This document shows, piece after piece, positions 1 to 64,000 of a stretch of 64,000 bases of DNA (position 1 is the stretch's first letter; each line of letters begins with the position of its first letter). Both the position numbers and the translations under genes were made by a program. The DNA is taken from positions 1 to 64,000 of the forward strand of contig DAIDEE010000061.1 in assembly GCA_027308685.1 (NCBI GenBank), written 5' to 3'. The notes beneath the pieces are model-generated. The model saw only the letters and a program-made list of their open reading frames with translations, did no database searches and had not been told where the DNA came from. The stretch comes from Acidocella sp. Lineage in GTDB: Bacteria; Pseudomonadota; Alphaproteobacteria; Acetobacterales; Acetobacteraceae.

Positions 1-293
1 CAACACCCCCGCCCAACTTTCCCGAAGCCCGCCCCGACCCTCTGCTTGCCCGCGCCTTGTATGGCCAGACCACCGGGCGCGTCACCGGCGCTGGCAAGCC
101 CGAACGTCTGATCGGCTGGGTGCATCATGTTCCCGCAGATGTGATTGTTTATTGCGGCCACGACCGTCGCAGTCTGGATGACCGACCTTACATCAAGCAT
201 GGTGCTCAAGGCGGTACCGCGGTGTTTCTCGACACCGGGGCTGGCAAGGGCGGGCACCTGAGCTGGATCGATATTCCAGTAGAAAACATATAA
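1..293 (+). CDS. Metallophosphoesterase family protein, C-terminal part (5' end outside window)
   Basis: The frame is open from the window edge, so the ORF-track start at 57 (a TTG) is not a true start. The visible part resembles the end of calcineurin-like serine/threonine or dinucleoside-polyphosphate phosphatases: a GHD motif (metal-ligand region) is followed by KHGAQGGTAVFLDTGAGKGG and a final beta strand. That C-terminal pattern (His near a 'DTGAG' turn) is typical of the family. The catalytic N-terminal metal motifs lie upstream and cannot be checked. The next gene starts 11 nt downstream on the same strand, so the two are probably co-transcribed. Substrate unknown. Confidence 0.75.
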   Translation, partial: TPPPNFPEARPDPLLARALYGQTTGRVTGAGKPERLIGWVHHVPADVIVYCGHDRRSLDDRPYIKHGAQGGTAVFLDTGAGKGGHLSWIDIPVENI

Positions 294-304
294 GGATTTA
301 TATA

Positions 305-844
305 ATGCGTTGGCTCAATTTTGTTCTCCCGGTACTAAGCGCCTGTAGTCTCAGCGCCTGTGCCACCATGCAGCCACAGGATTTCGCCAACGGCTCCCCC
401 ACCATGGCGCTGAACGATTATTTTCCCGGTCATTCCACCGCCTACGGCATTTTCATCGATCGCTTCGGCAATGTGCGTAATCAGTTCACTGTCGATTGCC
501 ATGGCAGTTGGGACGGCACCACAATGACTTTGCAGGAACATTTTACCTATGTCGGCGGCGCCAACGGCCAACCGACCAGCCGCACCTGGCATTTCCATAA
601 AACTGGTCCCAACACCTGGGAGGGCACAGCCGGCGATGTCATCGGTGTTGCTACCGGCGAACAGGACGGCAATGCGTTTCACATGACCTATGTTACCGAA
701 CTGCATACCGGTTCGAGCACTCACACTGTTTCAGTCAGTGACTGGATGTTCCGCGAAAGTTCTGGCGTGGTGATCAACCACACGACCATCAGCAAACTCG
801 GGGTTACCCTGGGCGACGTACAAATCGCTTTTGTGCATGATTAA
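305..844 (+). CDS. DUF3833 family lipoprotein
   Basis: A 179-residue protein with a lipoprotein signal peptide. Two overlapping lipobox-like LSAC sequences end at Cys14 and Cys19; the second precedes the mature-looking region and is the likelier acylation site. The body carries the DUF3833 pattern: DYFPG..TAYGIF.DRFG, then GNAFHMTY and DWMFRESSGVVINHTTISK. An AAGGA ribosome-binding site sits about 8 nt before the ATG. Members of this family are membrane-anchored proteins of unknown function, often next to lipid-modifying enzymes; here the neighbour is a phosphatase fragment. It ends 3 bp before the convergent YeiH-type gene. Confidence 0.85.
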   Translation: MRWLNFVLPVLSACSLSACATMQPQDFANGSPTMALNDYFPGHSTAYGIFIDRFGNVRNQFTVDCHGSWDGTTMTLQEHFTYVGGANGQPTSRTWHFHKTGPNTWEGTAGDVIGVATGEQDGNAFHMTYVTELHTGSSTHTVSVSDWMFRESSGVVINHTTISKLGVTLGDVQIAFVHD

Positions 845-846
845 AT

Positions 847-1902
847 TTAAGGAATCGCCAGCAGCCAGATCAACGCCAGGCTGATCACGCCCAGCACGAT
901 CAACGACAATGTCACGGCGGTGGTAACCCTTATACCGGCTTTGGCCACCGCCCGTACATCCACACCTAAACCCAGGGCTGCCATCGAAACTGTTGTTAAA
1001 ATAGCGGCCATATTTTTAATCGGCCCCAAGGCCGGCTGTGGGATGATATCCATCGAGCGCACGACCAGCACCAGCAAAAAGCCAATAATAAACCAAGGCA
1101 CTAATTGTTGTAGCTTCAGTTTGCGCTCAATGCTGACAGCGCCCGGCTCACGAAATTTTCCCGCAAATAACGAGACCACCAGCACGACGGGCCCCAGCAT
1201 CAGCACGCGCACCAGCTTCACCACCGTGCCGATCTGGTTACTCAGAGCACCAATCGGCAAGGTTGCCGCCAGCACCTGCGGCACCGCGTAAACGGTCAAC
1301 CCCGCCAGCACACCGTATTGCGTGAGCGACATATGCAACAATGGCACCAGCAGTGGCAAAACCAGTACCGTAATAACACCCAGCACTGCCGTAAACGCAA
1401 TCGATGTTGCAATATCATGGCCATCTGCGCCGATCACCGGAGCCACCGCCGCAATCGCGGAATTACCGCAAATCGAATTGCCACAAGCCACCAGCAGCGA
1501 CATCTTGCTCGGCAATTTCAGCATTCGGCAAATTGTGTAGCTGATCATAATAGCCGCCGCCACCACCACCACAATGCTGATCAGCAGCGGTATCCCCAAA
1601 GCAATAACCGTTTTAACGCTTACTGAGGCGCCGAGCATCACCACCGCCACTTCTAAAAGCGTTTTGGCACTGAAATGAATTCCCGGCCGCCATATCTCGC
1701 CGGGCTGCCAAAGGGTACGAATAATCACGCCCAGTAAAATAGCCAGCACCAGGGCTTCTAAAAAAGCCTCCCCCACCAGCTTTGTCTCGACCGCTTGCAG
1801 GAGGGCCGCCAATGCCGTGATGACCGCACAGAGAAAAACGCCAGGTAATAAGCTTAGCCGGGCTCTCGTGATACTCATCAAAACAGCCATTGTTAAGTCC
1901 AA
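847..1902 (-). CDS. YeiH/UPF0324 family putative sulfate exporter
   Basis: A 351-residue, strongly hydrophobic protein with about ten predicted membrane segments. It has the hallmark GNSICGNSAIAA repeat-like motif in the middle of the chain and the HFSAKTLLEVAVVMLGASVS segment that follows the second membrane pair in this family. UPF0324/YeiH proteins are annotated as putative sulfate exporters, mainly by analogy; direct transport evidence is sparse. The first residues (MDLTMAVLMSITRAR) offer several start codons, and the exact start is uncertain by a few residues. It converges with the DUF3833 gene and is followed upstream by the polyprenyl synthase on the same strand. Confidence 0.85.
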   Translation of the reverse strand: MDLTMAVLMSITRARLSLLPGVFLCAVITALAALLQAVETKLVGEAFLEALVLAILLGVIIRTLWQPGEIWRPGIHFSAKTLLEVAVVMLGASVSVKTVIALGIPLLISIVVVVAAAIMISYTICRMLKLPSKMSLLVACGNSICGNSAIAAVAPVIGADGHDIATSIAFTAVLGVITVLVLPLLVPLLHMSLTQYGVLAGLTVYAVPQVLAATLPIGALSNQIGTVVKLVRVLMLGPVVLVVSLFAGKFREPGAVSIERKLKLQQLVPWFIIGFLLVLVVRSMDIIPQPALGPIKNMAAILTTVSMAALGLGVDVRAVAKAGIRVTTAVTLSLIVLGVISLALIWLLAIP

Positions 1903-1935
1903 TTCAAATTCAGCATATCACCTGAGTCAAAGCGC

Positions 1936-2937
1936 TCATGAGCGCCGCGCCGTGGTGTAAAGCGCAATCTCCTGCAAATTATCGCGCAGAGCCGAGCCAG
2001 GAAAAATTTCTAGCGCCTGACTAGCTGACTCGGCAAACTGCCGGGCTTTGGCAACGGTACGCTCAATCGCATTATGCCGGGCTATTAACTTCAGAGCGGT
2101 TGCCAGGTCAGTGTCGGTTTGTTCCCCCGCACCAATCACCCGCTCCCAGAATAACCTCTCGGTTGGTTCGCCATCACGAATCGCGATCAGCACCGGATAG
2201 GTCAGCTTACCCTCCCGGAAATCATCACCGATCGTTTTGCCCAATTCAGCCACATTGGCGTTGTAATCAAGCGCGTCATCAACCAGTTGAAATGCCATGC
2301 CAAGGTCCATGCCGTAGCTGGCCAAGGCAGCGCACATGGCAGGCGGGCGGTTGGCGATCACGCCGCCAACCTCGCAGGCCGCGGCGAACAGCGCGGCGGT
2401 TTTACCCCGGATAACCTCGAAATATTTATCCTCAGTGGTCGCAATATCGTTCTGGGTGCTCAGTTGCAGCACCTCACCTTCGGCAATCGTGGCGGCGGCG
2501 GTGGAGAGAATCCGCAGCACCTCCAGCGACCCATCAGCCACCATCAACTGAAACGCCCGCGCAAACAAAAAATCCCCTACCAGTACCGAGGCTTTATTGC
2601 CGAACACCGCATTGGCGCTGGCAAGGCCGCGCCGCAATACGCTCTCGTCCACCACATCGTCATGCAGCAGCGTCGCGGTATGGATGAACTCCACGCAGGC
2701 CGCGAGTTGCACATGGCGCTCCCCCTCGTAGCCGCATAACCGGGCCGCCGCCAAAGTCAGGAGCGGCCGCAACCGCTTGCCCCCTGCAGCCACCAAATGC
2801 GCCGCTAATTGGGGGATCAATGCCACGGGCGAGTCCATCCGCGCCACAATGGCGCGGTTGGTGGCTTGCAAATCAGCCTCAAGCGACGCGGTTAACCGGG
2901 TCAGCGCATCTGCCGTCAAAGGTGTCGTACCGTCCAA
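1936..2937 (-). CDS. ispB: Polyprenyl (octa/decaprenyl) diphosphate synthase
   Basis: Trans-prenyltransferase of about 333 residues that elongates isoprenoid diphosphates, probably for the ubiquinone side chain. GGKRLRP sits near residue 52, the first aspartate-rich motif DDVVD at 93-97 and the second DDALD at 220-224, with KTAALF between them. The product chain length cannot be read from sequence. No ATG or GTG lies between the upstream in-frame stop (TAA) and the conserved core; the TTG at 2937 is the best start, with a purine-rich stretch before it. The divergent DUF2007/methyltransferase pair is a common alphaproteobacterial arrangement next to this gene. Confidence 0.92.
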   Translation of the reverse strand: MDGTTPLTADALTRLTASLEADLQATNRAIVARMDSPVALIPQLAAHLVAAGGKRLRPLLTLAAARLCGYEGERHVQLAACVEFIHTATLLHDDVVDESVLRRGLASANAVFGNKASVLVGDFLFARAFQLMVADGSLEVLRILSTAAATIAEGEVLQLSTQNDIATTEDKYFEVIRGKTAALFAAACEVGGVIANRPPAMCAALASYGMDLGMAFQLVDDALDYNANVAELGKTIGDDFREGKLTYPVLIAIRDGEPTERLFWERVIGAGEQTDTDLATALKLIARHNAIERTVAKARQFAESASQALEIFPGSALRDNLQEIALYTTARRS

Positions 2938-3019
2938 ACCCGCATCCCAGCTTGCTATTTACCCCTCTCATGCCACCATATTGGTCCGGGCGAAACAGGG
3001 TCAAGCAGGAGACAGCCAC

Positions 3020-3226
3020 ATGGAAATGGTCATTGCGTCAAACGAGCCGGTCCGCTTGAGCTTTTTAATGGCTCTGTTGCGCGACGCCGGACTGCAACCC
3101 GAATTATATGATATGAACATGTCGGTACTCGAAGGCAGCGCCGGGGCTATCCAACGCCGGATCATGGTGCCCGCCCCACAGGCGAATGCCGCCCGCCGGG
3201 TGTTGCGTGAGGCTGGGGAGTTATGA
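3020..3226 (+). CDS. DUF2007 domain protein
   Basis: A 68-residue protein that fills one DUF2007 domain: a first strand with NEPVRLSFLMALLRDAGL, then DMNMSVLEGSAGAIQRRIMV and a C-terminal helix ending LREAGEL. The ORF track begins at 2777, but that would overlap the divergent polyprenyl synthase. The ATG at 3020 is preceded by AGGAG at good spacing and matches the usual family length. DUF2007 is described as a putative signal-transducing or substrate-binding domain with no proven function. Its stop overlaps the start of the methyltransferase gene (ATGA), so the two are translationally coupled. Confidence 0.88.
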   Translation: MEMVIASNEPVRLSFLMALLRDAGLQPELYDMNMSVLEGSAGAIQRRIMVPAPQANAARRVLREAGEL

Positions 3227-3948
3227 CCCAGACCAACGAGGGCACGCTGCTTGGCGGCAGGGTCAAATACCGCCAATTCACCTCCGGCCACCGCAGCGGC
3301 TTCGAGCCGGTCCTGCTGGCGGCAAGTATCAATGCCAAACCGGGAGAGCAGGTTCTGGAGGCCGGCAGCGGTGCCGGTGCTGCCTTGCTGTGCCTCGGTT
3401 ACCGGATCGCAGGCTTAGCCGGTACCGGACTCGAAATCGACCCCACCCTGGCCGCTCTGGCTAATGAAAATTTCAAAATCAACGGATTGCAGAACTTTTT
3501 TTGCCTGCAGGGTGACACCGCTCACCCGCCGTTCAGCGGCATCTTCCAGCACGCCATCGCCAACCCGCCCTGGTTCAACCCGGCCGCCACCAAGTCACCG
3601 GATGAAAAGCGCGCTTTGGCTCACCACGCCCATACCGGCTTGCTGGCAGACTGGATTAGCGGGTTAACCACCTGCCTGAAGTCGAACGGTCAGATATACC
3701 TTATCTTGCCGTCTGCCTCATTCAGCGAGGCGTTAGTGTATCTGCGATCACATAAATACGGCGCCATTACCCTGCTGCCGCTCTGGCCGCGTACCGGGCA
3801 AGCCGCGGCGCAGGTAATCATCACCGCCCGGCGTGGCGCCCGTAGCCCCGACAGATTGCTGCCCGGCCTGGTTCTGCACGATGCAACCGGTATTTCTCCG
3901 CAGGCCAACGCCATTCTGCGTGACGGGGCTGCCCTCTCAATGGACTGA
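3223..3948 (+). CDS. TrmN6/YfiC-like tRNA adenine-N6 methyltransferase family
   Basis: An S-adenosylmethionine-dependent methyltransferase of 241 residues. The glycine-rich SAM motif (VLEAGSGAGAALL) is at about 44-56 and the amino-methyltransferase NPPW tetrapeptide at 114-117. The N-terminal LLGGRVKYRQF.SGHRSGFEPVLLAA is typical of the YfiC/TrmN6 family, which methylates A37 of tRNA-Val in E. coli. Whether this protein has the same target is inference. It starts inside the DUF2007 stop codon and its 3' end overlaps the convergent MFS gene by 12 bp. Confidence 0.85.
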   Translation: MTQTNEGTLLGGRVKYRQFTSGHRSGFEPVLLAASINAKPGEQVLEAGSGAGAALLCLGYRIAGLAGTGLEIDPTLAALANENFKINGLQNFFCLQGDTAHPPFSGIFQHAIANPPWFNPAATKSPDEKRALAHHAHTGLLADWISGLTTCLKSNGQIYLILPSASFSEALVYLRSHKYGAITLLPLWPRTGQAAAQVIITARRGARSPDRLLPGLVLHDATGISPQANAILRDGAALSMD

Positions 3949-5319
3949 CCGCAGCGACATATCGCGCATCACTATGCCGACCAGCAATGCCAGCAATGCT
4001 GCCACCGCGCAGGCCGCAAAGGCCATATGAAACCCTGCCGCCAGCAGCACGGTCCCCGCCAATGTCACCCCTGCCGAGCCACCAATGGCGCGAAACAACA
4101 ACATACATCCGGTCGCCACCCCAACATCGCGCCGGTCAGCGGCGTTCTGAATTGCCACCGTGATATTCGGCTGCACCAGCCCGATGCCGCCCCCCAGCAA
4201 CACCATATAGGCCACGCATAAAGCCAGAGGCGTGCTGCGCCCCATACTGGCCAGCAACACCAACCCGGCCAGGCACGCCACCAGCGCCAGCAGAATCGTC
4301 GGTTTGGTGCGGCCAAGCCAGCGCGCCACATGGCCGCCCGCGTAGGACATCACCACAAACGCCAGCAGAAACGGCGTGGTAAACGCCCCCGAGACTGCCG
4401 CATTGGTGCCCCGCACATATTGAAAATACAGCGGCAATAAAAACGTGCCGCCGAAGGTGCACAACGAATTGGTAAACGACAGCGCGAGGCCCCCCAACAC
4501 AATTTTATTGGCGAAAATATGAAGCGGCAGCATCGGCATAATAGCCCGGCGCTCCTGCCAGATCATCAACCCAGTCAGCACCGCACCCCCCATCGCCAAG
4601 CCACCAGCCACCGGCGAGCCCCAAGCAAAATCCCGTCCACCGGAGGAGCACAGCACCAGCCAGGCGGTGATGCTCGCCATCAACAGCCCTGCCCCCAGAT
4701 AATCGATCTTCACCGGCCCCGGCGCATGTGGCGGCAATAGCCGCAGGGCCCGCCCGCTGGAAATATAGGCCACCGCGCCCAGTGGCAGGTTGATCCAGAA
4801 AATTGCCCGCCAGGAGAGCAAATCCGTCAGCGCGCCACCAGCAATCGGCCCCGCAATACTGGCGATGCCCCACATGCCGCTCATATATATTTGGTAGCGC
4901 CCCCGCTCGCGTGGCGGCACCACATCGGCAATCGCGGTCTGCGCAATGGTGATCAACCCGGCCCCGCCAATGCCTTGCACCGCCCGCATAAAAATCATCT
5001 CCGGCAGGTTTTGCGCGACCGCACAGCCCATCGAGGCCAGTACGAACACGATAATCGCTGGCTGTAGTAATTTCCGTCGGCCATAAATATCCGAGAGTTT
5101 GCCGAACACCGGCGTGGCGGCGGTGCCGGTGAGCAAATAAGCCGCCACGATCCAGGCCAGATGCCCCTGACCCTGCAAATCATGCCCCATTTTTGGCACC
5201 GCCGGCACCACGATCGTCTGGTCAAGCGCCGAGAGCAAAATCGCCAGCGCCACGCCACGAATAACGGGTAAAATTTCCTGATGTGTGTAGGTGCGAATCT
5301 CGGTCATGGTCACTGGCAT
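3937..5319 (-). CDS. MFS transporter, DHA2 (EmrB/QacA-like) drug exporter family
   Basis: A 460-residue major-facilitator protein. The N-terminal ALDQTIVVPAVPKM is the membrane-segment-1 motif of 14-helix DHA2 exporters, and GKLSDIYGRRK is the cytoplasmic loop 2-3 motif A. Hydrophobic stretches continue to the C-terminus, which ends with a short charged tail. Substrate unknown. An in-frame ATG five codons inside (MTEIRTYTH) is an alternative start. The gene is single, converging with the methyltransferase; 232 bp of AT-richer DNA separate it from divergent nrdA. No regulator lies adjacent. Confidence 0.88.
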   Translation of the reverse strand: MPVTMTEIRTYTHQEILPVIRGVALAILLSALDQTIVVPAVPKMGHDLQGQGHLAWIVAAYLLTGTAATPVFGKLSDIYGRRKLLQPAIIVFVLASMGCAVAQNLPEMIFMRAVQGIGGAGLITIAQTAIADVVPPRERGRYQIYMSGMWGIASIAGPIAGGALTDLLSWRAIFWINLPLGAVAYISSGRALRLLPPHAPGPVKIDYLGAGLLMASITAWLVLCSSGGRDFAWGSPVAGGLAMGGAVLTGLMIWQERRAIMPMLPLHIFANKIVLGGLALSFTNSLCTFGGTFLLPLYFQYVRGTNAAVSGAFTTPFLLAFVVMSYAGGHVARWLGRTKPTILLALVACLAGLVLLASMGRSTPLALCVAYMVLLGGGIGLVQPNITVAIQNAADRRDVGVATGCMLLFRAIGGSAGVTLAGTVLLAAGFHMAFAACAVAALLALLVGIVMRDMSLRSVH

Positions 5320-5551
5320 AAGCTGTTCGGCAAGGTCTGCAAAATATCGGAGTCGGCGCTGCTTGCGATATCATTGCCGCCACCCAAATTAGAACGTAGT
5401 GTGAACATTGATGTTGCGCTGCAGTGACAGCTCGTTAAGAATCGAGGCGAGAATCGTCGTTAATAAAAATTTCAAAGCATGATGTGGTATTCGATTGATA
5501 AAATCTCCCCAACATGTAGTGTAGAGTTCCAATGAATAATCGAGGTCGGCG
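5320..5551. promoter_or_regulatory. Divergent intergenic region between MFS gene and nrdA
   Basis: About 230 bp, clearly AT-richer than its surroundings, must hold the promoters of the MFS exporter (leftward) and nrdA (rightward). I looked for paired NrdR boxes and for a B12-type leader and found neither convincingly. The only ORF here (5389-5598, minus, 69 aa) resembles no family I know and runs into nrdA, so I do not call it. Confidence 0.4.
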
Positions 5552-7432
5552 ATGAATATGATTTCCAAAAATGAAGCCGTCATGCTGGATGACACCATCC
5601 AGATGCCGGGTCGCTTCCAGGTTCAGGTTGACCGGTCACGCGATGCGCTGCTCACCGATTTCGGGCGCGCCACGCTCGATGACCGCTACCTATTGCCCGG
5701 CGAAGGCTATCAGGATTTATTCGCCCGCGTCGCCTCGTACTACGGCGACAACGCCGCACACGCGCAGCGGATTTACGACTATATGAGCAAAATGTGGTTC
5801 ATGCCCTCGACCCCGGTGCTCTCGAACGGTGGCACCGACCGCGGCCTCCCCATCTCCTGCTTTTTGAATGAAACCTCCGACAGTCTGGAAGGTATCGTCG
5901 GCCTCTGGAATGAGAATGTCTGGCTGGCCTCAAAGGGCGGCGGCATCGGCTCCTACTGGGGAAATTTGCGCTCGATCGGCGAAAAAGTCGGCCAGAACGG
6001 CAAAACTTCCGGCGTGGTGCCGTTCATCCGGGTGATGGACAGCCTGACCCTCGCCATCAGCCAGGGTTCGCTGCGCCGTGGCTCCGCCGCCGTTTATCTG
6101 CCGGTCTGGCACCCGGAGATCGAGGAGTTCATTGAAATCCGCCGCCCGACCGGCGGGGACCCAAACCGCAAAGCGCTGAATTTGCACCACGGCATCCTGC
6201 TCTCCGATGCCTTCATGCGTGCCGTCGAGACCGACTCGGAGTGGATGCTGACCTCACCGAAGGACCGCGCCCATGTTCGCACCGTATCGGCCCGCGCCTT
6301 GTGGGTGCGCATCCTCACCGCCCGCATTGAAACCGGCGAGCCGTACCTGATTTTCTCCGACCATGTGAATAACGCCCGCCCCGAGCATCACAAGCTGGCC
6401 GGCCTGGAGGTGAAAACCTCCAATCTCTGCGCTGAAATTACCTTGCCAACCGGGCTGGACCAGCATGGCAAACAGCGCACCGCCGTATGCTGCCTGTCCT
6501 CGTTGAACCTCGAATACTGGTTCGAGTGGCACAAGAACGAGCAATTCATCGAAGATGCCATGCGCTTTCTTGATAACGTACTGCAGGACTTCATCGATAA
6601 AGCGCCGGACTCGATGGAAAAAGCCAAATACGCTGCAATGCGCGAGCGCTCGGTGGGCTTGGGTGTCATGGGTTACCATTCATTCCTGCAGGACCAGAAT
6701 ATTCCGTTCGAGAGTGTTATGGCGAAGGTGTGGAATACCAAGATGTTTAAGCACATACGCGCCGGTGCTGATGCTGCATCTAAAAAACTGGCGGCTGAAC
6801 GCGGCGCTTGCCCGGATGCTGCCGACTATGGCATCGACGAGCGTTTCTCCTATAAAATCGCCATTGCCCCAACCGCCTCGATTTCCATCATCACCGGCAA
6901 CACCTCGCCCGGAATCGAGCCGATTGCAGCCAATGTATTCCTGCAAAAAACCCTCTCCGGCAGCTTCTCGGTGCGCAACCGGCCTCTGCAAAAGCTACTG
7001 GAAAAATACGGCCGCGACGATGAGGACACCTGGTCCTCCATCACCACCACCAAGGGCAGCGTGCAGCATCTGGATTTCCTCACCCAGCATGAGAAGGACG
7101 TTTATAAAACCGCGTTTGAACTCGACCAGCGCTGGATCATCGAACACGCCGCTGACCGTGCGCCCTTCATCTGCCAGAGCCAATCGATCAATGTGTTCGT
7201 GCCGGCCAATGTGAACAAGCGCGATCTGCATCAGATCCATTATCAGGCTTGGAAGAAGGGCGTGAAATCGCTGTATTACTGCCGCTCGCTCTCGATCCAG
7301 CGGGCTGATACAGTCTCAGAAAAAGCCGTGCGCCCCGACGAATTCACCGGCATCACGCCCGTCAACGACGGCGCCGCCCCCCGGCCGCTCGCCGCCTCTG
7401 CCGATTACGAGGAATGCCTGGCCTGCCAGTAG
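5552..7432 (+). CDS. nrdA: Ribonucleoside-diphosphate reductase, class I alpha subunit (no ATP-cone)
   Basis: Catalytic subunit that reduces ribonucleoside diphosphates to deoxy forms together with NrdB. At 626 residues it is about 130 shorter than E. coli NrdA and lacks the N-terminal ATP-cone; conserved sequence starts near residue 35. Visible catalytic features are the redox cysteine in ISCFLN (Cys103), the thiyl-radical region SNLCAEITLP, its partner in CCLSSLNL, and the C-terminal CLACQ that shuttles electrons from thioredoxin or glutaredoxin. Start ATG at 5552; a second ATG two codons on is possible. nrdB follows after 63 bp containing a hairpin repeat. Confidence 0.95.
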   Translation: MNMISKNEAVMLDDTIQMPGRFQVQVDRSRDALLTDFGRATLDDRYLLPGEGYQDLFARVASYYGDNAAHAQRIYDYMSKMWFMPSTPVLSNGGTDRGLPISCFLNETSDSLEGIVGLWNENVWLASKGGGIGSYWGNLRSIGEKVGQNGKTSGVVPFIRVMDSLTLAISQGSLRRGSAAVYLPVWHPEIEEFIEIRRPTGGDPNRKALNLHHGILLSDAFMRAVETDSEWMLTSPKDRAHVRTVSARALWVRILTARIETGEPYLIFSDHVNNARPEHHKLAGLEVKTSNLCAEITLPTGLDQHGKQRTAVCCLSSLNLEYWFEWHKNEQFIEDAMRFLDNVLQDFIDKAPDSMEKAKYAAMRERSVGLGVMGYHSFLQDQNIPFESVMAKVWNTKMFKHIRAGADAASKKLAAERGACPDAADYGIDERFSYKIAIAPTASISIITGNTSPGIEPIAANVFLQKTLSGSFSVRNRPLQKLLEKYGRDDEDTWSSITTTKGSVQHLDFLTQHEKDVYKTAFELDQRWIIEHAADRAPFICQSQSINVFVPANVNKRDLHQIHYQAWKKGVKSLYYCRSLSIQRADTVSEKAVRPDEFTGITPVNDGAAPRPLAASADYEECLACQ

Positions 7433-7441
7433 TTCCGTCCT

Positions 7442-7469
7442 CGTCATTCCCGCGCAGGCGGGAATTTTC
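7442..7469 (+). repeat. Palindromic hairpin repeat, copy 1 (nrdA-nrdB gap)
   Basis: CGTCATTCCCGCG followed by the complementary arm: an 8-bp perfect stem ATTCCCGC/GCGGGAAT (7446-7465) with a GCAG loop and a run of four T. It is one of four related copies in the window (others near 14059, 34903 and 56771). Its position between two genes of one operon suggests partial termination or mRNA end protection for nrdA relative to nrdB. Confidence 0.7.
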
Positions 7470-7495
7470 TTCTCTCCCCCCTTAAGGCTATTTTC

Positions 7496-8536
7496 ATGAG
7501 CGCGCACACCACCCCCGACCAATATCCGGTGAAACTTAATCTCCTCACCGAAAACCCTGTTTATAAGCCGTTCCGCTATCAATGGGCTTACGAGGCATGG
7601 CTCACCCAGCAGCGCGTGCATTGGCTGCCGGAGGAAGTGCCGCTCGCCGATGACGTGAAGGACTGGCACAAAAACCTCACCATGCCCGAGCGCAATCTGC
7701 TCACCCAGATTTTTCGATTTTTCACCCAGGCGGATGTCGAGGTGAATAACTGCTACATGAAGCACTACAGCAACGTGTTCAAACCAACCGAGGTGCTGAT
7801 GATGCTCTCGGCGTTCTCGAACATCGAGACCGTGCATATCGCCGCTTATTCGCACCTGCTCGACACCGTCGGCATGCCCGAGGTCGAATACACCGCCTTC
7901 CTCAAATATAAGGAGATGAAGGACAAGTACGACTACATGCACGCCTTTTCCATGGACAGTAAGCACAACATCGCCAAAACCCTGGCGGCGTTCGGTGCCT
8001 TCACTGAGGGCCTGCAATTATTCGCTTCCTTCGCCATTCTGCTGAATTTTCCGCGCTTTAACAAAATGAAGGGAATGGGCCAGATCATCACCTGGTCGGT
8101 GCGCGATGAATCCCTGCATTGCGAATCCATCATCAAATTGTTCCGCACCTTCGTGCAGGAAAACCCGGAAATCTGGTCCGAGGAACTGCGCCGCGAGCTC
8201 TACCTTACCTGTGCCACCATTGTTGATCATGAGGACGCCTTCATCGACCTTGCGTTTGAACTTGGTGCGGTTGAAGGTCTCACCGCTGAAGGGGTGAAAC
8301 GCTACATCCGCTACATCGCAGACCGCCGTTTGACCCAGCTTGGGTTGAATGTCCTATTTCACGTGGATAAAAACCCACTCCCCTGGCTTGATGAGATGTT
8401 GAACGCGGTAGAACACGCTAATTTCTTTGAAAGCCGCTCGACCGAATATAGCAAGGCTTCCACCACCGGTTCGTGGGAAGATGCTTTCGCCGATTTTGAG
8501 TCTGTTGAGCCTGCAAACATCCTGCCTGCTGAGTAG
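7496..8536 (+). CDS. nrdB: Ribonucleoside-diphosphate reductase, class I beta subunit
   Basis: Ferritin-like radical-generating subunit of 346 residues. The dinuclear metal site is intact: Asp80 in FTQAD, Glu111 and His114 in ETVHIAAY, the later EGLQLF glutamate and RDESLH (Glu and His). Tyr118 stands four residues after His114, exactly where the radical tyrosine of class Ia enzymes lies, so a tyrosyl radical is expected rather than a Tyr-less Ic type. It carries no N-terminal ATP-cone, so neither subunit here has the usual activity switch. It lies downstream of nrdA on the same strand. Confidence 0.95.
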   Translation: MSAHTTPDQYPVKLNLLTENPVYKPFRYQWAYEAWLTQQRVHWLPEEVPLADDVKDWHKNLTMPERNLLTQIFRFFTQADVEVNNCYMKHYSNVFKPTEVLMMLSAFSNIETVHIAAYSHLLDTVGMPEVEYTAFLKYKEMKDKYDYMHAFSMDSKHNIAKTLAAFGAFTEGLQLFASFAILLNFPRFNKMKGMGQIITWSVRDESLHCESIIKLFRTFVQENPEIWSEELRRELYLTCATIVDHEDAFIDLAFELGAVEGLTAEGVKRYIRYIADRRLTQLGLNVLFHVDKNPLPWLDEMLNAVEHANFFESRSTEYSKASTTGSWEDAFADFESVEPANILPAE

Positions 8537-8545
8537 CCAAACCAA

Positions 8546-8594
8546 TCCGGCCCTTGCTGCAAGTATGGCGGGGCCGGACATTTCGGTAGTGTCC
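8546..8594 (+). terminator. Hairpins downstream of nrdB
   Basis: TCCGGCCC (8546-8553) pairs perfectly with GGGCCGGA (8571-8578). An overlapping shorter pair GGACA/TGTCC (8576-8594) could form instead. There is no long T run, so factor-independent termination is uncertain. Confidence 0.4.
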
Positions 8595-8691
8595 GTGAGT
8601 GAAGAAACAATTGCTTGCCGTTTGAAGGTAAACGATCCCCCTTACGTCGCTCGTTTAGAATGTTGTAACCAACCTGTGATTTGCGGTATGA

Positions 8692-8758
8692 GATTCTACA
8701 GTAAGTGAACTCACAGGAATTGGTGCCGCGTCGATCATCCTCCTGGGAGTGTAGAATC
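8692..8758. promoter_or_regulatory. 9-bp inverted repeat upstream of the 95-aa unknown gene
   Basis: GATTCTACA at 8692-8700 is repeated in perfect inverted orientation as TGTAGAATC at 8750-8758, with 49 nt between. The right arm ends 8 nt before the ATG at 8767, overlapping the ribosome-binding region, so a folded leader could mask translation initiation. Function is not known. Confidence 0.4.
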
Positions 8759-8766
8759 GGAATGGA

Positions 8767-9054
8767 ATGACATACGTGAGTGATACTGACGCTTCTGGGG
8801 TAGATATTTCAAGACAAAACGGTGGCCCACCACGGTATAGTCGGCGTTTGTCTGATAAGGTCCTCATTGCTTTCCATCATGCTTGCGACCAAGCCGATTA
8901 CGAAATTGCCGAGCAGTTACTTCATATTCTGGAAAACATGCTAACCCGGCGTAGCGTTTCACCCGATACCAACCGCCGCAAGAGCATTGAAAGCCTGGTA
9001 GCAGCGCATGAACGCCTCTGGCATCTGCGTCACCCCGAAAAACATTTCGGCTGA
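8767..9054 (+). CDS. Conserved hypothetical protein (small helical)
   Basis: A 95-residue protein with a disordered N-terminus (to about 25), then a predicted helical core: RRLSDKVLIAFHHACDQADYEIAEQLL and a second helix ending VAAHERLWHLRH. I recall similar small proteins in Acetobacteraceae but no named function. The middle resembles a short helix-turn-helix repeat hairpin, compatible with protein binding rather than catalysis. It stands alone between nrdB and a convergent SDR gene; the leader contains a 9-bp inverted repeat. Codon use matches the neighbours. Confidence 0.7.
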   Translation: MTYVSDTDASGVDISRQNGGPPRYSRRLSDKVLIAFHHACDQADYEIAEQLLHILENMLTRRSVSPDTNRRKSIESLVAAHERLWHLRHPEKHFG

Positions 9055-9059
9055 TCGGA

Positions 9060-9086
9060 GCGCGCTCACCATTTAGTTGAGCGTGC
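9060..9086. terminator. Possible shared hairpin between convergent genes
   Basis: GCGCGCTCA (9060-9068) pairs with TGAGCGTGC (9078-9086) with one G-U pair, around the stop codon of the minus-strand SDR gene and just after the plus-strand unknown gene. No clear T run follows on either strand. Confidence 0.3.
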
Positions 9087-9833
9087 CACCAATGCAAAAT
9101 ACAACGACGCTGGCAAAATTCGTAAAAACCGCAGTGGCCATGCTAAACCGCCAGGGAACGCCACCAGAAACCGCCCGGCGTCCAGGCCTTCCATAATCGC
9201 TTTCGCGGCATCGCTCACCTCCATCAAAAACGGCATCGGAAACTGGTTTTTGTCGGTCAGCGGCGTTTTGACGAATCCAGGCAAAATCACCGACAACGCC
9301 ACATCGGCCCGGTTGAGATCAAACTTCAAACTTTGCGCCATCGCCAGCAACCCGGCTTTGGTAGTGCTGTAAGTCACCGCCCCCGGCAGCCCCGCCAGTC
9401 CGGCCAATGAGCTGACAATACCGATCTGCCCCCGTCTTGCTGCCAGCATGGCCGGCATCACCGCCGCCAGGCAGTTGGCGGTTCCCAGCAGATTCACATC
9501 CACCTGCGTCTTAAAAACCGCCACATCAAAATCAGAGGCAGTATCGCGGATATAGGTCCCGGCATTCAGCACCGCCCGCACGATCATCCGGCCAGACTCC
9601 GCCTCAATTTTTTGTACGGTGGCCAGCACGCCGACCTGGTCTGTTACATCCAACGGCGCCACAATCATCTGGCCGGGATACATATCCGCAAGGCTTTGCA
9701 AATCGGCCACCCGGCGTGCCGAGACCGCCACGATCCATCCGTCCTTCGCGAATTGCACCGCCAACTCCCGGCCAATGCCACTTGAGGCGCCGGTTACCCA
9801 GGCGATGCCATCAGCCGGTGTGGGAATTTTCAT
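9066..9833 (-). CDS. Short-chain dehydrogenase/reductase
   Basis: A classical SDR of 255 residues: nucleotide-binding TGASSGIGREL near residue 15, the NAG motif (VLNAGT), serine in IVSSLAGLAG, and the catalytic YSTTK. The C-terminus is hydrophobic (LRFLRILPASLYFALVARS), which suggests membrane association as in SDRs acting on lipids. Substrate unknown. The start overlaps the photolyase stop by 4 bp, so it belongs to the DUF6134-photolyase-SDR operon. SDRs are often found beside photolyase or cryptochrome genes in alphaproteobacterial light-stress clusters; that link is inference here. Confidence 0.9.
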   Translation of the reverse strand: MKIPTPADGIAWVTGASSGIGRELAVQFAKDGWIVAVSARRVADLQSLADMYPGQMIVAPLDVTDQVGVLATVQKIEAESGRMIVRAVLNAGTYIRDTASDFDVAVFKTQVDVNLLGTANCLAAVMPAMLAARRGQIGIVSSLAGLAGLPGAVTYSTTKAGLLAMAQSLKFDLNRADVALSVILPGFVKTPLTDKNQFPMPFLMEVSDAAKAIMEGLDAGRFLVAFPGGLAWPLRFLRILPASLYFALVARSTKW

Positions 9834-11368
9834 AAGCCAGTACCCCCGTGTTCGATGATTTTAAGTATATCGGCCGCCCGTGCTTTTAATGAACTCACTT
9901 TATCAGGCGGCATTTTTGCCAAAGTTCTCACTGGCATCGCCATGCGAGGGTTATGCGCAAATCTTTCAGCGTGGCGGTCAATAAAATCCCAATATAGCGC
10001 GTTAAACGGACAACCGCGCGCACCCACCGCGTCATTTACGTCATAATGGCAACCGCTGCAGTAATTGCTCATGCGGTTAATATATGCCCCCGAAGCCGCG
10101 TAAGGTTTCGAGCCCACCACACCACCATCAGCGTGTAAGGCCATGCCCCGGGTGTTGGGCATTTCAACCCATTCATAAGCATCAATGTAAACCGCCAGAT
10201 ACCATTTATCCACGCCATCGGGGTGCAACCCGGCCAGCAGCGCGAAGTTTCCGGTAATCATTAACCGCTGAATATGATGCGCATAAGCATATGTCATGGT
10301 CTGGCGAATGGCCTCACTCATGCAGCGCATTTTGGTCGTGCCGGTCCAGTAAAATTCCGGCAACGGGCGGCTCGCGCCAAGGCTGTTCAGGCTGGCGTAA
10401 CCGGGCATGTGCAGCCAATAAATACCGCGCACAAACTCCCGCCATCCCAAAATTTGTCTGATAAATCCTTCAACGGCGTTTAATGGTGCCGCGCCAGCCC
10501 GGTAAGCCGCCTCAGCCGCCTTGCATAACTCTAACGGGTCCAGCAGACCTAAATTCAGCGGCGCCGACACCAGGCTATGAAACATCGTCGGCTCGCCCGT
10601 CGCCATTGCGTCCTGCCAATCACCAAAGCCACTTAGCCGGTGCGCGATAAAATCCTCAAACCCAGCCAGCGCCTCGCGGCTTGTCACCGGGTAATCAAAC
10701 GCAGCCACGTCTCCATAATGATGCGCAAATTTATCTGCCACCATCGCGATCACCTCGCGGGTGATGGTATCGGGCGGAAATCGTTTTGGCTTGGGCGGCT
10801 TCACATCCTTCGGCAATTTTTTACGGTTTTCGGAGTCGTAATTCCAGTTGCCGCCAACCGGGCTGGCGCCATCCATCAAAATACCCGTAGCCTGGCGCAT
10901 TTTGCGGTAAAAAAACTCCATCCGCAGGCTGGATTTCCCTTCCGCCCAGTCCGCAAAATACTGTTGCGACGCTAAAAAACGGTCATCTTCGCGTATTTCC
11001 ACAGCTCCGCCGGTAAGCGCGCCCCAGCCTTGCATGGCCTGCAACACCCGCCATTCACCGGGAGCCGTCACCACCACCGCCTCCGGCCGCAACGCCTTTA
11101 CGGCGCGCACAAGTTCACCGTCCAGCGTTTGGGTGTTCAGCGGATCATCGAGCTTCACATAGCGCAAGTGCACACCTCGGGCCTGCAAGGCCGCGGCAAA
11201 ATGCCGCATGGCTGAGAGCACCAAGGCAATTTTTTGCGGATGATGCGGCACATAGCTACATTCCCCCATCACCTCCGCCATCAGCACCACGTCCTGTGAA
11301 ACATCCAGCCCGGCCAGGGCGGCGATGTTACGCGATAACTGGTCGCCTAAAACAACGCGAAGTTTCAC
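9830..11368 (-). CDS. Fe-S bacterial cryptochrome/photolyase (PhrB-like, (6-4) photolyase family)
   Basis: A 512-residue member of the iron-sulfur photolyase family, which repairs UV (6-4) photoproducts using FAD and a [4Fe-4S] cluster. The N-terminal RVVLGDQLSRN Rossmann region binds the antenna cofactor. The C-terminal helical domain has the four expected cysteines: one in KMRCMSEA, two in CSGC and one in GARGCPF. GNFALLAGLHPDGVDKWY and EWVEMPNTRGMA match the family's FAD-binding region. Its 3' end overlaps the SDR gene and its 5' end overlaps the DUF6134 gene by 4 bp each, giving a tightly coupled three-gene operon. Confidence 0.92.
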   Translation of the reverse strand: MKLRVVLGDQLSRNIAALAGLDVSQDVVLMAEVMGECSYVPHHPQKIALVLSAMRHFAAALQARGVHLRYVKLDDPLNTQTLDGELVRAVKALRPEAVVVTAPGEWRVLQAMQGWGALTGGAVEIREDDRFLASQQYFADWAEGKSSLRMEFFYRKMRQATGILMDGASPVGGNWNYDSENRKKLPKDVKPPKPKRFPPDTITREVIAMVADKFAHHYGDVAAFDYPVTSREALAGFEDFIAHRLSGFGDWQDAMATGEPTMFHSLVSAPLNLGLLDPLELCKAAEAAYRAGAAPLNAVEGFIRQILGWREFVRGIYWLHMPGYASLNSLGASRPLPEFYWTGTTKMRCMSEAIRQTMTYAYAHHIQRLMITGNFALLAGLHPDGVDKWYLAVYIDAYEWVEMPNTRGMALHADGGVVGSKPYAASGAYINRMSNYCSGCHYDVNDAVGARGCPFNALYWDFIDRHAERFAHNPRMAMPVRTLAKMPPDKVSSLKARAADILKIIEHGGTGL

Positions 11369-12009
11369 GCGACAATTTTCTCGTAGGTCTCATCGCCGCT
11401 ATAGTGAAACTCCAGGCCTGACCACGCATCACTCTGATCATACCAAACACTCAGACGCAGCTTGCCGGTCAGGTCAAACCGTTGCGCGGTCAAAAATCCA
11501 CCCTCGGCGGTTGGTAATTTATTCCACCCCGGCGAATCCACGGTGGCCGGATAGGTATGCGCGGTCTGGATGTTCAGAATCGTGCCTTTCATAAACCGCT
11601 TATTCCAATAGGTCAGCGGCATCGTGTTGGGCGGTACCTGATACGTTGGCATATTTTTATCAGGATTATCTTGGTTAGTGCCGGTCACGGCGTACCCGTC
11701 GGCATTTTTTTCCGCATGCACGGTCAGCAAATTGCCATTATCCTTGATTGTGCTCTGCAGGCTCTGAAACACCCCACCTGACCATTTTTCAACGGCTTTC
11801 AAATTATAACGAAACACCGGAATCATCGCCAGCTTCACCAGCAACTGGATATCAATATCTATGGTCAGATCGTCGCCTACCTGGGTGAAGTTTAAATGAT
11901 GCTCGCCGATCGGCGTGCCATTACGCAGTACCTTGAATCCGATGGTATTGGCTGCCGGAATTGGCAGAGCAAAAGCGGCTGCGCTGAGTAAAAAACGCCG
12001 TCGATCCAT
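11365..12009 (-). CDS. DUF6134-like exported protein
   Basis: A 214-residue protein from the start chosen here. MDRRRFLLSAAAFALPIPAA is a signal peptide with a charged n-region and hydrophobic core. The ATG at 12009 has GGGAG upstream; the ORF-track start six codons earlier lacks a good site. The mature part is beta-rich, beginning GFKVLRNGTPIGEHHLNF, as in DUF6134/DUF3108-like envelope proteins that may bind hydrophobic ligands. The role is unknown. It is the first gene of the photolyase operon, with about 75 bp to divergent sixA. Confidence 0.75.
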   Translation of the reverse strand: MDRRRFLLSAAAFALPIPAANTIGFKVLRNGTPIGEHHLNFTQVGDDLTIDIDIQLLVKLAMIPVFRYNLKAVEKWSGGVFQSLQSTIKDNGNLLTVHAEKNADGYAVTGTNQDNPDKNMPTYQVPPNTMPLTYWNKRFMKGTILNIQTAHTYPATVDSPGWNKLPTAEGGFLTAQRFDLTGKLRLSVWYDQSDAWSGLEFHYSGDETYEKIVA

Positions 12010-12083
12010 CAAGCCTGTCTCCCTCATAAACGAGTTTACTAGATAGGGGCGACAGCGCGATCATGCCATGGCACAATGTCGTT

Positions 12084-12605
12084 ATGCACCAACTTGTCCT
12101 GCTTCGGCACGCCAAAGCCGCCCGGCCTAACAGTGAATTCAGCGACCATGACCGGCCGTTGCTGCCGGAGGGCAAGCGCGCTGCCACCGCGATTGGCCAC
12201 CTCATGCGCAAATCCGGCTTAGCGCCCGATGTCGTGCTGGTCTCATCGGCCCTACGCACCCAGGAGACGCTGGAAGCTCTTGAAGCAGCGTCCGTGTGGG
12301 ATGAACGGCCGAACATTGATACGCTTCCAGGGCTCTATATGGCCACCACCGGACAAATCCGCGAGATTTTGCGCGATCTGCCCGAAACCATCCGTAGCGT
12401 GCTGGTCATTGGCCACAACCCAGGCATTCATGATTCTGCCCTTGGCCTAGCTGGCCCAACCAGCGCAAAGCCAGAATTAGCCCGCCTGAATGAGGGCTAC
12501 CCTACGGCCAGCCTCACTGAATTCCTCATTTCAACCCCCTGGCACAAAATCGCCCCCGGCACCGCAACGCTGCAGCGCTTTATCCGCCCCGCCGACCTGC
12601 GATGA
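12084..12605 (+). CDS. sixA: Histidine phosphatase family protein, SixA-like
   Basis: A phosphohistidine-phosphatase-type protein of 173 residues. The RHG-type motif reads LLRHAKA at the N-terminus, the second catalytic histidine is in VIGHNPGIHD, and SSALRTQETLE supplies the conserved arginine. The start is set at the second ATG (12084), because the family begins directly with the strand leading to RHA; the track's first ATG adds seven unlikely residues. SixA in E. coli acts on phosphohistidine of signalling or phosphotransferase proteins; the partner here is unknown. It is divergent from the DUF6134/photolyase operon. Confidence 0.85.
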   Translation: MHQLVLLRHAKAARPNSEFSDHDRPLLPEGKRAATAIGHLMRKSGLAPDVVLVSSALRTQETLEALEAASVWDERPNIDTLPGLYMATTGQIREILRDLPETIRSVLVIGHNPGIHDSALGLAGPTSAKPELARLNEGYPTASLTEFLISTPWHKIAPGTATLQRFIRPADLR

Positions 12606-12715
12606 TTGCTGCATAAGCGAAGGTTGCTTTTCATGAGACAGAGGATTTAATAGGGCAATAATGCAGCCTTCCTCGAGACGTCCTCACCCACAAATTTTGC
12701 AGAGGTAAAATCCGC

Positions 12716-14029
12716 ATGGCCCAAACGGCAACCAGCAAGCAAGTCGGCAGCGCCACTCTCACTCTTGGCGACAAAACCGCCACCCTCCCATTGCTCGGCG
12801 GCACCATGGGGCCACCGGTCGCCGATATCCGGAAAATCCAGGGCGATCTGGGCATTTTCACCTTCGACCCCAGCTTCGGGGCCACCGCCTCCTGCGAAAG
12901 CTCAATCACTTACATCGACGGCGATGAGGGTATTTTACTGTACCGAGGCTACCCGATCGAACAGCTCGCTGAGCACTCTACGTTCCTCGAAGTGGCTTAT
13001 TTGTTGCTGTATGGTGAGTTGCCCAACGAAGAAAAGCTGAAAAGTTTCACCAGCGGCGTCACCTTGCACACCATGCTGCATGAGCAAATCCGCCGCTTCT
13101 GGGACGGTTTCCGGCGCGACGCGCACCCGATGGCCATGCTCTGCTCAGTGGTCGGTGCCATGTCCGCCTTCTACCCCGATAGCATTGACATCAATGATCC
13201 ACGCCAGCGCGAGATCAGCGCCTACCGCATGATCGCCAAAATCCCCACCATCACCGCCTGGGCTCATAAATATAACGTCGGCCAGCCGTTCATGTATCCG
13301 CGTAACGACCTCAGCTACTCGGAAAACTTCCTCTATATGTTCCACGCGGTGCCGCCGCAAACTTACGTGCCGAACCCGATCCTCACCCGCGCCATGGACC
13401 GCATTTTTATCCTCCATGCCGACCATGAGCAGAACGCCTCCACCTCCACCGTGCGTCTGGCCGGGTCCACCGGCGCCAACCCGTTCGCCTGTATTGCTGC
13501 GGGTATCGCTTCACTCTGGGGCCCGGCCCATGGCGGCGCCAATGAGGCGGTATTGAAGATGCTGGCTGAGATTGGTCACAAAGATAACATCCCAGCCTTC
13601 ATCGCCCAGGTGAAAGACAAAAACTCTCACGTCAAACTCATGGGCTTCGGCCATCGGGTTTACAAAAACTTCGACCCCCGCGCCAAAATCATGCAGAAAA
13701 CCTGCTACGAGGTTTTGGGTGAACTCGGCATCAAAAATGACCCGATGCTCGACCTCGCCATTGAGCTCGAAAAAATCGCTCTCGAAGACCCATATTTCGT
13801 TGAGCGCAAACTCTACCCGAACGTGGATTTTTATTCAGGCATCATCCTGAAGGCCATGGGCTTCCCCACCACCATGTTCACGCCCATCTTCGCTCTGGCC
13901 CGCACCGTTGGCTGGATCAGCCAGTGGATGGAAATGATTGAGGACCCGCAACAGCGCATTGGCCGCCCTCGGCAAATTTACACCGGCGCTGTCACCCGCG
14001 ATTACGTTCCGGTCGACAAGCGGAGCTGA
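12716..14029 (+). CDS. gltA: Citrate synthase (type II hexameric)
   Basis: Condenses acetyl-CoA and oxaloacetate at the entry of the TCA cycle. The 437-residue length, the N-terminal extension before [26 protein letters not shown], the catalytic histidine region [10 protein letters not shown] and [14 protein letters not shown] mark the NADH-regulated, proteobacterial type. The ending RPRQIYTG is also standard. ATG start with AGAGG a few bases upstream. It is single, 110 bp after sixA, and followed by a T-tailed hairpin repeat. Confidence 0.96.
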
Positions 14030-14058
14030 TGGCACCAACCGTTACCGGCCCTTACCAC

Positions 14059-14087
14059 CGTCATTCCCGCGCAAGCGGGAATTTTTT
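14059..14087 (+). repeat. Palindromic hairpin repeat, copy 2 (behind gltA)
   Basis: Perfect 20-nt palindrome ATTCCCGCGCAAGCGGGAAT (14063-14082) followed by T. It looks like the gltA terminator and is nearly identical to copy 1. It ends 9 nt before the start of the K+ channel gene. Confidence 0.75.
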
Positions 14088-14096
14088 AAGCCCTCC

Positions 14097-15155
14097 ATGA
14101 CCAAGGCCGGGCCGCGAACCCCTCACTCGTGGCTCGTTTGGTTCGCCAACTCGCCAGCCCGCAACCTGATCTTCGGGCTGGCCTATATGCTACTCGTCGT
14201 CGCTGGCGCTACCATTGCCTACGTGCTTGATGGCTGGTCCTGGGGCGATGCGTTTTACTTCGTCATCATCACGGTATTCACGGTGGGTTATGGCGAAGTG
14301 CATCCGGTGGCCACCGTTGATTTACGCGCCATCACCATCACCACCATTATCCTCGGCTGCACCGGCATCATCTTTCTCACCGGTGCGCTGGTGCAGTTTA
14401 TCACCATCGCCCAAATTCAGATTCTTCTCGGGACCAAGCGCATGAAAACGCATATCGATAAAATGGTCGGCCATGTGATCGTGTGCGGCTACGGCCGGAT
14501 CGGCCAGATGCTCGCCGATGAATTAAAGGCCGGCGGCACCGAATTTGTGGTGCTGGAACTTAATGAGCAGCGCTACAACGAATCGATGTCCGCCGGAAAC
14601 CTCACGATCCGCGGCGATGCGACTGACGAGACCGTTTTACAGGCTGTCGGCATCGCGCGGGCGCGCGCTTTGGCCAGCGTGGTGCCCAACGACGCCGCCA
14701 ATGTTTTCATCACCCTTTCAGCCCGCAACCTGAATAAACAACTTGAAATCATCGCCCGCAGCGAGGCGCCGAGCACCAAGAGCAAGTTACTGCAAGCCGG
14801 GGCCAATTCCGTGGTCGAGCCCACCCATATCGGGGCCGAACGCATCGCCCAGCTTATCATGTTCCCGCGCACATCCTCCTTCACCGATGGCTCAGACCGA
14901 ATGCGAACATTGAGCTTCGGCCTGCGCACACTGGGTCTTGATCTGGAGGTTATGGCGGTCGCACCTGACAGTCCACTCGCAGGCGCCACCATTGAGGCCG
15001 CCGAGCATCAGGCCAGCGGCAGCCTGTTTGTTATTGCCATCAACCGCAAAGGCGGCGAAACCCTCACCCGCCCAGACCCCGCCACCATGATCGAAGCTGG
15101 CGACGGCGTGGTGGTGATCACCCGCTCAGGCCGAAGCGGCCCGAAAATCAGCTAA
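14097..15155 (+). CDS. Potassium channel protein with TrkA-N/TrkA-C (RCK) domains
   Basis: A 352-residue two-transmembrane K+ channel. The first membrane helix is around LIFGLAYMLLVVAGATIAYVL, then a pore helix and selectivity filter TVGYGEVHP, and a second helix (TIILGCTGIIFLTGALV). The cytoplasmic TrkA-N Rossmann domain starts HVIVCGYGRIGQMLADEL; a TrkA-C domain fills the last 80 or so residues. I set the start at ATG 14097 because the ORF-track start at 13938 would run through gltA and the hairpin repeat. Such channels set K+ flux in response to nucleotide ligands. It forms no obvious operon. Confidence 0.92.
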   Translation: MTKAGPRTPHSWLVWFANSPARNLIFGLAYMLLVVAGATIAYVLDGWSWGDAFYFVIITVFTVGYGEVHPVATVDLRAITITTIILGCTGIIFLTGALVQFITIAQIQILLGTKRMKTHIDKMVGHVIVCGYGRIGQMLADELKAGGTEFVVLELNEQRYNESMSAGNLTIRGDATDETVLQAVGIARARALASVVPNDAANVFITLSARNLNKQLEIIARSEAPSTKSKLLQAGANSVVEPTHIGAERIAQLIMFPRTSSFTDGSDRMRTLSFGLRTLGLDLEVMAVAPDSPLAGATIEAAEHQASGSLFVIAINRKGGETLTRPDPATMIEAGDGVVVITRSGRSGPKIS

Positions 15156-15233
15156 CGGTAAATCCACCCCTCGATTTTTCCGCATTGCAACATTACATAA
15201 CACTCAACGTAAACATCCAAAGGCTTTTCATTC

Positions 15234-16298
15234 ATGCCCTCATTATTCGACCCCTTAACCCTGGGTGACATCACCCTGCCCAATCGCATCATCATGGCCC
15301 CCCTCACCCGCGCCCGCGCCGGGGTTGAGCGCATCCCCAACGCCCTGATGGCGCAATATTACGCTGAACGCGCCACCGCCGGGCTGATCATCTCAGAAGC
15401 CACCTCAGTCACTCCCATGGGAGTCGGCTATGCTGATACCCCTGGCCTATGGTCTGCCGAGCAGGTTGAAGGCTGGAAACTCGTCACCAGAGCGGTGCAC
15501 CAGGCCGGCGGCCGCATTTTTGCGCAGCTCTGGCATGTTGGCCGCATCTCAGCTCCTTTATTTCTGAATGGCGAATTGCCAGTTTCCGCCAGCGCCATTG
15601 CTGCCAAAGGCCATGTCAGCCTGGTTCGCCCGCAGCAGGAATATGTAGTGCCCCGCCCATTGGAAACCTCCGAAATCCCTGGCGTGGTGGAAGCCTATCG
15701 CAAGGCCGCGATGAACGCCCAGATGGCCGGATTCGACGGCGTGGAAATCCACGGCGCCAACGGCTACCTGCTTGACCAATTCCTGCAGGACGGCTCCAAC
15801 CACCGCACCGACGATTACGGCGGCAGCATTCAAAACCGCGCCCGCCTGATGCTTGAAGTCACCGACGGCGTGCTGTCCGTGTGGGAACCCGGTCTGGTGG
15901 GAATGCACCTGGCACCACGCATGGATTCCCATTCGATGGGCGATTCCGACCGCCTCGGCACCTTCTCCTACGTCGCCCGCGAATTGGGTGAGCGCGGTAT
16001 CGCGTTCATCTGCGCCCGCGAGCACAAGGCGGACGACTGGATCGGCCCGCAACTGAAGAAAATTTTTGGCGGCACCTACATCGCCAACGAGGCTTTTACC
16101 CAGGAAAGCGCCCAGGCCGCGCTCGACGCCGGTGAGGCCGATGCTGTGGCCTGGGGCAAATTATTCATCGCCAACCCCGACCTGGTAGAACGCTTCAAGC
16201 GCGCCGCGCCACTGAATGAGCCAAACCCGGCAACCTTCTACGTCCAAGGGGCCACCGGCTACACTGATTACCCGGCCCTGCAACAACGAGCCGCCTAA
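15234..16298 (+). CDS. Alkene reductase, Old Yellow Enzyme family (NemA-like)
   Basis: FMN-dependent ene-reductase of 354 residues. [17 protein letters not shown] and [10 protein letters not shown] open the TIM barrel, LWHVGRIS and [16 protein letters not shown] hold the substrate-binding residues, and [15 protein letters not shown] is the family signature. OYEs reduce activated double bonds and often detoxify electrophiles or nitro compounds. It stands alone; a strong bidirectional terminator follows within 10 nt. No regulator is adjacent, so the inducing signal is unknown. Confidence 0.93.
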
Positions 16299-16306
16299 CA
16301 AAAGCA

Positions 16307-16340
16307 AAAAAGGCCGGGGATGAATTTCCTCGGCCTTTTT
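16307..16340. terminator. Bidirectional terminator
   Basis: AAAAAGGCCGGGGA and TCCTCGGCCTTTTT form a GC-rich stem with A and T flanks, so it can stop transcription in both directions. It sits exactly between the convergent OYE and CYTH-CHAD genes. Confidence 0.9.
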
Positions 16341-17907
16341 AGTCCCAGAACCGCCGGACTTTGCGGAAGTCCCGCCAGTTGTCCTTGAGTATATCCCGGT
16401 CAGTACCAGCGCCTCGGCCGCACCAGCCCAAAATAATACCGGCGGCCCGAGAATGCGATCCTGCAATCTGGTTTACCATCCCAATCGCCACATTCAGGTC
16501 GTTAAACATCCCAAGCTGGTCCTGCAACCGGGCCGCAACTTTGGTGTAGGTTTTTACCTGCGCCGGGTTTTCAAACAGTGGCCCAAATAATTCAGCCACA
16601 TAGCGTAATTTCTTCAACCCAATCCGTAGCTCGTGCCGCTGATGCGGCGATAAGGCCGCCACGTGCTTACCGCGCTTGAGCAATTTATGGTGCAGCCGGG
16701 ATAGATTCTGCGCGGCGAATTCATGCGCTGGCGCGGTCAGGCGTGGCAGGGCTTCAGCCGGCAAACCGTTGCGCCAGCCATACCGTGCCACAAACGCCTG
16801 CGCAGAGAGCACGAAGCGCGTGGTGGCAGGTGCCGCCAATAGGTCTCGCACTGACCCATAGGCTGCCTCGCGGCGGGCGTCGCAATCCTGCAAAATATCC
16901 TCAAAACCCGCCTCATCAGAAAACGCCGCGTGTGGGCCCTCGCGCACCAAGGCCATGAACACATCAAGGTTACGGGCCTCGCCCAGTAACGCAGCAATCT
17001 GGCGGGCTTCCTCGCGCAGGCTGACAAATTCGGGGCACGGAAACGCCCGTTGAAACAACCCAAGCATCGCCCGCAAACGCCGCAGCGCCACCCGCATCTG
17101 ATGCACCGCCGCCACCGCATCCCCCGTCTCGAACGCCGGCCAATTGGCAGCGAACTGCGCCAGGCAGCTATTGATCGCCCGGCCGATGGCCTCGTCCACC
17201 GTCAGATCCCCGCTCAGCGTGGCATGGCTGCGCACCGCTTTGGGCAGCGCACCAGTCGCCAGCAGCACCCCGCGGTCAGACTTTGCCAGCATCCCCAGAC
17301 GTACCGGAAATGTCTCGGCCAGCGCTACACCTAACCGGTATAAATCCGCGACATCTCCGGCTTTCCATTCCAGTTCAATCTCGCGCACCGGCATCGTCAC
17401 GTCACCGGCAACGATCACACCAGCATCGAACGCAATTTCGATGGTGCTGGTCTCGCTACGGATCTGGTGCGTCGCACGGCGTATGTCGGTTGCATAAATG
17501 GCGGCAAGCACACGGCCTTCGGTAGCCGCCTCGATCATCCCAGCCACTTCGGCACCAAACAATGAAGGATCAGGCGTTGCATGTGCCGTCGTCACCTCAA
17601 TTTCGCCGCGCTCAAACAGGCCACCCGGGAAGCCACCGCTCCATTTAAGCGTCATAACATGGCCGCGCGGCTGGGCTCGCATCCGCAACAGCATTTTATG
17701 GCGTTGTAAATCGCCCTGGGCGGTATCAAAATAAACCGTATGCAGCCGCCTGCTGGAAGGACGGCGGCCATTCAGCCCCAGCGCTGGCCATTGCTGCACC
17801 GCCTTGAACCCTGTCTCGGCCACCAGAAATTTAAGCTCAACCTCCCGGTTGACTGGCTTGATCTGCGCGACGGCAGGACGAACGGCAGGGAGTATGGTCT
17901 GAGACAA
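16339..17907 (-). CDS. CYTH and CHAD domain protein (inorganic triphosphatase-like)
   Basis: A 522-residue fusion. The N-terminal CYTH tunnel domain begins with REVELKFLV (the ExExK signature) and covers about the first 210 residues; the C-terminal CHAD domain covers about 230-500, with its histidine-bearing helix VAAVHQMRVALRRLRA and a second HELRIGLKKLRYVAELF. CYTH enzymes hydrolyse triphosphate compounds and CHAD domains bind polyphosphate, so a role in polyphosphate or triphosphate metabolism is the usual proposal. It converges with the OYE gene on a shared terminator. Confidence 0.92.
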   Translation of the reverse strand: MSQTILPAVRPAVAQIKPVNREVELKFLVAETGFKAVQQWPALGLNGRRPSSRRLHTVYFDTAQGDLQRHKMLLRMRAQPRGHVMTLKWSGGFPGGLFERGEIEVTTAHATPDPSLFGAEVAGMIEAATEGRVLAAIYATDIRRATHQIRSETSTIEIAFDAGVIVAGDVTMPVREIELEWKAGDVADLYRLGVALAETFPVRLGMLAKSDRGVLLATGALPKAVRSHATLSGDLTVDEAIGRAINSCLAQFAANWPAFETGDAVAAVHQMRVALRRLRAMLGLFQRAFPCPEFVSLREEARQIAALLGEARNLDVFMALVREGPHAAFSDEAGFEDILQDCDARREAAYGSVRDLLAAPATTRFVLSAQAFVARYGWRNGLPAEALPRLTAPAHEFAAQNLSRLHHKLLKRGKHVAALSPHQRHELRIGLKKLRYVAELFGPLFENPAQVKTYTKVAARLQDQLGMFNDLNVAIGMVNQIAGSHSRAAGIILGWCGRGAGTDRDILKDNWRDFRKVRRFWD

Positions 17908-17973
17908 GCGCGTCCTAATCGTTTGTTAAGCCTGGCACGTTACCGGAGCCTGTTCATGTAGTGCAACCACCAA

Positions 17974-19158
17974 TTACGAACTATGATTTAGATTAAGTTT
18001 TCGACTTAAACGCTCTGACAATAAAACAAAAATAGTGGATACAAACGTCGCGACCGTACCAATGCCAAATAAAATTTCATAATTCTCAGTGGCATGGAAC
18101 AGGCTGGAGAACGCCGCCGCGCTCACCGCCTGCATCACGGCATAGCTCATCGTGGCCAGTCCCCAGTTTGCCGCCAACCGGTCCGGTGCCACCAGCGAGG
18201 CGATGGCACCGGAGGTCAGCAGCACCGCGCCGAGAGCCACCGCCCCCACCCCGAAGGCCGAGATCGACAGACCAATCACGCTGCCCGTAAACATCGGCAC
18301 TGAAACGGCGGCGGTCATAACCACATAAGCGCCGACCAGTGTCTTCAAAAACCCTATCCGGTCAGCAACGCGCCCGAGAATCGGCGGGCCAAGGGCCGCC
18401 GCAACCCCCAGAACAGCCGACACATTAGCCCCCGCCGCCACGCCGCGATGCAGCCCGATGGCAACGAAACTGGCCAGAAACAGCATGTGCGGTAAAAACC
18501 CAAAGGCGCAGAGCGCATAACCTACGATCAACAATGCCACCGGCTTATTCAAAACCTGCTTGCCCACAGGCCGTGCCGCCGGGGTGATTACCGCCGGTGG
18601 CATCATCAAACCTACCGCCAGGGTTGCCAGGAGGCTGAAGCCGCCCAGCAGGGCCCAGGTCATGGGAAGGCCAAACACCAAAAACCTCGGGATCAGCAGC
18701 CCTGAAACCATAATCCCCGTGCCCATGCCCGCAAAGGTAATCCCCCCCACTTGGCCGCGTTTGGCCGGCGGTGCCCGGCCCACCACTGCCGCCGCCATAA
18801 GCACCATCAAAGCGCCGCCGGTTATGCCGGTCAGTAGCCGCCAGATCCCCGCGTAATAAACCCCGAAATTCCAGGCCGAGGCGATCAGGCTGAGTGCTGT
18901 CAGCCCCATCAGCGTGGTCACGGCGGCGCGGGTATGGATCGGCCGGCGCCAGGCCCGCATACCGGCCGCGCCGATCAGATACCCGAGTAAATTCGTCGCC
19001 CCCAGCCAGAAGGCGGCGGCTGCGGTAAACCAATGCGCTGCCACCAGCGCCGGCACCAGCGGTGAATAACCAAATCGCGCAATGCCAACACCCACCAGCA
19101 TCGCTAGCAGCCCGCAACCCGCTGCGCGATAAAGGGGAAACATCTGTTCTGTATTCAT
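17974..19158 (-). CDS. YbfB/YjiJ family MFS transporter
   Basis: From the start chosen here, a 394-residue, 12-helix transporter. GIARFGYSPLVPAL early in the chain and NLLGYLIGAAG are typical of the YbfB/YjiJ family (putative sugar/aromatic-type MFS, function unproven). The ORF-track start at 19485 would run through divergent purC, so I choose ATG 19158 (MNTEQM); ATG 19182 is an alternative. About 120 bp separate it from purC and must hold both promoters. The C-terminus is charged (SERLSRKLNLNHSS). Confidence 0.85.
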   Translation of the reverse strand: MNTEQMFPLYRAAGCGLLAMLVGVGIARFGYSPLVPALVAAHWFTAAAAFWLGATNLLGYLIGAAGMRAWRRPIHTRAAVTTLMGLTALSLIASAWNFGVYYAGIWRLLTGITGGALMVLMAAAVVGRAPPAKRGQVGGITFAGMGTGIMVSGLLIPRFLVFGLPMTWALLGGFSLLATLAVGLMMPPAVITPAARPVGKQVLNKPVALLIVGYALCAFGFLPHMLFLASFVAIGLHRGVAAGANVSAVLGVAAALGPPILGRVADRIGFLKTLVGAYVVMTAAVSVPMFTGSVIGLSISAFGVGAVALGAVLLTSGAIASLVAPDRLAANWGLATMSYAVMQAVSAAAFSSLFHATENYEILFGIGTVATFVSTIFVLLSERLSRKLNLNHSS

Positions 19159-19278
19159 GAGACGTCCATAGAGGACAGCCATGCTGCCAGGAAGTGCCCC
19201 AATATCACCCCAGCCATGGCGTTGCACCCGGATGATTGATATACATGTTTCTTCTTTTACGAATCTCAAAGGACACAC

Positions 19279-20043
19279 ATGGCCCGCCGCCGGCAGCTCT
19301 ACGAAGGCAAAGCAAAAATCCTGTTTGAAGGACCCGAGCCCGGCACGCTCGTGCAATATTTTAAGGACGACGCCACCGCCTTCAACGCCCAGAAAAAGGG
19401 CACCATCACCGGCAAGGGTGTGCTGAACAATCGCATCAGCGAGTTCCTGATGATGCGCCTGGCGGAGATAAATATCCCCACCCATTTCATCCGCCGCCTC
19501 AACATGCGCGAGCAGTTGATCAAGGAAGTGGAGATCATTCCGGTTGAGGTGGTGGTCCGCAACATCGCCGCCGGTTCGCTCTCATCGCGCCTTGGTATCC
19601 CGGAGGGCACCCGCCTGCCGCGCAGCATCGTTGAATATTACTACAAAAACGATCAACTCGGCGACCCGATGGTGGCCGAAGAGCATATCACCGCGTTTGG
19701 CTGGGCCACCCCACCTGACATGGACGATATTGTGCACTTAACACTGCGCATCAACGACTTCCTCACCGGCCTGTTCCTCGGCGTTGGCATCACTTTGGTC
19801 GATTTCAAAATCGAATTTGGCCGGCTGTTCGAGAATGAGGACATGCGGATTGTGCTGGCCGATGAAATCAGCCCGGATAACTGCCGCTTGTGGGATACTA
19901 AAACCAACGAGAAAATGGATAAGGACCGCTTCCGCCGCGACCTTGGCAAAATCGAGGAAGCCTACCAGGAAGTTGCCCGCCGCCTAGGGATTCTGCCCGA
20001 AGCCGGTACCCGCGACATGAAGGGCCCGGAGATGATGCAATGA
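19279..20043 (+). CDS. purC: Phosphoribosylaminoimidazole-succinocarboxamide synthase
   Basis: SAICAR synthase, the ATP-dependent step joining aspartate to CAIR in purine synthesis. The 254-residue protein has the family start [16 protein letters not shown], the substrate loop [32 protein letters not shown] and [12 protein letters not shown]. An AAAGGACA ribosome-binding site precedes the ATG. It is the first gene of a purC-purS-purQ-purL run; its stop overlaps the purS start (ATGA). No PurR-like box or guanine-type leader is evident in the 120-bp upstream region. Confidence 0.97.
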
Positions 20044-20282
20044 AAGCTATTGTCACAGTCATGCTGAAAGACGGCGTGCTCGACCCGCAAGGCAAAGCCA
20101 TCGGCCACGCTTTGAACAATCTCGGCTTCACTCAGGTGGGGGATGTTCGTGCCGGTAAAATCATCGAACTCACCCTGACCGAATCCGACCCCTTGGTTGC
20201 CAAAGCCGGCGTTGAGGACATGGCCAAAATGCTGCTCGCCAACATGGTGATCGAAAGCTTCAAGGTTGAAATCGCGAGCTGA
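20040..20282 (+). CDS. purS: Phosphoribosylformylglycinamidine synthase subunit PurS
   Basis: Small 80-residue subunit of the three-part FGAM synthase (PurS-PurQ-PurL). It has the family pattern [20 protein letters not shown], then the GKIIELTL strand and a C-terminal helix. It bridges PurL and the glutaminase PurQ and helps ammonia transfer. Start overlaps the purC stop; purQ follows after 84 bp. Its presence explains why purL here is the short type. Confidence 0.96.
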
Positions 20283-20366
20283 AACCTGGGCCTGCCGTTC
20301 CGTATCAGCGCTTTACATCGACCTTACGCGAAGGCAGATGAACCTTAAATTTTCAAGGCAATTTTC

Positions 20367-21052
20367 ATGCTGCAAACCGGCATCCTGATCTTCCCCGGCA
20401 TCAACCGTGAACGCGATATGGCGATTGCGGTTGAACAGAGCTTTGGTAAGGCACCGAAGCTGATCTGGCACAAGGAAACCGACCTGACCGGGTTGGATCT
20501 TGTCATCATCCCCGGCGGCTTCTCGTTTGGCGATTACCTGCGCTGTGGCGCCATGGCCGCCCAAAGCCCGGTGATGCAGGCGGTGAAAACCCACGCCGCG
20601 CGTGGCGGCTACGTGCTGGGCGTGTGCAACGGCTTCCAAATCCTCACCGAAGCTGGCTTGCTACCTGGTGCCCTGCTGCGTAATGCGGGCCTGCGCTTCC
20701 TCTCGATGGACACCATGCTGAGCGTCGAGCGCAACGACACCATCTTCACCGCGCACTACCAAAAAGGCCAGGTATTCCGTGCCCCACTGGCGCATGGCGA
20801 CGGCAATTACACCGCTGACCCCGCCACCTTAGACCGGCTTGAGGGCGAAGGGTTGGTGGCGTTTCGTTACGCCCCTGGCGCCGGAGGCGCCGAATCACAA
20901 AATTACAACCGCAATGGCTCTGCCCGTGCCATCGCCGGGATTTATTCGCCCAACCATCGTATCCTGGGCCTGATGCCGCACCCCGAGGATCTCGTTGACC
21001 CGCTGATGGGCGGCACCGATGGCAAACCCCTTTTTGATTCACTGGCAGCCGC

Positions 21053-21056
<4 letters not shown>
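20367..21056 (+). CDS. purQ: Phosphoribosylformylglycinamidine synthase glutaminase subunit PurQ
   Basis: Class I glutamine amidotransferase of 229 residues that feeds ammonia to PurL. The nucleophile elbow reads GVCNGFQIL, with the catalytic His-Glu pair in LMPHPEDL. The N-terminal [14 protein letters not shown] is standard for PurQ, where the eukaryote-like fused enzyme is absent. The 84-bp gap after purS includes AAGG ahead of the ATG. Its stop overlaps purL (ATGA). Confidence 0.97.
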
Positions 21057-23230
<2,174 letters not shown>

Positions 23231-23249
23231 TTTTGCAAGGATAACCACG

Positions 23250-23483
23250 ATGGCTATGCCCGCCTCCGAGATCGAAAAACTGATCAAAGCCGCCCTCCCG
23301 GACGCCCAGATCACCATTGAAGATTTGGCTGGCGATAATGACCATTTTGCGGCTACCGTTATCTCTGAAGCGTTTCGCGGAATGCCCCGCGTGCGCCAAC
23401 ACCAACTCGTTTACGCAGCGCTGCAGGGGCGTATGGGCGGCGAACTCCACGCACTCGCCCTGCAAACCTCAGCCCCCGAATAA
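23250..23483 (+). CDS. BolA family protein
   Basis: A 77-residue BolA-type protein. It has the PASEIEKLIKAALPDAQITIEDL opening and a core with HFAATVISEAFRGMPRVRQHQLVYAAL; the conserved histidine in RQHQLVY and an extra one in DNDHF are potential Fe-S ligands. BolA proteins form [2Fe-2S]-bridged complexes with CGFS glutaredoxins, and the next gene, 9 nt on, is exactly that partner. I place the start at ATG 23250 with AAGGATAA upstream; the track's 23199 start lies inside purL. Confidence 0.93.
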   Translation: MAMPASEIEKLIKAALPDAQITIEDLAGDNDHFAATVISEAFRGMPRVRQHQLVYAALQGRMGGELHALALQTSAPE

Positions 23484-23492
23484 GGACCTGTT

Positions 23493-23831
23493 ATGGACAA
23501 CCCTGTTTTCGCCGAAATCCAAGCCCACATCGATTCAAGCCCCGTCATGCTCTTCATGAAAGGCACCCCGATGTTCCCGCAATGCGGCTTCTCCGCCCGG
23601 GTCATCCAAATCCTCAAACACGCCGACGTGCCCTACAAAACCGTTAACGTGCTGGAAAACTCCGAAATCCGCGATGGTATCAAGGAATTCTCAAGCTGGC
23701 CCACCATCCCGCAGCTCTACATTAAAGGTGAATTCGTCGGCGGCTGCGATATCGTCACCGAAATGTATCAGTCTGGCGAACTGCAATCCCTGCTCACCGA
23801 AAAAGGTATCTCCCACAACGAGGCAGCTTGA
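23493..23831 (+). CDS. grxD: Monothiol glutaredoxin (CGFS type)
   Basis: A 112-residue Grx4-type protein that carries and transfers Fe-S clusters. The CGFS active site follows the KGTPMFPQ loop; [38 protein letters not shown] holds the WPT and GG glutathione-binding features. Directly behind bolA, it completes the BolA-Grx pair at the end of the purine operon, an arrangement common in alphaproteobacteria. A large imperfect inverted repeat follows. Confidence 0.96.
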
Positions 23832-23839
23832 GGGTTAGG

Positions 23840-23902
23840 GTAAGGAAGGCCAAGGGGCTTTGCCCCCTGGACCCCAGCGAAGGGCAGAGCCCCTGGCCTT
23901 AC
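23840..23902. repeat. Long imperfect inverted repeat behind grxD
   Basis: GTAAGGAAGGCCAAGGGG... on the left is mirrored by ...CCCCTGGCCTTAC on the right, giving stem arms of about 25 nt with a few bulges around a short CCTGGACCCCAG centre. The GGGGCTTTGCCCC/GGGCAGAGCCCC portion resembles intergenic palindromes I associate with Acetobacteraceae genomes. It lies between grxD and the glycosyltransferase and could act as a terminator or a small mobile repeat. Confidence 0.65.
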
Positions 23903-23930
23903 TTGCCCCAACCTCCCAAACGGCCTCGTC

Positions 23931-25184
23931 ATGAAAATTGCCTTTGTCACGGATGAGTTGCCCAGGCCTGGGTCTGCCGGGCATTTGGCGTTTAATGCAG
24001 CGGTAGTTGAATGGTTGCGGGCGCGCGGGGATGAAGTTCTTATTTTGTTGGTGCGGCCCCGGTTACGCTGGCCGGTTGAAAGATATGCGGGATTTGAGGT
24101 TACCGGCCCTGGGGTGATTTCCTGGCGTGGCTGGGTTGTCAGCGTGGCCCCGCGTGCTATCGCGGCCATTCTAACCCGCCGAATTTTATCGGCATTGCCG
24201 GTACGGTTGGCCAAACTCCTGCGCAACCGCGGACGCTCGGCGCAGTACGGCGTTGTTGATGCGGTTCTGGGCGGCTTTGTCAGCCCTGAACAGGCGGTGT
24301 GGTGCCGGTCCCGGCTCATGTCATGGCAGCCCGCCGCAATCCTGGTGGACACCATATTTCGTGCCGCGGTGTTAGACGGCCCAGCCCTCGCAGAATGCCA
24401 AAGCCTGATCCTGGCGCAGGATGTTTTTCATCTGCGCCATCGCATTTTAACCAGTGCCGGGTATCAGGTGTATCCGGCCACATTGTCGCGCGACTTTGAA
24501 ACGGCAATGCTCGGCAAGGCGCAGGGCATCGTGTCCATCCAGCCCGAAGAAGCCGCATTATTTCGCGCCATGTGCCCTTCCCGCCCGGTTTACCTGGCCG
24601 CCATGCCGGCCATTCCCTGCCCGCGCCCTGCCGGCATTCAGCGCCAACCCAACCGTCTGGTGTTCGTCGGCAGCGACGCGCTCCCGAATCTTGATGGCTT
24701 GCGCTGGTTTTTTGCAGAGATATGGCCACACCTCCAAAACTGGCGGCCCACGATCACCCTCGATCTCATCGGCGATTGCGGGGCCGCCTTCGGGCATGTT
24801 CCGACGGGCGTTAACCGTGTGGGCCGGGTGAAAAACCTTGCTACATACTTACATCAAGCCAGTGCCGCGATATCCCCTTTACGGGTCGGCACCGGCCTTA
24901 AAATCAAACTTCTCGACTACGCGCGTCATGGGCTCGTAACCATTGCCACACCGTTGAGCCTGCAAGGATTTGCCGCCGACCCCCGCGCGCCCTTCATCGC
25001 CGCCGCCGATGCCCTGAGTTTCGCCGCCGCGATACAGCAGTATATGCAGCGGCAAGTGCCTGCTCTGACAGAAGTGGATGCTTGGCACTACACTGAATTT
25101 CATTACGGAATCAGCAATACTTTCGCTGAATTAACCCATGCCTTTACGAGGCAAAAATCGCTGAGCCCCACATCTCCCGCGTGA
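23931..25184 (+). CDS. Glycosyltransferase, GT-B type (GT4-like)
   Basis: A 417-residue protein with the two-lobed plan of group 1 glycosyltransferases. The N-lobe starts KIAFVTDELPRPGSAGHLAFNA (glycine-rich acceptor loop). The C-lobe has LVFVGSDALPNLDGLRWFFAEIWP, the classic 'sugar-nucleotide' strand-helix, and then SPLRVGTGLKIKLLDYARHGL with the family's Gly and Lys residues. Sugar donor and acceptor are unknown. It stands alone between an inverted repeat and a strong terminator, and its first third uses more T and G in third positions than its neighbours, a weak hint of separate origin. Confidence 0.83.
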   Translation: MKIAFVTDELPRPGSAGHLAFNAAVVEWLRARGDEVLILLVRPRLRWPVERYAGFEVTGPGVISWRGWVVSVAPRAIAAILTRRILSALPVRLAKLLRNRGRSAQYGVVDAVLGGFVSPEQAVWCRSRLMSWQPAAILVDTIFRAAVLDGPALAECQSLILAQDVFHLRHRILTSAGYQVYPATLSRDFETAMLGKAQGIVSIQPEEAALFRAMCPSRPVYLAAMPAIPCPRPAGIQRQPNRLVFVGSDALPNLDGLRWFFAEIWPHLQNWRPTITLDLIGDCGAAFGHVPTGVNRVGRVKNLATYLHQASAAISPLRVGTGLKIKLLDYARHGLVTIATPLSLQGFAADPRAPFIAAADALSFAAAIQQYMQRQVPALTEVDAWHYTEFHYGISNTFAELTHAFTRQKSLSPTSPA

Positions 25185-25197
25185 AGTAAAATTTTGT

Positions 25198-25235
25198 AAA
25201 CCGGCGGTGGGATTAAATTTCGCCGCCGGTTTTTT
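25198..25235 (+). terminator. Rho-independent terminator behind the glycosyltransferase
   Basis: AAACCGGCGG pairs with CCGCCGGTTT around a 15-nt loop and is followed by a run of T. It starts 13 nt after the stop codon. Confidence 0.9.
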
Positions 25236-25262
25236 ATTTCCCCCTCGTTAACCTTCCGCTGC

Positions 25263-25280
25263 GCATAATCAACATTATGC
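25263..25280. promoter_or_regulatory. Perfect 18-bp palindrome upstream of the EAL gene (operator-like)
   Basis: GCATAAT-CAAC-ATTATGC: 7-bp perfect arms with a 4-bp centre, ending 15 nt before the EAL ATG and 28 nt after the preceding terminator. Size and symmetry suit a dimeric regulator, but I cannot name one. Confidence 0.5.
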
Positions 25281-25295
25281 ACACACCATCTCCCG

Positions 25296-26156
25296 ATGCC
25301 TGGCCCAATCACTGAATTTATTAACCCGCTGGTAGCGGTCCCACCGGATATTTCAGGGGACTCTGAAGCTCGTGAGTTGCGGGCTCGGGCTGCCCGGCGT
25401 GATGTCACCGAGCGACGCCGGATTGCCGACCGTTTGCGCCAGGCTCTCACGCATGAGGGGTTCCTGTTGCATTACCAACCTTGTCTCCACCTCAAAACCG
25501 GAAGGGTGGAGGGGGCTGAAGCCGTCATCCGTCTCAAGCACCGCCGCCGCGGCCTCATATTGCCGCATCACTTCATGCCAATCGCCGAGCATTTTGAGGT
25601 TATCAACGACATCGGCGCCTGGATGCTGCATTGCGCCTGTACCGACGCGATGACCTGGCCCGTCCCCACAGTTGTTTCTGTAAGGTTGGCGCACCGGCAA
25701 TTTCGCAACGGGCATCTCATCAAACATCTCATCGAGGCGCTGACCGCAACTGGTCTGGCCTCCGAGCGCCTGGAACTCTGCCTTACCGAAGCGATGCTGA
25801 TCGAAGAGGATCTCGACACAATTTTCACCATCAAGGCGATGGCCAGCCTCGGCGTGCGTCTTGCGCTGATTGATTTCGGCACCGGCCACGCCAGCCTTGC
25901 AGCCCTCAAGCGCCTACCGCTCGGCACGCTTAAGCTCGACCGCCACATGGTCCAACGCCTCGGCCAGGACTATGGCGATAACGCCATAGTCCACGCTGCC
26001 ATCGAAGCGGGCCACGCCATGGGATGCAGCGTGCTGGCCGACGGTGTGGAAAACGAAGCACAATGCCGTTTACTCGAAGACATCGGTTGCGATGAAGCCC
26101 AGGGCCCATACTTCAGCCAGCCACTTACATCTGAGGAATTTTTAAAAAGCCATTAG
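25296..26156 (+). CDS. EAL domain protein with degenerate active site
   Basis: A 286-residue protein that is essentially one EAL domain (about 45-280) behind a short charged helix. The EAL glutamate survives as EAV (75-77), the Glu of LTEAML (165) and Lys213 are present, but the metal-binding Asn is Arg130 (SVRLAHRQ), the first Asp of DDFG is Ile192 (LIDFGTGHASL) and AEGVE reads ADGVE. c-di-GMP phosphodiesterase activity is therefore unlikely; it may bind nucleotide or protein as a sensor. No GGDEF or membrane part is present. A 37-bp gap leads to the FAD oxidoreductase gene. Confidence 0.88.
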   Translation: MPGPITEFINPLVAVPPDISGDSEARELRARAARRDVTERRRIADRLRQALTHEGFLLHYQPCLHLKTGRVEGAEAVIRLKHRRRGLILPHHFMPIAEHFEVINDIGAWMLHCACTDAMTWPVPTVVSVRLAHRQFRNGHLIKHLIEALTATGLASERLELCLTEAMLIEEDLDTIFTIKAMASLGVRLALIDFGTGHASLAALKRLPLGTLKLDRHMVQRLGQDYGDNAIVHAAIEAGHAMGCSVLADGVENEAQCRLLEDIGCDEAQGPYFSQPLTSEEFLKSH

Positions 26157-26193
26157 CCTTGCGGCATGGCGCATTTGCCGCCACCTGTCTGGC

Positions 26194-27153
26194 ATGACCA
26201 CTCCAAAATCAGTTGCCATCATCGGCGCGGGCATGGCCGGACTAACCGCGGCTGCACATCTGGTCCAGGCGGGCGGGCGCGTCACCCTCTTCGATAAAGG
26301 CCGCAAACCCGGTGGCCGCATGGCCACACGCTTCGCCGATGGCTTTATGTTCAACCATGGCTGCCAGTTTGCCAGCGCACGCGATGAGACATTTCGCAGC
26401 TTGCTCACTGCCCATAACGCCGCCGTCTGGCCGGCTACCGGCGACAAATACAGCGGCGCCCCCAGCATGGCAGCGCTGGCCGCTGCACTCGCCGAGGGGC
26501 TGACGATCCATCAAGCGACCCATGTCAGCTTTCTCAACCGCCAATCCTCCCAATGGCGCCTCAGCCTGCGCGATGCCAACAACACGCCTCCCAGCCTCAT
26601 TGAACCCAACGGCGTACTCTCGCCTCCCTTCGATGCCGTGATCCTCGCCATCCCTGCCCCACAAGCGGCTGCCCTTCTTGGTGCAACGGCGCACCCGTTT
26701 GCCAACGCCCTGGCGAATGTGCACCTGGCGCCCTGCTGGGCACTGTTGCTCGGCTTTGCCGATGCACCGGTCGGCCCCGATATTCTCAAACCCACGGACG
26801 GCCCCCTGCGCTGGATCGCCCGCGAAAATTCCCGCCCAGGTGCCGCTCCGAATCCCGTGACCTATACCGCCCACGCCAGCGCCCCCTGGAGCACCGAACA
26901 TCTCGAAATGCCCGCCGATTCTGTTATTACCGCCCTCAGCAACGCCTTCACACAGGCCACCGGCATCACCACCCCAGCCACCTACGCCCGGGCCCATCGC
27001 TGGCGCTACGCCCTGGCCGACATTCCCCTTGGCCAGGACAGTTTATGGGACCCGCAACTCAGGCTGGGCGTATGCGGAGACTGGTGCCTGGCCGGAAAAC
27101 TTGAAGCCGCCTATCTCTCCGGCCGTAGTTTGGGCATAAAGCTGACCACATGA
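26194..27153 (+). CDS. FAD-dependent NAD(P)/amine oxidoreductase, renalase-like
   Basis: A 319-residue flavoprotein. The N-terminal Rossmann motif VAIIGAGMAGLTAAAHL binds FAD, followed by FDKGRKPGGRMATR (second ADP-binding element) and NHGCQFASA. The C-terminus has the usual FAD-contact strand ending LGVCGDWCLAGKLEAAYLSG. It resembles bacterial renalase-like or carotenoid/amine-oxidase-related proteins; the substrate is unknown. The stop overlaps the DUF3253 gene by 4 bp, so the pair is coupled, and it lies between an EAL protein and envelope genes. Confidence 0.87.
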   Translation: MTTPKSVAIIGAGMAGLTAAAHLVQAGGRVTLFDKGRKPGGRMATRFADGFMFNHGCQFASARDETFRSLLTAHNAAVWPATGDKYSGAPSMAALAAALAEGLTIHQATHVSFLNRQSSQWRLSLRDANNTPPSLIEPNGVLSPPFDAVILAIPAPQAAALLGATAHPFANALANVHLAPCWALLLGFADAPVGPDILKPTDGPLRWIARENSRPGAAPNPVTYTAHASAPWSTEHLEMPADSVITALSNAFTQATGITTPATYARAHRWRYALADIPLGQDSLWDPQLRLGVCGDWCLAGKLEAAYLSGRSLGIKLTT

Positions 27154-27431
27154 CCCAAAACCCCACCGGCAAAGACCCCGCCGAACAAGCTATCCTCGCC
27201 CTCGTCATTGCACGCGGCCCGGATAAATCCATCTGCCCCACTGAGGCCGCCCGGGCATTGGCTGGCAACCCACCCGACGAAAAATGGCGCGGCAGCCTTT
27301 CGCCCATTCGGTTGGCCGCCCAACGCCTAGCCAAAGCCGGCAAAATCCAGATTCTGCGTAAGGGTAAGCCGGTGGCGCCGGAAGACGCCCGCGGCGTCAT
27401 CCGCCTTCGCCTTGCCCCTGTCGGCGACTAA
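27150..27431 (+). CDS. DUF3253 domain protein
   Basis: A 93-residue winged-helix-like protein matching DUF3253: ILALVIARGPDKSICPTEAARAL, then LSPIRLAAQRLAKAGKIQILRKGKPV and a C-terminal GVIRLRL strand. The fold suggests nucleic acid or protein binding, but no function is established. Such genes often accompany flavoproteins and photolyase-type genes in alphaproteobacteria, which fits the coupled FAD oxidoreductase. The next gene begins 3 nt downstream. Confidence 0.88.
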   Translation: MTQNPTGKDPAEQAILALVIARGPDKSICPTEAARALAGNPPDEKWRGSLSPIRLAAQRLAKAGKIQILRKGKPVAPEDARGVIRLRLAPVGD

Positions 27432-27434
27432 CCT

Positions 27435-27902
27435 ATGACGATCATGGCTTGGATCATGAGCTTGGTTTTCCCGCTCTGTGGCACGCTCGGCGCCAACGGT
27501 ATCGCGCCGCCCGGCAATATCGATTTCACACATCTGCCTATGCAGGGACATTCGGAATTTATGGCGGCGCCTGCCGGATTTATGCCAACGCCAAATGTCA
27601 CCAGCCCAATTTACAATTTGCCGCCCGCAGCGTTGTTTGCCACCTTGCAAGCCATCGCGCCCACCCTGCCGCGTACCTTCGTGCTTGATACCGTGCCGCA
27701 GAGCTTGCAGGCCGCTTATGTCATTCGCACGCCTGAAGCTAATTTTCCCGACATTCTGGAACTCCAAGTCGTTTCGGAACCAGACAATAAATCCAGTGTC
27801 ATCATTTATTCCCACTCGATTTACGGCGCAAGCGACTTCGGAAAAAACCGTGAACATATTGCCGTTTTCCTCAACGCCCTGAACGCGAAAGTAGCCCCTT
27901 AA
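27435..27902 (+). CDS. DUF1499 family exported protein
   Basis: A 155-residue protein with a hydrophobic N-terminal segment (MAWIMSLVFPLCGTLGA), likely a signal peptide or anchor. The DUF1499 body is visible in IDFTHLPMQGHSEFMAAPAG, the LPRTFVLD strand, and the closing pattern SHSIYGASDFGKNREHIAVFLNAL. The family is widespread, envelope-associated and of unknown function. Its TAA stop shares the A with the next gene's ATG (TAATG), so it is coupled to the SbmA-like transporter. Confidence 0.88.
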   Translation: MTIMAWIMSLVFPLCGTLGANGIAPPGNIDFTHLPMQGHSEFMAAPAGFMPTPNVTSPIYNLPPAALFATLQAIAPTLPRTFVLDTVPQSLQAAYVIRTPEANFPDILELQVVSEPDNKSSVIIYSHSIYGASDFGKNREHIAVFLNALNAKVAP

Positions 27903-29647
27903 TGCGTCGTTCCATGACCAGTTTCATCATTGGTGTCCGTGAAGCCTGGAGCCTTGCCAAGCCGTATTTCTGGTCCGAGGAGCGCTGGGCAGCGCGCGGG
28001 CTTTTCCTTGCCATCATTGTGCTTAATTTATTGATGGTGGTCTTTAATGTTATCCTCACATATTGGAATCGTGATTTTTTCGACGCGATCCAGAACATGG
28101 ATTCCCACACCGCCATCAAGTTGCTGTTTCTCTACCTGCCGACACCCGGCTCATTGCCGATGCCGGGGTTGGTAGAAATCCTGGTTGTTTATGTCCTCAT
28201 CGCGGTGTACGCCTTCTACCTCAACCAGATGCTCCAAATTAAATGGCGTCAGTGGATCACCAGGCATTTCCTGGAAAATTGGCTTTCCGACAGAGCTTTT
28301 TACAATATCAGCCTCAGCCCCTCCGCTACCATCGGCATCGACAACCCCGACCAGCGGATCTCCGAAGATTTGCGCGACTTCACCACCAACTCGCTCTCGC
28401 TGAGCCTGGATTTCATCTCGAATCTCGTGACCTTATTCAGCTTCGTGTTCATCTTGTACGCCATCTCCGGCTCGATCAAATTATTTGGCATCACCATCCC
28501 CGGTTACATGCTGTGGGTCGCGCTGCTTTATTCTCTGGTCGGAACGTTGCTGACCCATCTGATCGGGCGGCAACTTATTAAACTTTCGTTTGCCCAACAA
28601 AAAGTTGAAGCGGATTTCCGTTATAATCTCATCCGTGTGCGTGAAAATCCTGAAGCCATCGCGCTATACAATGGCGAAGATGACGAGATGATCAGCCTGA
28701 CCGAGCGCTTCACTGCCATCCGCGGCAACTGGTGGAAAATCATGCGCCGGACCAAGGCGTTGAATTTTTTCACCGTCAGCTTCGGCCAGATCGCCGGATT
28801 TTTTCCCCTGATCGTTGCATTGCCACGCTATTTCAGTGGCGCCATTAAACTCGGCGGTTTGACGCAGATTCAAAATGTCTTCGGGCAAGTGCAAGGCGCA
28901 CTCTCATGGTTTGTCGGGGCGTACCCAAACCTGGTCACCTACCGTGCGACCGTTTCGCGTTTGTATGGCTTCCAGGAAGCTGTTGCCGCCGCCCGCGTGG
29001 CCTCACTTTCGGGTCCGCAGCTCAACCAATCCGGGGAATCGCTTACCTTTAAAAACCTTACCATCAGCCTGCCGGATGGCCGTAAGCTGGTGGATAACGC
29101 CAGCCTCACCCTGCCGCCTGGTCAGCCCATCGTGCTCACCGGCCCCTCCGGTGCTGGCAAATCCACGTTATTCCGCGCCATCGCCGGCATCTGGCCGTTT
29201 GGCAGCGGCAGCGTCACCCGTCCGACCGGCAGCGCCCTGTTCCTGCCGCAACGTCCTTACTTTCCGCTTGGCAGCCTCAAACGCGCGGTGGTGTATCCGG
29301 CACTCGAGAGCGAAGTGAGTGACGAAGCCGTTATTGCCGCTCTCACCGCCGTGGACCTCCCCACCCTAACCTCTCGCCTGAACGACATTGAAACCTGGAG
29401 CCAAATTCTCTCAGGTGGCGAACAGCAACGCCTCGCCATCGCGCGTGCGCTCATATGCAAGCCAAACTGGCTGTTCCTGGATGAATCGACATCTGCGCTC
29501 GATTCGCCATCGGCCGCCCGCCTGCACCGTCTGCTCGCCAAGGAGCTTCCCAACACCACAATCGTTGCCATCACCCACCGCGAACTGGACATGGCTTCCT
29601 CGCGCCGCCTCTCGCTCACACCTACGGCTTTGTCAAATGTCAGCTAG
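27902..29647 (+). CDS. SbmA/BacA-like ABC transporter (fused permease-ATPase, ABC_membrane_2)
   Basis: A 581-residue half-transporter. The N-terminal membrane part (to about 340) has the SbmA/BacA signatures YWNRDFFDAIQNMD, WRQWITRHFLENWL and NPDQRISEDLRDF. The ATPase half has Walker A GPSGAGKST, signature LSGGEQQRLAIARAL and Walker B WLFLDESTSALD. Family members import antimicrobial peptides, bleomycin or cobalamin, or affect very-long-chain fatty acids in the envelope; the substrate here is unknown. It is coupled to DUF1499 and is the largest gene of this operon. Confidence 0.92.
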   Translation: MRRSMTSFIIGVREAWSLAKPYFWSEERWAARGLFLAIIVLNLLMVVFNVILTYWNRDFFDAIQNMDSHTAIKLLFLYLPTPGSLPMPGLVEILVVYVLIAVYAFYLNQMLQIKWRQWITRHFLENWLSDRAFYNISLSPSATIGIDNPDQRISEDLRDFTTNSLSLSLDFISNLVTLFSFVFILYAISGSIKLFGITIPGYMLWVALLYSLVGTLLTHLIGRQLIKLSFAQQKVEADFRYNLIRVRENPEAIALYNGEDDEMISLTERFTAIRGNWWKIMRRTKALNFFTVSFGQIAGFFPLIVALPRYFSGAIKLGGLTQIQNVFGQVQGALSWFVGAYPNLVTYRATVSRLYGFQEAVAAARVASLSGPQLNQSGESLTFKNLTISLPDGRKLVDNASLTLPPGQPIVLTGPSGAGKSTLFRAIAGIWPFGSGSVTRPTGSALFLPQRPYFPLGSLKRAVVYPALESEVSDEAVIAALTAVDLPTLTSRLNDIETWSQILSGGEQQRLAIARALICKPNWLFLDESTSALDSPSAARLHRLLAKELPNTTIVAITHRELDMASSRRLSLTPTALSNVS

Positions 29648-29715
29648 CGCGGGTGTATTAGGCAGTGCTTCATCCCATATGAGTCTCAGAACAACGACCA
29701 ACGAAGGTCTCTCCA

Positions 29716-30417
29716 ATGAGCACCGCCGACAATAATTTCAGTGATGCCACAGCTATTGCGAGCTCGGTGAGCAATATCGCCAACGTTCTAGCGCATGATT
29801 TCAACAATATTCTCACCGGAATTTTAGGAAATCTGGAGCTTTTACAGCGCCGCGCCAGCAAACAAGGTATCAGTGAATTTGATAGCTATCTGGCCAACAC
29901 GCGCAGTGCCGCCAGCCGTGGCGTGGCGCTCACGCAGCGCCTCATCACCATCGCTGGGCTGCAAATCCTCGAACCGACGGCATTAAATACCCCAAGCTTT
30001 ATCGCCAGCCTGGAAGCCTCACTCACCACCATCCTGGGCAGCCAACTGCATTTGATAATTGACTGCCCGGCCACCACGCATGACTTATATTGCGACGCCT
30101 ACAAACTTGAAGGCTCGCTGGCCGATATCGCAAAATACGCAAGTAAGGCCGCGGAAAATTCAACACCAGTAACACTAAAAGCTAGCAACTTCAGCATCGA
30201 AAATACCAGTAATTCCGCGCATAATATCCCACCCGGTGATTACGTTGCCATCTCATTGCAATATCAACACCAAGCATCCGCCACCGACTTCAACGCCGGC
30301 CTCGAACTCGCCACCATTCAGGGCTTTGCCAGGCAATCAGCCGGCCAGGCTTTTCTCGATACACACCAGCCGGACCGCACAACCATCAGCCTGGTCCTGC
30401 CAACGGCTCCTTCGTAG
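29716..30417 (+). CDS. Histidine-kinase-like protein with DHp domain and degenerate ATPase domain (possible phosphotransferase)
   Basis: A 233-residue soluble protein. The H-box is well kept: LAHDFNNILTGILGNLELL with His27. The rest aligns in plan with a HATPase domain, but the N-box lacks its asparagine (LEGSLADIAKYASKAAENS where LLNLAVNARDAM is usual), no DxGxG motif is present, and the G2 box reads NAGLELATIQGF in place of GTGLGLSMVYGF. ATP binding is thus doubtful. DHp plus pseudo-ATPase at this length resembles ChpT-type histidine phosphotransferases. Its 3' end overlaps a convergent receiver gene by 32 bp. Confidence 0.75.
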   Translation: MSTADNNFSDATAIASSVSNIANVLAHDFNNILTGILGNLELLQRRASKQGISEFDSYLANTRSAASRGVALTQRLITIAGLQILEPTALNTPSFIASLEASLTTILGSQLHLIIDCPATTHDLYCDAYKLEGSLADIAKYASKAAENSTPVTLKASNFSIENTSNSAHNIPPGDYVAISLQYQHQASATDFNAGLELATIQGFARQSAGQAFLDTHQPDRTTISLVLPTAPS

Positions 30418-30781
30418 GCCCCTTGGGTGCCGTGATCGCGGCAATACGCTGCAAAATTTCATTCATCGATACTGGCTTCACTAAATAATCGTCGCCACCC
30501 GATTGCAGGCCTTTCATCCAATCCGAGATCTGCCCAAGCCCTGAGAGGAACAAGGCAGGCGTGGTGACGCCTTGGCTCCGCAATTTTTGCAACATATCGG
30601 CGCCATCCATCCCACCTGGCAACTGGCGGTCAATAATCAGCGCGTCAAAATGCTTGTTCTGTGCCAGCATAATCCCATCCCGGCTATTGGTTGCAAATTC
30701 CACCACATGACCAGAACCCCGTAACCCGGTGACGACAAATTTTGAAACATCGGCATCATCTTCAACAACCAGAATATACAA
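30386..30781 (-). CDS. Stand-alone response regulator receiver protein
   Basis: A 131-residue receiver domain with no output domain. Acidic pocket E7-D8-D9 (VVEDDADV), phospho-acceptor Asp51 (LIIDRQLPG), Ser80 (LFLSGLG) and Lys102 (DDYLVKP) are all present, so it should be phosphorylated. After residue 115 only a short Pro/Gly tail remains (APKGPTKEP), where OmpR-type regulators would carry a winged helix. It is either a CpdR/DivK-like single-domain regulator or a shortened OmpR relative. It converges on the kinase-like gene; upstream, 74 bp away on the same strand, is mnmA. Confidence 0.85.
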   Translation of the reverse strand: MYILVVEDDADVSKFVVTGLRGSGHVVEFATNSRDGIMLAQNKHFDALIIDRQLPGGMDGADMLQKLRSQGVTTPALFLSGLGQISDWMKGLQSGGDDYLVKPVSMNEILQRIAAITAPKGPTKEPLAGPG

Positions 30782-30855
30782 GGCAAAATCTCCTACGTTG
30801 TGGTTGCCAGACTGATGCTTTCAAAAAGCGCGGATAAAAATATCTGAAACAGAAT

Positions 30856-31917
30856 TCAGGCAGCGATAAAACCACCACCTAAAATCCGCGAACCGTCATA
30901 AAATACCGCCGCCTGCCCCGGTGCGGCCAATGCTGGCGCATCAAGCAGTAATGCCACACCGGCACCATCCGCCGTAATCACCGCCGCTTGCGGTATTTCG
31001 CGTGCTCGCAATTTCACCTGTGCCCGCAACCCCGAAGATGGAATCGCCGCCAGCCAGTTCACATCTCGCAATTTCACCACCCGCGAAGCCGCCGTCCGCG
31101 GCCCTACGACAATCCTGCGCGTTCCGGGGTCAATTTTTCGCACCACCAATGCTTCACCCTGGGCATCGGCCGGCAACCCCAGGCGCTTGGCCTGGCCAAC
31201 AGTGTAGCGCGCGATGCCCTGGTGGGTGCCCATAAAGCCACCATCTTCATCAACAATCTCACCGGCTTCCAGCGCATCAGGACGAAACTTGCCTACGATA
31301 TCGGCGTAGGACCCACTCGGCACAAAACAAATATCCTGGCTGTCTGGCTTCGCCGCCACGGCCAGCCCCATCCGCTCCGCCACGTCACGCACCTGCGCCT
31401 TGCTGGCGTAATCACCAAGCGGGAACCTGCAAAATTCTAATTGCTCTTGGGTCGTGGCGAATAAAAACCAACTCTGGTCACGGCTGGCGTCAAGCGCCTG
31501 ATGCAACTCAGCCCCCGCCGCCCCTTCGATGCGCCGCACATAATGCCCTGTCGCCAGCGCATCGGCGCCCAAATCCCGCGCCATTTGCAGCAGATCGCCG
31601 AATTTCAAATGCTGATTGCAGGCAATACACGGCACCGGGGTTTGGCCACTGGCGTAGCTATCGGCAAACTCCGACATTACGCTGGCACGAAACCGCGCCT
31701 CGGCATCCACCACATAGTGCGCAATCCCTAATTTATCGGCCACCCGCTTCGCATCATGAATATCCTGCCCCGCGCAACAAGCCCCCTTCCGCCCCACGGC
31801 TGCGCCATGGTCGTAAAGCTGCAACGTCACGCCGATCACCTCATGCCCTGCCTCGTGCATCAACCCGGCCACCACCGAGCTATCCACGCCGCCCGACATG
31901 GCGACCACGATTTTCAT
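30856..31917 (-). CDS. mnmA: tRNA-specific 2-thiouridylase MnmA
   Basis: Thiolates U34 of Lys, Glu and Gln tRNAs. The 353-residue protein has the ATP-pyrophosphatase loop [12 protein letters not shown], the first catalytic cysteine in [18 protein letters not shown], and the second in [13 protein letters not shown]. Its start overlaps the ferredoxin stop by 4 bp. Upstream genes supply a cysteine desulfurase and a ferredoxin, so the operon joins sulfur mobilisation to tRNA thiolation; no separate Tus relay genes are visible here. Confidence 0.96.
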
Positions 31918-32243
31918 CCCGCAGCATTCCGGGTGGCGCTCGGCAGCTTCACCACCAGCCCGTCCAGCGCCTCGCTCATTACAATCTGGCAGCCCAGGCG
32001 CGAGGTTTTCTCAAGCCCAAACGCTAAATCGAGCATATCCTCCTCATCCTCGGTCGGCTTACCCAGCTTGCCGAACCATGCGGGGTCCACGATCACATGA
32101 CAGGTTGAGCAGGCCAGCGAGCCTTCGCACGCGCCTTCGATATCCACGCCATGCTTATGCGCTACTTCCAACACGGAAAGCCCAACCGGCGCATCAACCT
32201 CGCGTGCCACCCCGTTACGCTCAACAAAAACCATTTTAGGCAT
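31914..32243 (-). CDS. 2Fe-2S ferredoxin (adrenodoxin/ISC type)
   Basis: A 109-residue ferredoxin with the adrenodoxin-type cysteine spacing: [10 protein letters not shown] (C-x5-C-x2-C) and a distal [19 protein letters not shown] and the [13 protein letters not shown] helix match ferredoxins of the Isc branch that feed electrons to Fe-S assembly. It lies 11 nt after the cysteine desulfurase gene and overlaps mnmA, so it probably reduces a partner in sulfur or Fe-S transfer. The start is the ATG giving [11 protein letters not shown]; a second Met three residues on is possible. Confidence 0.93.
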
Positions 32244-32254
32244 CGATAAAACCC

Positions 32255-33373
32255 TTAATTCGCAAACTGCGCCTGGGTAAGCGGAACGGGGTTGCGATGC
32301 AAGGCGCGTCTGGCCATCATCTCGTAAGCTTGTTTGAACGCCGTGCAGTCCGCCTGGGTGACATTCCAGGGCAACGAGACGCGGATCGCCTGCCCGGCCA
32401 GATCACCCATCCCCATCGCCAGCAACACATGGCTGGCGGCCACCTTACCGGACGAGCAAGCCGAGCCCGCCGATACAGCCACCCCAGCCATATCAAGCGC
32501 GATCAACTGGGTATCCGCCCGCACCCCCGGCAACGCCACGCATAATGTATTAGGCATACGCGCCGCATCAGCACCCATCACCTGGCCACCAATCCCCACA
32601 CAAAAGGCCTCAAGTTCATCACGATATTCGGCGATCTTCACGGCTTCATAAGGTTGGTCAAGCGCTGCGGCCATCCCCGCGATCGCGGCGAGCGCCGGCG
32701 TGCCGCCACGCCAGCCGCGTTCCTGTCCGCCGCCTTTCAACAGCGGCGCCACATGCTCGCCATGAGCACTCGAAAACACCAGCGCCCCCGCCCCGGGCGG
32801 CCCGCCAGCTTTGTGGCCCGAAAGTGCGACCGAACTCGCGCCTAATTTCAGCCAGTCCTCCCGGCATCGTCCAGCCGCCTGCGCCGCATCCACGTGCAAT
32901 ATCGCCCCATGCGCCGCACAAGCCCAGGCCGCCGCCGCAATATCATGTCGTACGCCAGTCTCATTATTCGCCACCATCAGGCACACCAGCGCGTTCGGAT
33001 ATGCCGCCAACATCTGGTCAAGCATCAGTAAATCCACCAGCCCACTCGGCAACACCGGAATCACCGCCGCCTTGGGGGCCGCCGCCCGCACCGCATCATG
33101 CTCGGTGGCGCCCACCAGCACACTGCGGCCGCGCCCCAGCGCGTGAACCGCCAGCGCATTGGCCTCAGTGGCACCAGACGTAAACACGATATCCTGTGCC
33201 CGCGCCGCGAACTGCGCCGCCAGGCTCTCGCGGGCACTCTCCAGCACGCGCCGTGCCGCCCGCCCCGCCTGATGTACCGATGACGGATTGCCCGTCACCT
33301 CCATAGCCGCCAGCGCCGTCGCCCGTGCCTCGGGCCGCAACGGCTCACTCGCATTGGCGTCCAGGTAAATCAT
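32255..33373 (-). CDS. Cysteine desulfurase (class V aminotransferase, NifS/IscS family)
   Basis: PLP enzyme of 372 residues that removes sulfur from cysteine as enzyme-bound persulfide. [21 protein letters not shown], the [13 protein letters not shown] loop and the PLP lysine in [10 protein letters not shown] are clear; the mobile loop holds the catalytic cysteine in GSACSSG. It is somewhat shorter and more divergent than housekeeping IscS. The gene sits 6 nt after cysE and just before the ferredoxin, with no iscU, iscA or suf gene in the window. A tRNA-thiolation role via MnmA is the natural reading. Confidence 0.93.
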
Positions 33374-33379
33374 GGTGCC

Positions 33380-34036
33380 TTAAAAAATACGCTCGCGCGC
33401 GGCCTTGGCGATTCGGTTTTCCAAATCGGTCAGCTCCGAGCGCAGCAAATCCACCTCGTGCAGCAGCGGGTCGAGGCAGGGGTCCGAGGGAATCCCATAA
33501 GCGTCGAAGCAGGGCTTTTCATCGCGCTCTACCGGCCTGGCCGGAATCCCCACCACCGTGGTCCCCGCCGGCACCGCAGCCACTACCACCGCATTGGCGC
33601 CAACTCTGGCATTATCGCCGATTAAAATCGCTCCAAGCACCTTCGCCCCGGCCCCGATAATGACGTTATTGCCAATGGTCGGATGCCGCTTGCCCGCTGT
33701 GGAGCTGGTACCGCCCAGGGTAACCTGATGATAAATATACACATCATCGCCAACCTCCGCGGTCTCGCCAATCACCACCCCCATGCCGTGATCAATCACG
33801 AAGCGGCGGCCCAATTTAGCCCCAGGGTGAATTTCGATGCCGGTGAGGAGTCTACCGATATGTGAGGTAAACCGCCCGGCCAGATGCCAGCCATGCCGCC
33901 AGAAAAAACTGGCTACGGCATGGATACCCACCGCATGAAGGCCCGGATAGCAGAGTAAAACCTCGAGATTCGAGCGGGCAGCCGGGTCCCGCTCACGGTA
34001 CGCCCGGACAGTCTCGGTTAAAAACATAAGGGCCAT
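33380..34036 (-). CDS. cysE: Serine O-acetyltransferase
   Basis: Makes O-acetylserine, the carbon skeleton for cysteine. It is 218 residues from the start chosen here. The left-handed helix repeats are visible from [18 protein letters not shown] through [24 protein letters not shown] to [12 protein letters not shown]. The short N-terminal helical region marks the EpsC-like, shorter type. I choose ATG 34036 ([13 protein letters not shown]), since family members begin just before this 'ERDPAA' segment; the track's 34099 start adds 21 atypical residues. It leads the cysteine desulfurase-ferredoxin-mnmA run, placing cysteine supply and sulfur transfer together. Confidence 0.92.
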
Positions 34037-34219
34037 GCGACATTTCCGTAGGAAAGCTGTGAATAAAGCTCTATATAGACCAACCCTGGGGAAACCCAAA
34101 CTGTAATCTACCCATGGTCAGCCGTAAGACCGGAAGCCGAGATGGCGCTCCGCATCGCAAGTTTCAACCATAGCGAGATTACCCGCGTGACACGGATTTG
34201 ATGAAAGACGAGTGATAGA

Positions 34220-34885
34220 ATGCCTGAAGTGATGTTTGCCGGGCCGGAAGGCCGTCTCGAGGGTCGTTACCACCACGCGAAGGAACGCGGCGCCCCGCTA
34301 GCGCTGGTGCTGCACCCTCACCCGCTGCATGGCGGCACCATGAACAATCGCATCACCTATTCTATGTACCAGGTGTTCCAGCGTCTCGGCTTCTCGGTCA
34401 TGCGTTTCAACTTCCGCGGTGTCGGTCGTAGCCAGAGCAAGTTCGATGGCGGCATGGGCGAAATCAACGACGCCGCCGCGGCATTGGACTGGATGCAGGC
34501 CCTCAACCCCGGCCATGGTGGCCTGTGGATCGCCGGCTACTCGTTTGGTGCCTTCGTGGGTATGCAACTCCTGATGCGCCGCCCGGAAGTTTCCGGCTGG
34601 GTTTCCGTGGCACCGCCGGCGGCCCACTACGACTTCGGGTTCCTCGCACCTTGCCCCTGCAGCGGGCTGATGATCCATGGCGATTCCGATGAAATGGTAC
34701 CGGAAATTTCGGTGCGTAAACTGGTGGATAAGCTCAACCTGCAAAAGGGTGTGGCCATCGACTACCGGGTGTTCGAAGGCGCTGACCATGTGTTCGCCAA
34801 CCATGCGGATAAGGTAACCGAGGCGGTGGAAGGCTATGTCAGCCAATCCCTCGCCCGCAAGCAAATGGCCCTGGCCGCTGACTGA
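34220..34885 (+). CDS. Alpha/beta hydrolase, small YqiA/Dienelactone-like
   Basis: A 221-residue alpha/beta hydrolase. FAGPEGRLEGRYH opens the sheet, LVLHPHPLHGGTMNNRI is the oxyanion region typical of this widely conserved bacterial group, FNFRGVGRS follows, and the nucleophile elbow is GYSFGAFVG. The acid and histidine appear in IHGDSDEMVP and GADHVFANHADK. Substrate unknown. It is a single gene divergent from cysE, with a hairpin repeat and a strong terminator behind it. Confidence 0.9.
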   Translation: MPEVMFAGPEGRLEGRYHHAKERGAPLALVLHPHPLHGGTMNNRITYSMYQVFQRLGFSVMRFNFRGVGRSQSKFDGGMGEINDAAAALDWMQALNPGHGGLWIAGYSFGAFVGMQLLMRRPEVSGWVSVAPPAAHYDFGFLAPCPCSGLMIHGDSDEMVPEISVRKLVDKLNLQKGVAIDYRVFEGADHVFANHADKVTEAVEGYVSQSLARKQMALAAD

Positions 34886-34902
34886 CCATTAACCGCGCCA
34901 GT

Positions 34903-34932
34903 CGTGATCCCCGCGCAAGCGGGAGATTTTTT
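34903..34932 (+). repeat. Palindromic hairpin repeat, copy 3 (behind alpha/beta hydrolase)
   Basis: CGTGATCCCCGCGCAAGCGGGAGAT followed by T: the same layout as copies 1 and 2, with a core stem CCCGC/GCGGG and a GCAA loop. A second, stronger hairpin follows directly. Confidence 0.65.
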
Positions 34933-34935
34933 CCT

Positions 34936-34965
34936 AAAAACGGCCCCAACTTCGGGGCCGTTTTT
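34936..34965. terminator. Perfect bidirectional terminator
   Basis: AAAAACGGCCCC and GGGGCCGTTTTT pair perfectly around an AACTTC loop. It insulates the hydrolase gene from the next promoter region. Confidence 0.95.
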
Positions 34966-34976
34966 GTGTCGGCCCT

Positions 34977-34990
34977 TTGACCCACGTCAA
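34977..34990. promoter_or_regulatory. FNR/FixK-type binding site upstream of the AhpD-like gene
   Basis: TTGAC-CCAC-GTCAA is a perfect palindrome that matches the FNR/FixK/Dnr family consensus TTGAY-N4-RTCAA. It lies 53 nt before the ATG at 35044 and just after a terminator, which is a usual place for activation. TAAACA at 35013-35018 could be the -10 element for a site centred at -41.5; that part is weak. Confidence 0.75.
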
Positions 34991-35043
34991 GGCCGTTCCG
35001 CCGCGCCCCGCCTAAACAAACTCCACAGACCTGGAGATTAAAC

Positions 35044-35394
35044 ATGATCGTAAATTGGCGCGACCTCATCACCAACATGAACGGCGGAATTAAGTCTCTG
35101 CGTCAGGGGGCTCCCGATGTCATGAAGAGCTTCTCGGAAATGGCCAAAGCCGCTCATAGTGGTGATGCGCTGGACCCGAAAACCAAAGAGCTGATCGCGC
35201 TGGCCTTGGGTGTCGCCACCCGCTGCGCCCCCTGCATCGCTTATCATGCCGAAGGTGCCGCCAAACTGGGTGCCACCCGCGCCGAAGTGCTGGAGACCAT
35301 GGCGATGTCCATCTACATGGGGGCTGGCCCCTCCGCGATGTACGCCGCCCAGGCCCTCGAAGCCTTCGACCAGCTCGCCACTCCCGCCGTTTGA
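35044..35394 (+). CDS. Carboxymuconolactone decarboxylase/AhpD-like protein
   Basis: A 116-residue helical protein of the AhpD-like CMD family. LDPKTKELIALALGVATRCAPCIAYHAEGAAKLGATRAEVLE contains the CxxC plus downstream His typical of the thiol-active branch (Cys-Ala-Pro-Cys), while carboxymuconolactone decarboxylases proper lack the cysteines. A peroxide- or thiol-redox role is likely, partner unknown. A perfect FNR/FixK-type box lies upstream, and the DUF2202 gene starts 27 nt downstream, so both probably respond to low oxygen or nitrosative stress. Confidence 0.9.
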   Translation: MIVNWRDLITNMNGGIKSLRQGAPDVMKSFSEMAKAAHSGDALDPKTKELIALALGVATRCAPCIAYHAEGAAKLGATRAEVLETMAMSIYMGAGPSAMYAAQALEAFDQLATPAV

Positions 35395-35421
35395 ACGCCC
35401 TTAAGTCGCAAAGACCCAGCC

Positions 35422-36039
35422 ATGACCCTCGCACTCCAAGTATCCCCGTCTGCACGGCGCCCCTGCGGCTGCGGCAATCTCGGCGCCGCCGACCCCGCCT
35501 TCGCCACCCCGCCGGTTGATCCACTCACCACCGAGGAAGCCGACGACCTGACCGCGATGCGCGAGGAGGAGAAAGTCGCCCGCGATGTTTATTTGCGCCT
35601 GTTTGATCGCTGGGGCCTGCGACCATTCGGCAATATCAGCGGCTCGGAACAATCGCACATGGACATGCTGCTGGTCCTACTGAACCGCTATGACCTCCCC
35701 GACCCGGTGCGCCATCTCGACATCGGCGCGTTCCAAAGCCCCGCCATGCAAAAACTGCACGACAACCTGCTGGCCCGCGGCCTGCAAAGCGAGTCCGAGG
35801 CAATCTGCGTCGGGTTGTTCATCGAAGAACTTGATATCGCTGATCTCCAACGTGCCACGCAACGCACCAGTAAGCCCGATATCCAGATGGTGTTCGCGCG
35901 CCTCGAAAAAGGCTCACGCAACCATTTGCGGGCCTTTCATCGCTGGATGCGCGGCCTCGGCGCGCATTATGTCCCCGCCCACCTCAGCCCAACAGCATTT
36001 GACACGATCGCCCACTCTAGCCACGAGCCCTGCGGGTAG
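35422..36039 (+). CDS. DUF2202 ferritin-like domain protein
   Basis: A 205-residue protein. The DUF2202 core begins LTTEEADDLTAMREEEKVARDVY and continues with SGSEQSHMDMLLVLLNRY, ALQSE-type helix and LEKGSRNHLRAFHRWM; Glu and His pairs (EEK, EQSHM, EELD, NHLRAFH) are spaced like a four-helix di-iron site. The N-terminus has CGCG and the C-terminus a second cysteine (HEPCG), outside the ferritin-like core. The family's function is unknown. It is the second gene behind the FNR-type box. Confidence 0.87.
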   Translation: MTLALQVSPSARRPCGCGNLGAADPAFATPPVDPLTTEEADDLTAMREEEKVARDVYLRLFDRWGLRPFGNISGSEQSHMDMLLVLLNRYDLPDPVRHLDIGAFQSPAMQKLHDNLLARGLQSESEAICVGLFIEELDIADLQRATQRTSKPDIQMVFARLEKGSRNHLRAFHRWMRGLGAHYVPAHLSPTAFDTIAHSSHEPCG

Positions 36040-36107
36040 CTGCCGGAATCATTCGGCACACCACTTGCTTGTTATTGTACTAAGCAGGGCCCGGACCACC
36101 GGACCAG

Positions 36108-36132
36108 GACGAGGTTTTGTTTACACCTCGTC
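36108..36132. promoter_or_regulatory. Hairpin in the glutaminase leader
   Basis: GACGAGGT and ACCTCGTC pair perfectly around a 9-nt T-rich loop, 24 nt before the GTG start of the glutaminase gene. Preceded by the small direct repeat CCGGACCA. It could end the DUF2202 transcript or shape the glutaminase leader. Confidence 0.4.
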
Positions 36133-36156
36133 ATGCTGAACAGGAGTTAGTGTCAC

Positions 36157-37173
36157 GTGGATGAAACAATCAGCCGCCGTTCGTTGCTTGCAGCCATCGA
36201 GAGCGACCCCTCTGCGACCGACGAACTCGAGATCATCGTCAAAAAGGTTTTTGCCCAATATTCAAGCAATCTAACTGGCGAACTGGCTGATTATATACCG
36301 GAACTGGCCAAAGTACCCGCCAACCAGTTCGGCATTGCGCTCGGCCTGCCAACCGGCCGGGTGGTTATGGTGGGCGACGCCCAGGAGCCTTTCACCATCC
36401 AATCCATCTCAAAAGCCTTCACCTACGCGCTGCTGTTGGACATGATCGGCCCTGATGAAACCGCCAAAGTGGTGGGCGTGCAACCCAGCGGTGATCCGTT
36501 CAACACCATTTCACTCGACGGCCGCACCAACCGCCCCTTCAATCCCATGGTAAACACTGGCGCTATCGCGGTGGCCGGCAAATTACGGGAATTACTGGGC
36601 GCGGATGCATTCACCAAAATCCTCGAGCTATTCGGCCAGGCTGCCGGTCGCAAGCTCGATCTCGACAATAATATCTTTGAGTCCGAGCGCGAAACCGGTC
36701 ACCGCAACCGCGCCATCGGCCACCTGCTGCGCGCCGCTGATGTGTATCCGCTGCCGGTCGATGACGTTCTGGATGTCTATTTCAAGCAATGCTCCATCCT
36801 GGTCACCGCCGCCGACCTTGCCGGGATGGGCGCCACCCTAGCCAACCTCGGCACTAACCCGATGACCGGCAAGCGGGTCTTCGGGCTGGACGCAGTGCGC
36901 CAGACGCTCTCGGTGATGTTTACCTGCGGCATGTACGACGGCGCTGGCGATTGGGCCTGCAAGGTGGGCCTGCCTGCCAAAAGCGGCGTCGGCGGCGGCA
37001 TCCTGGCGGTGGTCAACCGTCAGATCGGGGTCGCAGTTTTCTCGCCCCGCCTGGATACCAACGGCAATTCGGTCCGCGGCCAACTCAGTTGCGCCAAACT
37101 CGCCGAGGATCTCGGTCTGCACGCCTTCGACGCGCTTAACCACGGCTCCAGCTTTTTACGTGGAATGCTGTAA
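36157..37173 (+). CDS. glsA: Glutaminase
   Basis: Serine-dependent beta-lactamase-fold glutaminase of 338 residues, hydrolysing glutamine to glutamate and ammonia. The catalytic SISKAF (S-x-x-K), the tyrosine/asparagine region NPMVNTGAIAV, ESERETGHRNRAI and the closing GVGGGILAVVNRQIGVAVFSP are all present. GTG start at 36157 with AGGAG upstream; it is a little longer than the usual 305-310 residues, by an N-terminal extension. In acid-exposed bacteria this enzyme can support pH defence; that is inference here. Converges with an alpha/beta hydrolase by 18 bp. Confidence 0.95.
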   Translation: MDETISRRSLLAAIESDPSATDELEIIVKKVFAQYSSNLTGELADYIPELAKVPANQFGIALGLPTGRVVMVGDAQEPFTIQSISKAFTYALLLDMIGPDETAKVVGVQPSGDPFNTISLDGRTNRPFNPMVNTGAIAVAGKLRELLGADAFTKILELFGQAAGRKLDLDNNIFESERETGHRNRAIGHLLRAADVYPLPVDDVLDVYFKQCSILVTAADLAGMGATLANLGTNPMTGKRVFGLDAVRQTLSVMFTCGMYDGAGDWACKVGLPAKSGVGGGILAVVNRQIGVAVFSPRLDTNGNSVRGQLSCAKLAEDLGLHAFDALNHGSSFLRGML

Positions 37174-38010
37174 AAATGTGGTTATCTCGCCGATCGTCAA
37201 CTCATCCATCAGCGCCGGCGCGTGGCCGGCATCCCCCACGACCAAGCCCTTCGCACCTCCCGCCTGCATCAGTTCAAACGTGTCGGTCGTTAACAAATCG
37301 CTGCTGGCACCACGAATCACCAGCGTCGGCGCTTTAATCATTTCAAATACCGGCCATAAATCCACATCCGCCGGGGTGTTACCAACGATCGGCTCGATGA
37401 TTTTCGGGTCGTAATGCAGCGCATAAGCACTGCCCCCCGCGGCATCCAGCACCGAACGCGCTGAGATTCGCGCCAAATAATGCCATTGCGCGTCGCTCAG
37501 AGCACCGAACGGCGCATGGATCACCCGCAGATGCGCTTCCAATGCCGCCATCGTCTGAAAATTTTGCGGCGCCTCCGACATATAGTCGCGAATCCGCGCC
37601 AGCGCCGCCTTGGGAATATGCGGGCCGATGTCGTTGAGCACCAACGCGGTAATCGGTGAATTTCCAGCCGCAGCCGTCATCATGCCGCAAATGCCGCCTA
37701 GCGACGTGCCCACCCACGCCACAGGCTTGTTGATCGCCGCCAGCAAATGCGCCAGCGCCGCCACATAGGTCGGAGGCTGATACAACGCCCCGCTCGGCAA
37801 CCAATCGGACTTTCCGCGTCCTGGTAAATCCGGGCAGATCACATGAAAATGCTCAGCCAGCCGCATCGCCAGCGGATCAAAATCCCGGCCATTGCGGGTC
37901 AGCCCATGCACGCAAACCACTGCCGGTGCCGCCGGATTGCCAAACTCCACATATGCCAGCCGGTAAAACGCCGTGCCGAGCAAATATGGAACAGACCCTG
38001 CACGCGCCAT
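37156..38010 (-). CDS. Alpha/beta hydrolase
   Basis: A 284-residue alpha/beta-fold hydrolase. VCVHGLTRNGRDFDPLA carries the oxyanion HG motif, DLPGRGKSDWL follows, the nucleophile elbow is VGTSLGGICGM, the acid lies near RGASSDLLT and the His in VGDAGHAPALMD. It resembles proline-iminopeptidase/esterase-like hydrolases; the substrate is unknown. The gene lies 11 bp downstream of the CoA-transferase on the same strand, so they may act on a shared acyl compound. Its end overlaps glutaminase tail-to-tail. Confidence 0.88.
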   Translation of the reverse strand: MARAGSVPYLLGTAFYRLAYVEFGNPAAPAVVCVHGLTRNGRDFDPLAMRLAEHFHVICPDLPGRGKSDWLPSGALYQPPTYVAALAHLLAAINKPVAWVGTSLGGICGMMTAAAGNSPITALVLNDIGPHIPKAALARIRDYMSEAPQNFQTMAALEAHLRVIHAPFGALSDAQWHYLARISARSVLDAAGGSAYALHYDPKIIEPIVGNTPADVDLWPVFEMIKAPTLVIRGASSDLLTTDTFELMQAGGAKGLVVGDAGHAPALMDELTIGEITTFLQHST

Positions 38011-38021
38011 GATATTTACCC

Positions 38022-39233
38022 CTAAATAATGTTCTTGGCCCGCAAATCATGAAGGGCCGCTTCATCAAATCCCAGCCAACTGGCCAGCACGTCGTCCGTA
38101 TGTTCGCCCAAAATCGGCGGCGGTAAGCGGTAGTCAGCCGGTGTCTCGGAAAGCCGTACCGGATTCGCAACCAATTTCATCGCAACGCCGCTGCCGTGCT
38201 GCATCTCAATCAAATTATTCCTGGCAATAACATGCGGATCAGCGAATACCTGTTCAAGGGTGTTAATCGGCCCGCAGCCAATTTTCAGTGCTTCAAGTTT
38301 TTCGATCCACGTCGCTGTGGTCATGGTTTTCATAATCACCGCCAGCGTGTCGGTGACCAGTTGGCGGTTCATCACCCGCGCCGCATTGGTGACAAACCGC
38401 TCATCGGCCAACAGCGCCGCGGCGCCAAAATTGTTGCAAAACTTCGCAAATGTCGGGTCATTGCCGATGGACAGCACAATATAACCGTCAGCCGTCGCAA
38501 ATACCTGGTACGGCACGATGTTGGGGTGATTATTGCCCAGCCGCACCGGCGAAACCCCGGTTGCCAGATAATTCATTCCCTGGTTGGCCAGCCACGCCAC
38601 ATGCGTATCCAGCATCCCGATATCCACCTGCTGGCCCAGCCCGGTGCGCTCCTTGTGGCGAAGCGCGGCCAGCACGCCGATGCAGCCGTACAACCCGGCA
38701 AACACATCCGCCACCGGCACGCCCACCTTTTGCGGCTCTCCCTCCGGGTCGCCGGTCAGGCTCATAATCCCGCCCATCGCCTGGATCAGCCCGTCATAAC
38801 CGGGGCGCGGCGCATAAGGCCCGGTCTGGCCGAAGCCGGTGATCGAGCAATACACCATGCCGGGGTGGATTTTATGCACATCCTCATAGCCCAGACCATA
38901 TTTGGCCAAAGCGCCCACTTTAAAATTCTCGACCAGAATATCGCATTGCAGCAACAGCTTGCGGGCAATCTCCTGGCCCTGCGGCGTTGCGATATCCAGC
39001 GTCACCGAGCGCTTATTGCGGTTCACACCGGAAAAATAAGCACTCTCAGACGTCCCCGGCATCACCGGCGGCGCAAATCCACGGGTGTCATCGCCACTAC
39101 CAGGCTTCTCAATTTTAATAACATCAGCCCCCATGTCTGCCAGCATTTGTACACAGGTGGGACCGGCCAGAACGCGGGTCAAATCGAAAACTTTAAGCCC
39201 TGTCAGCGGGCCGCTGGGTTTTTTTGTTGTCAT
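38022..39233 (-). CDS. CaiB/BaiF family (class III) CoA-transferase
   Basis: A 403-residue acyl-CoA transferase from the start chosen here. GPLTGLKVFDLTRVLAGPTCVQMLADMGADVIKIEKPG is the family opening, with the downstream FKVGALAKYGLGYED and GYDGLIQAMGG segments; the catalytic Asp is expected in the DTHVAWLAN region. It moves CoA between carboxylic acids, substrate unknown. I set the start at ATG 39233 (MTTKKPSG), as the track's extra 26 residues would crowd the divergent RDD gene. An alpha/beta hydrolase follows after 11 bp. Confidence 0.9.
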   Translation of the reverse strand: MTTKKPSGPLTGLKVFDLTRVLAGPTCVQMLADMGADVIKIEKPGSGDDTRGFAPPVMPGTSESAYFSGVNRNKRSVTLDIATPQGQEIARKLLLQCDILVENFKVGALAKYGLGYEDVHKIHPGMVYCSITGFGQTGPYAPRPGYDGLIQAMGGIMSLTGDPEGEPQKVGVPVADVFAGLYGCIGVLAALRHKERTGLGQQVDIGMLDTHVAWLANQGMNYLATGVSPVRLGNNHPNIVPYQVFATADGYIVLSIGNDPTFAKFCNNFGAAALLADERFVTNAARVMNRQLVTDTLAVIMKTMTTATWIEKLEALKIGCGPINTLEQVFADPHVIARNNLIEMQHGSGVAMKLVANPVRLSETPADYRLPPPILGEHTDDVLASWLGFDEAALHDLRAKNII

Positions 39234-39309
39234 GAAATCCGCATAAACGATCAAACCAGCCCCGACAACATGCCGTATTTTTGCCATACAGCGGGCCGAA
39301 ACTGCTTGC

Positions 39310-39750
39310 ATGAGTCAAACAATTACGAATTTCAACACGCCCGCCCTGTTTCAGGGCGTCATCGCCCGCCGCCTCTGCGCCTTCGTGCTGGACCTCATCT
39401 TCATGAGCATCATCGGCTGGGTGGTGGCCACCAACATCTTCATCTTTGGGTTGTTCACCTTCGGGCTCGGCTTTTTCATGTTTCATATCATGCCGTTTTT
39501 CCCGATCATTTATTATACATTTCTGGTGGCCACCGGCGGCACCCCCGGCCAGCGCATTTTTGGCCTCGCTGTCCGCCAGGATATCGACCTCTCAGCCCCC
39601 TCACCGGCCCAGGCGCTGGTCTGGACCATTCTGCTTTGGCTGAGCTTTTTCTTGCTTGCAGGGCTGCCTTTTGCCATGGCTCTGGTTGGCGAACGCCACC
39701 GCGCAGGTCACGATGTGTTCTCGGGGCTGGTAATTATACGAATCCGCTAA
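39310..39750 (+). CDS. RDD family membrane protein
   Basis: A 146-residue inner-membrane protein. GVIARRLCAFVLDLIFMSIIGWVVA includes the Arg-Arg...Asp motif of the RDD family in the first membrane segment; two to three further hydrophobic segments follow, with GGTPGQRIFGLAV between. Function unknown; some RDD proteins are implicated in sodium/proton exchange or envelope processes. It is divergent from the CoA-transferase, with bpt 45 bp downstream. Confidence 0.88.
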   Translation: MSQTITNFNTPALFQGVIARRLCAFVLDLIFMSIIGWVVATNIFIFGLFTFGLGFFMFHIMPFFPIIYYTFLVATGGTPGQRIFGLAVRQDIDLSAPSPAQALVWTILLWLSFFLLAGLPFAMALVGERHRAGHDVFSGLVIIRIR

Positions 39751-39795
39751 AACAGTGCTTGACGTGACCACGGACAAGCACAAACATAATACTAG

Positions 39796-40578
39796 ATGAG
39801 CTTCAAACCTGCCCGCCGTCCGCATTTCTTTTATACCACGGCACCATTGCCGTGCCCGTATGTGGCCGGCCGGACTGAACGTAAGGTTGTAACCGAACTA
39901 GCCGGCGTAAGTGCCGAAAGCCTGCACGACCGTCTCTCGCGCGGCGGGTTCCGGCGCAGCCATAACATCGCGTATGCGCCGGTCTGCCCAAGCTGCAATT
40001 CGTGCATCCCCATTCGCATCCGTGCGCAGGACTTTACCCCCAGCCGCACCCACAAACGGCTGAACAAACTTAACGCCGACCTGAGCGTGCGTGAAATGCC
40101 CCCGCGGGCCACCGCCGAACAATACCAGCTATTTCAGCACTACCAGCAGGCTCGCCATGGCGATGGCGATATGGCCACCATGAGCTTCTATGATTACCGC
40201 GCCATGGTCGAGGACACCCCAATTGAAACCTCAATCATCGAATTCCGGGACCGCCAGGAACGCCTGCTCGGCGCCTGTCTGATCGACCGCGTGGGCGATG
40301 GCTACTCCGCTGTTTACAGCTTCTTCACCCCTGAGGCTGATGAACGCTCGCTCGGCACCCAGGCAATCCTCTGGCTGATCAACCGCACCGTTGAGCTCGA
40401 CCTACCCTATGTTTATCTCGGCTACTGGGTCGCCGAGAGCCGCAAAATGGCTTATAAAGCCAAATTCCGGCCCAGCGAGATACTGCGTGGTGGCCAATGG
40501 CGTCCGTTGACGGAGGCTACGCTCGCCGCCAAGCCAGCCGCCCCGGTGAGAGAGCGACAACTCGTCTCGACGCGCTGA
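39796..40578 (+). CDS. bpt: Aspartate/glutamate leucyltransferase (bacterial N-end-rule transferase)
   Basis: A 260-residue leucyl/arginyl-transferase that adds leucine from Leu-tRNA to N-terminal Asp or Glu, marking proteins for ClpSP. FFYTTAPLPCPYVAGRTERK holds the first conserved cysteine; YAPVCPSCNSCIPIRI the cysteine cluster of the Ate1 N-domain; SAVYSFFTPEADERSLGTQAILW and YVYLGYWV are typical of the C-domain. ATG start; no neighbour of the same pathway is visible. A tRNA-Pro gene lies 64 nt downstream. Confidence 0.94.
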   Translation: MSFKPARRPHFFYTTAPLPCPYVAGRTERKVVTELAGVSAESLHDRLSRGGFRRSHNIAYAPVCPSCNSCIPIRIRAQDFTPSRTHKRLNKLNADLSVREMPPRATAEQYQLFQHYQQARHGDGDMATMSFYDYRAMVEDTPIETSIIEFRDRQERLLGACLIDRVGDGYSAVYSFFTPEADERSLGTQAILWLINRTVELDLPYVYLGYWVAESRKMAYKAKFRPSEILRGGQWRPLTEATLAAKPAAPVRERQLVSTR

Positions 40579-40642
40579 AACCGTAGTAACTCCCACCCGC
40601 ATTGCGTCGTACCACTGGCCTTGCTACAGCCTCTCCCACGGT

Positions 40643-40719
40643 CGGAGCGTAGCGCAGCCTGGTAGCGCACCAGTCTGGGGGACTGGGGGCCGTGGGTTCG
40701 AATCCCGCCGCTCCGACCA
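40643..40719 (+). tRNA. tRNA-Pro (anticodon GGG)
   Basis: A 77-nt tRNA with encoded CCA. Acceptor CGGAGCG pairs with CGCTCCG, the D arm contains AGCCTGGTAGC, the anticodon stem CCAGT/ACTGG holds the loop CTGGGGG with anticodon GGG, and the T arm has GGTTCGAAT. All four stems form and the features fit bacterial proline tRNAs, which start with C rather than G. Confidence 0.96.
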
Positions 40720-40784
40720 TATTACCAAAATATCACGAATATTGCAGCACAGCGCCCGCGCCGCTGGCGCGTCACCAAAGATTA

Positions 40785-40798
40785 TTGATATTCATCAA
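40785..40798. promoter_or_regulatory. FNR/FixK-type binding site upstream of the PHA/acyl-phosphate operon
   Basis: TTGAT-ATTC-ATCAA is a perfect copy of the FNR/FixK consensus, and the palindrome extends one more base pair on each side (ATTGAT...ATCAAT). It lies 55 nt before the ATG at 40854, nearly the same distance as the other box at 34977. Low-oxygen activation of the downstream operon is the expected meaning. Confidence 0.8.
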
Positions 40799-40853
40799 TG
40801 CAAAACATCGGCGTTGCGCTAAGTTGCGCATCTATTCTCCATAGGAGACCACC

Positions 40854-41105
40854 ATGTCCGCCAATGTCCCGCGCGAGCCAAATCTCTTCAGCACCTACCA
40901 GGATATGTTCCTGAGCCATCAAAAACTAATGCCCTACACCGGGCTGGCGCAAACCCTCACCCAGACCACCCGGCGTGTGATCGACGCTCAGATCGCTTAC
41001 GCCCAGACCATCATGACCGCGAATGCCGCGTTGCTTGAAGCCATGATGGCGCGCCCTGCCGCCGATGACATTGGCCCCAGCAAGGCCGCGAAACAGCCGG
41101 ACTGA
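40854..41105 (+). CDS. Small phasin-like protein
   Basis: An 83-residue, probably all-helical protein. The middle (about 12-66) forms a long amphipathic stretch rich in Ala, Gln and Thr: LAQTLTQTTRRVIDAQIAYAQTIMTANAALLEAMM, which suits phasin-like granule surface proteins, though it is shorter than classic phasins. The ATG has TAGGAGA upstream. It is the first gene behind a perfect FNR-type box, and fabI follows after 8 nt. No motif proves the function; genomic context with phaC is the main argument. Confidence 0.6.
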   Translation: MSANVPREPNLFSTYQDMFLSHQKLMPYTGLAQTLTQTTRRVIDAQIAYAQTIMTANAALLEAMMARPAADDIGPSKAAKQPD

Positions 41106-41113
41106 ACATCCGC

Positions 41114-41911
41114 GTGACGGATGTAAATCTGTTGCATGCAAGGCCGGTGATCGATCTCACCGGCAAGTTTGGCCTGATTCTAGGCATCGCCAACGACCAC
41201 AGCATCGCCGCCGGGTGCGCTCGCGCTTTTGCAGCGGCAGGTGCCACCCTGGCGGCCACCTACCTCAACGAAACGGCCAAACCCTTCGTGGCGCCTGTCA
41301 TTGCCGCCCTTAACTGCCCCATCTTCATGCCGTGCAACGTTCAAACCCCCGGCAACCTGGAAGCGGTATTTGAAAAAATGACCCAGGAATGGGGCAAGTT
41401 GGATTTCCTGCTGCACTCCATCGCCTTCGCGCCGCGCGAGGATTTACATGGCCGGGTGACCGATTGCTCGGCCGCCGGTTTTGCCGCCGCCATGGATGTC
41501 TCCTGCCATTCCTTTATCCGCGCCGCCAAACTCGCCGAGCCATTGATGCGCGATGGCGGCACGCTGCTGTCAGTCACATTTTACGGCTCGGAACGGGTGG
41601 TGGCGCACTACAATTTAATGGGCCCGGTCAAAGCCGCCCTGGAATCCACAGTGCGCTATATCGCCGCCGAACTCGGCCCGCAGGGCATCCGCGCCAACGC
41701 CATCTCCCCCGGTCCCATCCGCACCCGCGCCGCCAGCGGCATCGACCAGTTCGACGAATTGCTCGCCATCGCTGCCGCCCGGGCGCCGGAGCGGCAATTA
41801 TGCAGCATCGAGGATGTCGGCAGTCTGGCAGCGTTTCTGGTCGGTGACTCCGCACGTATGATCACCGGCACCATCATCCCCGTTGACGGCGGTCAGCATT
41901 TAATGGCGTGA
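41114..41911 (+). CDS. fabI: Enoyl-[acyl-carrier-protein] reductase, FabI family
   Basis: NAD(P)H-dependent enoyl reductase of 265 residues. The FabI variant Rossmann motif GLILGIANDHSIAAGCARAF, SIAFAPREDLHGR and the catalytic Tyr-x6-Lys in HYNLMGPVK are in place; the end PVDGGQHLMA is standard. GTG start at 41114. FabI copies in PHA/acetate-kinase clusters may serve redox balance rather than bulk lipid synthesis; that is inference. It sits between the phasin-like gene and phaC, with gaps of 8 and 15 nt. Confidence 0.93.
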   Translation: MTDVNLLHARPVIDLTGKFGLILGIANDHSIAAGCARAFAAAGATLAATYLNETAKPFVAPVIAALNCPIFMPCNVQTPGNLEAVFEKMTQEWGKLDFLLHSIAFAPREDLHGRVTDCSAAGFAAAMDVSCHSFIRAAKLAEPLMRDGGTLLSVTFYGSERVVAHYNLMGPVKAALESTVRYIAAELGPQGIRANAISPGPIRTRAASGIDQFDELLAIAAARAPERQLCSIEDVGSLAAFLVGDSARMITGTIIPVDGGQHLMA

Positions 41912-41926
41912 AGGAGCCTATCTCCC

Positions 41927-43627
41927 GTGACTGAAACCCCCGAAATTCCGGTGTTCGACCGTGCCCTGCACGCCGCCCAGGCCAAGCTAACCGGTGGCAT
42001 CTCGCCCGCCGCCATCAGCATCGCCTGGCTCGACTGGATGCTGCATCTGGCCAACCAGCCGGGCCGCCAAGCCGAACTCGTCAAACAAGCTGCCATGGAT
42101 GCCACCGCGTTATGGTGCCAGGCGCTCGGCCAGCCCACCACGCCGCTGCCGGTTACTGAGCAAGACCACCGCTTCACCCACCCCGGCTGGCAGGACCCAA
42201 AATTTGCCCTCGCCGCCCAGAGTTTTCTGCGTACCGAGCGCTGGTGGAAGCAAGCCACCACCGGCATCCCCGGTCTCTCGCAGCCGCATGAACGCAGCGT
42301 CGGGTTCATGGCCCGGCAGTTGCTCGATATCATGTCGCCCGCCAACATGCCGATGCTGAACCCCGAGGTGATCGAGGCCACCCGCGCCAGCAATGCCAGC
42401 AACCTCGCCAGCGGCGTGCGTAATTTCATGGACGATCTCAAAAATGCCAGCGGTGAGACCAAACTGCCACTCACACCCGGTAAGGATGTCGCCATCACAC
42501 CGGGTCAGGTGGTGTTTCGCAACGCGCTGATCGAATTGCTCCAGTACACGCCCACCACCGCAACCGTACACCCGGAGCCGATTCTCATCGTTCCTGCCTG
42601 GATCATGAAATATTACATTCTTGATTTGTCGCCGCAAAACTCGATGGTGCGCTATCTGGTGGCGCAGGGCTTCACGGTGTTCTGCATTTCATGGACCAAC
42701 CCCACAGCGGCGCTGCGCGATACCGGGCTTGATGATTACCGCAAACTTGGCGTGATGGCCGCCATCGACGCCGTCAGCGCCATTTGCAACAGCGCCAAAA
42801 TTCACGCCACCGGCTACTGCCTGGGCGGCACGCTTCTCAGCATCGCCGCCGCCGCCATGGCGCGCGACCATGATGAACGTCTGGCGAGCCTCACATTACT
42901 CGCCGCGCAAACCGATTTCACCGAAGCCGGCGAATTGCAACTTTTCATCACCGAAGCGCAACTGGCGTTTTTGGATGATGTGATGTGGTCCAAAGGTTAT
43001 CTGGATTCCTCGCAGATGGCCGGTGCCTTCCAGATGCTGCGCTCCAACGACCTCATCTGGTCACGCCTGGTACGGCGTTATTATCTGGGCGAAGCCGACC
43101 ATCCCAACGACATGATGTCCTGGAACATGGATGCCACCCGGATGCCGTACAAAATGCATTCCGAATATCTGCATAAATTATTTCTCGACAACGACCTTGC
43201 CGAAGGCCGCCTGCAAGCCGGCGGGCGGAAAATATCCGTCGCCGATATTCATACGCCATTCTTCGTCATCGGCACCGAGACCGACCATGTCGCGCCCTGG
43301 CATTCGGTCTATAAAATTCACCTGATGAATTCAGGCGACATTACGTTTGTGCTAACCTCCGGCGGGCATAATGCCGGGGTCGTCAGCGAACCCGGCCACC
43401 CGCACCGGCATTTCCACCTGCAGCATCGTCCACCGGAAGGCCAATACCGCGCCCCGGAGGATTGGCAGGCAGCAGCGCCACGCACTGAAGGCTCATGGTG
43501 GACGCCCTGGGTGGAATGGCTTGCCGCCCATTCAGCCCCGCCCTCCGCGCCGCCGGAAATGGGCAACGCCGAAGCCGGCTTCCCAGTGTTGGATGCCGCC
43601 CCCGGCCACTATAGTCTGCAACGTTGA
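41927..43627 (+). CDS. phaC: Class I poly(R)-hydroxyalkanoic acid synthase
   Basis: Polymerises (R)-3-hydroxyacyl-CoA into storage polyester. The 566-residue protein has the lipase-like box GYCLGG with the catalytic cysteine, PAWIMKYYILDLSPQNSMVRYLV, FCISWTNPTAALRDTGLDDY and the C-terminal SGGHNAGVVSEPG segment bearing the catalytic histidine. The N-terminal domain is typical of class I enzymes, which need no PhaE/R partner. GTG start at 41927. A MaoC-Pta fusion follows after 9 nt, able to provide or divert CoA substrates. Confidence 0.95.
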   Translation: MTETPEIPVFDRALHAAQAKLTGGISPAAISIAWLDWMLHLANQPGRQAELVKQAAMDATALWCQALGQPTTPLPVTEQDHRFTHPGWQDPKFALAAQSFLRTERWWKQATTGIPGLSQPHERSVGFMARQLLDIMSPANMPMLNPEVIEATRASNASNLASGVRNFMDDLKNASGETKLPLTPGKDVAITPGQVVFRNALIELLQYTPTTATVHPEPILIVPAWIMKYYILDLSPQNSMVRYLVAQGFTVFCISWTNPTAALRDTGLDDYRKLGVMAAIDAVSAICNSAKIHATGYCLGGTLLSIAAAAMARDHDERLASLTLLAAQTDFTEAGELQLFITEAQLAFLDDVMWSKGYLDSSQMAGAFQMLRSNDLIWSRLVRRYYLGEADHPNDMMSWNMDATRMPYKMHSEYLHKLFLDNDLAEGRLQAGGRKISVADIHTPFFVIGTETDHVAPWHSVYKIHLMNSGDITFVLTSGGHNAGVVSEPGHPHRHFHLQHRPPEGQYRAPEDWQAAAPRTEGSWWTPWVEWLAAHSAPPSAPPEMGNAEAGFPVLDAAPGHYSLQR

Positions 43628-43636
43628 GGGCTGACC

Positions 43637-45028
43637 ATGATGGATATGCCAGTGCAGCAAATTGAGAACCGCGTCTTCGATGATATCGCCATAGGTGACA
43701 CCGCCAGCCTCAGCCGCCGCGTCACCCAACAGGATATCGAATTATTTTCGATCATCTCCGGCGATATCAACCCCGCACATCTCGATGCCGAATACGCCGC
43801 CACCGACATGTTCCATCATATCATCAGCCAGGGCGTGCTAACCGCGGGTTTGATCTCCGCGGTGCTGGGCACCAAACTTCCTGGCCCCGGCACGATTTAT
43901 CTGGGGCAGGATCTACAATTCCGCGCCCCGGTCAGCCCCGGCGACACCATCACCGCCACCGTCACCGTCACCGAACGCATCCCCGAAAAACACCGGCTGA
44001 TTCTAGATTGTCACTGCACCAACCAGGATAATGCGGAAGTGCTGCGGGGCAAGGCCACGGTGCAGGCGCCCACCGAAAAAATCAGCCGTACCGCCATTGC
44101 ATTGCCCGAAGTGCGGCTGCTCCGCCATACCGGCTTCCGCAACCTGCTAACCCGCGCCTCGCAAGGCACAGCATTACGCACCGCCGTCGTGCATCCGTGC
44201 GATGAGAACTCGTTACGCGGCGCGGTAGAGGCCGCGATGGCTGGCCTTATCACCCCCATTCTGGTTGGCCCCGAGGCGAAAATCTGCACCGTGGCGGCTC
44301 AATATAATATCAACATCACCGGCCTGCGGATTGAGCCCACCCCGCACAGCCATGCCAGCGCCGCCCGCGCCGTTGCCCTGGTGCGCGCCGGTGACGCCAA
44401 GGCACTAATGAAAGGTGCCCTGCACACCGATGAATTTCTGCATGAGGTGATGCAGGCGCAAACCGGCCTGCGTACCGGCCGCCGCCTCAGCCATGCATAT
44501 GTCATGGACGTACCCGCCTACAACCGCCCCCTGCTGGTGACCGACGCCGCCATCAACATCGCGCCCACGCTTGAGGACAAACTCAGCATCGTCCAAAACG
44601 CCATCGATCTCGCCCACGTGCTCGGTATCACCACCCCGCGCGTCGCCATTCTGGCGGCGGTCGAAACCATCAACCCGGCCATGCAAGCCACACTTGACGC
44701 CGCCGCACTTTGTAAAATGGCCGAGCGCGGCCAGATCACCGGCGCCAGCCTTGATGGCCCACTGGCCTACGACAACGCCATCAGCCCCACCGCCGCGCTC
44801 GAGAAAAACATCACCTCACAGGTTGCTGGCCAAGCCGATATCCTGGTGGTGCCCAACATCGAAGCCGGCAATATTCTGGCCAAACAACTCACCTTCATGG
44901 CCGGGGCGGATGCCGCCGGAATTGTGCTCGGTGCCAGCGTTCCCATCATCCTCACCAGCCGCGCCGATGATGCCCACACCCGCCTTGCCTCCTGCGCCAT
45001 CGCCGTCATAATGGCCGCTCATGCCTGA
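43637..45028 (+). CDS. Bifunctional (R)-enoyl-CoA hydratase (MaoC)/phosphate acyltransferase fusion
   Basis: A 463-residue fusion. The N-terminal hotdog domain (about 1-150) has the hydratase signature FSIISGDINPAHLD with Asp43 and His48. The C-terminal domain (about 165-463) is a phosphate acetyl/butyryltransferase with the TDAAINIAPTLEDKLSIVQNA region and a closing GILVPNIEAGN-like motif (VVPNIEAGNILAKQL). It could hydrate crotonyl-CoA to (R)-3-hydroxybutyryl-CoA for PhaC, and convert acyl-CoA to acyl phosphate for AckA. Known fusion architecture in alphaproteobacteria. Its end overlaps ackA by 8 bp. Confidence 0.93.
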   Translation: MMDMPVQQIENRVFDDIAIGDTASLSRRVTQQDIELFSIISGDINPAHLDAEYAATDMFHHIISQGVLTAGLISAVLGTKLPGPGTIYLGQDLQFRAPVSPGDTITATVTVTERIPEKHRLILDCHCTNQDNAEVLRGKATVQAPTEKISRTAIALPEVRLLRHTGFRNLLTRASQGTALRTAVVHPCDENSLRGAVEAAMAGLITPILVGPEAKICTVAAQYNINITGLRIEPTPHSHASAARAVALVRAGDAKALMKGALHTDEFLHEVMQAQTGLRTGRRLSHAYVMDVPAYNRPLLVTDAAINIAPTLEDKLSIVQNAIDLAHVLGITTPRVAILAAVETINPAMQATLDAAALCKMAERGQITGASLDGPLAYDNAISPTAALEKNITSQVAGQADILVVPNIEAGNILAKQLTFMAGADAAGIVLGASVPIILTSRADDAHTRLASCAIAVIMAAHA

Positions 45029-46211
45029 AGCTATCCTCACGCTCAACGCCGGCTCCTCCAGCATCAAATTCGCTCTCTTCACATTCAACCACGCCCTCAG
45101 CAACATTGCCCGCGGCGAAATTGAGGGCATCGGCGAGACCCCGCATTTCGCCATTCACGGTCCACACTCCGAGCTGCTCCTGGAAAAAACCTGGCCGCAT
45201 GGTGAAACTCTCAGTCATGAGGATTTGCTCAGCCCGGTACTGGAATGGGTCGATCATCATCTGGGTGACATCAAATTGGCCGCCTGTGGGCACCGCATCG
45301 TCCATGGCGGCGATATTTTCACCGCTCCCACCCTGCTTGATGACGACGCTCTGGCCCGGCTTTCCACACTCGACCCGTTGGCCCCGCTGCATGAGCCGCA
45401 TAATCTCGCTGCCGTCAAAGCCGCCATGGTGCTGCGCCCCGGCCTGGCGCAAATTGGCTGTTTTGATACCAGCTTTCACAAATCCATGCCCGCTGTTGCC
45501 ACGCGCTTCGCCCTGCCGCGCAACCTGCGTGACCAGGGTGTACGCCGCTACGGCTTCCACGGCTTATCCTACGAATATATCGCCGCGCAATTGCGCCTCG
45601 CCGCACCCGATATCGCCTCCGGGCGCGTCATCGCCGCACATCTGGGTAATGGTGCCAGCGCCTGCGCCTTGCGGAACGGCCAGAGCATGGATTCCAGCAT
45701 GGGTTTCACCGCACTGGATGGCCTCATCATGGGCACGCGCACCGGCGCGCTCGATCCCGGCGTGCTGCTCTACCTCATGCAAGCGCACGGCATGAATGCT
45801 GATGAAATCACCAACATCGTCTATAAAAAATCCGGCCTCCTCGGTATCTCCGGCATCTCGCCCGACATGCGAGTGCTGCTGGCCTCGAACGCCCCTGAAG
45901 CCGCCGAGGCAGTGGAATCCTTCACCTATGCCGCCGCCCAGCACATCGCCGCCCTGGTGGTGCCTCTGGGTGGGCTGGATGGCCTGGTATTCACCGCCGG
46001 GATCGGCGAACATTCACCCGAAATCCGCGCCGCTATCTGTGCACGTCTGCAATGGCTCGGCATCGCCATCGACCCGCTGGCCAACGCCAAAAACGCGCTG
46101 GTCATTTCCAAAGCCACCTCCGCCGTCGAAATCATGGTCATCCCCACCAATGAGGAAGCGATGATCGCACGCCACTGTGTGACGCTGCTGGCGCAACACG
46201 CAATTGACTAG
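45021..46211 (+). CDS. ackA: Acetate (acyl) kinase
   Basis: A 396-residue acetokinase that makes ATP from acyl phosphate. LTLNAGSSSIKFALF is the phosphate-1 motif, GHRIVHGG, the catalytic RRYGFHGLSYEYIA region, HLGNGASACALRNGQSMDSSMGFTALDG and FTAGIGEHSPEIRAAIC are typical. Whether it prefers acetate, propionate or butyrate cannot be decided here. The start overlaps the Pta fusion, so acyl phosphate is probably made and used by a co-translated pair. The operon likely ends here; a 7-bp inverted repeat (GACTAGG/CCTAGTC) spans the stop region. Confidence 0.95.
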   Translation: MPEAILTLNAGSSSIKFALFTFNHALSNIARGEIEGIGETPHFAIHGPHSELLLEKTWPHGETLSHEDLLSPVLEWVDHHLGDIKLAACGHRIVHGGDIFTAPTLLDDDALARLSTLDPLAPLHEPHNLAAVKAAMVLRPGLAQIGCFDTSFHKSMPAVATRFALPRNLRDQGVRRYGFHGLSYEYIAAQLRLAAPDIASGRVIAAHLGNGASACALRNGQSMDSSMGFTALDGLIMGTRTGALDPGVLLYLMQAHGMNADEITNIVYKKSGLLGISGISPDMRVLLASNAPEAAEAVESFTYAAAQHIAALVVPLGGLDGLVFTAGIGEHSPEIRAAICARLQWLGIAIDPLANAKNALVISKATSAVEIMVIPTNEEAMIARHCVTLLAQHAID

Positions 46212-46246
46212 GCCACACCCGACGTCCTAGCCTTCGGCACCTAGTC
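46206..46246. other. Inverted repeat after ackA
   Basis: GACTAGG at 46206-46212 and CCTAGTC at 46240-46246 form a 7-bp pair around a 27-nt loop that includes another CCTAG. No T run follows, so terminator function is uncertain. Confidence 0.3.
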
Positions 46247-46269
46247 CCTCTCAGCCAGCGCGGTGTTTT

Positions 46270-47010
46270 ATGATCAATGCTCTCACCGTGCGCGGCCTGT
46301 GCAAATCTTTTGCCAAGCCGATCATCAATCAGCTCGATCTCACCATCGCACCCGGCGAAATTTACGCCCTGCTGGGCCCGAATGGTGCCGGCAAAACCAC
46401 CACCCTGCGAATGATCGCCGGGCTGCTGAAACCCGATGCAGGCAGCATCGAGGTGTTCGGAACCGATGTCCTCACCGCGCCGCTCACAGCCAAAGCCATG
46501 ATGGCCTGGTTGCCAGACGAGCCGCTGCTATACGACAAACTCTCCGCCCTCGAATATCTCGAATTTGTTGCTGGTCTCTGGCAGGTTGAACCTGCCATTG
46601 CCGCCACCCGCGCTGAAACATTGCTCGAAACATTCGGCCTATGGCAGCACCGGCATCAACGCTGCGAGGGGTTCTCGCGTGGCATGAAGCAAAAAACTGT
46701 GCTCGCAGGCGCTCTAATTCATACACCGAAATTATTTATCCTGGATGAACCCTTAACCGGCCTAGACGCTGCCGCCGCCAAACTGGTGAAATCAATCCTC
46801 ACCCAATGCGCTGCCGAGGGTGCGGCCATCATCATCACCACCCATATCCTCGAAGTCGCCGAACGTCTCGCCACCCGCATCGGGATTCTCTCGGGCGGTA
46901 ATCTGCTGGCGCAAGGTAGTTTTGCCGAATTGCAAACCGCCGCCGGACAACATGCCGACACCAGCCTGGAAGATGTGTTCCTGCACCTCACCACCCGCGC
47001 CGATGTTTAA
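46270..47010 (+). CDS. ABC transporter ATP-binding protein (ABC-2 type)
   Basis: A 246-residue ATPase. Walker A is GPNGAGKTT, the signature loop is the shortened FSRGMKQK typical of ABC-2/drug-type exporters, and Walker B is LFILDEPLTGLD. The C-terminus (TSLEDVFLHLTTR) is characteristic of exporters such as those for multidrug or Na+. It overlaps the permease gene start by 8 bp, so the pair makes one exporter. The substrate is unknown. It lies 58 bp after ackA, possibly outside that operon. Confidence 0.92.
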   Translation: MINALTVRGLCKSFAKPIINQLDLTIAPGEIYALLGPNGAGKTTTLRMIAGLLKPDAGSIEVFGTDVLTAPLTAKAMMAWLPDEPLLYDKLSALEYLEFVAGLWQVEPAIAATRAETLLETFGLWQHRHQRCEGFSRGMKQKTVLAGALIHTPKLFILDEPLTGLDAAAAKLVKSILTQCAAEGAAIIITTHILEVAERLATRIGILSGGNLLAQGSFAELQTAAGQHADTSLEDVFLHLTTRADV

Positions 47011-48421
47011 ACCCGCCAGCTTCGCCTGGCTGCTGGCGCATGAAATCAACCTGCTCTGGCGAGGTTCAATTTTATTGCGAACCAGCAAATATGTGCTGGT
47101 ACCGGTGATCGCCGTCAGCGTCATCTTCCAGGTTGTCGCCCTCCTCATCGTCAAATATCTGCAATCCCCAACATTATCGCAAGCGATCCTGATCCTAATA
47201 GCCAATATCAATTTAATTTTCCTCAGCGGCCTGATGCTCTCGCGCGCCATGACCTCCACCATCGATGTGCTCTACTCACGCGGTGATGCTGATGTCCTGC
47301 TCGCCTCGCCGATTAAACCCATCAGCATCCTGGCGGTCCGTATGATCGGCGTCGCCGCCAGCGTGGCAGCGCCCTGGTTGTTGCTGGCGGCAGCATTGGC
47401 CAACGCCCTGGCAATTTTCGGAAATCCGCAGGCGCTAGCAACCTATATCATTATTCCCATGCTCGCCGCCCTGGTTACGGCAATCGCGTTTTTGTCGGTG
47501 GTGTCACTTGTGGCGCGCTCTGGTCCAGCGAAGGCCCGCCTGTTCTCACACAGCATCGCATTGTTCATCGGCGTGTTCATCTTCGCGCTCGGCCAGGCAC
47601 CACGTTATATTGCCCCCGCCAGTTTACGCACCCTCTGGCAGGCCTTCATGCCAACAGCTACCAATATCAACGCCGCCATCTGGCTCCCGGCCCGCGCCTT
47701 TCTCGGCGAGTTCATACCCGCGGCATTATTTTGCGCAGTCAGCATCTTGATCTTCTGGTTGGTGCTCATCACCCGCGCCCGGCAATTTGCCGACGGCACC
47801 ATCAGCGCCGCCGCTTATGGCAGCGGTCCGGCGGGGCGGCGGGGCAGCGGCGCCTTCAGGCAACACCCCTTTGCCACCACAATATTAAAAAATCTTCGGC
47901 TGTTACTGCGTTTTCCCGGACTCGTTACGCAAACAACGTATCGCTCGCTCACCCTGGTTCCGGTCACCATGATCCTCACCGGCCACTTTACCATCGGCAC
48001 CGGGCCGAGCGTCGTCATCCCATTGCTGGTGTTTCTCGCCGGTCAGTTAGCGCTGTTTTTTATCTCCATCATCGTGGGCAGTGACCAATCTCCCGACCTC
48101 CTCGCCTCGGCCCCGGTCGCACCGCAAACCGGCCACCGCGCCGCCTACGCCGCCGCCAGCTATGCCAGCCTCGTCGTCATGGCGCTGCCGGTGCTCGGCG
48201 TGTTGTTCCGCGCGGGCCAAATGTTGCCGGCGCTACTTGCCGCCATGGCAGGTTCAATTCTCAGCAACCTGCTGCTTGGCCGACGCTTCCCAATTCCTCT
48301 GCTCCGCCCAGCGTTCGGTAAAACCCAAACCGGCACGGTATTCGGCCTCATCCTCGGAGTCTCTGCGAGCAGCTTTTGGGCGTTCATCGCGTGGCTGGCA
48401 GTCACGCCAACGCCATTTTAA
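47003..48421 (+). CDS. ABC-2 type exporter permease
   Basis: A 472-residue integral membrane protein with about ten or more predicted helices, beginning MFKPASFAWLLAHEINLLWRG. SRAMTSTIDVLYSRGDADVLLASP is a cytoplasmic loop pattern seen in large ABC-2 permeases. The start at ATG 47003 overlaps the ATPase stop; the track's start at 46820 runs antiparallel through the ATPase reading frame and is not used. Substrate unknown. Its last bases overlap the convergent cydC stop by 4 bp. Confidence 0.85.
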   Translation: MFKPASFAWLLAHEINLLWRGSILLRTSKYVLVPVIAVSVIFQVVALLIVKYLQSPTLSQAILILIANINLIFLSGLMLSRAMTSTIDVLYSRGDADVLLASPIKPISILAVRMIGVAASVAAPWLLLAAALANALAIFGNPQALATYIIIPMLAALVTAIAFLSVVSLVARSGPAKARLFSHSIALFIGVFIFALGQAPRYIAPASLRTLWQAFMPTATNINAAIWLPARAFLGEFIPAALFCAVSILIFWLVLITRARQFADGTISAAAYGSGPAGRRGSGAFRQHPFATTILKNLRLLLRFPGLVTQTTYRSLTLVPVTMILTGHFTIGTGPSVVIPLLVFLAGQLALFFISIIVGSDQSPDLLASAPVAPQTGHRAAYAAASYASLVVMALPVLGVLFRAGQMLPALLAAMAGSILSNLLLGRRFPIPLLRPAFGKTQTGTVFGLILGVSASSFWAFIAWLAVTPTPF

Positions 48422-50046
48422 TTCGCCGCGGGTACCAGCGAACCACCGGCTAACCGCCAGATCCGGTCGAGTTTCTCAACGCCGGTCAGGCGATGCGCGA
48501 TCAGCACTACAGTGCGGCCCTTCGCCGCTTGATTCAACGTCTCGAAAAACGCCATTTCAGTCGCGGCGTCCAGCCCGGCGCAAGGTTCATCGAGCAACAA
48601 TATTGGCGCGGCGGAAAGCAACGTCCGCGCCAGCGCCAACCGCCGTCCCTGCCCGCCTGAGAGCGTGTTGCCACCCTCACCCAACCAGCTATCCAACCCC
48701 TCCGGCAATGCCTGCACAGTGTCAGCCAGTTGCGCGGCCTCCAGCGCGGCCCACAGTTGCCCCTCATCGGCCAGCGGGTCGCCCAACAGTAAATTGTTGC
48801 GGATGGAATCAGCAAATAAATGCGTGCTCTGCGACAAATACGCGATCTTGCTCCGCACCGCCTCAGCCGGCAACGCCGCAACATCCACCGCCCCCAGCTT
48901 GATCTTTCCGCTCTGTGGCGCCGCCAGTTTCAACAACAGCGCCGCAATGGTCGATTTCCCCGCGCCCGACGGCCCCAATATCGCAGTGCGTGACCCCGCC
49001 GGCAGTTGCAGCGACAAATTCTCGAAAACAAACGGTAATCCCTCCGCATATCGAAAACTAACATGCTCGAAGCTCACCGCATGGCTGGCAGGCATCGGCA
49101 AAGCCCGCGCCGGGTCCGCCACCGCTGGCCCTGCCTCCGCCGCTTCCACCACCCGCGCTGCCGCCGCCTGCGATTGCCCTAGCAACACCCCGGCCCGCGG
49201 CATCGCGCTCACCGCCTCAAACGCCGCCGTCAGCACAAACACTGCCACCACCGCCGCCAGCGGGCCGGATATGAAGCCAATCAGCAATGCCAATAAAATC
49301 CCTGTCTGTGCCAGCAAAAACCCAGTCACATTCAAGCGGCTGACACGTTGCGCCAGTTCGCGCTGCGCTCCCAGCACCGCTGATTCCCGTGCCTGCACCA
49401 TCGCCAGCATCCGGCCTTCGGCAGCAAATATTTTTACTTCCCGCAGGCCGCTCAGCGCGTCCAGCGCGGCATTACGAAGCCCCGCCATCGCCAATGATGC
49501 CCGCGTGGCATTATCACCCGCCAGCATCGCCGCACGCCACGGCAAAACCACCGCCACCCCCAAAAACAACGGCAACACCAGTAACGCCCAGGCACTCTCA
49601 TGGTATAGCATCACCAGCAAAATCGGCAGCAGCATCAGCACGCTCAACCCGGGAACGATGATCCGCAGGTACAAACCATCCAGCGCTTCAACATCATTGA
49701 CCAGACGCGCCAGCGCATCACCGGCGCGGCGCATCCCCAAACCCCCGGCCGCGCTATGCGCCAGACCCGTAAAAAACCATACCCGCACGCCGCCCAAGGC
49801 GCGAAACATCGCATCATGCGTGACCAGACGCTCCAAATAACGCAGTACCACCCGCGCCACACCGGCCATTTGCAACGCCAGCGGCACCAGCAGCACACCG
49901 CCCAGCACCGCCGTTGCGGTATAGCGCCCGGCATTTTGCATCAGCACGATGCCCGCCGCCAACGCCGCCAACGCCAGCAAGGCACCAAACGCCAGATACC
50001 AATAATGCGCCTGCCACAGCCGCAAAATCTTCTTCACCGGGCTCAT
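48418..50046 (-). CDS. cydC: Thiol reductant ABC exporter subunit CydC
   Basis: Half of the heterodimeric CydDC exporter, which moves cysteine/glutathione to the periplasm and is required for cytochrome bd and c assembly. The 542-residue protein has a six-helix membrane domain (to about 320) and an ATPase domain: Walker A LGPSGAGKST, signature LSGGQGRRLALARTLL, Walker B LLLDEPCAGLD. The extended GLYLRIIVPGL and RYLERLVTHDAMFR match CydC. It overlaps cydD by 4 bp; no cydAB is in the window. The adjacent ccmAB further suggest a cytochrome-maturation neighbourhood. Confidence 0.92.
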   Translation of the reverse strand: MSPVKKILRLWQAHYWYLAFGALLALAALAAGIVLMQNAGRYTATAVLGGVLLVPLALQMAGVARVVLRYLERLVTHDAMFRALGGVRVWFFTGLAHSAAGGLGMRRAGDALARLVNDVEALDGLYLRIIVPGLSVLMLLPILLVMLYHESAWALLVLPLFLGVAVVLPWRAAMLAGDNATRASLAMAGLRNAALDALSGLREVKIFAAEGRMLAMVQARESAVLGAQRELAQRVSRLNVTGFLLAQTGILLALLIGFISGPLAAVVAVFVLTAAFEAVSAMPRAGVLLGQSQAAAARVVEAAEAGPAVADPARALPMPASHAVSFEHVSFRYAEGLPFVFENLSLQLPAGSRTAILGPSGAGKSTIAALLLKLAAPQSGKIKLGAVDVAALPAEAVRSKIAYLSQSTHLFADSIRNNLLLGDPLADEGQLWAALEAAQLADTVQALPEGLDSWLGEGGNTLSGGQGRRLALARTLLSAAPILLLDEPCAGLDAATEMAFFETLNQAAKGRTVVLIAHRLTGVEKLDRIWRLAGGSLVPAAN

Positions 50047-51722
50047 GCCACACCCCGCAGCTTGGCGTGCCGTATCGCATCCAAATCCAGCCGCCGCGCG
50101 CCAGTATCGCGGGCAAATTCCAAAGCCAGCACGGAATGGCTTGCCAGCACCACGGTACGACCCATTGCCAGACGCTTCAAACTCTCCAGCACATCGTGCT
50201 CCACCGCGGGGTCCAGATGCGCCGTCGGCTCATCCAGCAACAACAACGGCGCATCCTTTAAAAACGCCCGGGCAATCGCAATCCGCTGTGCCTGCCCACC
50301 GGAAAGCCCAAACCCAGCCTCGCCGATCGGTGTGTCCAGCCCCAGCGGCAATGCGGCGATCACCTCGCTCAACCGCGCCAACTTCACCGCCGTCGCCACT
50401 TCATCATCGCTCGCCTCCGGCCTGGCGAATCTAATATTCTCGCCGATGGTGCCGCCAAAAATCACCGGTTTCTGACCAATCCAGCCGATCATCCGCTCCC
50501 GCGCCGCCGGGATCACGGTCGCCAGCTCAATTCCATTAAACGTTACCTTACCTTCAGTCGGCTCGATGAACCCTAAAATCAAATCGATGATCGTCGATTT
50601 GCCAGCCCCCGAGGCACCAGTCAGCAGCAACGTTTCCCCGGCGGGAACCCGGAATGACAGATGTTCCAGCACCGCCCGCTCTTCCCAGCCAAAACTCACA
50701 TCCTCGAAGCTCAGCGTCACGCCATGCGCCGCCACGCTGCGAATTTCCACGGCCCCAATCAAGTCCGGCATCGGCGGCAAATTCACCAAATCCTCTGCCA
50801 CTGCTTCCGCCGCCATGCGGTCCTGATACACCGAAGCAAAACTCCGCAACGGCGCAAAAAACTCCGGCACCAGCAACAACAAAAACAACGCCACCGGCAC
50901 CAACCCCGGCGCCGCGCCCAAATGTCCGGCAAAGCGAATGACAATTAACACCAGCGATGCCGCCGCCGCTAAATCCAGCGCCGTCGAGGATAAAAACGCT
51001 ACCCGCAGCACCCGCATGGTGCGTACCCGCAACTCATCCGCCGCCTTGCCGAGTGCCGCCGCTTCATCGGCAGTGCGCCCGGCCAGCACCAATGTTGAAA
51101 TGCCCCGTATCCGGTCGAGAAACCGCACCTGCAACCGCGTCATCGCCACAAACTGCTGGCTTGCCGCCCGCCCCGCGCCGATGCCCGCCATCGCCATCGC
51201 CACCGGCACCAGCAGCCCTGCCACCAGCAATATCAGCCCCGAACGCCAATCGGTGAACAACGCCACCAGCCCGATTAGCGCAGGCCCCAGCACGGCTAAA
51301 TCGGTGGCCGGTATCCAGCGGGAATGAAACCCATCCATCGCCTCCACCCGGTCCACCGCCACGGAAGCCAATTCGGCGGAATGCCGCCCCCGCAATCCGT
51401 TCGGCCCCGCCGCCAGCAACTTCTGGAACATATCGCTGCGCAACCGTCGCCGCGCCGCCGCGCCCATCTCAAAGCCCATCACCTCAGCACGATGCAAACA
51501 CGCCGCCCGCAGCAACACGCAAACCACAAACCCCGCCACATCCAACGCCACGTGAGACACTGCGGTGCCCGGTAACAGCACCGCCGCCAGCAAATTCGCC
51601 GCAAAAAATACCTGACCCACGCCAGCCATTATCTGGCCCAGCCCAAAGGCCACAGGAACCAAAGCCGCCTTACGTCCAATTTTTTTCTCTGCCGCCACCC
51701 AGGCTTTGGTTTTTGCACTCAT
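50043..51722 (-). CDS. cydD: Thiol reductant ABC exporter subunit CydD
   Basis: The partner half of CydDC, 559 residues. The membrane domain includes GRHSAELASVAVDRVEAMDGFHSRWIPA, and the ATPase half shows Walker A LTGASGAGKST, signature LSGGQAQRIAIARAFL and Walker B LLLLDEPTAHLD. Starts at ATG 51722, 95 bp from divergent panC, where its promoter should lie; I see no FNR-like box there. The cydC start overlaps its stop (ATGA), so the two are made together. Confidence 0.92.
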   Translation of the reverse strand: MSAKTKAWVAAEKKIGRKAALVPVAFGLGQIMAGVGQVFFAANLLAAVLLPGTAVSHVALDVAGFVVCVLLRAACLHRAEVMGFEMGAAARRRLRSDMFQKLLAAGPNGLRGRHSAELASVAVDRVEAMDGFHSRWIPATDLAVLGPALIGLVALFTDWRSGLILLVAGLLVPVAMAMAGIGAGRAASQQFVAMTRLQVRFLDRIRGISTLVLAGRTADEAAALGKAADELRVRTMRVLRVAFLSSTALDLAAAASLVLIVIRFAGHLGAAPGLVPVALFLLLLVPEFFAPLRSFASVYQDRMAAEAVAEDLVNLPPMPDLIGAVEIRSVAAHGVTLSFEDVSFGWEERAVLEHLSFRVPAGETLLLTGASGAGKSTIIDLILGFIEPTEGKVTFNGIELATVIPAARERMIGWIGQKPVIFGGTIGENIRFARPEASDDEVATAVKLARLSEVIAALPLGLDTPIGEAGFGLSGGQAQRIAIARAFLKDAPLLLLDEPTAHLDPAVEHDVLESLKRLAMGRTVVLASHSVLALEFARDTGARRLDLDAIRHAKLRGVA

Positions 51723-51817
51723 GGCAGTGTAATTAGTCGGTTCAGCCCAAGCTGCACAGATACCGCAGCCTCACAATAGCTGGACGAGCCGTTAAAATTC
51801 GCGCAAAGCGCCGCCTC

Positions 51818-52645
51818 ATGCTGATCGCCAGAACAATAAACGACCTCAACAGCGCCCGCGCCACGCTCGGCTCCGCCATCGGTTTCGTGCCCACTATGGG
51901 CGCCTTACACCAGGGGCACCTCGCGCTCATTGAAGCCGCCAAAGCCAACGGCGCCAAAGTTGCCGCCAGTATTTTCGTGAATCCCACGCAATTTGGCCCG
52001 AGCGAGGACTTCACCCGCTACCCCCGCACCGAAGAAGCTGACCTCGAAAAGCTCGAAGCCGCTGGCTGCCATCTGGTCTGGCTGCCCGATGTCGCCACCA
52101 TGTACCCGCCCGAGGGTGCCACCGCCATCACGCTGTCTGGCCCGGCCACCCGTTGGGAGGGTGTCCTCCGCCCCGGACACTTCGCCGGAGTCGCCACCGT
52201 GGTCGCTAAACTTTTCGGCCAGGTCCGCCCTACCCACGCCTATTTCGGTGAAAAAGATTTCCAGCAGGTGCAGGTCATCACCCGCATGGTGGCGGACCTG
52301 TTGTTGCCGGTGGAAATCGTCGCCATTCCCACCATCCGCGAGACTGATGGCCTGGCACTCTCATCACGCAACCGCTTCCTCTCACCCGAAGACCGCGCCC
52401 GTGCGCCGATGCTGTACGCCACACTGCGCAGCGCCGCCGCCCACATCGCGGCTGGCGAAGATGTCACAAAAACTCTTGAAACAGCCTGCAACAATCTGTC
52501 TGCCGCCAACCTGACACCAGATTATTTTAACCTCGTCGACGCGCGTTCGCTTGAACCCATGACTATTTTCACAGCCCCCGCCCGTATCCTGGCCGCCGCC
52601 AAACTAGGTCCCATCCGGCTGCTGGACAATATCGCAGTCGGTTAA
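51818..52645 (+). CDS. panC: Pantothenate synthetase
   Basis: Condenses pantoate with beta-alanine using ATP. The 275-residue protein has FVPTMGALHQGHLALI (HIGH-like HQGH), FVNPTQFGPSEDFTRYPRT, LRPGHFAGVATVV, YFGEKDFQQ with its KFS-like loop, and the SSRNRFLSPEDR segment, all typical. ATG start. It is a single gene between cydD (divergent) and ccmB (convergent); panB is not in the window. Confidence 0.96.
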   Translation: MLIARTINDLNSARATLGSAIGFVPTMGALHQGHLALIEAAKANGAKVAASIFVNPTQFGPSEDFTRYPRTEEADLEKLEAAGCHLVWLPDVATMYPPEGATAITLSGPATRWEGVLRPGHFAGVATVVAKLFGQVRPTHAYFGEKDFQQVQVITRMVADLLLPVEIVAIPTIRETDGLALSSRNRFLSPEDRARAPMLYATLRSAAAHIAAGEDVTKTLETACNNLSAANLTPDYFNLVDARSLEPMTIFTAPARILAAAKLGPIRLLDNIAVG

Positions 52646-52710
52646 AACGCCACCGCCAGTTCCAGACTCGCCGCGGCCTGGCTGATTAAACATAAGCCCG
52701 TCAATGTAAT

Positions 52711-53355
52711 TCACTCCGCTGCCGCCCGCAGCGCCGCCCCACCCGCCAGCGGTGCCAGCGGCAACGCCAGCACCAGCATCGCCGCCAACATCAGCAACGG
52801 CGCTTGCGGATGCGTTGACGTCACCGCCGCGCAGCCAAATATCAGCACCGGAATCATCAAAGGCAGCGTAATCAGCGGCATCAGCACCGCCGAGCGCCGC
52901 GCTCCTAGCGTGATCGCCCCCGCCATGGTGCCCAGCAGCGAGAGCAGCATAGTTCCCGGTAGCAAAGTCAGCAGTAGCATCGGTACTGCCTCCGCCGGCA
53001 TCCGCAGCATCACCGCCAGCGGTGCGGCGATCAGCAGCAGCGGTAAGCCGGTGGTCAGCCAATGCGCCAGCGTTTTCATCGAAACCACGCCGCCCGCTGA
53101 CAACCCCGAGAGCAGCAATAAATCCAGCGTGCCATCCTCAAAATCCGCGCCAAACAGCCTGTCCAGCGGCAACAGCGCCGCCAGCAGCGCACATACCCAC
53201 ACAACGCCCGGCGCAATCGCGCTCAAGGTCCGCGCATCCGGCCCTAGCGCAAACGGAAACAACGTCGCCGCGATCACAAAAAACAACAAAGCCGCCGCGG
53301 TGTCAGACGCATGACGCCATGCCAGCCGCAATTCCCGCCCCAGTAGCCGCCTCAC
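52711..53355 (-). CDS. ccmB: Heme exporter protein CcmB
   Basis: A 214-residue membrane protein with six predicted helices, part of the CcmABCDE system that loads heme onto CcmE for cytochrome c maturation. RELRLAWRHASDTAAALLFFVIAATLFPFALGP and LFGADFEDGTLDLLLLSG are the family's opening and first cytoplasmic loop; ending LGARRSAVLMPLITLPLMIPVLIFG is typical. Its GTG start overlaps the ccmA stop (GTGA). No ccmC follows: the next gene is convergent panC, so the remaining ccm genes must be elsewhere. Confidence 0.93.
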   Translation of the reverse strand: MRRLLGRELRLAWRHASDTAAALLFFVIAATLFPFALGPDARTLSAIAPGVVWVCALLAALLPLDRLFGADFEDGTLDLLLLSGLSAGGVVSMKTLAHWLTTGLPLLLIAAPLAVMLRMPAEAVPMLLLTLLPGTMLLSLLGTMAGAITLGARRSAVLMPLITLPLMIPVLIFGCAAVTSTHPQAPLLMLAAMLVLALPLAPLAGGAALRAAAE

Positions 53356-53897
53356 AAGTTCAAAGTCCTGGCCTCGGGTAAATCCAGCGGCGTATGGGTG
53401 CTGGCGATAATCATACCGCCGGCCTGCAAATGCCCTGCGAACACCGCGCCCAGCATGGCAATCGAGCGCGTATCCAGCCCGTTGGTCGGCTCATCCAGCA
53501 GCCATAACGGCGCCTTTGAGGCGATCACCCGCGCCAGCGCCAGCCGCCGTTTCTGCCCGGCCGAAAGCAGCTTTGCCGGCAAATCTCGAAAGGATTCCAG
53601 CCCCATTGCCGCCAAAGCCGCCGCTTCGGCCACATGCTCACCCACACACAGCGCCAGTTTCACCGCGTCCAGGTGCCCCAGCCATGAGATTCGCTTGGCG
53701 TGCGTTGGCAAATCATCCAGCGCATCTTCGCCGTTCCACAGTAACCGCCCCGCCGCCAGCGGCGTCAGCCCTGCCACCGCCCGCAACAACGAGGATTTCC
53801 CAGCCCCGTTCGGCCCGCGCAACAGCAATGCCCCGCCCGCTGGCACAGCAAAGCCAACATCGCGAAAAACCAGCCGTTCCCCGCGAAACACCGCCAA
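53352..53897 (-). CDS. ccmA: Heme ABC exporter ATP-binding protein CcmA
   Basis: ATPase that powers release of holo-CcmE. The 181-residue call (TTG start, from the ORF track) has Walker A LLRGPNGAGKSS, signature LSAGQKRRLALARV and Walker B LWLLDEPTNGLD. CcmA usually begins about six residues earlier; an in-frame CTG at 53915 (giving LLLAESLAVFRG) has AAAGG about 10 nt upstream and may be the real start. No ATG or GTG is available in frame. Divergent from acnA. Confidence 0.9.
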   Translation of the reverse strand: MAVFRGERLVFRDVGFAVPAGGALLLRGPNGAGKSSLLRAVAGLTPLAAGRLLWNGEDALDDLPTHAKRISWLGHLDAVKLALCVGEHVAEAAALAAMGLESFRDLPAKLLSAGQKRRLALARVIASKAPLWLLDEPTNGLDTRSIAMLGAVFAGHLQAGGMIIASTHTPLDLPEARTLNL

Positions 53898-53950
53898 ACT
53901 CTCTGCTAATAACAGTGTAAGAAAACCTTTCGTATCAATAGACGGACCTA

Positions 53951-53972
53951 TCCGGCTATGGTTAAAGCCGGA
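53951..53972. promoter_or_regulatory. Palindrome between ccmA and acnA
   Basis: TCCGGCT-ATGGTTAA-AGCCGGA: 7-bp perfect arms with an 8-nt centre, 37 nt before the acnA start. It could be a regulator site for the divergent promoters or a hairpin in the acnA leader. Confidence 0.45.
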
Positions 53973-54009
53973 CGGTATTTACTGCTTTAATAGAAGGTAA
54001 CATCAATCC

Positions 54010-56697
<2,688 letters not shown>

Positions 56698-56715
56698 CAC
56701 CGCGCCTACAACAAT

Positions 56716-56745
56716 AAAAAAGGGGACCTCACGGTCCCCTTTTTT
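56716..56745 (+). terminator. Strong terminator behind acnA
   Basis: AAAAAAGGGGACC pairs with GGTCCCCTTTTTT around a TCAC loop, 18 nt after the stop. Because of the A and T flanks it could serve both strands, including the convergent que operon. Confidence 0.95.
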
Positions 56746-56770
56746 ACGCCTTCAGCCTTCCTAGCAACGT

Positions 56771-56800
56771 CGTCATACCCGCGCTGGCGGGCATATTTTT
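56771..56800 (+). repeat. Palindromic hairpin repeat, copy 4 (between acnA and queF)
   Basis: CGTCATACCCGCGCTGGCGGGCAT followed by ATTTTT: same layout as copies 1-3, core stem CCCGC/GCGGG with a GCTG loop. It is the most diverged copy. Confidence 0.6.
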
Positions 56801-56802
56801 CC

Positions 56803-57267
56803 CTAGCCCCGCCCGCGATAACCCGGCACGCCCTGCTCCGGCAACCAAACACCTTCCGGCGGCGTGCCGGTTTGCCAGAACACATCAATCGGAATCCCAC
56901 CGCGCGGGTACCAATAACCACCAATCCGCAACCACACCGGGTTCAGCAGGGCAACAATCCGGTCCGCGATCATCATGGTGCAGGCTTCATGAAACGCCCC
57001 ATGATTACGAAAACTCTGCAAAAATAACTTCAGCGATTTACTCTCAACCAGCCACTCACCCGGAATATAATCAATCACGATATGCGCGAAATCCGGCTGC
57101 CCGGTGATCGGGCACAACGAGGTAAATTCCGGGCAGGTAAAGCGCACCATAAAATGCTTGCCCGCAGTCTTGGCGGCAACCCGCTCCAGCATCGCCGCTT
57201 CCGGTGAAACCGGCATACCAGTTGCGGCACCAAGCTGGTTTAAGTTTTGATAGCGATCATCTGTCAT
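56803..57267 (-). CDS. queF: NADPH-dependent 7-cyano-7-deazaguanine (preQ0) reductase
   Basis: Reduces preQ0 to preQ1, the last soluble step before tRNA insertion. The 154-residue protein is the single-domain (type I) Que[13 protein letters not shown] has the covalent-adduct cysteine, and [23 protein letters not shown] the substrate helix. It is the last gene of a minus-strand queE-queD-queC-queF operon, with a 2-nt gap to queC, which supplies preQ0. Confidence 0.95.
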
Positions 57268-57269
57268 CT

Positions 57270-57974
57270 TTATCCGCCCGCCGAAAATTTATGAAACCCC
57301 TGCGCCCGCAACTCACACGCCGGGCACGTCCCACAGCCATAGCCCCACGCATGCCGGGTGCTACGTTCGCCATGATAACAAGTATGAGTTTCACTCACGA
57401 TCATCTCAACCAACTTGTCCCCACCGAGGTTTTTCGCAAGCGCCCAGGTGGCGGCCTTATCAATCCACATCAGCGGCGTATGCAGCACAAATTGCCGCGC
57501 CATCCCGATATTCAGTGCCAGCTGCATGGCTTTTACTGAATCATCGCGGCAATCCGGGTAGCCGGAAAAATCCGTCTCACACATGCCACCCACAATATGC
57601 CTGGCGCCACGCCGGTACGCCAGCATCGCCGCAAAAGTAAGGAACACCAGATTCCGCCCCGGCACGAATGTCGTCGGCAGCCCCTCAGCGTTCATCGCAA
57701 TCTCAATGTCCTGGGTCAACGCACTCTCGGCCACCGCGCCCAGCACCGAGAGATCAATCACATGGTCCGCCCCCAGCCGTGCCCGCCAATCGGCATTCAC
57801 GCCCCACATCGCCTCGCGCACCGGCGCGCGGCACGTCATTTCAACCGCATGCCGCTGGCCATATACAAACCCGATCGTCTCAACCGATCCAAACTTATCC
57901 AGCGCCCAGGCCAAACAGGTGGTGGAATCCTGCCCACCGGAAAACAACACCAGCGCCTTGCCATCATCCAGCAT
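57270..57974 (-). CDS. queC: 7-cyano-7-deazaguanine synthase
   Basis: Converts 7-carboxy-7-deazaguanine to preQ0 with ATP and ammonia. From the start chosen here it is 234 residues. The PP-loop [16 protein letters not shown] is at the N-terminus, YGQRHAVEM follows, and the zinc-binding cysteines are visible near the C-terminus in CGTCPAC plus an earlier Cys. I set the start at ATG 57974, which overlaps the queD stop by 11 bp; the track's extra 48 residues are queD sequence read in another frame. Confidence 0.94.
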
Positions 57975-58344
57975 GGGGTGCCGGCCCGTAATAGATGCAG
58001 CCTTCAAAACAACTATCCCGGTGCACAATAACCTTGTGCAGACCCGGCATATGTCGCGCCAGTTGCTGCCAGATAAACCTTGCCAGATGCTCCAAAGTCG
58101 GCGCGCCAAGCTCGGCAATCTCGTTTAGAAAATGATGATCAAGCTGGGCGCGAACATCACCCATCATGGCCTCCACCTGCCCTAAATCGGTAATCCAGCC
58201 TTGCGGCCCCGGCTCACCGCGCAGAAAAATCTGCGCACGATAGGAATGCCCATGCAGCCGTGAATAGCGCCCACCGGAGGTGCTGCTATCTTCCAGCGCG
58301 TGCGCCGCCTCAAAGCGGAATTCCTTAAAAATTTCAAACATCAT
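57964..58344 (-). CDS. queD: 6-carboxy-5,6,7,8-tetrahydropterin synthase (QueD family, catalytic Cys replaced)
   Basis: A 126-residue T-fold enzyme that should turn dihydroneopterin triphosphate into CPH4. Zinc ligands are present: His15 (FEAAH), His31 and His33 (RLHGHSY). Asp69-His70/His71 (LDHHFLN) and the C-terminal CFEGCIYYG cysteines match E. coli QueD. The catalytic cysteine, Cys27 in E. coli (KCGRLHGH), is Tyr27 here (RYSRLHGH). The gene lies between queE and queC, so the assignment is strong by context, though the changed residue makes the mechanism uncertain. Confidence 0.88.
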
Positions 58345-58351
58345 CTGGCCT

Positions 58352-58981
58352 TTATGGAATACCGGTTATTTTATGCGTTTGCAGGCTCAACTGCCATTGT
58401 GGATGCGCCATGCAATATGCAATCGCCGCGGCGGTGTTTTGCGCCACGTGCGGGCCATCCATCGGCTGCAAATAAAAATGCCCAAACGCCGTATCAGCAA
58501 AGCGCTCGGGCATCGCATCAGCCTGCGGAAATACCAACTTCAACTCATCACCACCTGCCAGCAGCAAAGGCGCATTGGCCTTCGGGCTCACACATACCCA
58601 ATCAATCCCCGCGGGGGCAGTAACCGTGCCGTTGGTCTCAACCGCAATTTCAAACCCGGCCGCATGCAGCGCATTCACTAAGGCAGCATCAAGCTGCAAT
58701 AATGGTTCACCGCCGGTGCACACCACAAAGCGCCTCGCATCGCCTAGCCAAGCTCTGGCGATGGCCGCCACCAGCATGGCCGGGCTTTCAAACTTGCCGC
58801 CACCCGCGCCATCAGTCCCGATAAAATCCGTATCGCAAAACTTACATACCGCCGCATCGCGGTCTGCCTCGCGGCCAGACCATAAATTGCACCCTGCAAA
58901 CCGGCAAAATACCGCCGCCCGTCCAGCATGGCGGCCTTCGCCTTGTAGCGTATAAAAAATCTCTTTTACGGCATAGGTCAC
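58352..58981 (-). CDS. queE: 7-carboxy-7-deazaguanine synthase
   Basis: Radical-SAM enzyme that rearranges CPH4 to 7-carboxy-7-deazaguanine. The 209-residue protein shows EIFYTLQGEGRHAGRAAVFCRFAGCNLW, the modified cysteine motif (CRFAGCNLWSG...VCKFCDTDF) of QueE, and a VVCTGGEPLLQ loop for SAM binding. It is the first gene of the que operon; the 200 bp upstream hold two inverted repeats. ATG start at 58981. Confidence 0.94.
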   Translation of the reverse strand: MTYAVKEIFYTLQGEGRHAGRAAVFCRFAGCNLWSGREADRDAAVCKFCDTDFIGTDGAGGGKFESPAMLVAAIARAWLGDARRFVVCTGGEPLLQLDAALVNALHAAGFEIAVETNGTVTAPAGIDWVCVSPKANAPLLLAGGDELKLVFPQADAMPERFADTAFGHFYLQPMDGPHVAQNTAAAIAYCMAHPQWQLSLQTHKITGIP

Positions 58982-59011
58982 GGCTAGTGGTTTCCATCAG
59001 AGCCTGACCGT

Positions 59012-59043
59012 TTGAGGGTGAATCGCCAACGATTCAACCTCAA
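59012..59043. repeat. Hairpin with GANTC sites upstream of queE
   Basis: TTGAGGGTGAATCG pairs with CGATTCAACCTCAA (one mismatch) around a CCAA loop. Both arms contain a GANTC sequence (GAATC, GATTC), the target of the alphaproteobacterial cell-cycle methylase CcrM, and a third GAATC lies at 59048-59052. Confidence 0.55.
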
Positions 59044-59092
59044 AGGTGAATCAGTCTCGTATAAATAAGTTAGAGGGCGCTTGTTGTTTCGA

Positions 59093-59114
59093 GTTGATGC
59101 AATTTTACATCAAC
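59093..59114. promoter_or_regulatory. Operator-like inverted repeat upstream of queE
   Basis: GTTGATG-CAATTTTA-CATCAAC: 7-bp perfect arms with an 8-nt AT-rich centre, 110 nt before queE. The spacing differs from an FNR site (4 nt), so I do not call it one. Confidence 0.4.
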
Positions 59115-59183
59115 CCCAAAGAAACGCACTCCAGACCAATTGCCTTTTGAATGTTTCAGCAACATCGAGCAACAACCAACCGC

Positions 59184-59813
59184 CTACCCCAACAAAGCCC
59201 GCAACTGCTCCAGCGCCGTCAGCGTGTCGCTCAGCAACGCCCGCAGCCGCTCGGCCTCCGGGTCAGCCTTCTGGCGAACCAGCACGCGGGCCTGCGCCGG
59301 CCGCAGATTATCTGAACGAACGGTCTGGGCTGGCTCTGCAGGCAACAAACCCGGCATCGGCAATTGGGGGGGCATCTCGGGTGGCTTGCGCATCGGCTCA
59401 GGTTCCGTGGTCATCGTACGTTCCACCTCGGCGGCCAAACGCTCCTCCGCCGACGCCGGTGGGATATCTTCATGCAACGCCCCACCACCTTCACGCAACA
59501 GCCTTTGCACGCCTTTAATGGTATAACCCTGCGTATAGAGCAAATCCGCCACGCGCCTGAGCAGCAAAACATCCTCGGGCCGGTAATAACGCCGCCCGCC
59601 ACCGCGCTTAAGCGGCCTTACCTGAGGAAATTTAGTCTCCCAGAATCGTAACACATGCTGCGGCACGTGCAGTTCATCAGCCACTTCGCTGATGGTACGA
59701 AACGCATCAGCCGACTTCCGGGTACGCCCGCGGGCGGCATCCGCAGAATGTGCATCATCTAGATGCCCCTCGGTGAAGTCTTCATCCCCGTGATCCAATT
59801 TCATCGGGCTCAA
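59184..59813 (-). CDS. MerR family transcriptional regulator
   Basis: A 209-residue regulator. The MerR helix-turn-helix runs from [22 protein letters not shown] through [37 protein letters not shown] (about 33-105). After a disordered Pro-rich linker, the C-terminus has a helix rich in Leu and Glu ([14 protein letters not shown]) for dimer contact. No cysteine pair for metal binding is seen. This gene follows ihfA in many alphaproteobacteria with no known target; here it overlaps ihfA by 4 bp and ends the rpmF-plsX-fabH-ihfA operon. Confidence 0.9.
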
Positions 59814-60118
59814 TGTTCGCGCGGCGTGGTATCAGGTGCATTCACAGCATCGCGCAGCATCTGGCTGGGCCGGAATACCAAAACCCGGCGCGGCAGAATG
59901 GGAACCTCCACCCCGGTTTTCGGATTCCGGCCAATCCGGCGGCCCTTTTGGCGCACCGAAAAGGTCCCAAACCCACTGATTTTAACAGATTTTCCCTGCA
60001 TTAACGCATCTGCCACACGGGCTAACATCGACTCCAGCAAATCAGCCGATTCGTTACGAGATAACCCAACCGTGGCATAAATCGCCTCAGTGAGTTGAGC
60101 GCGTGTCAAAGTATTCAT
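59810..60118 (-). CDS. ihfA: Integration host factor subunit alpha
   Basis: A 102-residue DNA-bending protein. [55 protein letters not shown] with the intercalating proline, and [14 protein letters not shown] are typical of IhfA. It forms a dimer with IhfB, which is not in the window. The gene sits 53 bp after fabH and overlaps the MerR-type gene, an arrangement conserved in the class. Confidence 0.96.
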
Positions 60119-60171
60119 TTTACAAGATTAGCACGCGATTTGGCGCGGTCAAGAAATCCTTGACCAACCTC

Positions 60172-61152
60172 TCACAAACGCAATAAGGCCGAGCCCCACG
60201 TTAAACCACCGCCTAAGGCTTCTAACAGAACTAATTGCCCAGGCAGGATTCTACCGTCCGACACAGCCTGGTGCAGCGCCAGAGGTATCGAAGCGGCAGA
60301 CGTATTGGCATGCTGGTCCACCGTCACCACCACGCGCTCAGGTGGCAGGCCTAATTTTTTGCCAACGCCATCAATGATCCGCAAATTCGCCTGGTGCGGT
60401 ACCAGCCAGTCAATATCCTTATTTGTCATGCCATTAACGGCCAAAGCTTCATTCACAGCGGCAGCCAGCAGGGTCACCGCATGGCGAAACACCTCACGGC
60501 CGTTCATCACCAGTTTACCAGATTTATCAGGCTGCCCCACCGCGCCATCCACGTAGAGCATCTCAGCCAGGCGGCCATCGGAATGCAAATGTGTCGAAAG
60601 CAAACCCGGCCCGCCCAGCGGTACATCCTTGGCCTGCAACAGCACTGCCGCCGCCCCATCGCCGAACAGCACACAGGTGCCACGGTCCTCAAAATTCAAA
60701 ATCCGCGAATAAACCTCTGAGCCGATCACAAGAACGTTACTAACCTGCCCGGCCCGGATCATCGCATCCGCCACTGACAGCCCAAAAATGAACCCGGAAC
60801 ACGCCGCCGCCAGATCAAACCCAAACGCCTTATGCGCCCCGATCGCGGCCTGCACATGCACAGCGGTCGCCGGAAACGCCTGGTCCGGGGTCGAAGTGGC
60901 CAAAATAATTGCATCGACAGCCAATGCCTCAACACCAGCCTTATCCAGCGCCTCGCGGGCCGCTGCGGCACCCATAAAGGCAGCCGATTCATGCGGAGCC
61001 GAAAAATGCCGCTGCTTGATCCCGGTACGTTCGGTGATCCACGCATCCGAGGTATCAACCTTCGCGGCCATCTCGGCATTGCTGACAACCTTGCCGGGCA
61101 GATAATGGCCAACCCCGGTTAATACGGCACGCCGGATCATAGCCTCAGACAT
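60172..61152 (-). CDS. fabH: Beta-ketoacyl-ACP synthase III
   Basis: Starts fatty acid synthesis by condensing acetyl-CoA with malonyl-ACP. 326 residues from ATG 61152 (MSEAMIRRAV); ATG 61140 is an alternative four codons on. The catalytic cysteine is in DLAAACSGFIFGL, the His in WLVPHQANLRI and the Asn in DQHANTSAASIPLAL. The track's start at 61212 lies within plsX and is rejected. It overlaps the plsX stop by 8 bp, typical of the plsX-fabH pair. Confidence 0.96.
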   Translation of the reverse strand: MSEAMIRRAVLTGVGHYLPGKVVSNAEMAAKVDTSDAWITERTGIKQRHFSAPHESAAFMGAAAAREALDKAGVEALAVDAIILATSTPDQAFPATAVHVQAAIGAHKAFGFDLAAACSGFIFGLSVADAMIRAGQVSNVLVIGSEVYSRILNFEDRGTCVLFGDGAAAVLLQAKDVPLGGPGLLSTHLHSDGRLAEMLYVDGAVGQPDKSGKLVMNGREVFRHAVTLLAAAVNEALAVNGMTNKDIDWLVPHQANLRIIDGVGKKLGLPPERVVVTVDQHANTSAASIPLALHQAVSDGRILPGQLVLLEALGGGLTWGSALLRL

Positions 61153-62197
61153 TCGATACCGCGCCTGCCTCTGGCGCCAAAATAGCCTGGTCCAATGCCG
61201 CCAGCCCCTCAATAATCATCTGGTTAAAATCGTGGGTAATCATGTCCAGCGCCACATCAACCGCGTGAGCAAAACCCTCGGCATCAGTACCGCCATGAGA
61301 CTTCACCACAACGCCGTTCAAACCCAGCAACACCGCGCCATTGTAGCGCCTGGGGTCCAGCCATTCCTTCAAACGCTGCAAGCCACCCCGCGCCAGCACA
61401 TAGCCGGCCCGCGCCAATGGCCCGGAAGTAAACACTTTCTTCAGCAACTCGCCCACCAGCTTCAGCGCGCCCTCGCCAGTCTTCAACGCCACATTACCGG
61501 TAAACCCATCGGTCACAACCACATCCACCGTCCCGGCGGCGATGTCATGGCCTTCAACAAATCCGTAAAACTGCTTGCCAATCGGGCTGTCGCGTAAGGT
61601 GGCGGCGGCCGAGCGCAGGGTTTCATCACCCTTGCCTTCCTCAGATCCAATATTCAGCAAGCCAAAGCTCGGGGCGGGCAAGCCCAGCACTACTTTGGCA
61701 AAAATCTCGCCCATCAGGGCAAATTCGACCAAATTACGGGCGTCATAAACAACATTCAGCCCCAAATCGAGCATCACCACGTCACCCTTGGCTGACGGCC
61801 CGATCGCTGCCATCGCCGGCCGGTCAATGCCCTTCAGGGTTTTCAATACAATTTTGGAGAGCGCCAGCAGCGCCCCAGTATTCCCCGCCGAGATCACCCC
61901 GGCAGCCTCACCCGCCAGCACCGCGTCAATGGCGCGCCGCATCGAGCTATCGCGCAACCGCAACGCAATAGTGGGCTTCATATCGCCAGTAATGGTCTCA
62001 GTGGCATGGTGCAGGACCGACTGCGCCTTCAGGCGCTTGGTCTTGGCCACCAGCGGACCGATAACGGTCTCATCGCCGTAAATCAGGAATTTCGCCAGCG
62101 GCTGACGTACTGCCGCAATTTCAAGCCCGGCAATCACCATTGCCGGCGCATCGTCTCCCCCCATGGCATCAACCGCCAACACATTGCTCCGGCTCAT
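61145..62197 (-). CDS. plsX: Phosphate acyltransferase PlsX
   Basis: Makes acyl-phosphate from acyl-ACP for phospholipid synthesis. The 350-residue protein begins LAVDAMGGDDAPAMVIAGL and has SAGNTGALLALSKIVL, DLGLNVVYDARNLVEFA, and VVTDGFTGNVALKTGEG, all family segments. ATG start at 62197. It is 46 bp after rpmF and overlaps fabH, the standard bacterial order. Confidence 0.96.
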   Translation of the reverse strand: MSRSNVLAVDAMGGDDAPAMVIAGLEIAAVRQPLAKFLIYGDETVIGPLVAKTKRLKAQSVLHHATETITGDMKPTIALRLRDSSMRRAIDAVLAGEAAGVISAGNTGALLALSKIVLKTLKGIDRPAMAAIGPSAKGDVVMLDLGLNVVYDARNLVEFALMGEIFAKVVLGLPAPSFGLLNIGSEEGKGDETLRSAAATLRDSPIGKQFYGFVEGHDIAAGTVDVVVTDGFTGNVALKTGEGALKLVGELLKKVFTSGPLARAGYVLARGGLQRLKEWLDPRRYNGAVLLGLNGVVVKSHGGTDAEGFAHAVDVALDMITHDFNQMIIEGLAALDQAILAPEAGAVSNV

Positions 62198-62243
62198 TTC
62201 ACACCGTTCGGTCTAAAAATACGCGGGGGGAGGCTGTCAAAAA

Positions 62244-62447
62244 TCAGATACGCACGACGCCCTTGGCGGTTTTGCCAGAAGCCACCACTTCGCGATTGTC
62301 ATAGTGACCGCAATGCGCACACACATGATGCGGGCGCTTCAACTCGCCGCAATTACCACATTCAGCGTGGGATTCAGCACGCAGAGCCAAGTGGCTGCGG
62401 CGCATACCAGCGCGTGACGGGGAAGTCTTTCTCTTAGGAACGGCCAT
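62244..62447 (-). CDS. rpmF: 50S ribosomal protein L32
   Basis: A 67-residue, very basic protein: [22 protein letters not shown] is the universal L32 start, and the [25 protein letters not shown] region has the zinc-ribbon cysteines (C-type, all four kept). In most alphaproteobacteria a DUF177 gene (yceD) precedes it directly; here that gene is 1.3 kb away, behind LysE and DUF805. It leads the operon toward plsX. Confidence 0.96.
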
Positions 62448-62579
62448 AGTAAATTACGCCTTGAAAAAACGGTAAAGGATGTACGAGAGGCGCGGCGTAG
62501 CAGACCCATCAGCGCATCGCAAGTATCCCATCATGCAAGCCACATTCCCACCCTCGCTCTGGCTCGGTATAGCGGTATC

Positions 62580-63203
62580 ATGAACGTCACCTCCTCACTC
62601 ATCTCCTTCACCCTGGCCGCAACCCTACTCACCATCACTCCTGGCCTGGACACCGCGATGATCCTGCGCACCAGCATGACCCAAAGCGCCAAAACCGCCA
62701 CAAAAGCCGGTTTGGGTATTATTGCTGGTTGTCTGGTCTGGGGGGCTGCCGTCGCGGTCGGACTCGGCCTGCTGATCACCGCCTCGCCCTTGGCTTTCGG
62801 AGCATTGAAATGGGCGGGGGCCATCTATCTGGTCTGGTTTGGTGTGCAACTATTCCGCCAGCCCCGGCTTTACCTTGGTCACACAACCGCCGTCGCGGCC
62901 GGGCCGCAGCGCAACTGGATCATAAAGGGCCTCCTGCAAAACCTACTGAACCCTAAAATCGGGGTCTTTTATGTTTCGTTCCTGCCGCAATTTGTGCCGC
63001 CCACCATGCCTGCGGTCAGCTACACCTTCTTTTTAGCGGTGGTTCACGCCAGCCTGACAATCATCTGGTTCGCCATCTTGATCACAGCCACCCGGCCCAT
63101 CGCCCGGCTATTACAGCGCCCCGGCTTTATAAAGACCATCGACCGCCTGACCGGCTGCGTCTTCATCGCCTTCGGGGCTCGTCTTGCTTTGGCACAGCGT
63201 TAA
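62580..63203 (+). CDS. LysE family amino acid exporter
   Basis: A 207-residue, six-helix transporter of the LysE/RhtB family. LLTITPGLDTAMILRTSMTQS is the usual first-loop motif (PGPD-like), and KGLLQNLLNPKIGVFYVSFLPQFV is the family's central signature. Substrate (amino acid or similar) unknown. It is divergent from rpmF and sits inside the yceD-rpmF neighbourhood in the opposite orientation, so it looks like an insertion into that block. Confidence 0.92.
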   Translation: MNVTSSLISFTLAATLLTITPGLDTAMILRTSMTQSAKTATKAGLGIIAGCLVWGAAVAVGLGLLITASPLAFGALKWAGAIYLVWFGVQLFRQPRLYLGHTTAVAAGPQRNWIIKGLLQNLLNPKIGVFYVSFLPQFVPPTMPAVSYTFFLAVVHASLTIIWFAILITATRPIARLLQRPGFIKTIDRLTGCVFIAFGARLALAQR

Positions 63204-63238
63204 AAACAACAATTAAACGGCGTTGGTAAGCCACCATG

Positions 63239-63649
63239 CTAATCGTACTTATTACTTCCCTTGGTCCCAGGGACAAAAAGGAGAACCAGAACGGGAACTA
63301 AAAGGAGTATTTTATCGACAATGGCCACAATGGGAAGCGATACCATCACTAAAATCGGCCAGCCCACGTAGAGACCCATAATCCAGATCATATGATACCC
63401 GGGCAAATTCATGTCATGGAGCCGTTTCACGGCGACCGAGGCGCCGGCCCATAGCGCCAAAACAGTAATCAAAAGAAATAAAATCAACGCCAATATGATC
63501 ACAATCTCACTGCCGTGGGCATGGCCAAAAGAATGTAAATAGTCCCCCACATACTCCAGAAACGTTAAAATCGCCGTGAACAAAACCGACCAGCCGAAAT
63601 AAGCCAGCCGTCCCATCCGCCCGGAAAAATCAAAAAATCGGTCAATCAC
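63239..63649 (-). CDS. DUF805 family membrane protein
   Basis: A 136-residue membrane protein. FDFSGRMGRLAYFGWSVLF is the typical DUF805 opening before the first helix, and VAVKRLHDMNLPGYHMIW the conserved RLHDxN loop; four hydrophobic segments are visible. Function unknown. It converges with LysE (35-bp gap) and has about 97 bp to the DUF177 gene on its 5' side. Confidence 0.88.
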   Translation of the reverse strand: MIDRFFDFSGRMGRLAYFGWSVLFTAILTFLEYVGDYLHSFGHAHGSEIVIILALILFLLITVLALWAGASVAVKRLHDMNLPGYHMIWIMGLYVGWPILVMVSLPIVAIVDKILLLVPVLVLLFVPGTKGSNKYD

Positions 63650-63746
63650 AGCCTGCCCCTCTATTTATTTCCAGGCTGAAATGGCGGCTGATTGCAGAAA
63701 CGCAATGAGACGATTTTGGACGACCATGAACCGGCGACGCTGCGAC

Positions 63747-64000
63747 TTAAACCTCCGGCTTTTTGAACGCCAGCAGAGCGGCCATCGGCCCGCTTGTCTC
63801 CTCCTCGCCGAAGCCTTCCGGCAGCTTGGCCCCTGGCTTGCGCGGGTAAGGGTCCAGCACCAGCGCCAGTTGCTCGGCCAGCACCGCGCCTAAATCAATC
63901 GCCTCACCGGCATAGGGGATCTCATCGGGGCCTTCGAGCGTCTCGGCATCCAACACCAGGGGCTCGCCTTCGCGCACCTTCGCCGAGGGCACAAACCGCA
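63747..64000 (-). CDS. DUF177 (YceD-like) protein, C-terminal part
   Basis: The frame is open to the window edge; the ORF-track start at 63992 (a GTG) is internal. The visible 80 or so residues have the DUF177 C-terminal pattern: AIDLGAVLAEQLALVLDPYPRKPGA, then a short tail (EETSGPMAALLAFKK). YceD in E. coli lies before rpmF and is linked to 23S rRNA accumulation. Here rpmF is further downstream on the same strand, separated by DUF805 and an inverted LysE gene. Confidence 0.85.
   Translation of the reverse strand, partial: RFVPSAKVREGEPLVLDAETLEGPDEIPYAGEAIDLGAVLAEQLALVLDPYPRKPGAKLPEGFGEEETSGPMAALLAFKKPEV

Follow-up and report, generated by a model that had tools for sequence, protein, structure and literature searches.

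A putative FNR-controlled operon of phaC, fabI, fused phaJ-ptb and ackA genes in Acidocella sp.

We report here that a tight run of five genes in Acidocella sp. is preceded by a perfect FNR-type box, and comparison with related genomes gives good support to the prediction that an FNR-type regulator induces this operon when oxygen is low. The box, at positions 40785-40798, is a TTGAT-N4-ATCAA palindrome (TTGATATTCATCAA) and is the sole perfect match in the window, i.e., in the whole stretch of 64,000 nt which was analysed. It stands 55 nt before the first ATG (40854), with its centre 62 nt before this codon, which is a distance compatible with a promoter. A preliminary description had placed a perfect FNR/FixK box 55 nt ahead of the first gene, and rereading of the sequence together with a motif scan of the window showed this to be exact to the base. 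The tight spacing of the five genes described there, with gaps of 8, 15 and 9 nt followed by an overlap of 8 nt, was likewise found in the list of open reading frames. The nearest named genomes are those of Acidocella, with 94% identity in the fused protein. The elements of the operon are the following.

40820..40825, + strand: candidate -10 element TAAGTT, 21 nt past the box, resembling a class II FNR promoter
40854..41105, + strand: small protein of 83 aa, phasin-like by size and position only (profile searches, neighbours in relatives)
41114..41911, + strand: FabI-type enoyl reductase (NF005717/PRK07533), with a GTG start and the Y-x6-K motif kept
41927..43627, + strand: PhaC paralog of the operon clade, with a GTG start and the GYCLGG, TDH and GHNAG motifs kept
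43637..45028, + strand: fused PhaJ-like (R)-enoyl-CoA hydratase and Ptb-like phosphotransacylase (NF006045/PRK08190; profiles, structure matches)
45021..46211, + strand: acetate/propionate-family kinase AckA, overlapping the preceding gene by 8 nt

A tRNA-Pro gene occupies 40643-40719, closely upstream of the box region. At the place of the putative -10 element TAAGTT the sister locus L023 has TACACT, and a promoter pattern scan found no standard sigma-70 promoter around 40820..40825; the yield of the terminator and promoter pattern scans was not above that of shuffles. We disregarded a weak inverted repeat at 40815-40830, since the sister species has not retained it. Extension of the operon into the ABC transporter gene at 46270, 58 nt past ackA, was left out since a high-identity neighbour is found only in Acidocella loci.

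In the window taken by itself, one-mismatch boxes are not informative: four were found against 1.62 expected, a number reached in 9 of 100 shuffles. Scanning of the whole assembly (2.86 Mb) identified 13 perfect TTGAT-N4-ATCAA sites, while five composition-matched control palindromes, three of which were motifs read backwards, gave 0, 0, 3, 1, and 0 sites in the same genome. Reading of the surroundings showed that eight of the 13 stand just upstream of genes, namely this operon, cydA, narK followed by narG, a hydrogenase small subunit gene, ompW, an Orn/Lys/Arg decarboxylase gene divergent from that of an amino-acid permease (antiporter), and the genes of a Rieske protein and of an LTXXQ protein. 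Judged by these genes the box set is a predicted classical FNR regulon. Of the other five perfect boxes three fall within long open reading frames and one in a terminator-like inverted repeat, the last being unassigned. The box at L006:2552-2565 (G000:C8) is located between the hydrogenase small-subunit gene and an open reading frame of 204 aa (L006:2581-3195), and suggests low-oxygen control of an uptake-type hydrogenase. The perfect palindrome at L010:2593-2606 (G000:C16:116092) lies inside the long inverted repeat AAAACAGGGACTTGATTTACATCAAGTCCCTGTTTT between two open reading frames of the same strand and is more likely to be a terminator than an FNR site.

Profile searches found two strong HTH_Crp_2 matches in the genome. 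The FNR-family protein encoded at L012:3405-4166 (- strand) carries the sequence CADCGARHHGMC with a C-x2-C-x7-C pattern, which we take to be the Fe-S cluster ligands of FnrL-type proteins, a later Cys, and the helix ETVSRS (E-x2-S-R). Its best NCBIfam model is FnrL, with a score of 162.5 bits that is below the equivalog cut-off of 300, and its best PDB matches are FixK2 and FNR. The gene is part of a hemN-fnrL-ompW cluster in which ompW is preceded by a perfect box (L012:3322-3335); fnrL itself has a one-mismatch box (TTGATTTAAGTCAA) upstream of L012:4166, which suggests autoregulation. The preliminary description had raised the question of whether the genome has an FNR/FixK gene, and by Cys pattern, recognition helix and NCBIfam match a gene of FnrL type is present.

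The conservation of the box was addressed in relatives carrying the operon, a comparison which had also been proposed earlier, and the box was found in most of the close ones. In the sister Acidocella locus L023 it reads TTGATCTTGGTCAA, i.e., TCACCAAAGATTATTGAT-N4-RTCAATGCAAAACAT, with the same 55-nt gap, and in the alignment it lies inside a conserved block, the stretch just upstream of which has drifted. Another species of the genus (G068) has only a two-mismatch box, TTGACGGAGGTCAA, in the same place before the same genes. When distinct clusters with the fused gene were counted, with up to one mismatch allowed and 1 kb of upstream sequence considered, a box was present before 16 of the 23 clusters bearing phaC, eight of these boxes being perfect (19 permuted motifs average 0.1). 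Clusters without phaC had a box in only 6 of 59 cases; the difference (Fisher P = 6e-7, window left out) also appeared within the family, with 9/13 against 2/18 (P = 0.0017), although both P values overstate the effect because the genomes are related to each other and not independent. It should be noted that among the 23 and 59 clusters there are loci from distant Burkholderiales, Competibacter, and Accumulibacter, which are mostly box-free. These counts support an association between FNR-type low-oxygen control and those phaC-fabI-(phaJ-ptb)-ackA clusters that carry phaC. At one mismatch the box was absent from L155, L165, and L169. All 29 family genomes searched have a relative of the FNR family and only some have a close one, so that a missing box may in part be due to another regulator. 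In Pseudoduganella (L033:7933-11459) a one-mismatch box precedes fabI and a fused phaJ-ptb gene; an apparent stress-protein gene comes next, and neither phaC nor ackA was found nearby.

The earlier gene names fabI, phaC, and ackA hold at the family level, while Pta is better replaced by a Ptb-like name and the phasin is without profile support. FabI scores 416.3 bits against NF005717 (cut-off 337), and a second strong FabI-like match is present in the genome at C73. AckA scores 356.7 bits against TIGR00016 (cut-off 293.4) and is the only acetate kinase of the genome. The MaoC-Pta fusion of the preliminary description is indeed a fusion, the protein scoring 726.2 bits against NF006045/PRK08190 (cut-off 282) with both domains covered, but its halves are PhaJ-like and Ptb-like. 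The N-terminal half matches the (R)-specific enoyl-CoA hydratase 5cpg and PhaJ 1iq6, with SGDINPAHLD aligned to SGDRNPVHLD. For the C-terminal half the nearest solved structure is the phosphate butyryltransferase 7vg9 (235 bits), against about 62 bits for acetyl-specific Pta. In profile searches the fused protein reaches 70.9 bits with acetyl-specific Pta (TIGR00651, cut-off 311.2) and 321.3 bits with phosphate butyryltransferase (TIGR02706, cut-off 410.5). By these scores the phosphotransacylase domain is assigned as Ptb-like, of the butyryl and not the acetyl type, short of proven membership in TIGR02706. A second, free-standing Ptb-like phosphotransacylase gene at L120:1243-2184 (G000:C31) has no kinase gene of its own and adjoins genes for an apparent aldehyde dehydrogenase and an IclR-like regulator. 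The 83-aa protein, previously called phasin-like, matched no phasin profile, with no Pfam family at E<=1 and no NCBIfam model at E<=0.01; recognisable homologues occupy the same place in L023, L025, and L152, and a more doubtful one in L153.

PhaC_N (PF07167) and the Cys-Asp-His motifs place the operon PhaC in the PHA synthase superfamily. Against the class I model TIGR01838 it scores 508.5 bits, below the cut-off of 622.65, whereas the PhaC at C21 of the same genome scores 779.7 bits and is thus the predicted bona fide class I enzyme. In a tree of cluster PhaCs and main PhaCs, all cluster PhaCs form one clade (100/100 support), to which the main PhaCs of these genomes do not belong. The catalytic motifs are intact across the operon clade, where nearly all members, including this one, have GHNAG in place of the GHIAG of the main clade. 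Given its class I score, the operon PhaC is an uncertain polymerase.

We consider it rather probable that this is an operon of the FnrL regulon encoding a low-oxygen acyl-CoA branch beside the PHA granule, which would dispose of NADH and provide ATP. When oxygen falls, Fe-S FnrL would bind the box at 40785-40798 and activate a class II promoter with a start near 40833, with expression of all five genes. The PhaJ domain would interconvert (R)-3-hydroxyacyl-CoA and enoyl-CoA, FabI would reduce enoyl-CoA with NADH to acyl-CoA, and the Ptb domain with AckA would convert acyl-CoA through acyl phosphate to the acid and ATP; PhaC and the 83-aa protein would link this branch to the pool of polymer. 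With respiration limited, the outcome would be disposal of NADH and a gain of ATP at the substrate level, and such an enzyme line would suit low oxygen because it uses NADH and gives ATP. Substrates, direction of flux and chain length are inferred at the family level. For FabI, ACP thioesters may be the substrate, which would count against the acyl-CoA branch. Of the low-oxygen purpose proposed earlier, two parts agree with the families found, namely the reduction of enoyl groups by FabI and the gain of ATP from acyl phosphate, here with a phosphotransacylase of butyryl in place of acetyl type; the polymer as electron sink is uncertain, since the operon PhaC falls below the class I cut-off in a separate clade and is not the main PHA synthase.

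A more tentative proposal is fermentation of the PHA pool under an FNR switch, in which (R)-3-hydroxybutyryl-CoA would pass through crotonyl-CoA (PhaJ domain), butyryl-CoA (FabI on CoA esters with NADH), and butyryl phosphate (Ptb domain) to butyrate and ATP (AckA). If true, butyrate would be formed without Bcd/Etf, by a route widespread in Proteobacteria for which the PhaC2 clade would provide the partner on the granule side; a literature search for a butyrate route via FabI and Ptb found nothing relevant.

Rather unlikely is an FNR-controlled operon mainly for PHB storage, close to the view of the preliminary description, with PhaC polymerising 3-hydroxybutyryl-CoA as a low-oxygen electron sink and FabI, PhaJ-Ptb, and AckA merely tuning the supply of acyl-CoA. 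The catalytic motifs kept across the clade would fit storage, as would the findings that all three PHA synthase genes of Herbaspirillum seropedicae need Fnr and that loss of phaC1 raises NADH/NAD+ (PMC5862806). The same study, however, reports equivalent low-oxygen PhaC2 paralogs without an apparent role in PHB synthesis (PMC5862806), and here another gene encodes the bona fide class I PhaC, the operon PhaC belonging to the separate clade.

We regard as improbable an FNR-controlled operation in the uptake direction, in which CoA esters would be made by AckA and Ptb from short-chain acids (acetate, propionate, butyrate, 3-hydroxybutyrate) and stored through PhaJ and PhaC, shielding an acidophile from organic acids. 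Both the AckA and the Ptb reactions are reversible, as this would need. Activation of propionate by AckA/Pta into PHA is proposed in work on Cobetia (PMC8686332). Uptake would, however, cost ATP under low oxygen and leave FabI without a clear role. A chance match of the box, with the operon under other control, e.g., of phosphate or carbon status, is very improbable: a pta-ackA-fabI operon of S. meliloti is PhoB-controlled and the one-mismatch count in the window is not unusual, but the genome-wide excess, the position, and the conservation across many relatives led us to reject a chance origin of the box at 40785-40798 on genome-wide and cross-species controls.

The wiring of the FNR-type operon preferred here is already known in other bacteria; what is added is the comparative evidence for the box and a corrected enzyme assignment, and a testable role is suggested for PhaC2 paralogs, which in the model species have no clear function. 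The low-oxygen-activated (lxa) locus of Burkholderia cenocepacia, which overlaps PHB genes, is alike in its induction at low oxygen, as predicted here for the operon. In Herbaspirillum seropedicae ChIP-seq and RNA-seq showed that Fnr1 directly controls dksA-phaC2-fabI-Hsero_2407 (PMC5934665), which similarly places a PhaC2 paralog and fabI under an FNR protein but opens with dksA and not with a small phasin-like gene. The order phaC1-fabI-bi-pta-ackA, with the same four enzyme genes together, has been published for Halomonas/Cobetia, and FNR control is not reported in the accessible part of that work (PMC8686332). In Bradyrhizobium diazoefficiens a second phaC (phaC2, bll6073) is likewise under a regulator of the CRP/FNR family and is induced in microoxia (PMC10888616, PMC6515984), but there the regulator is FixK2 and pta and ackA are located elsewhere (blr3457, blr3458).
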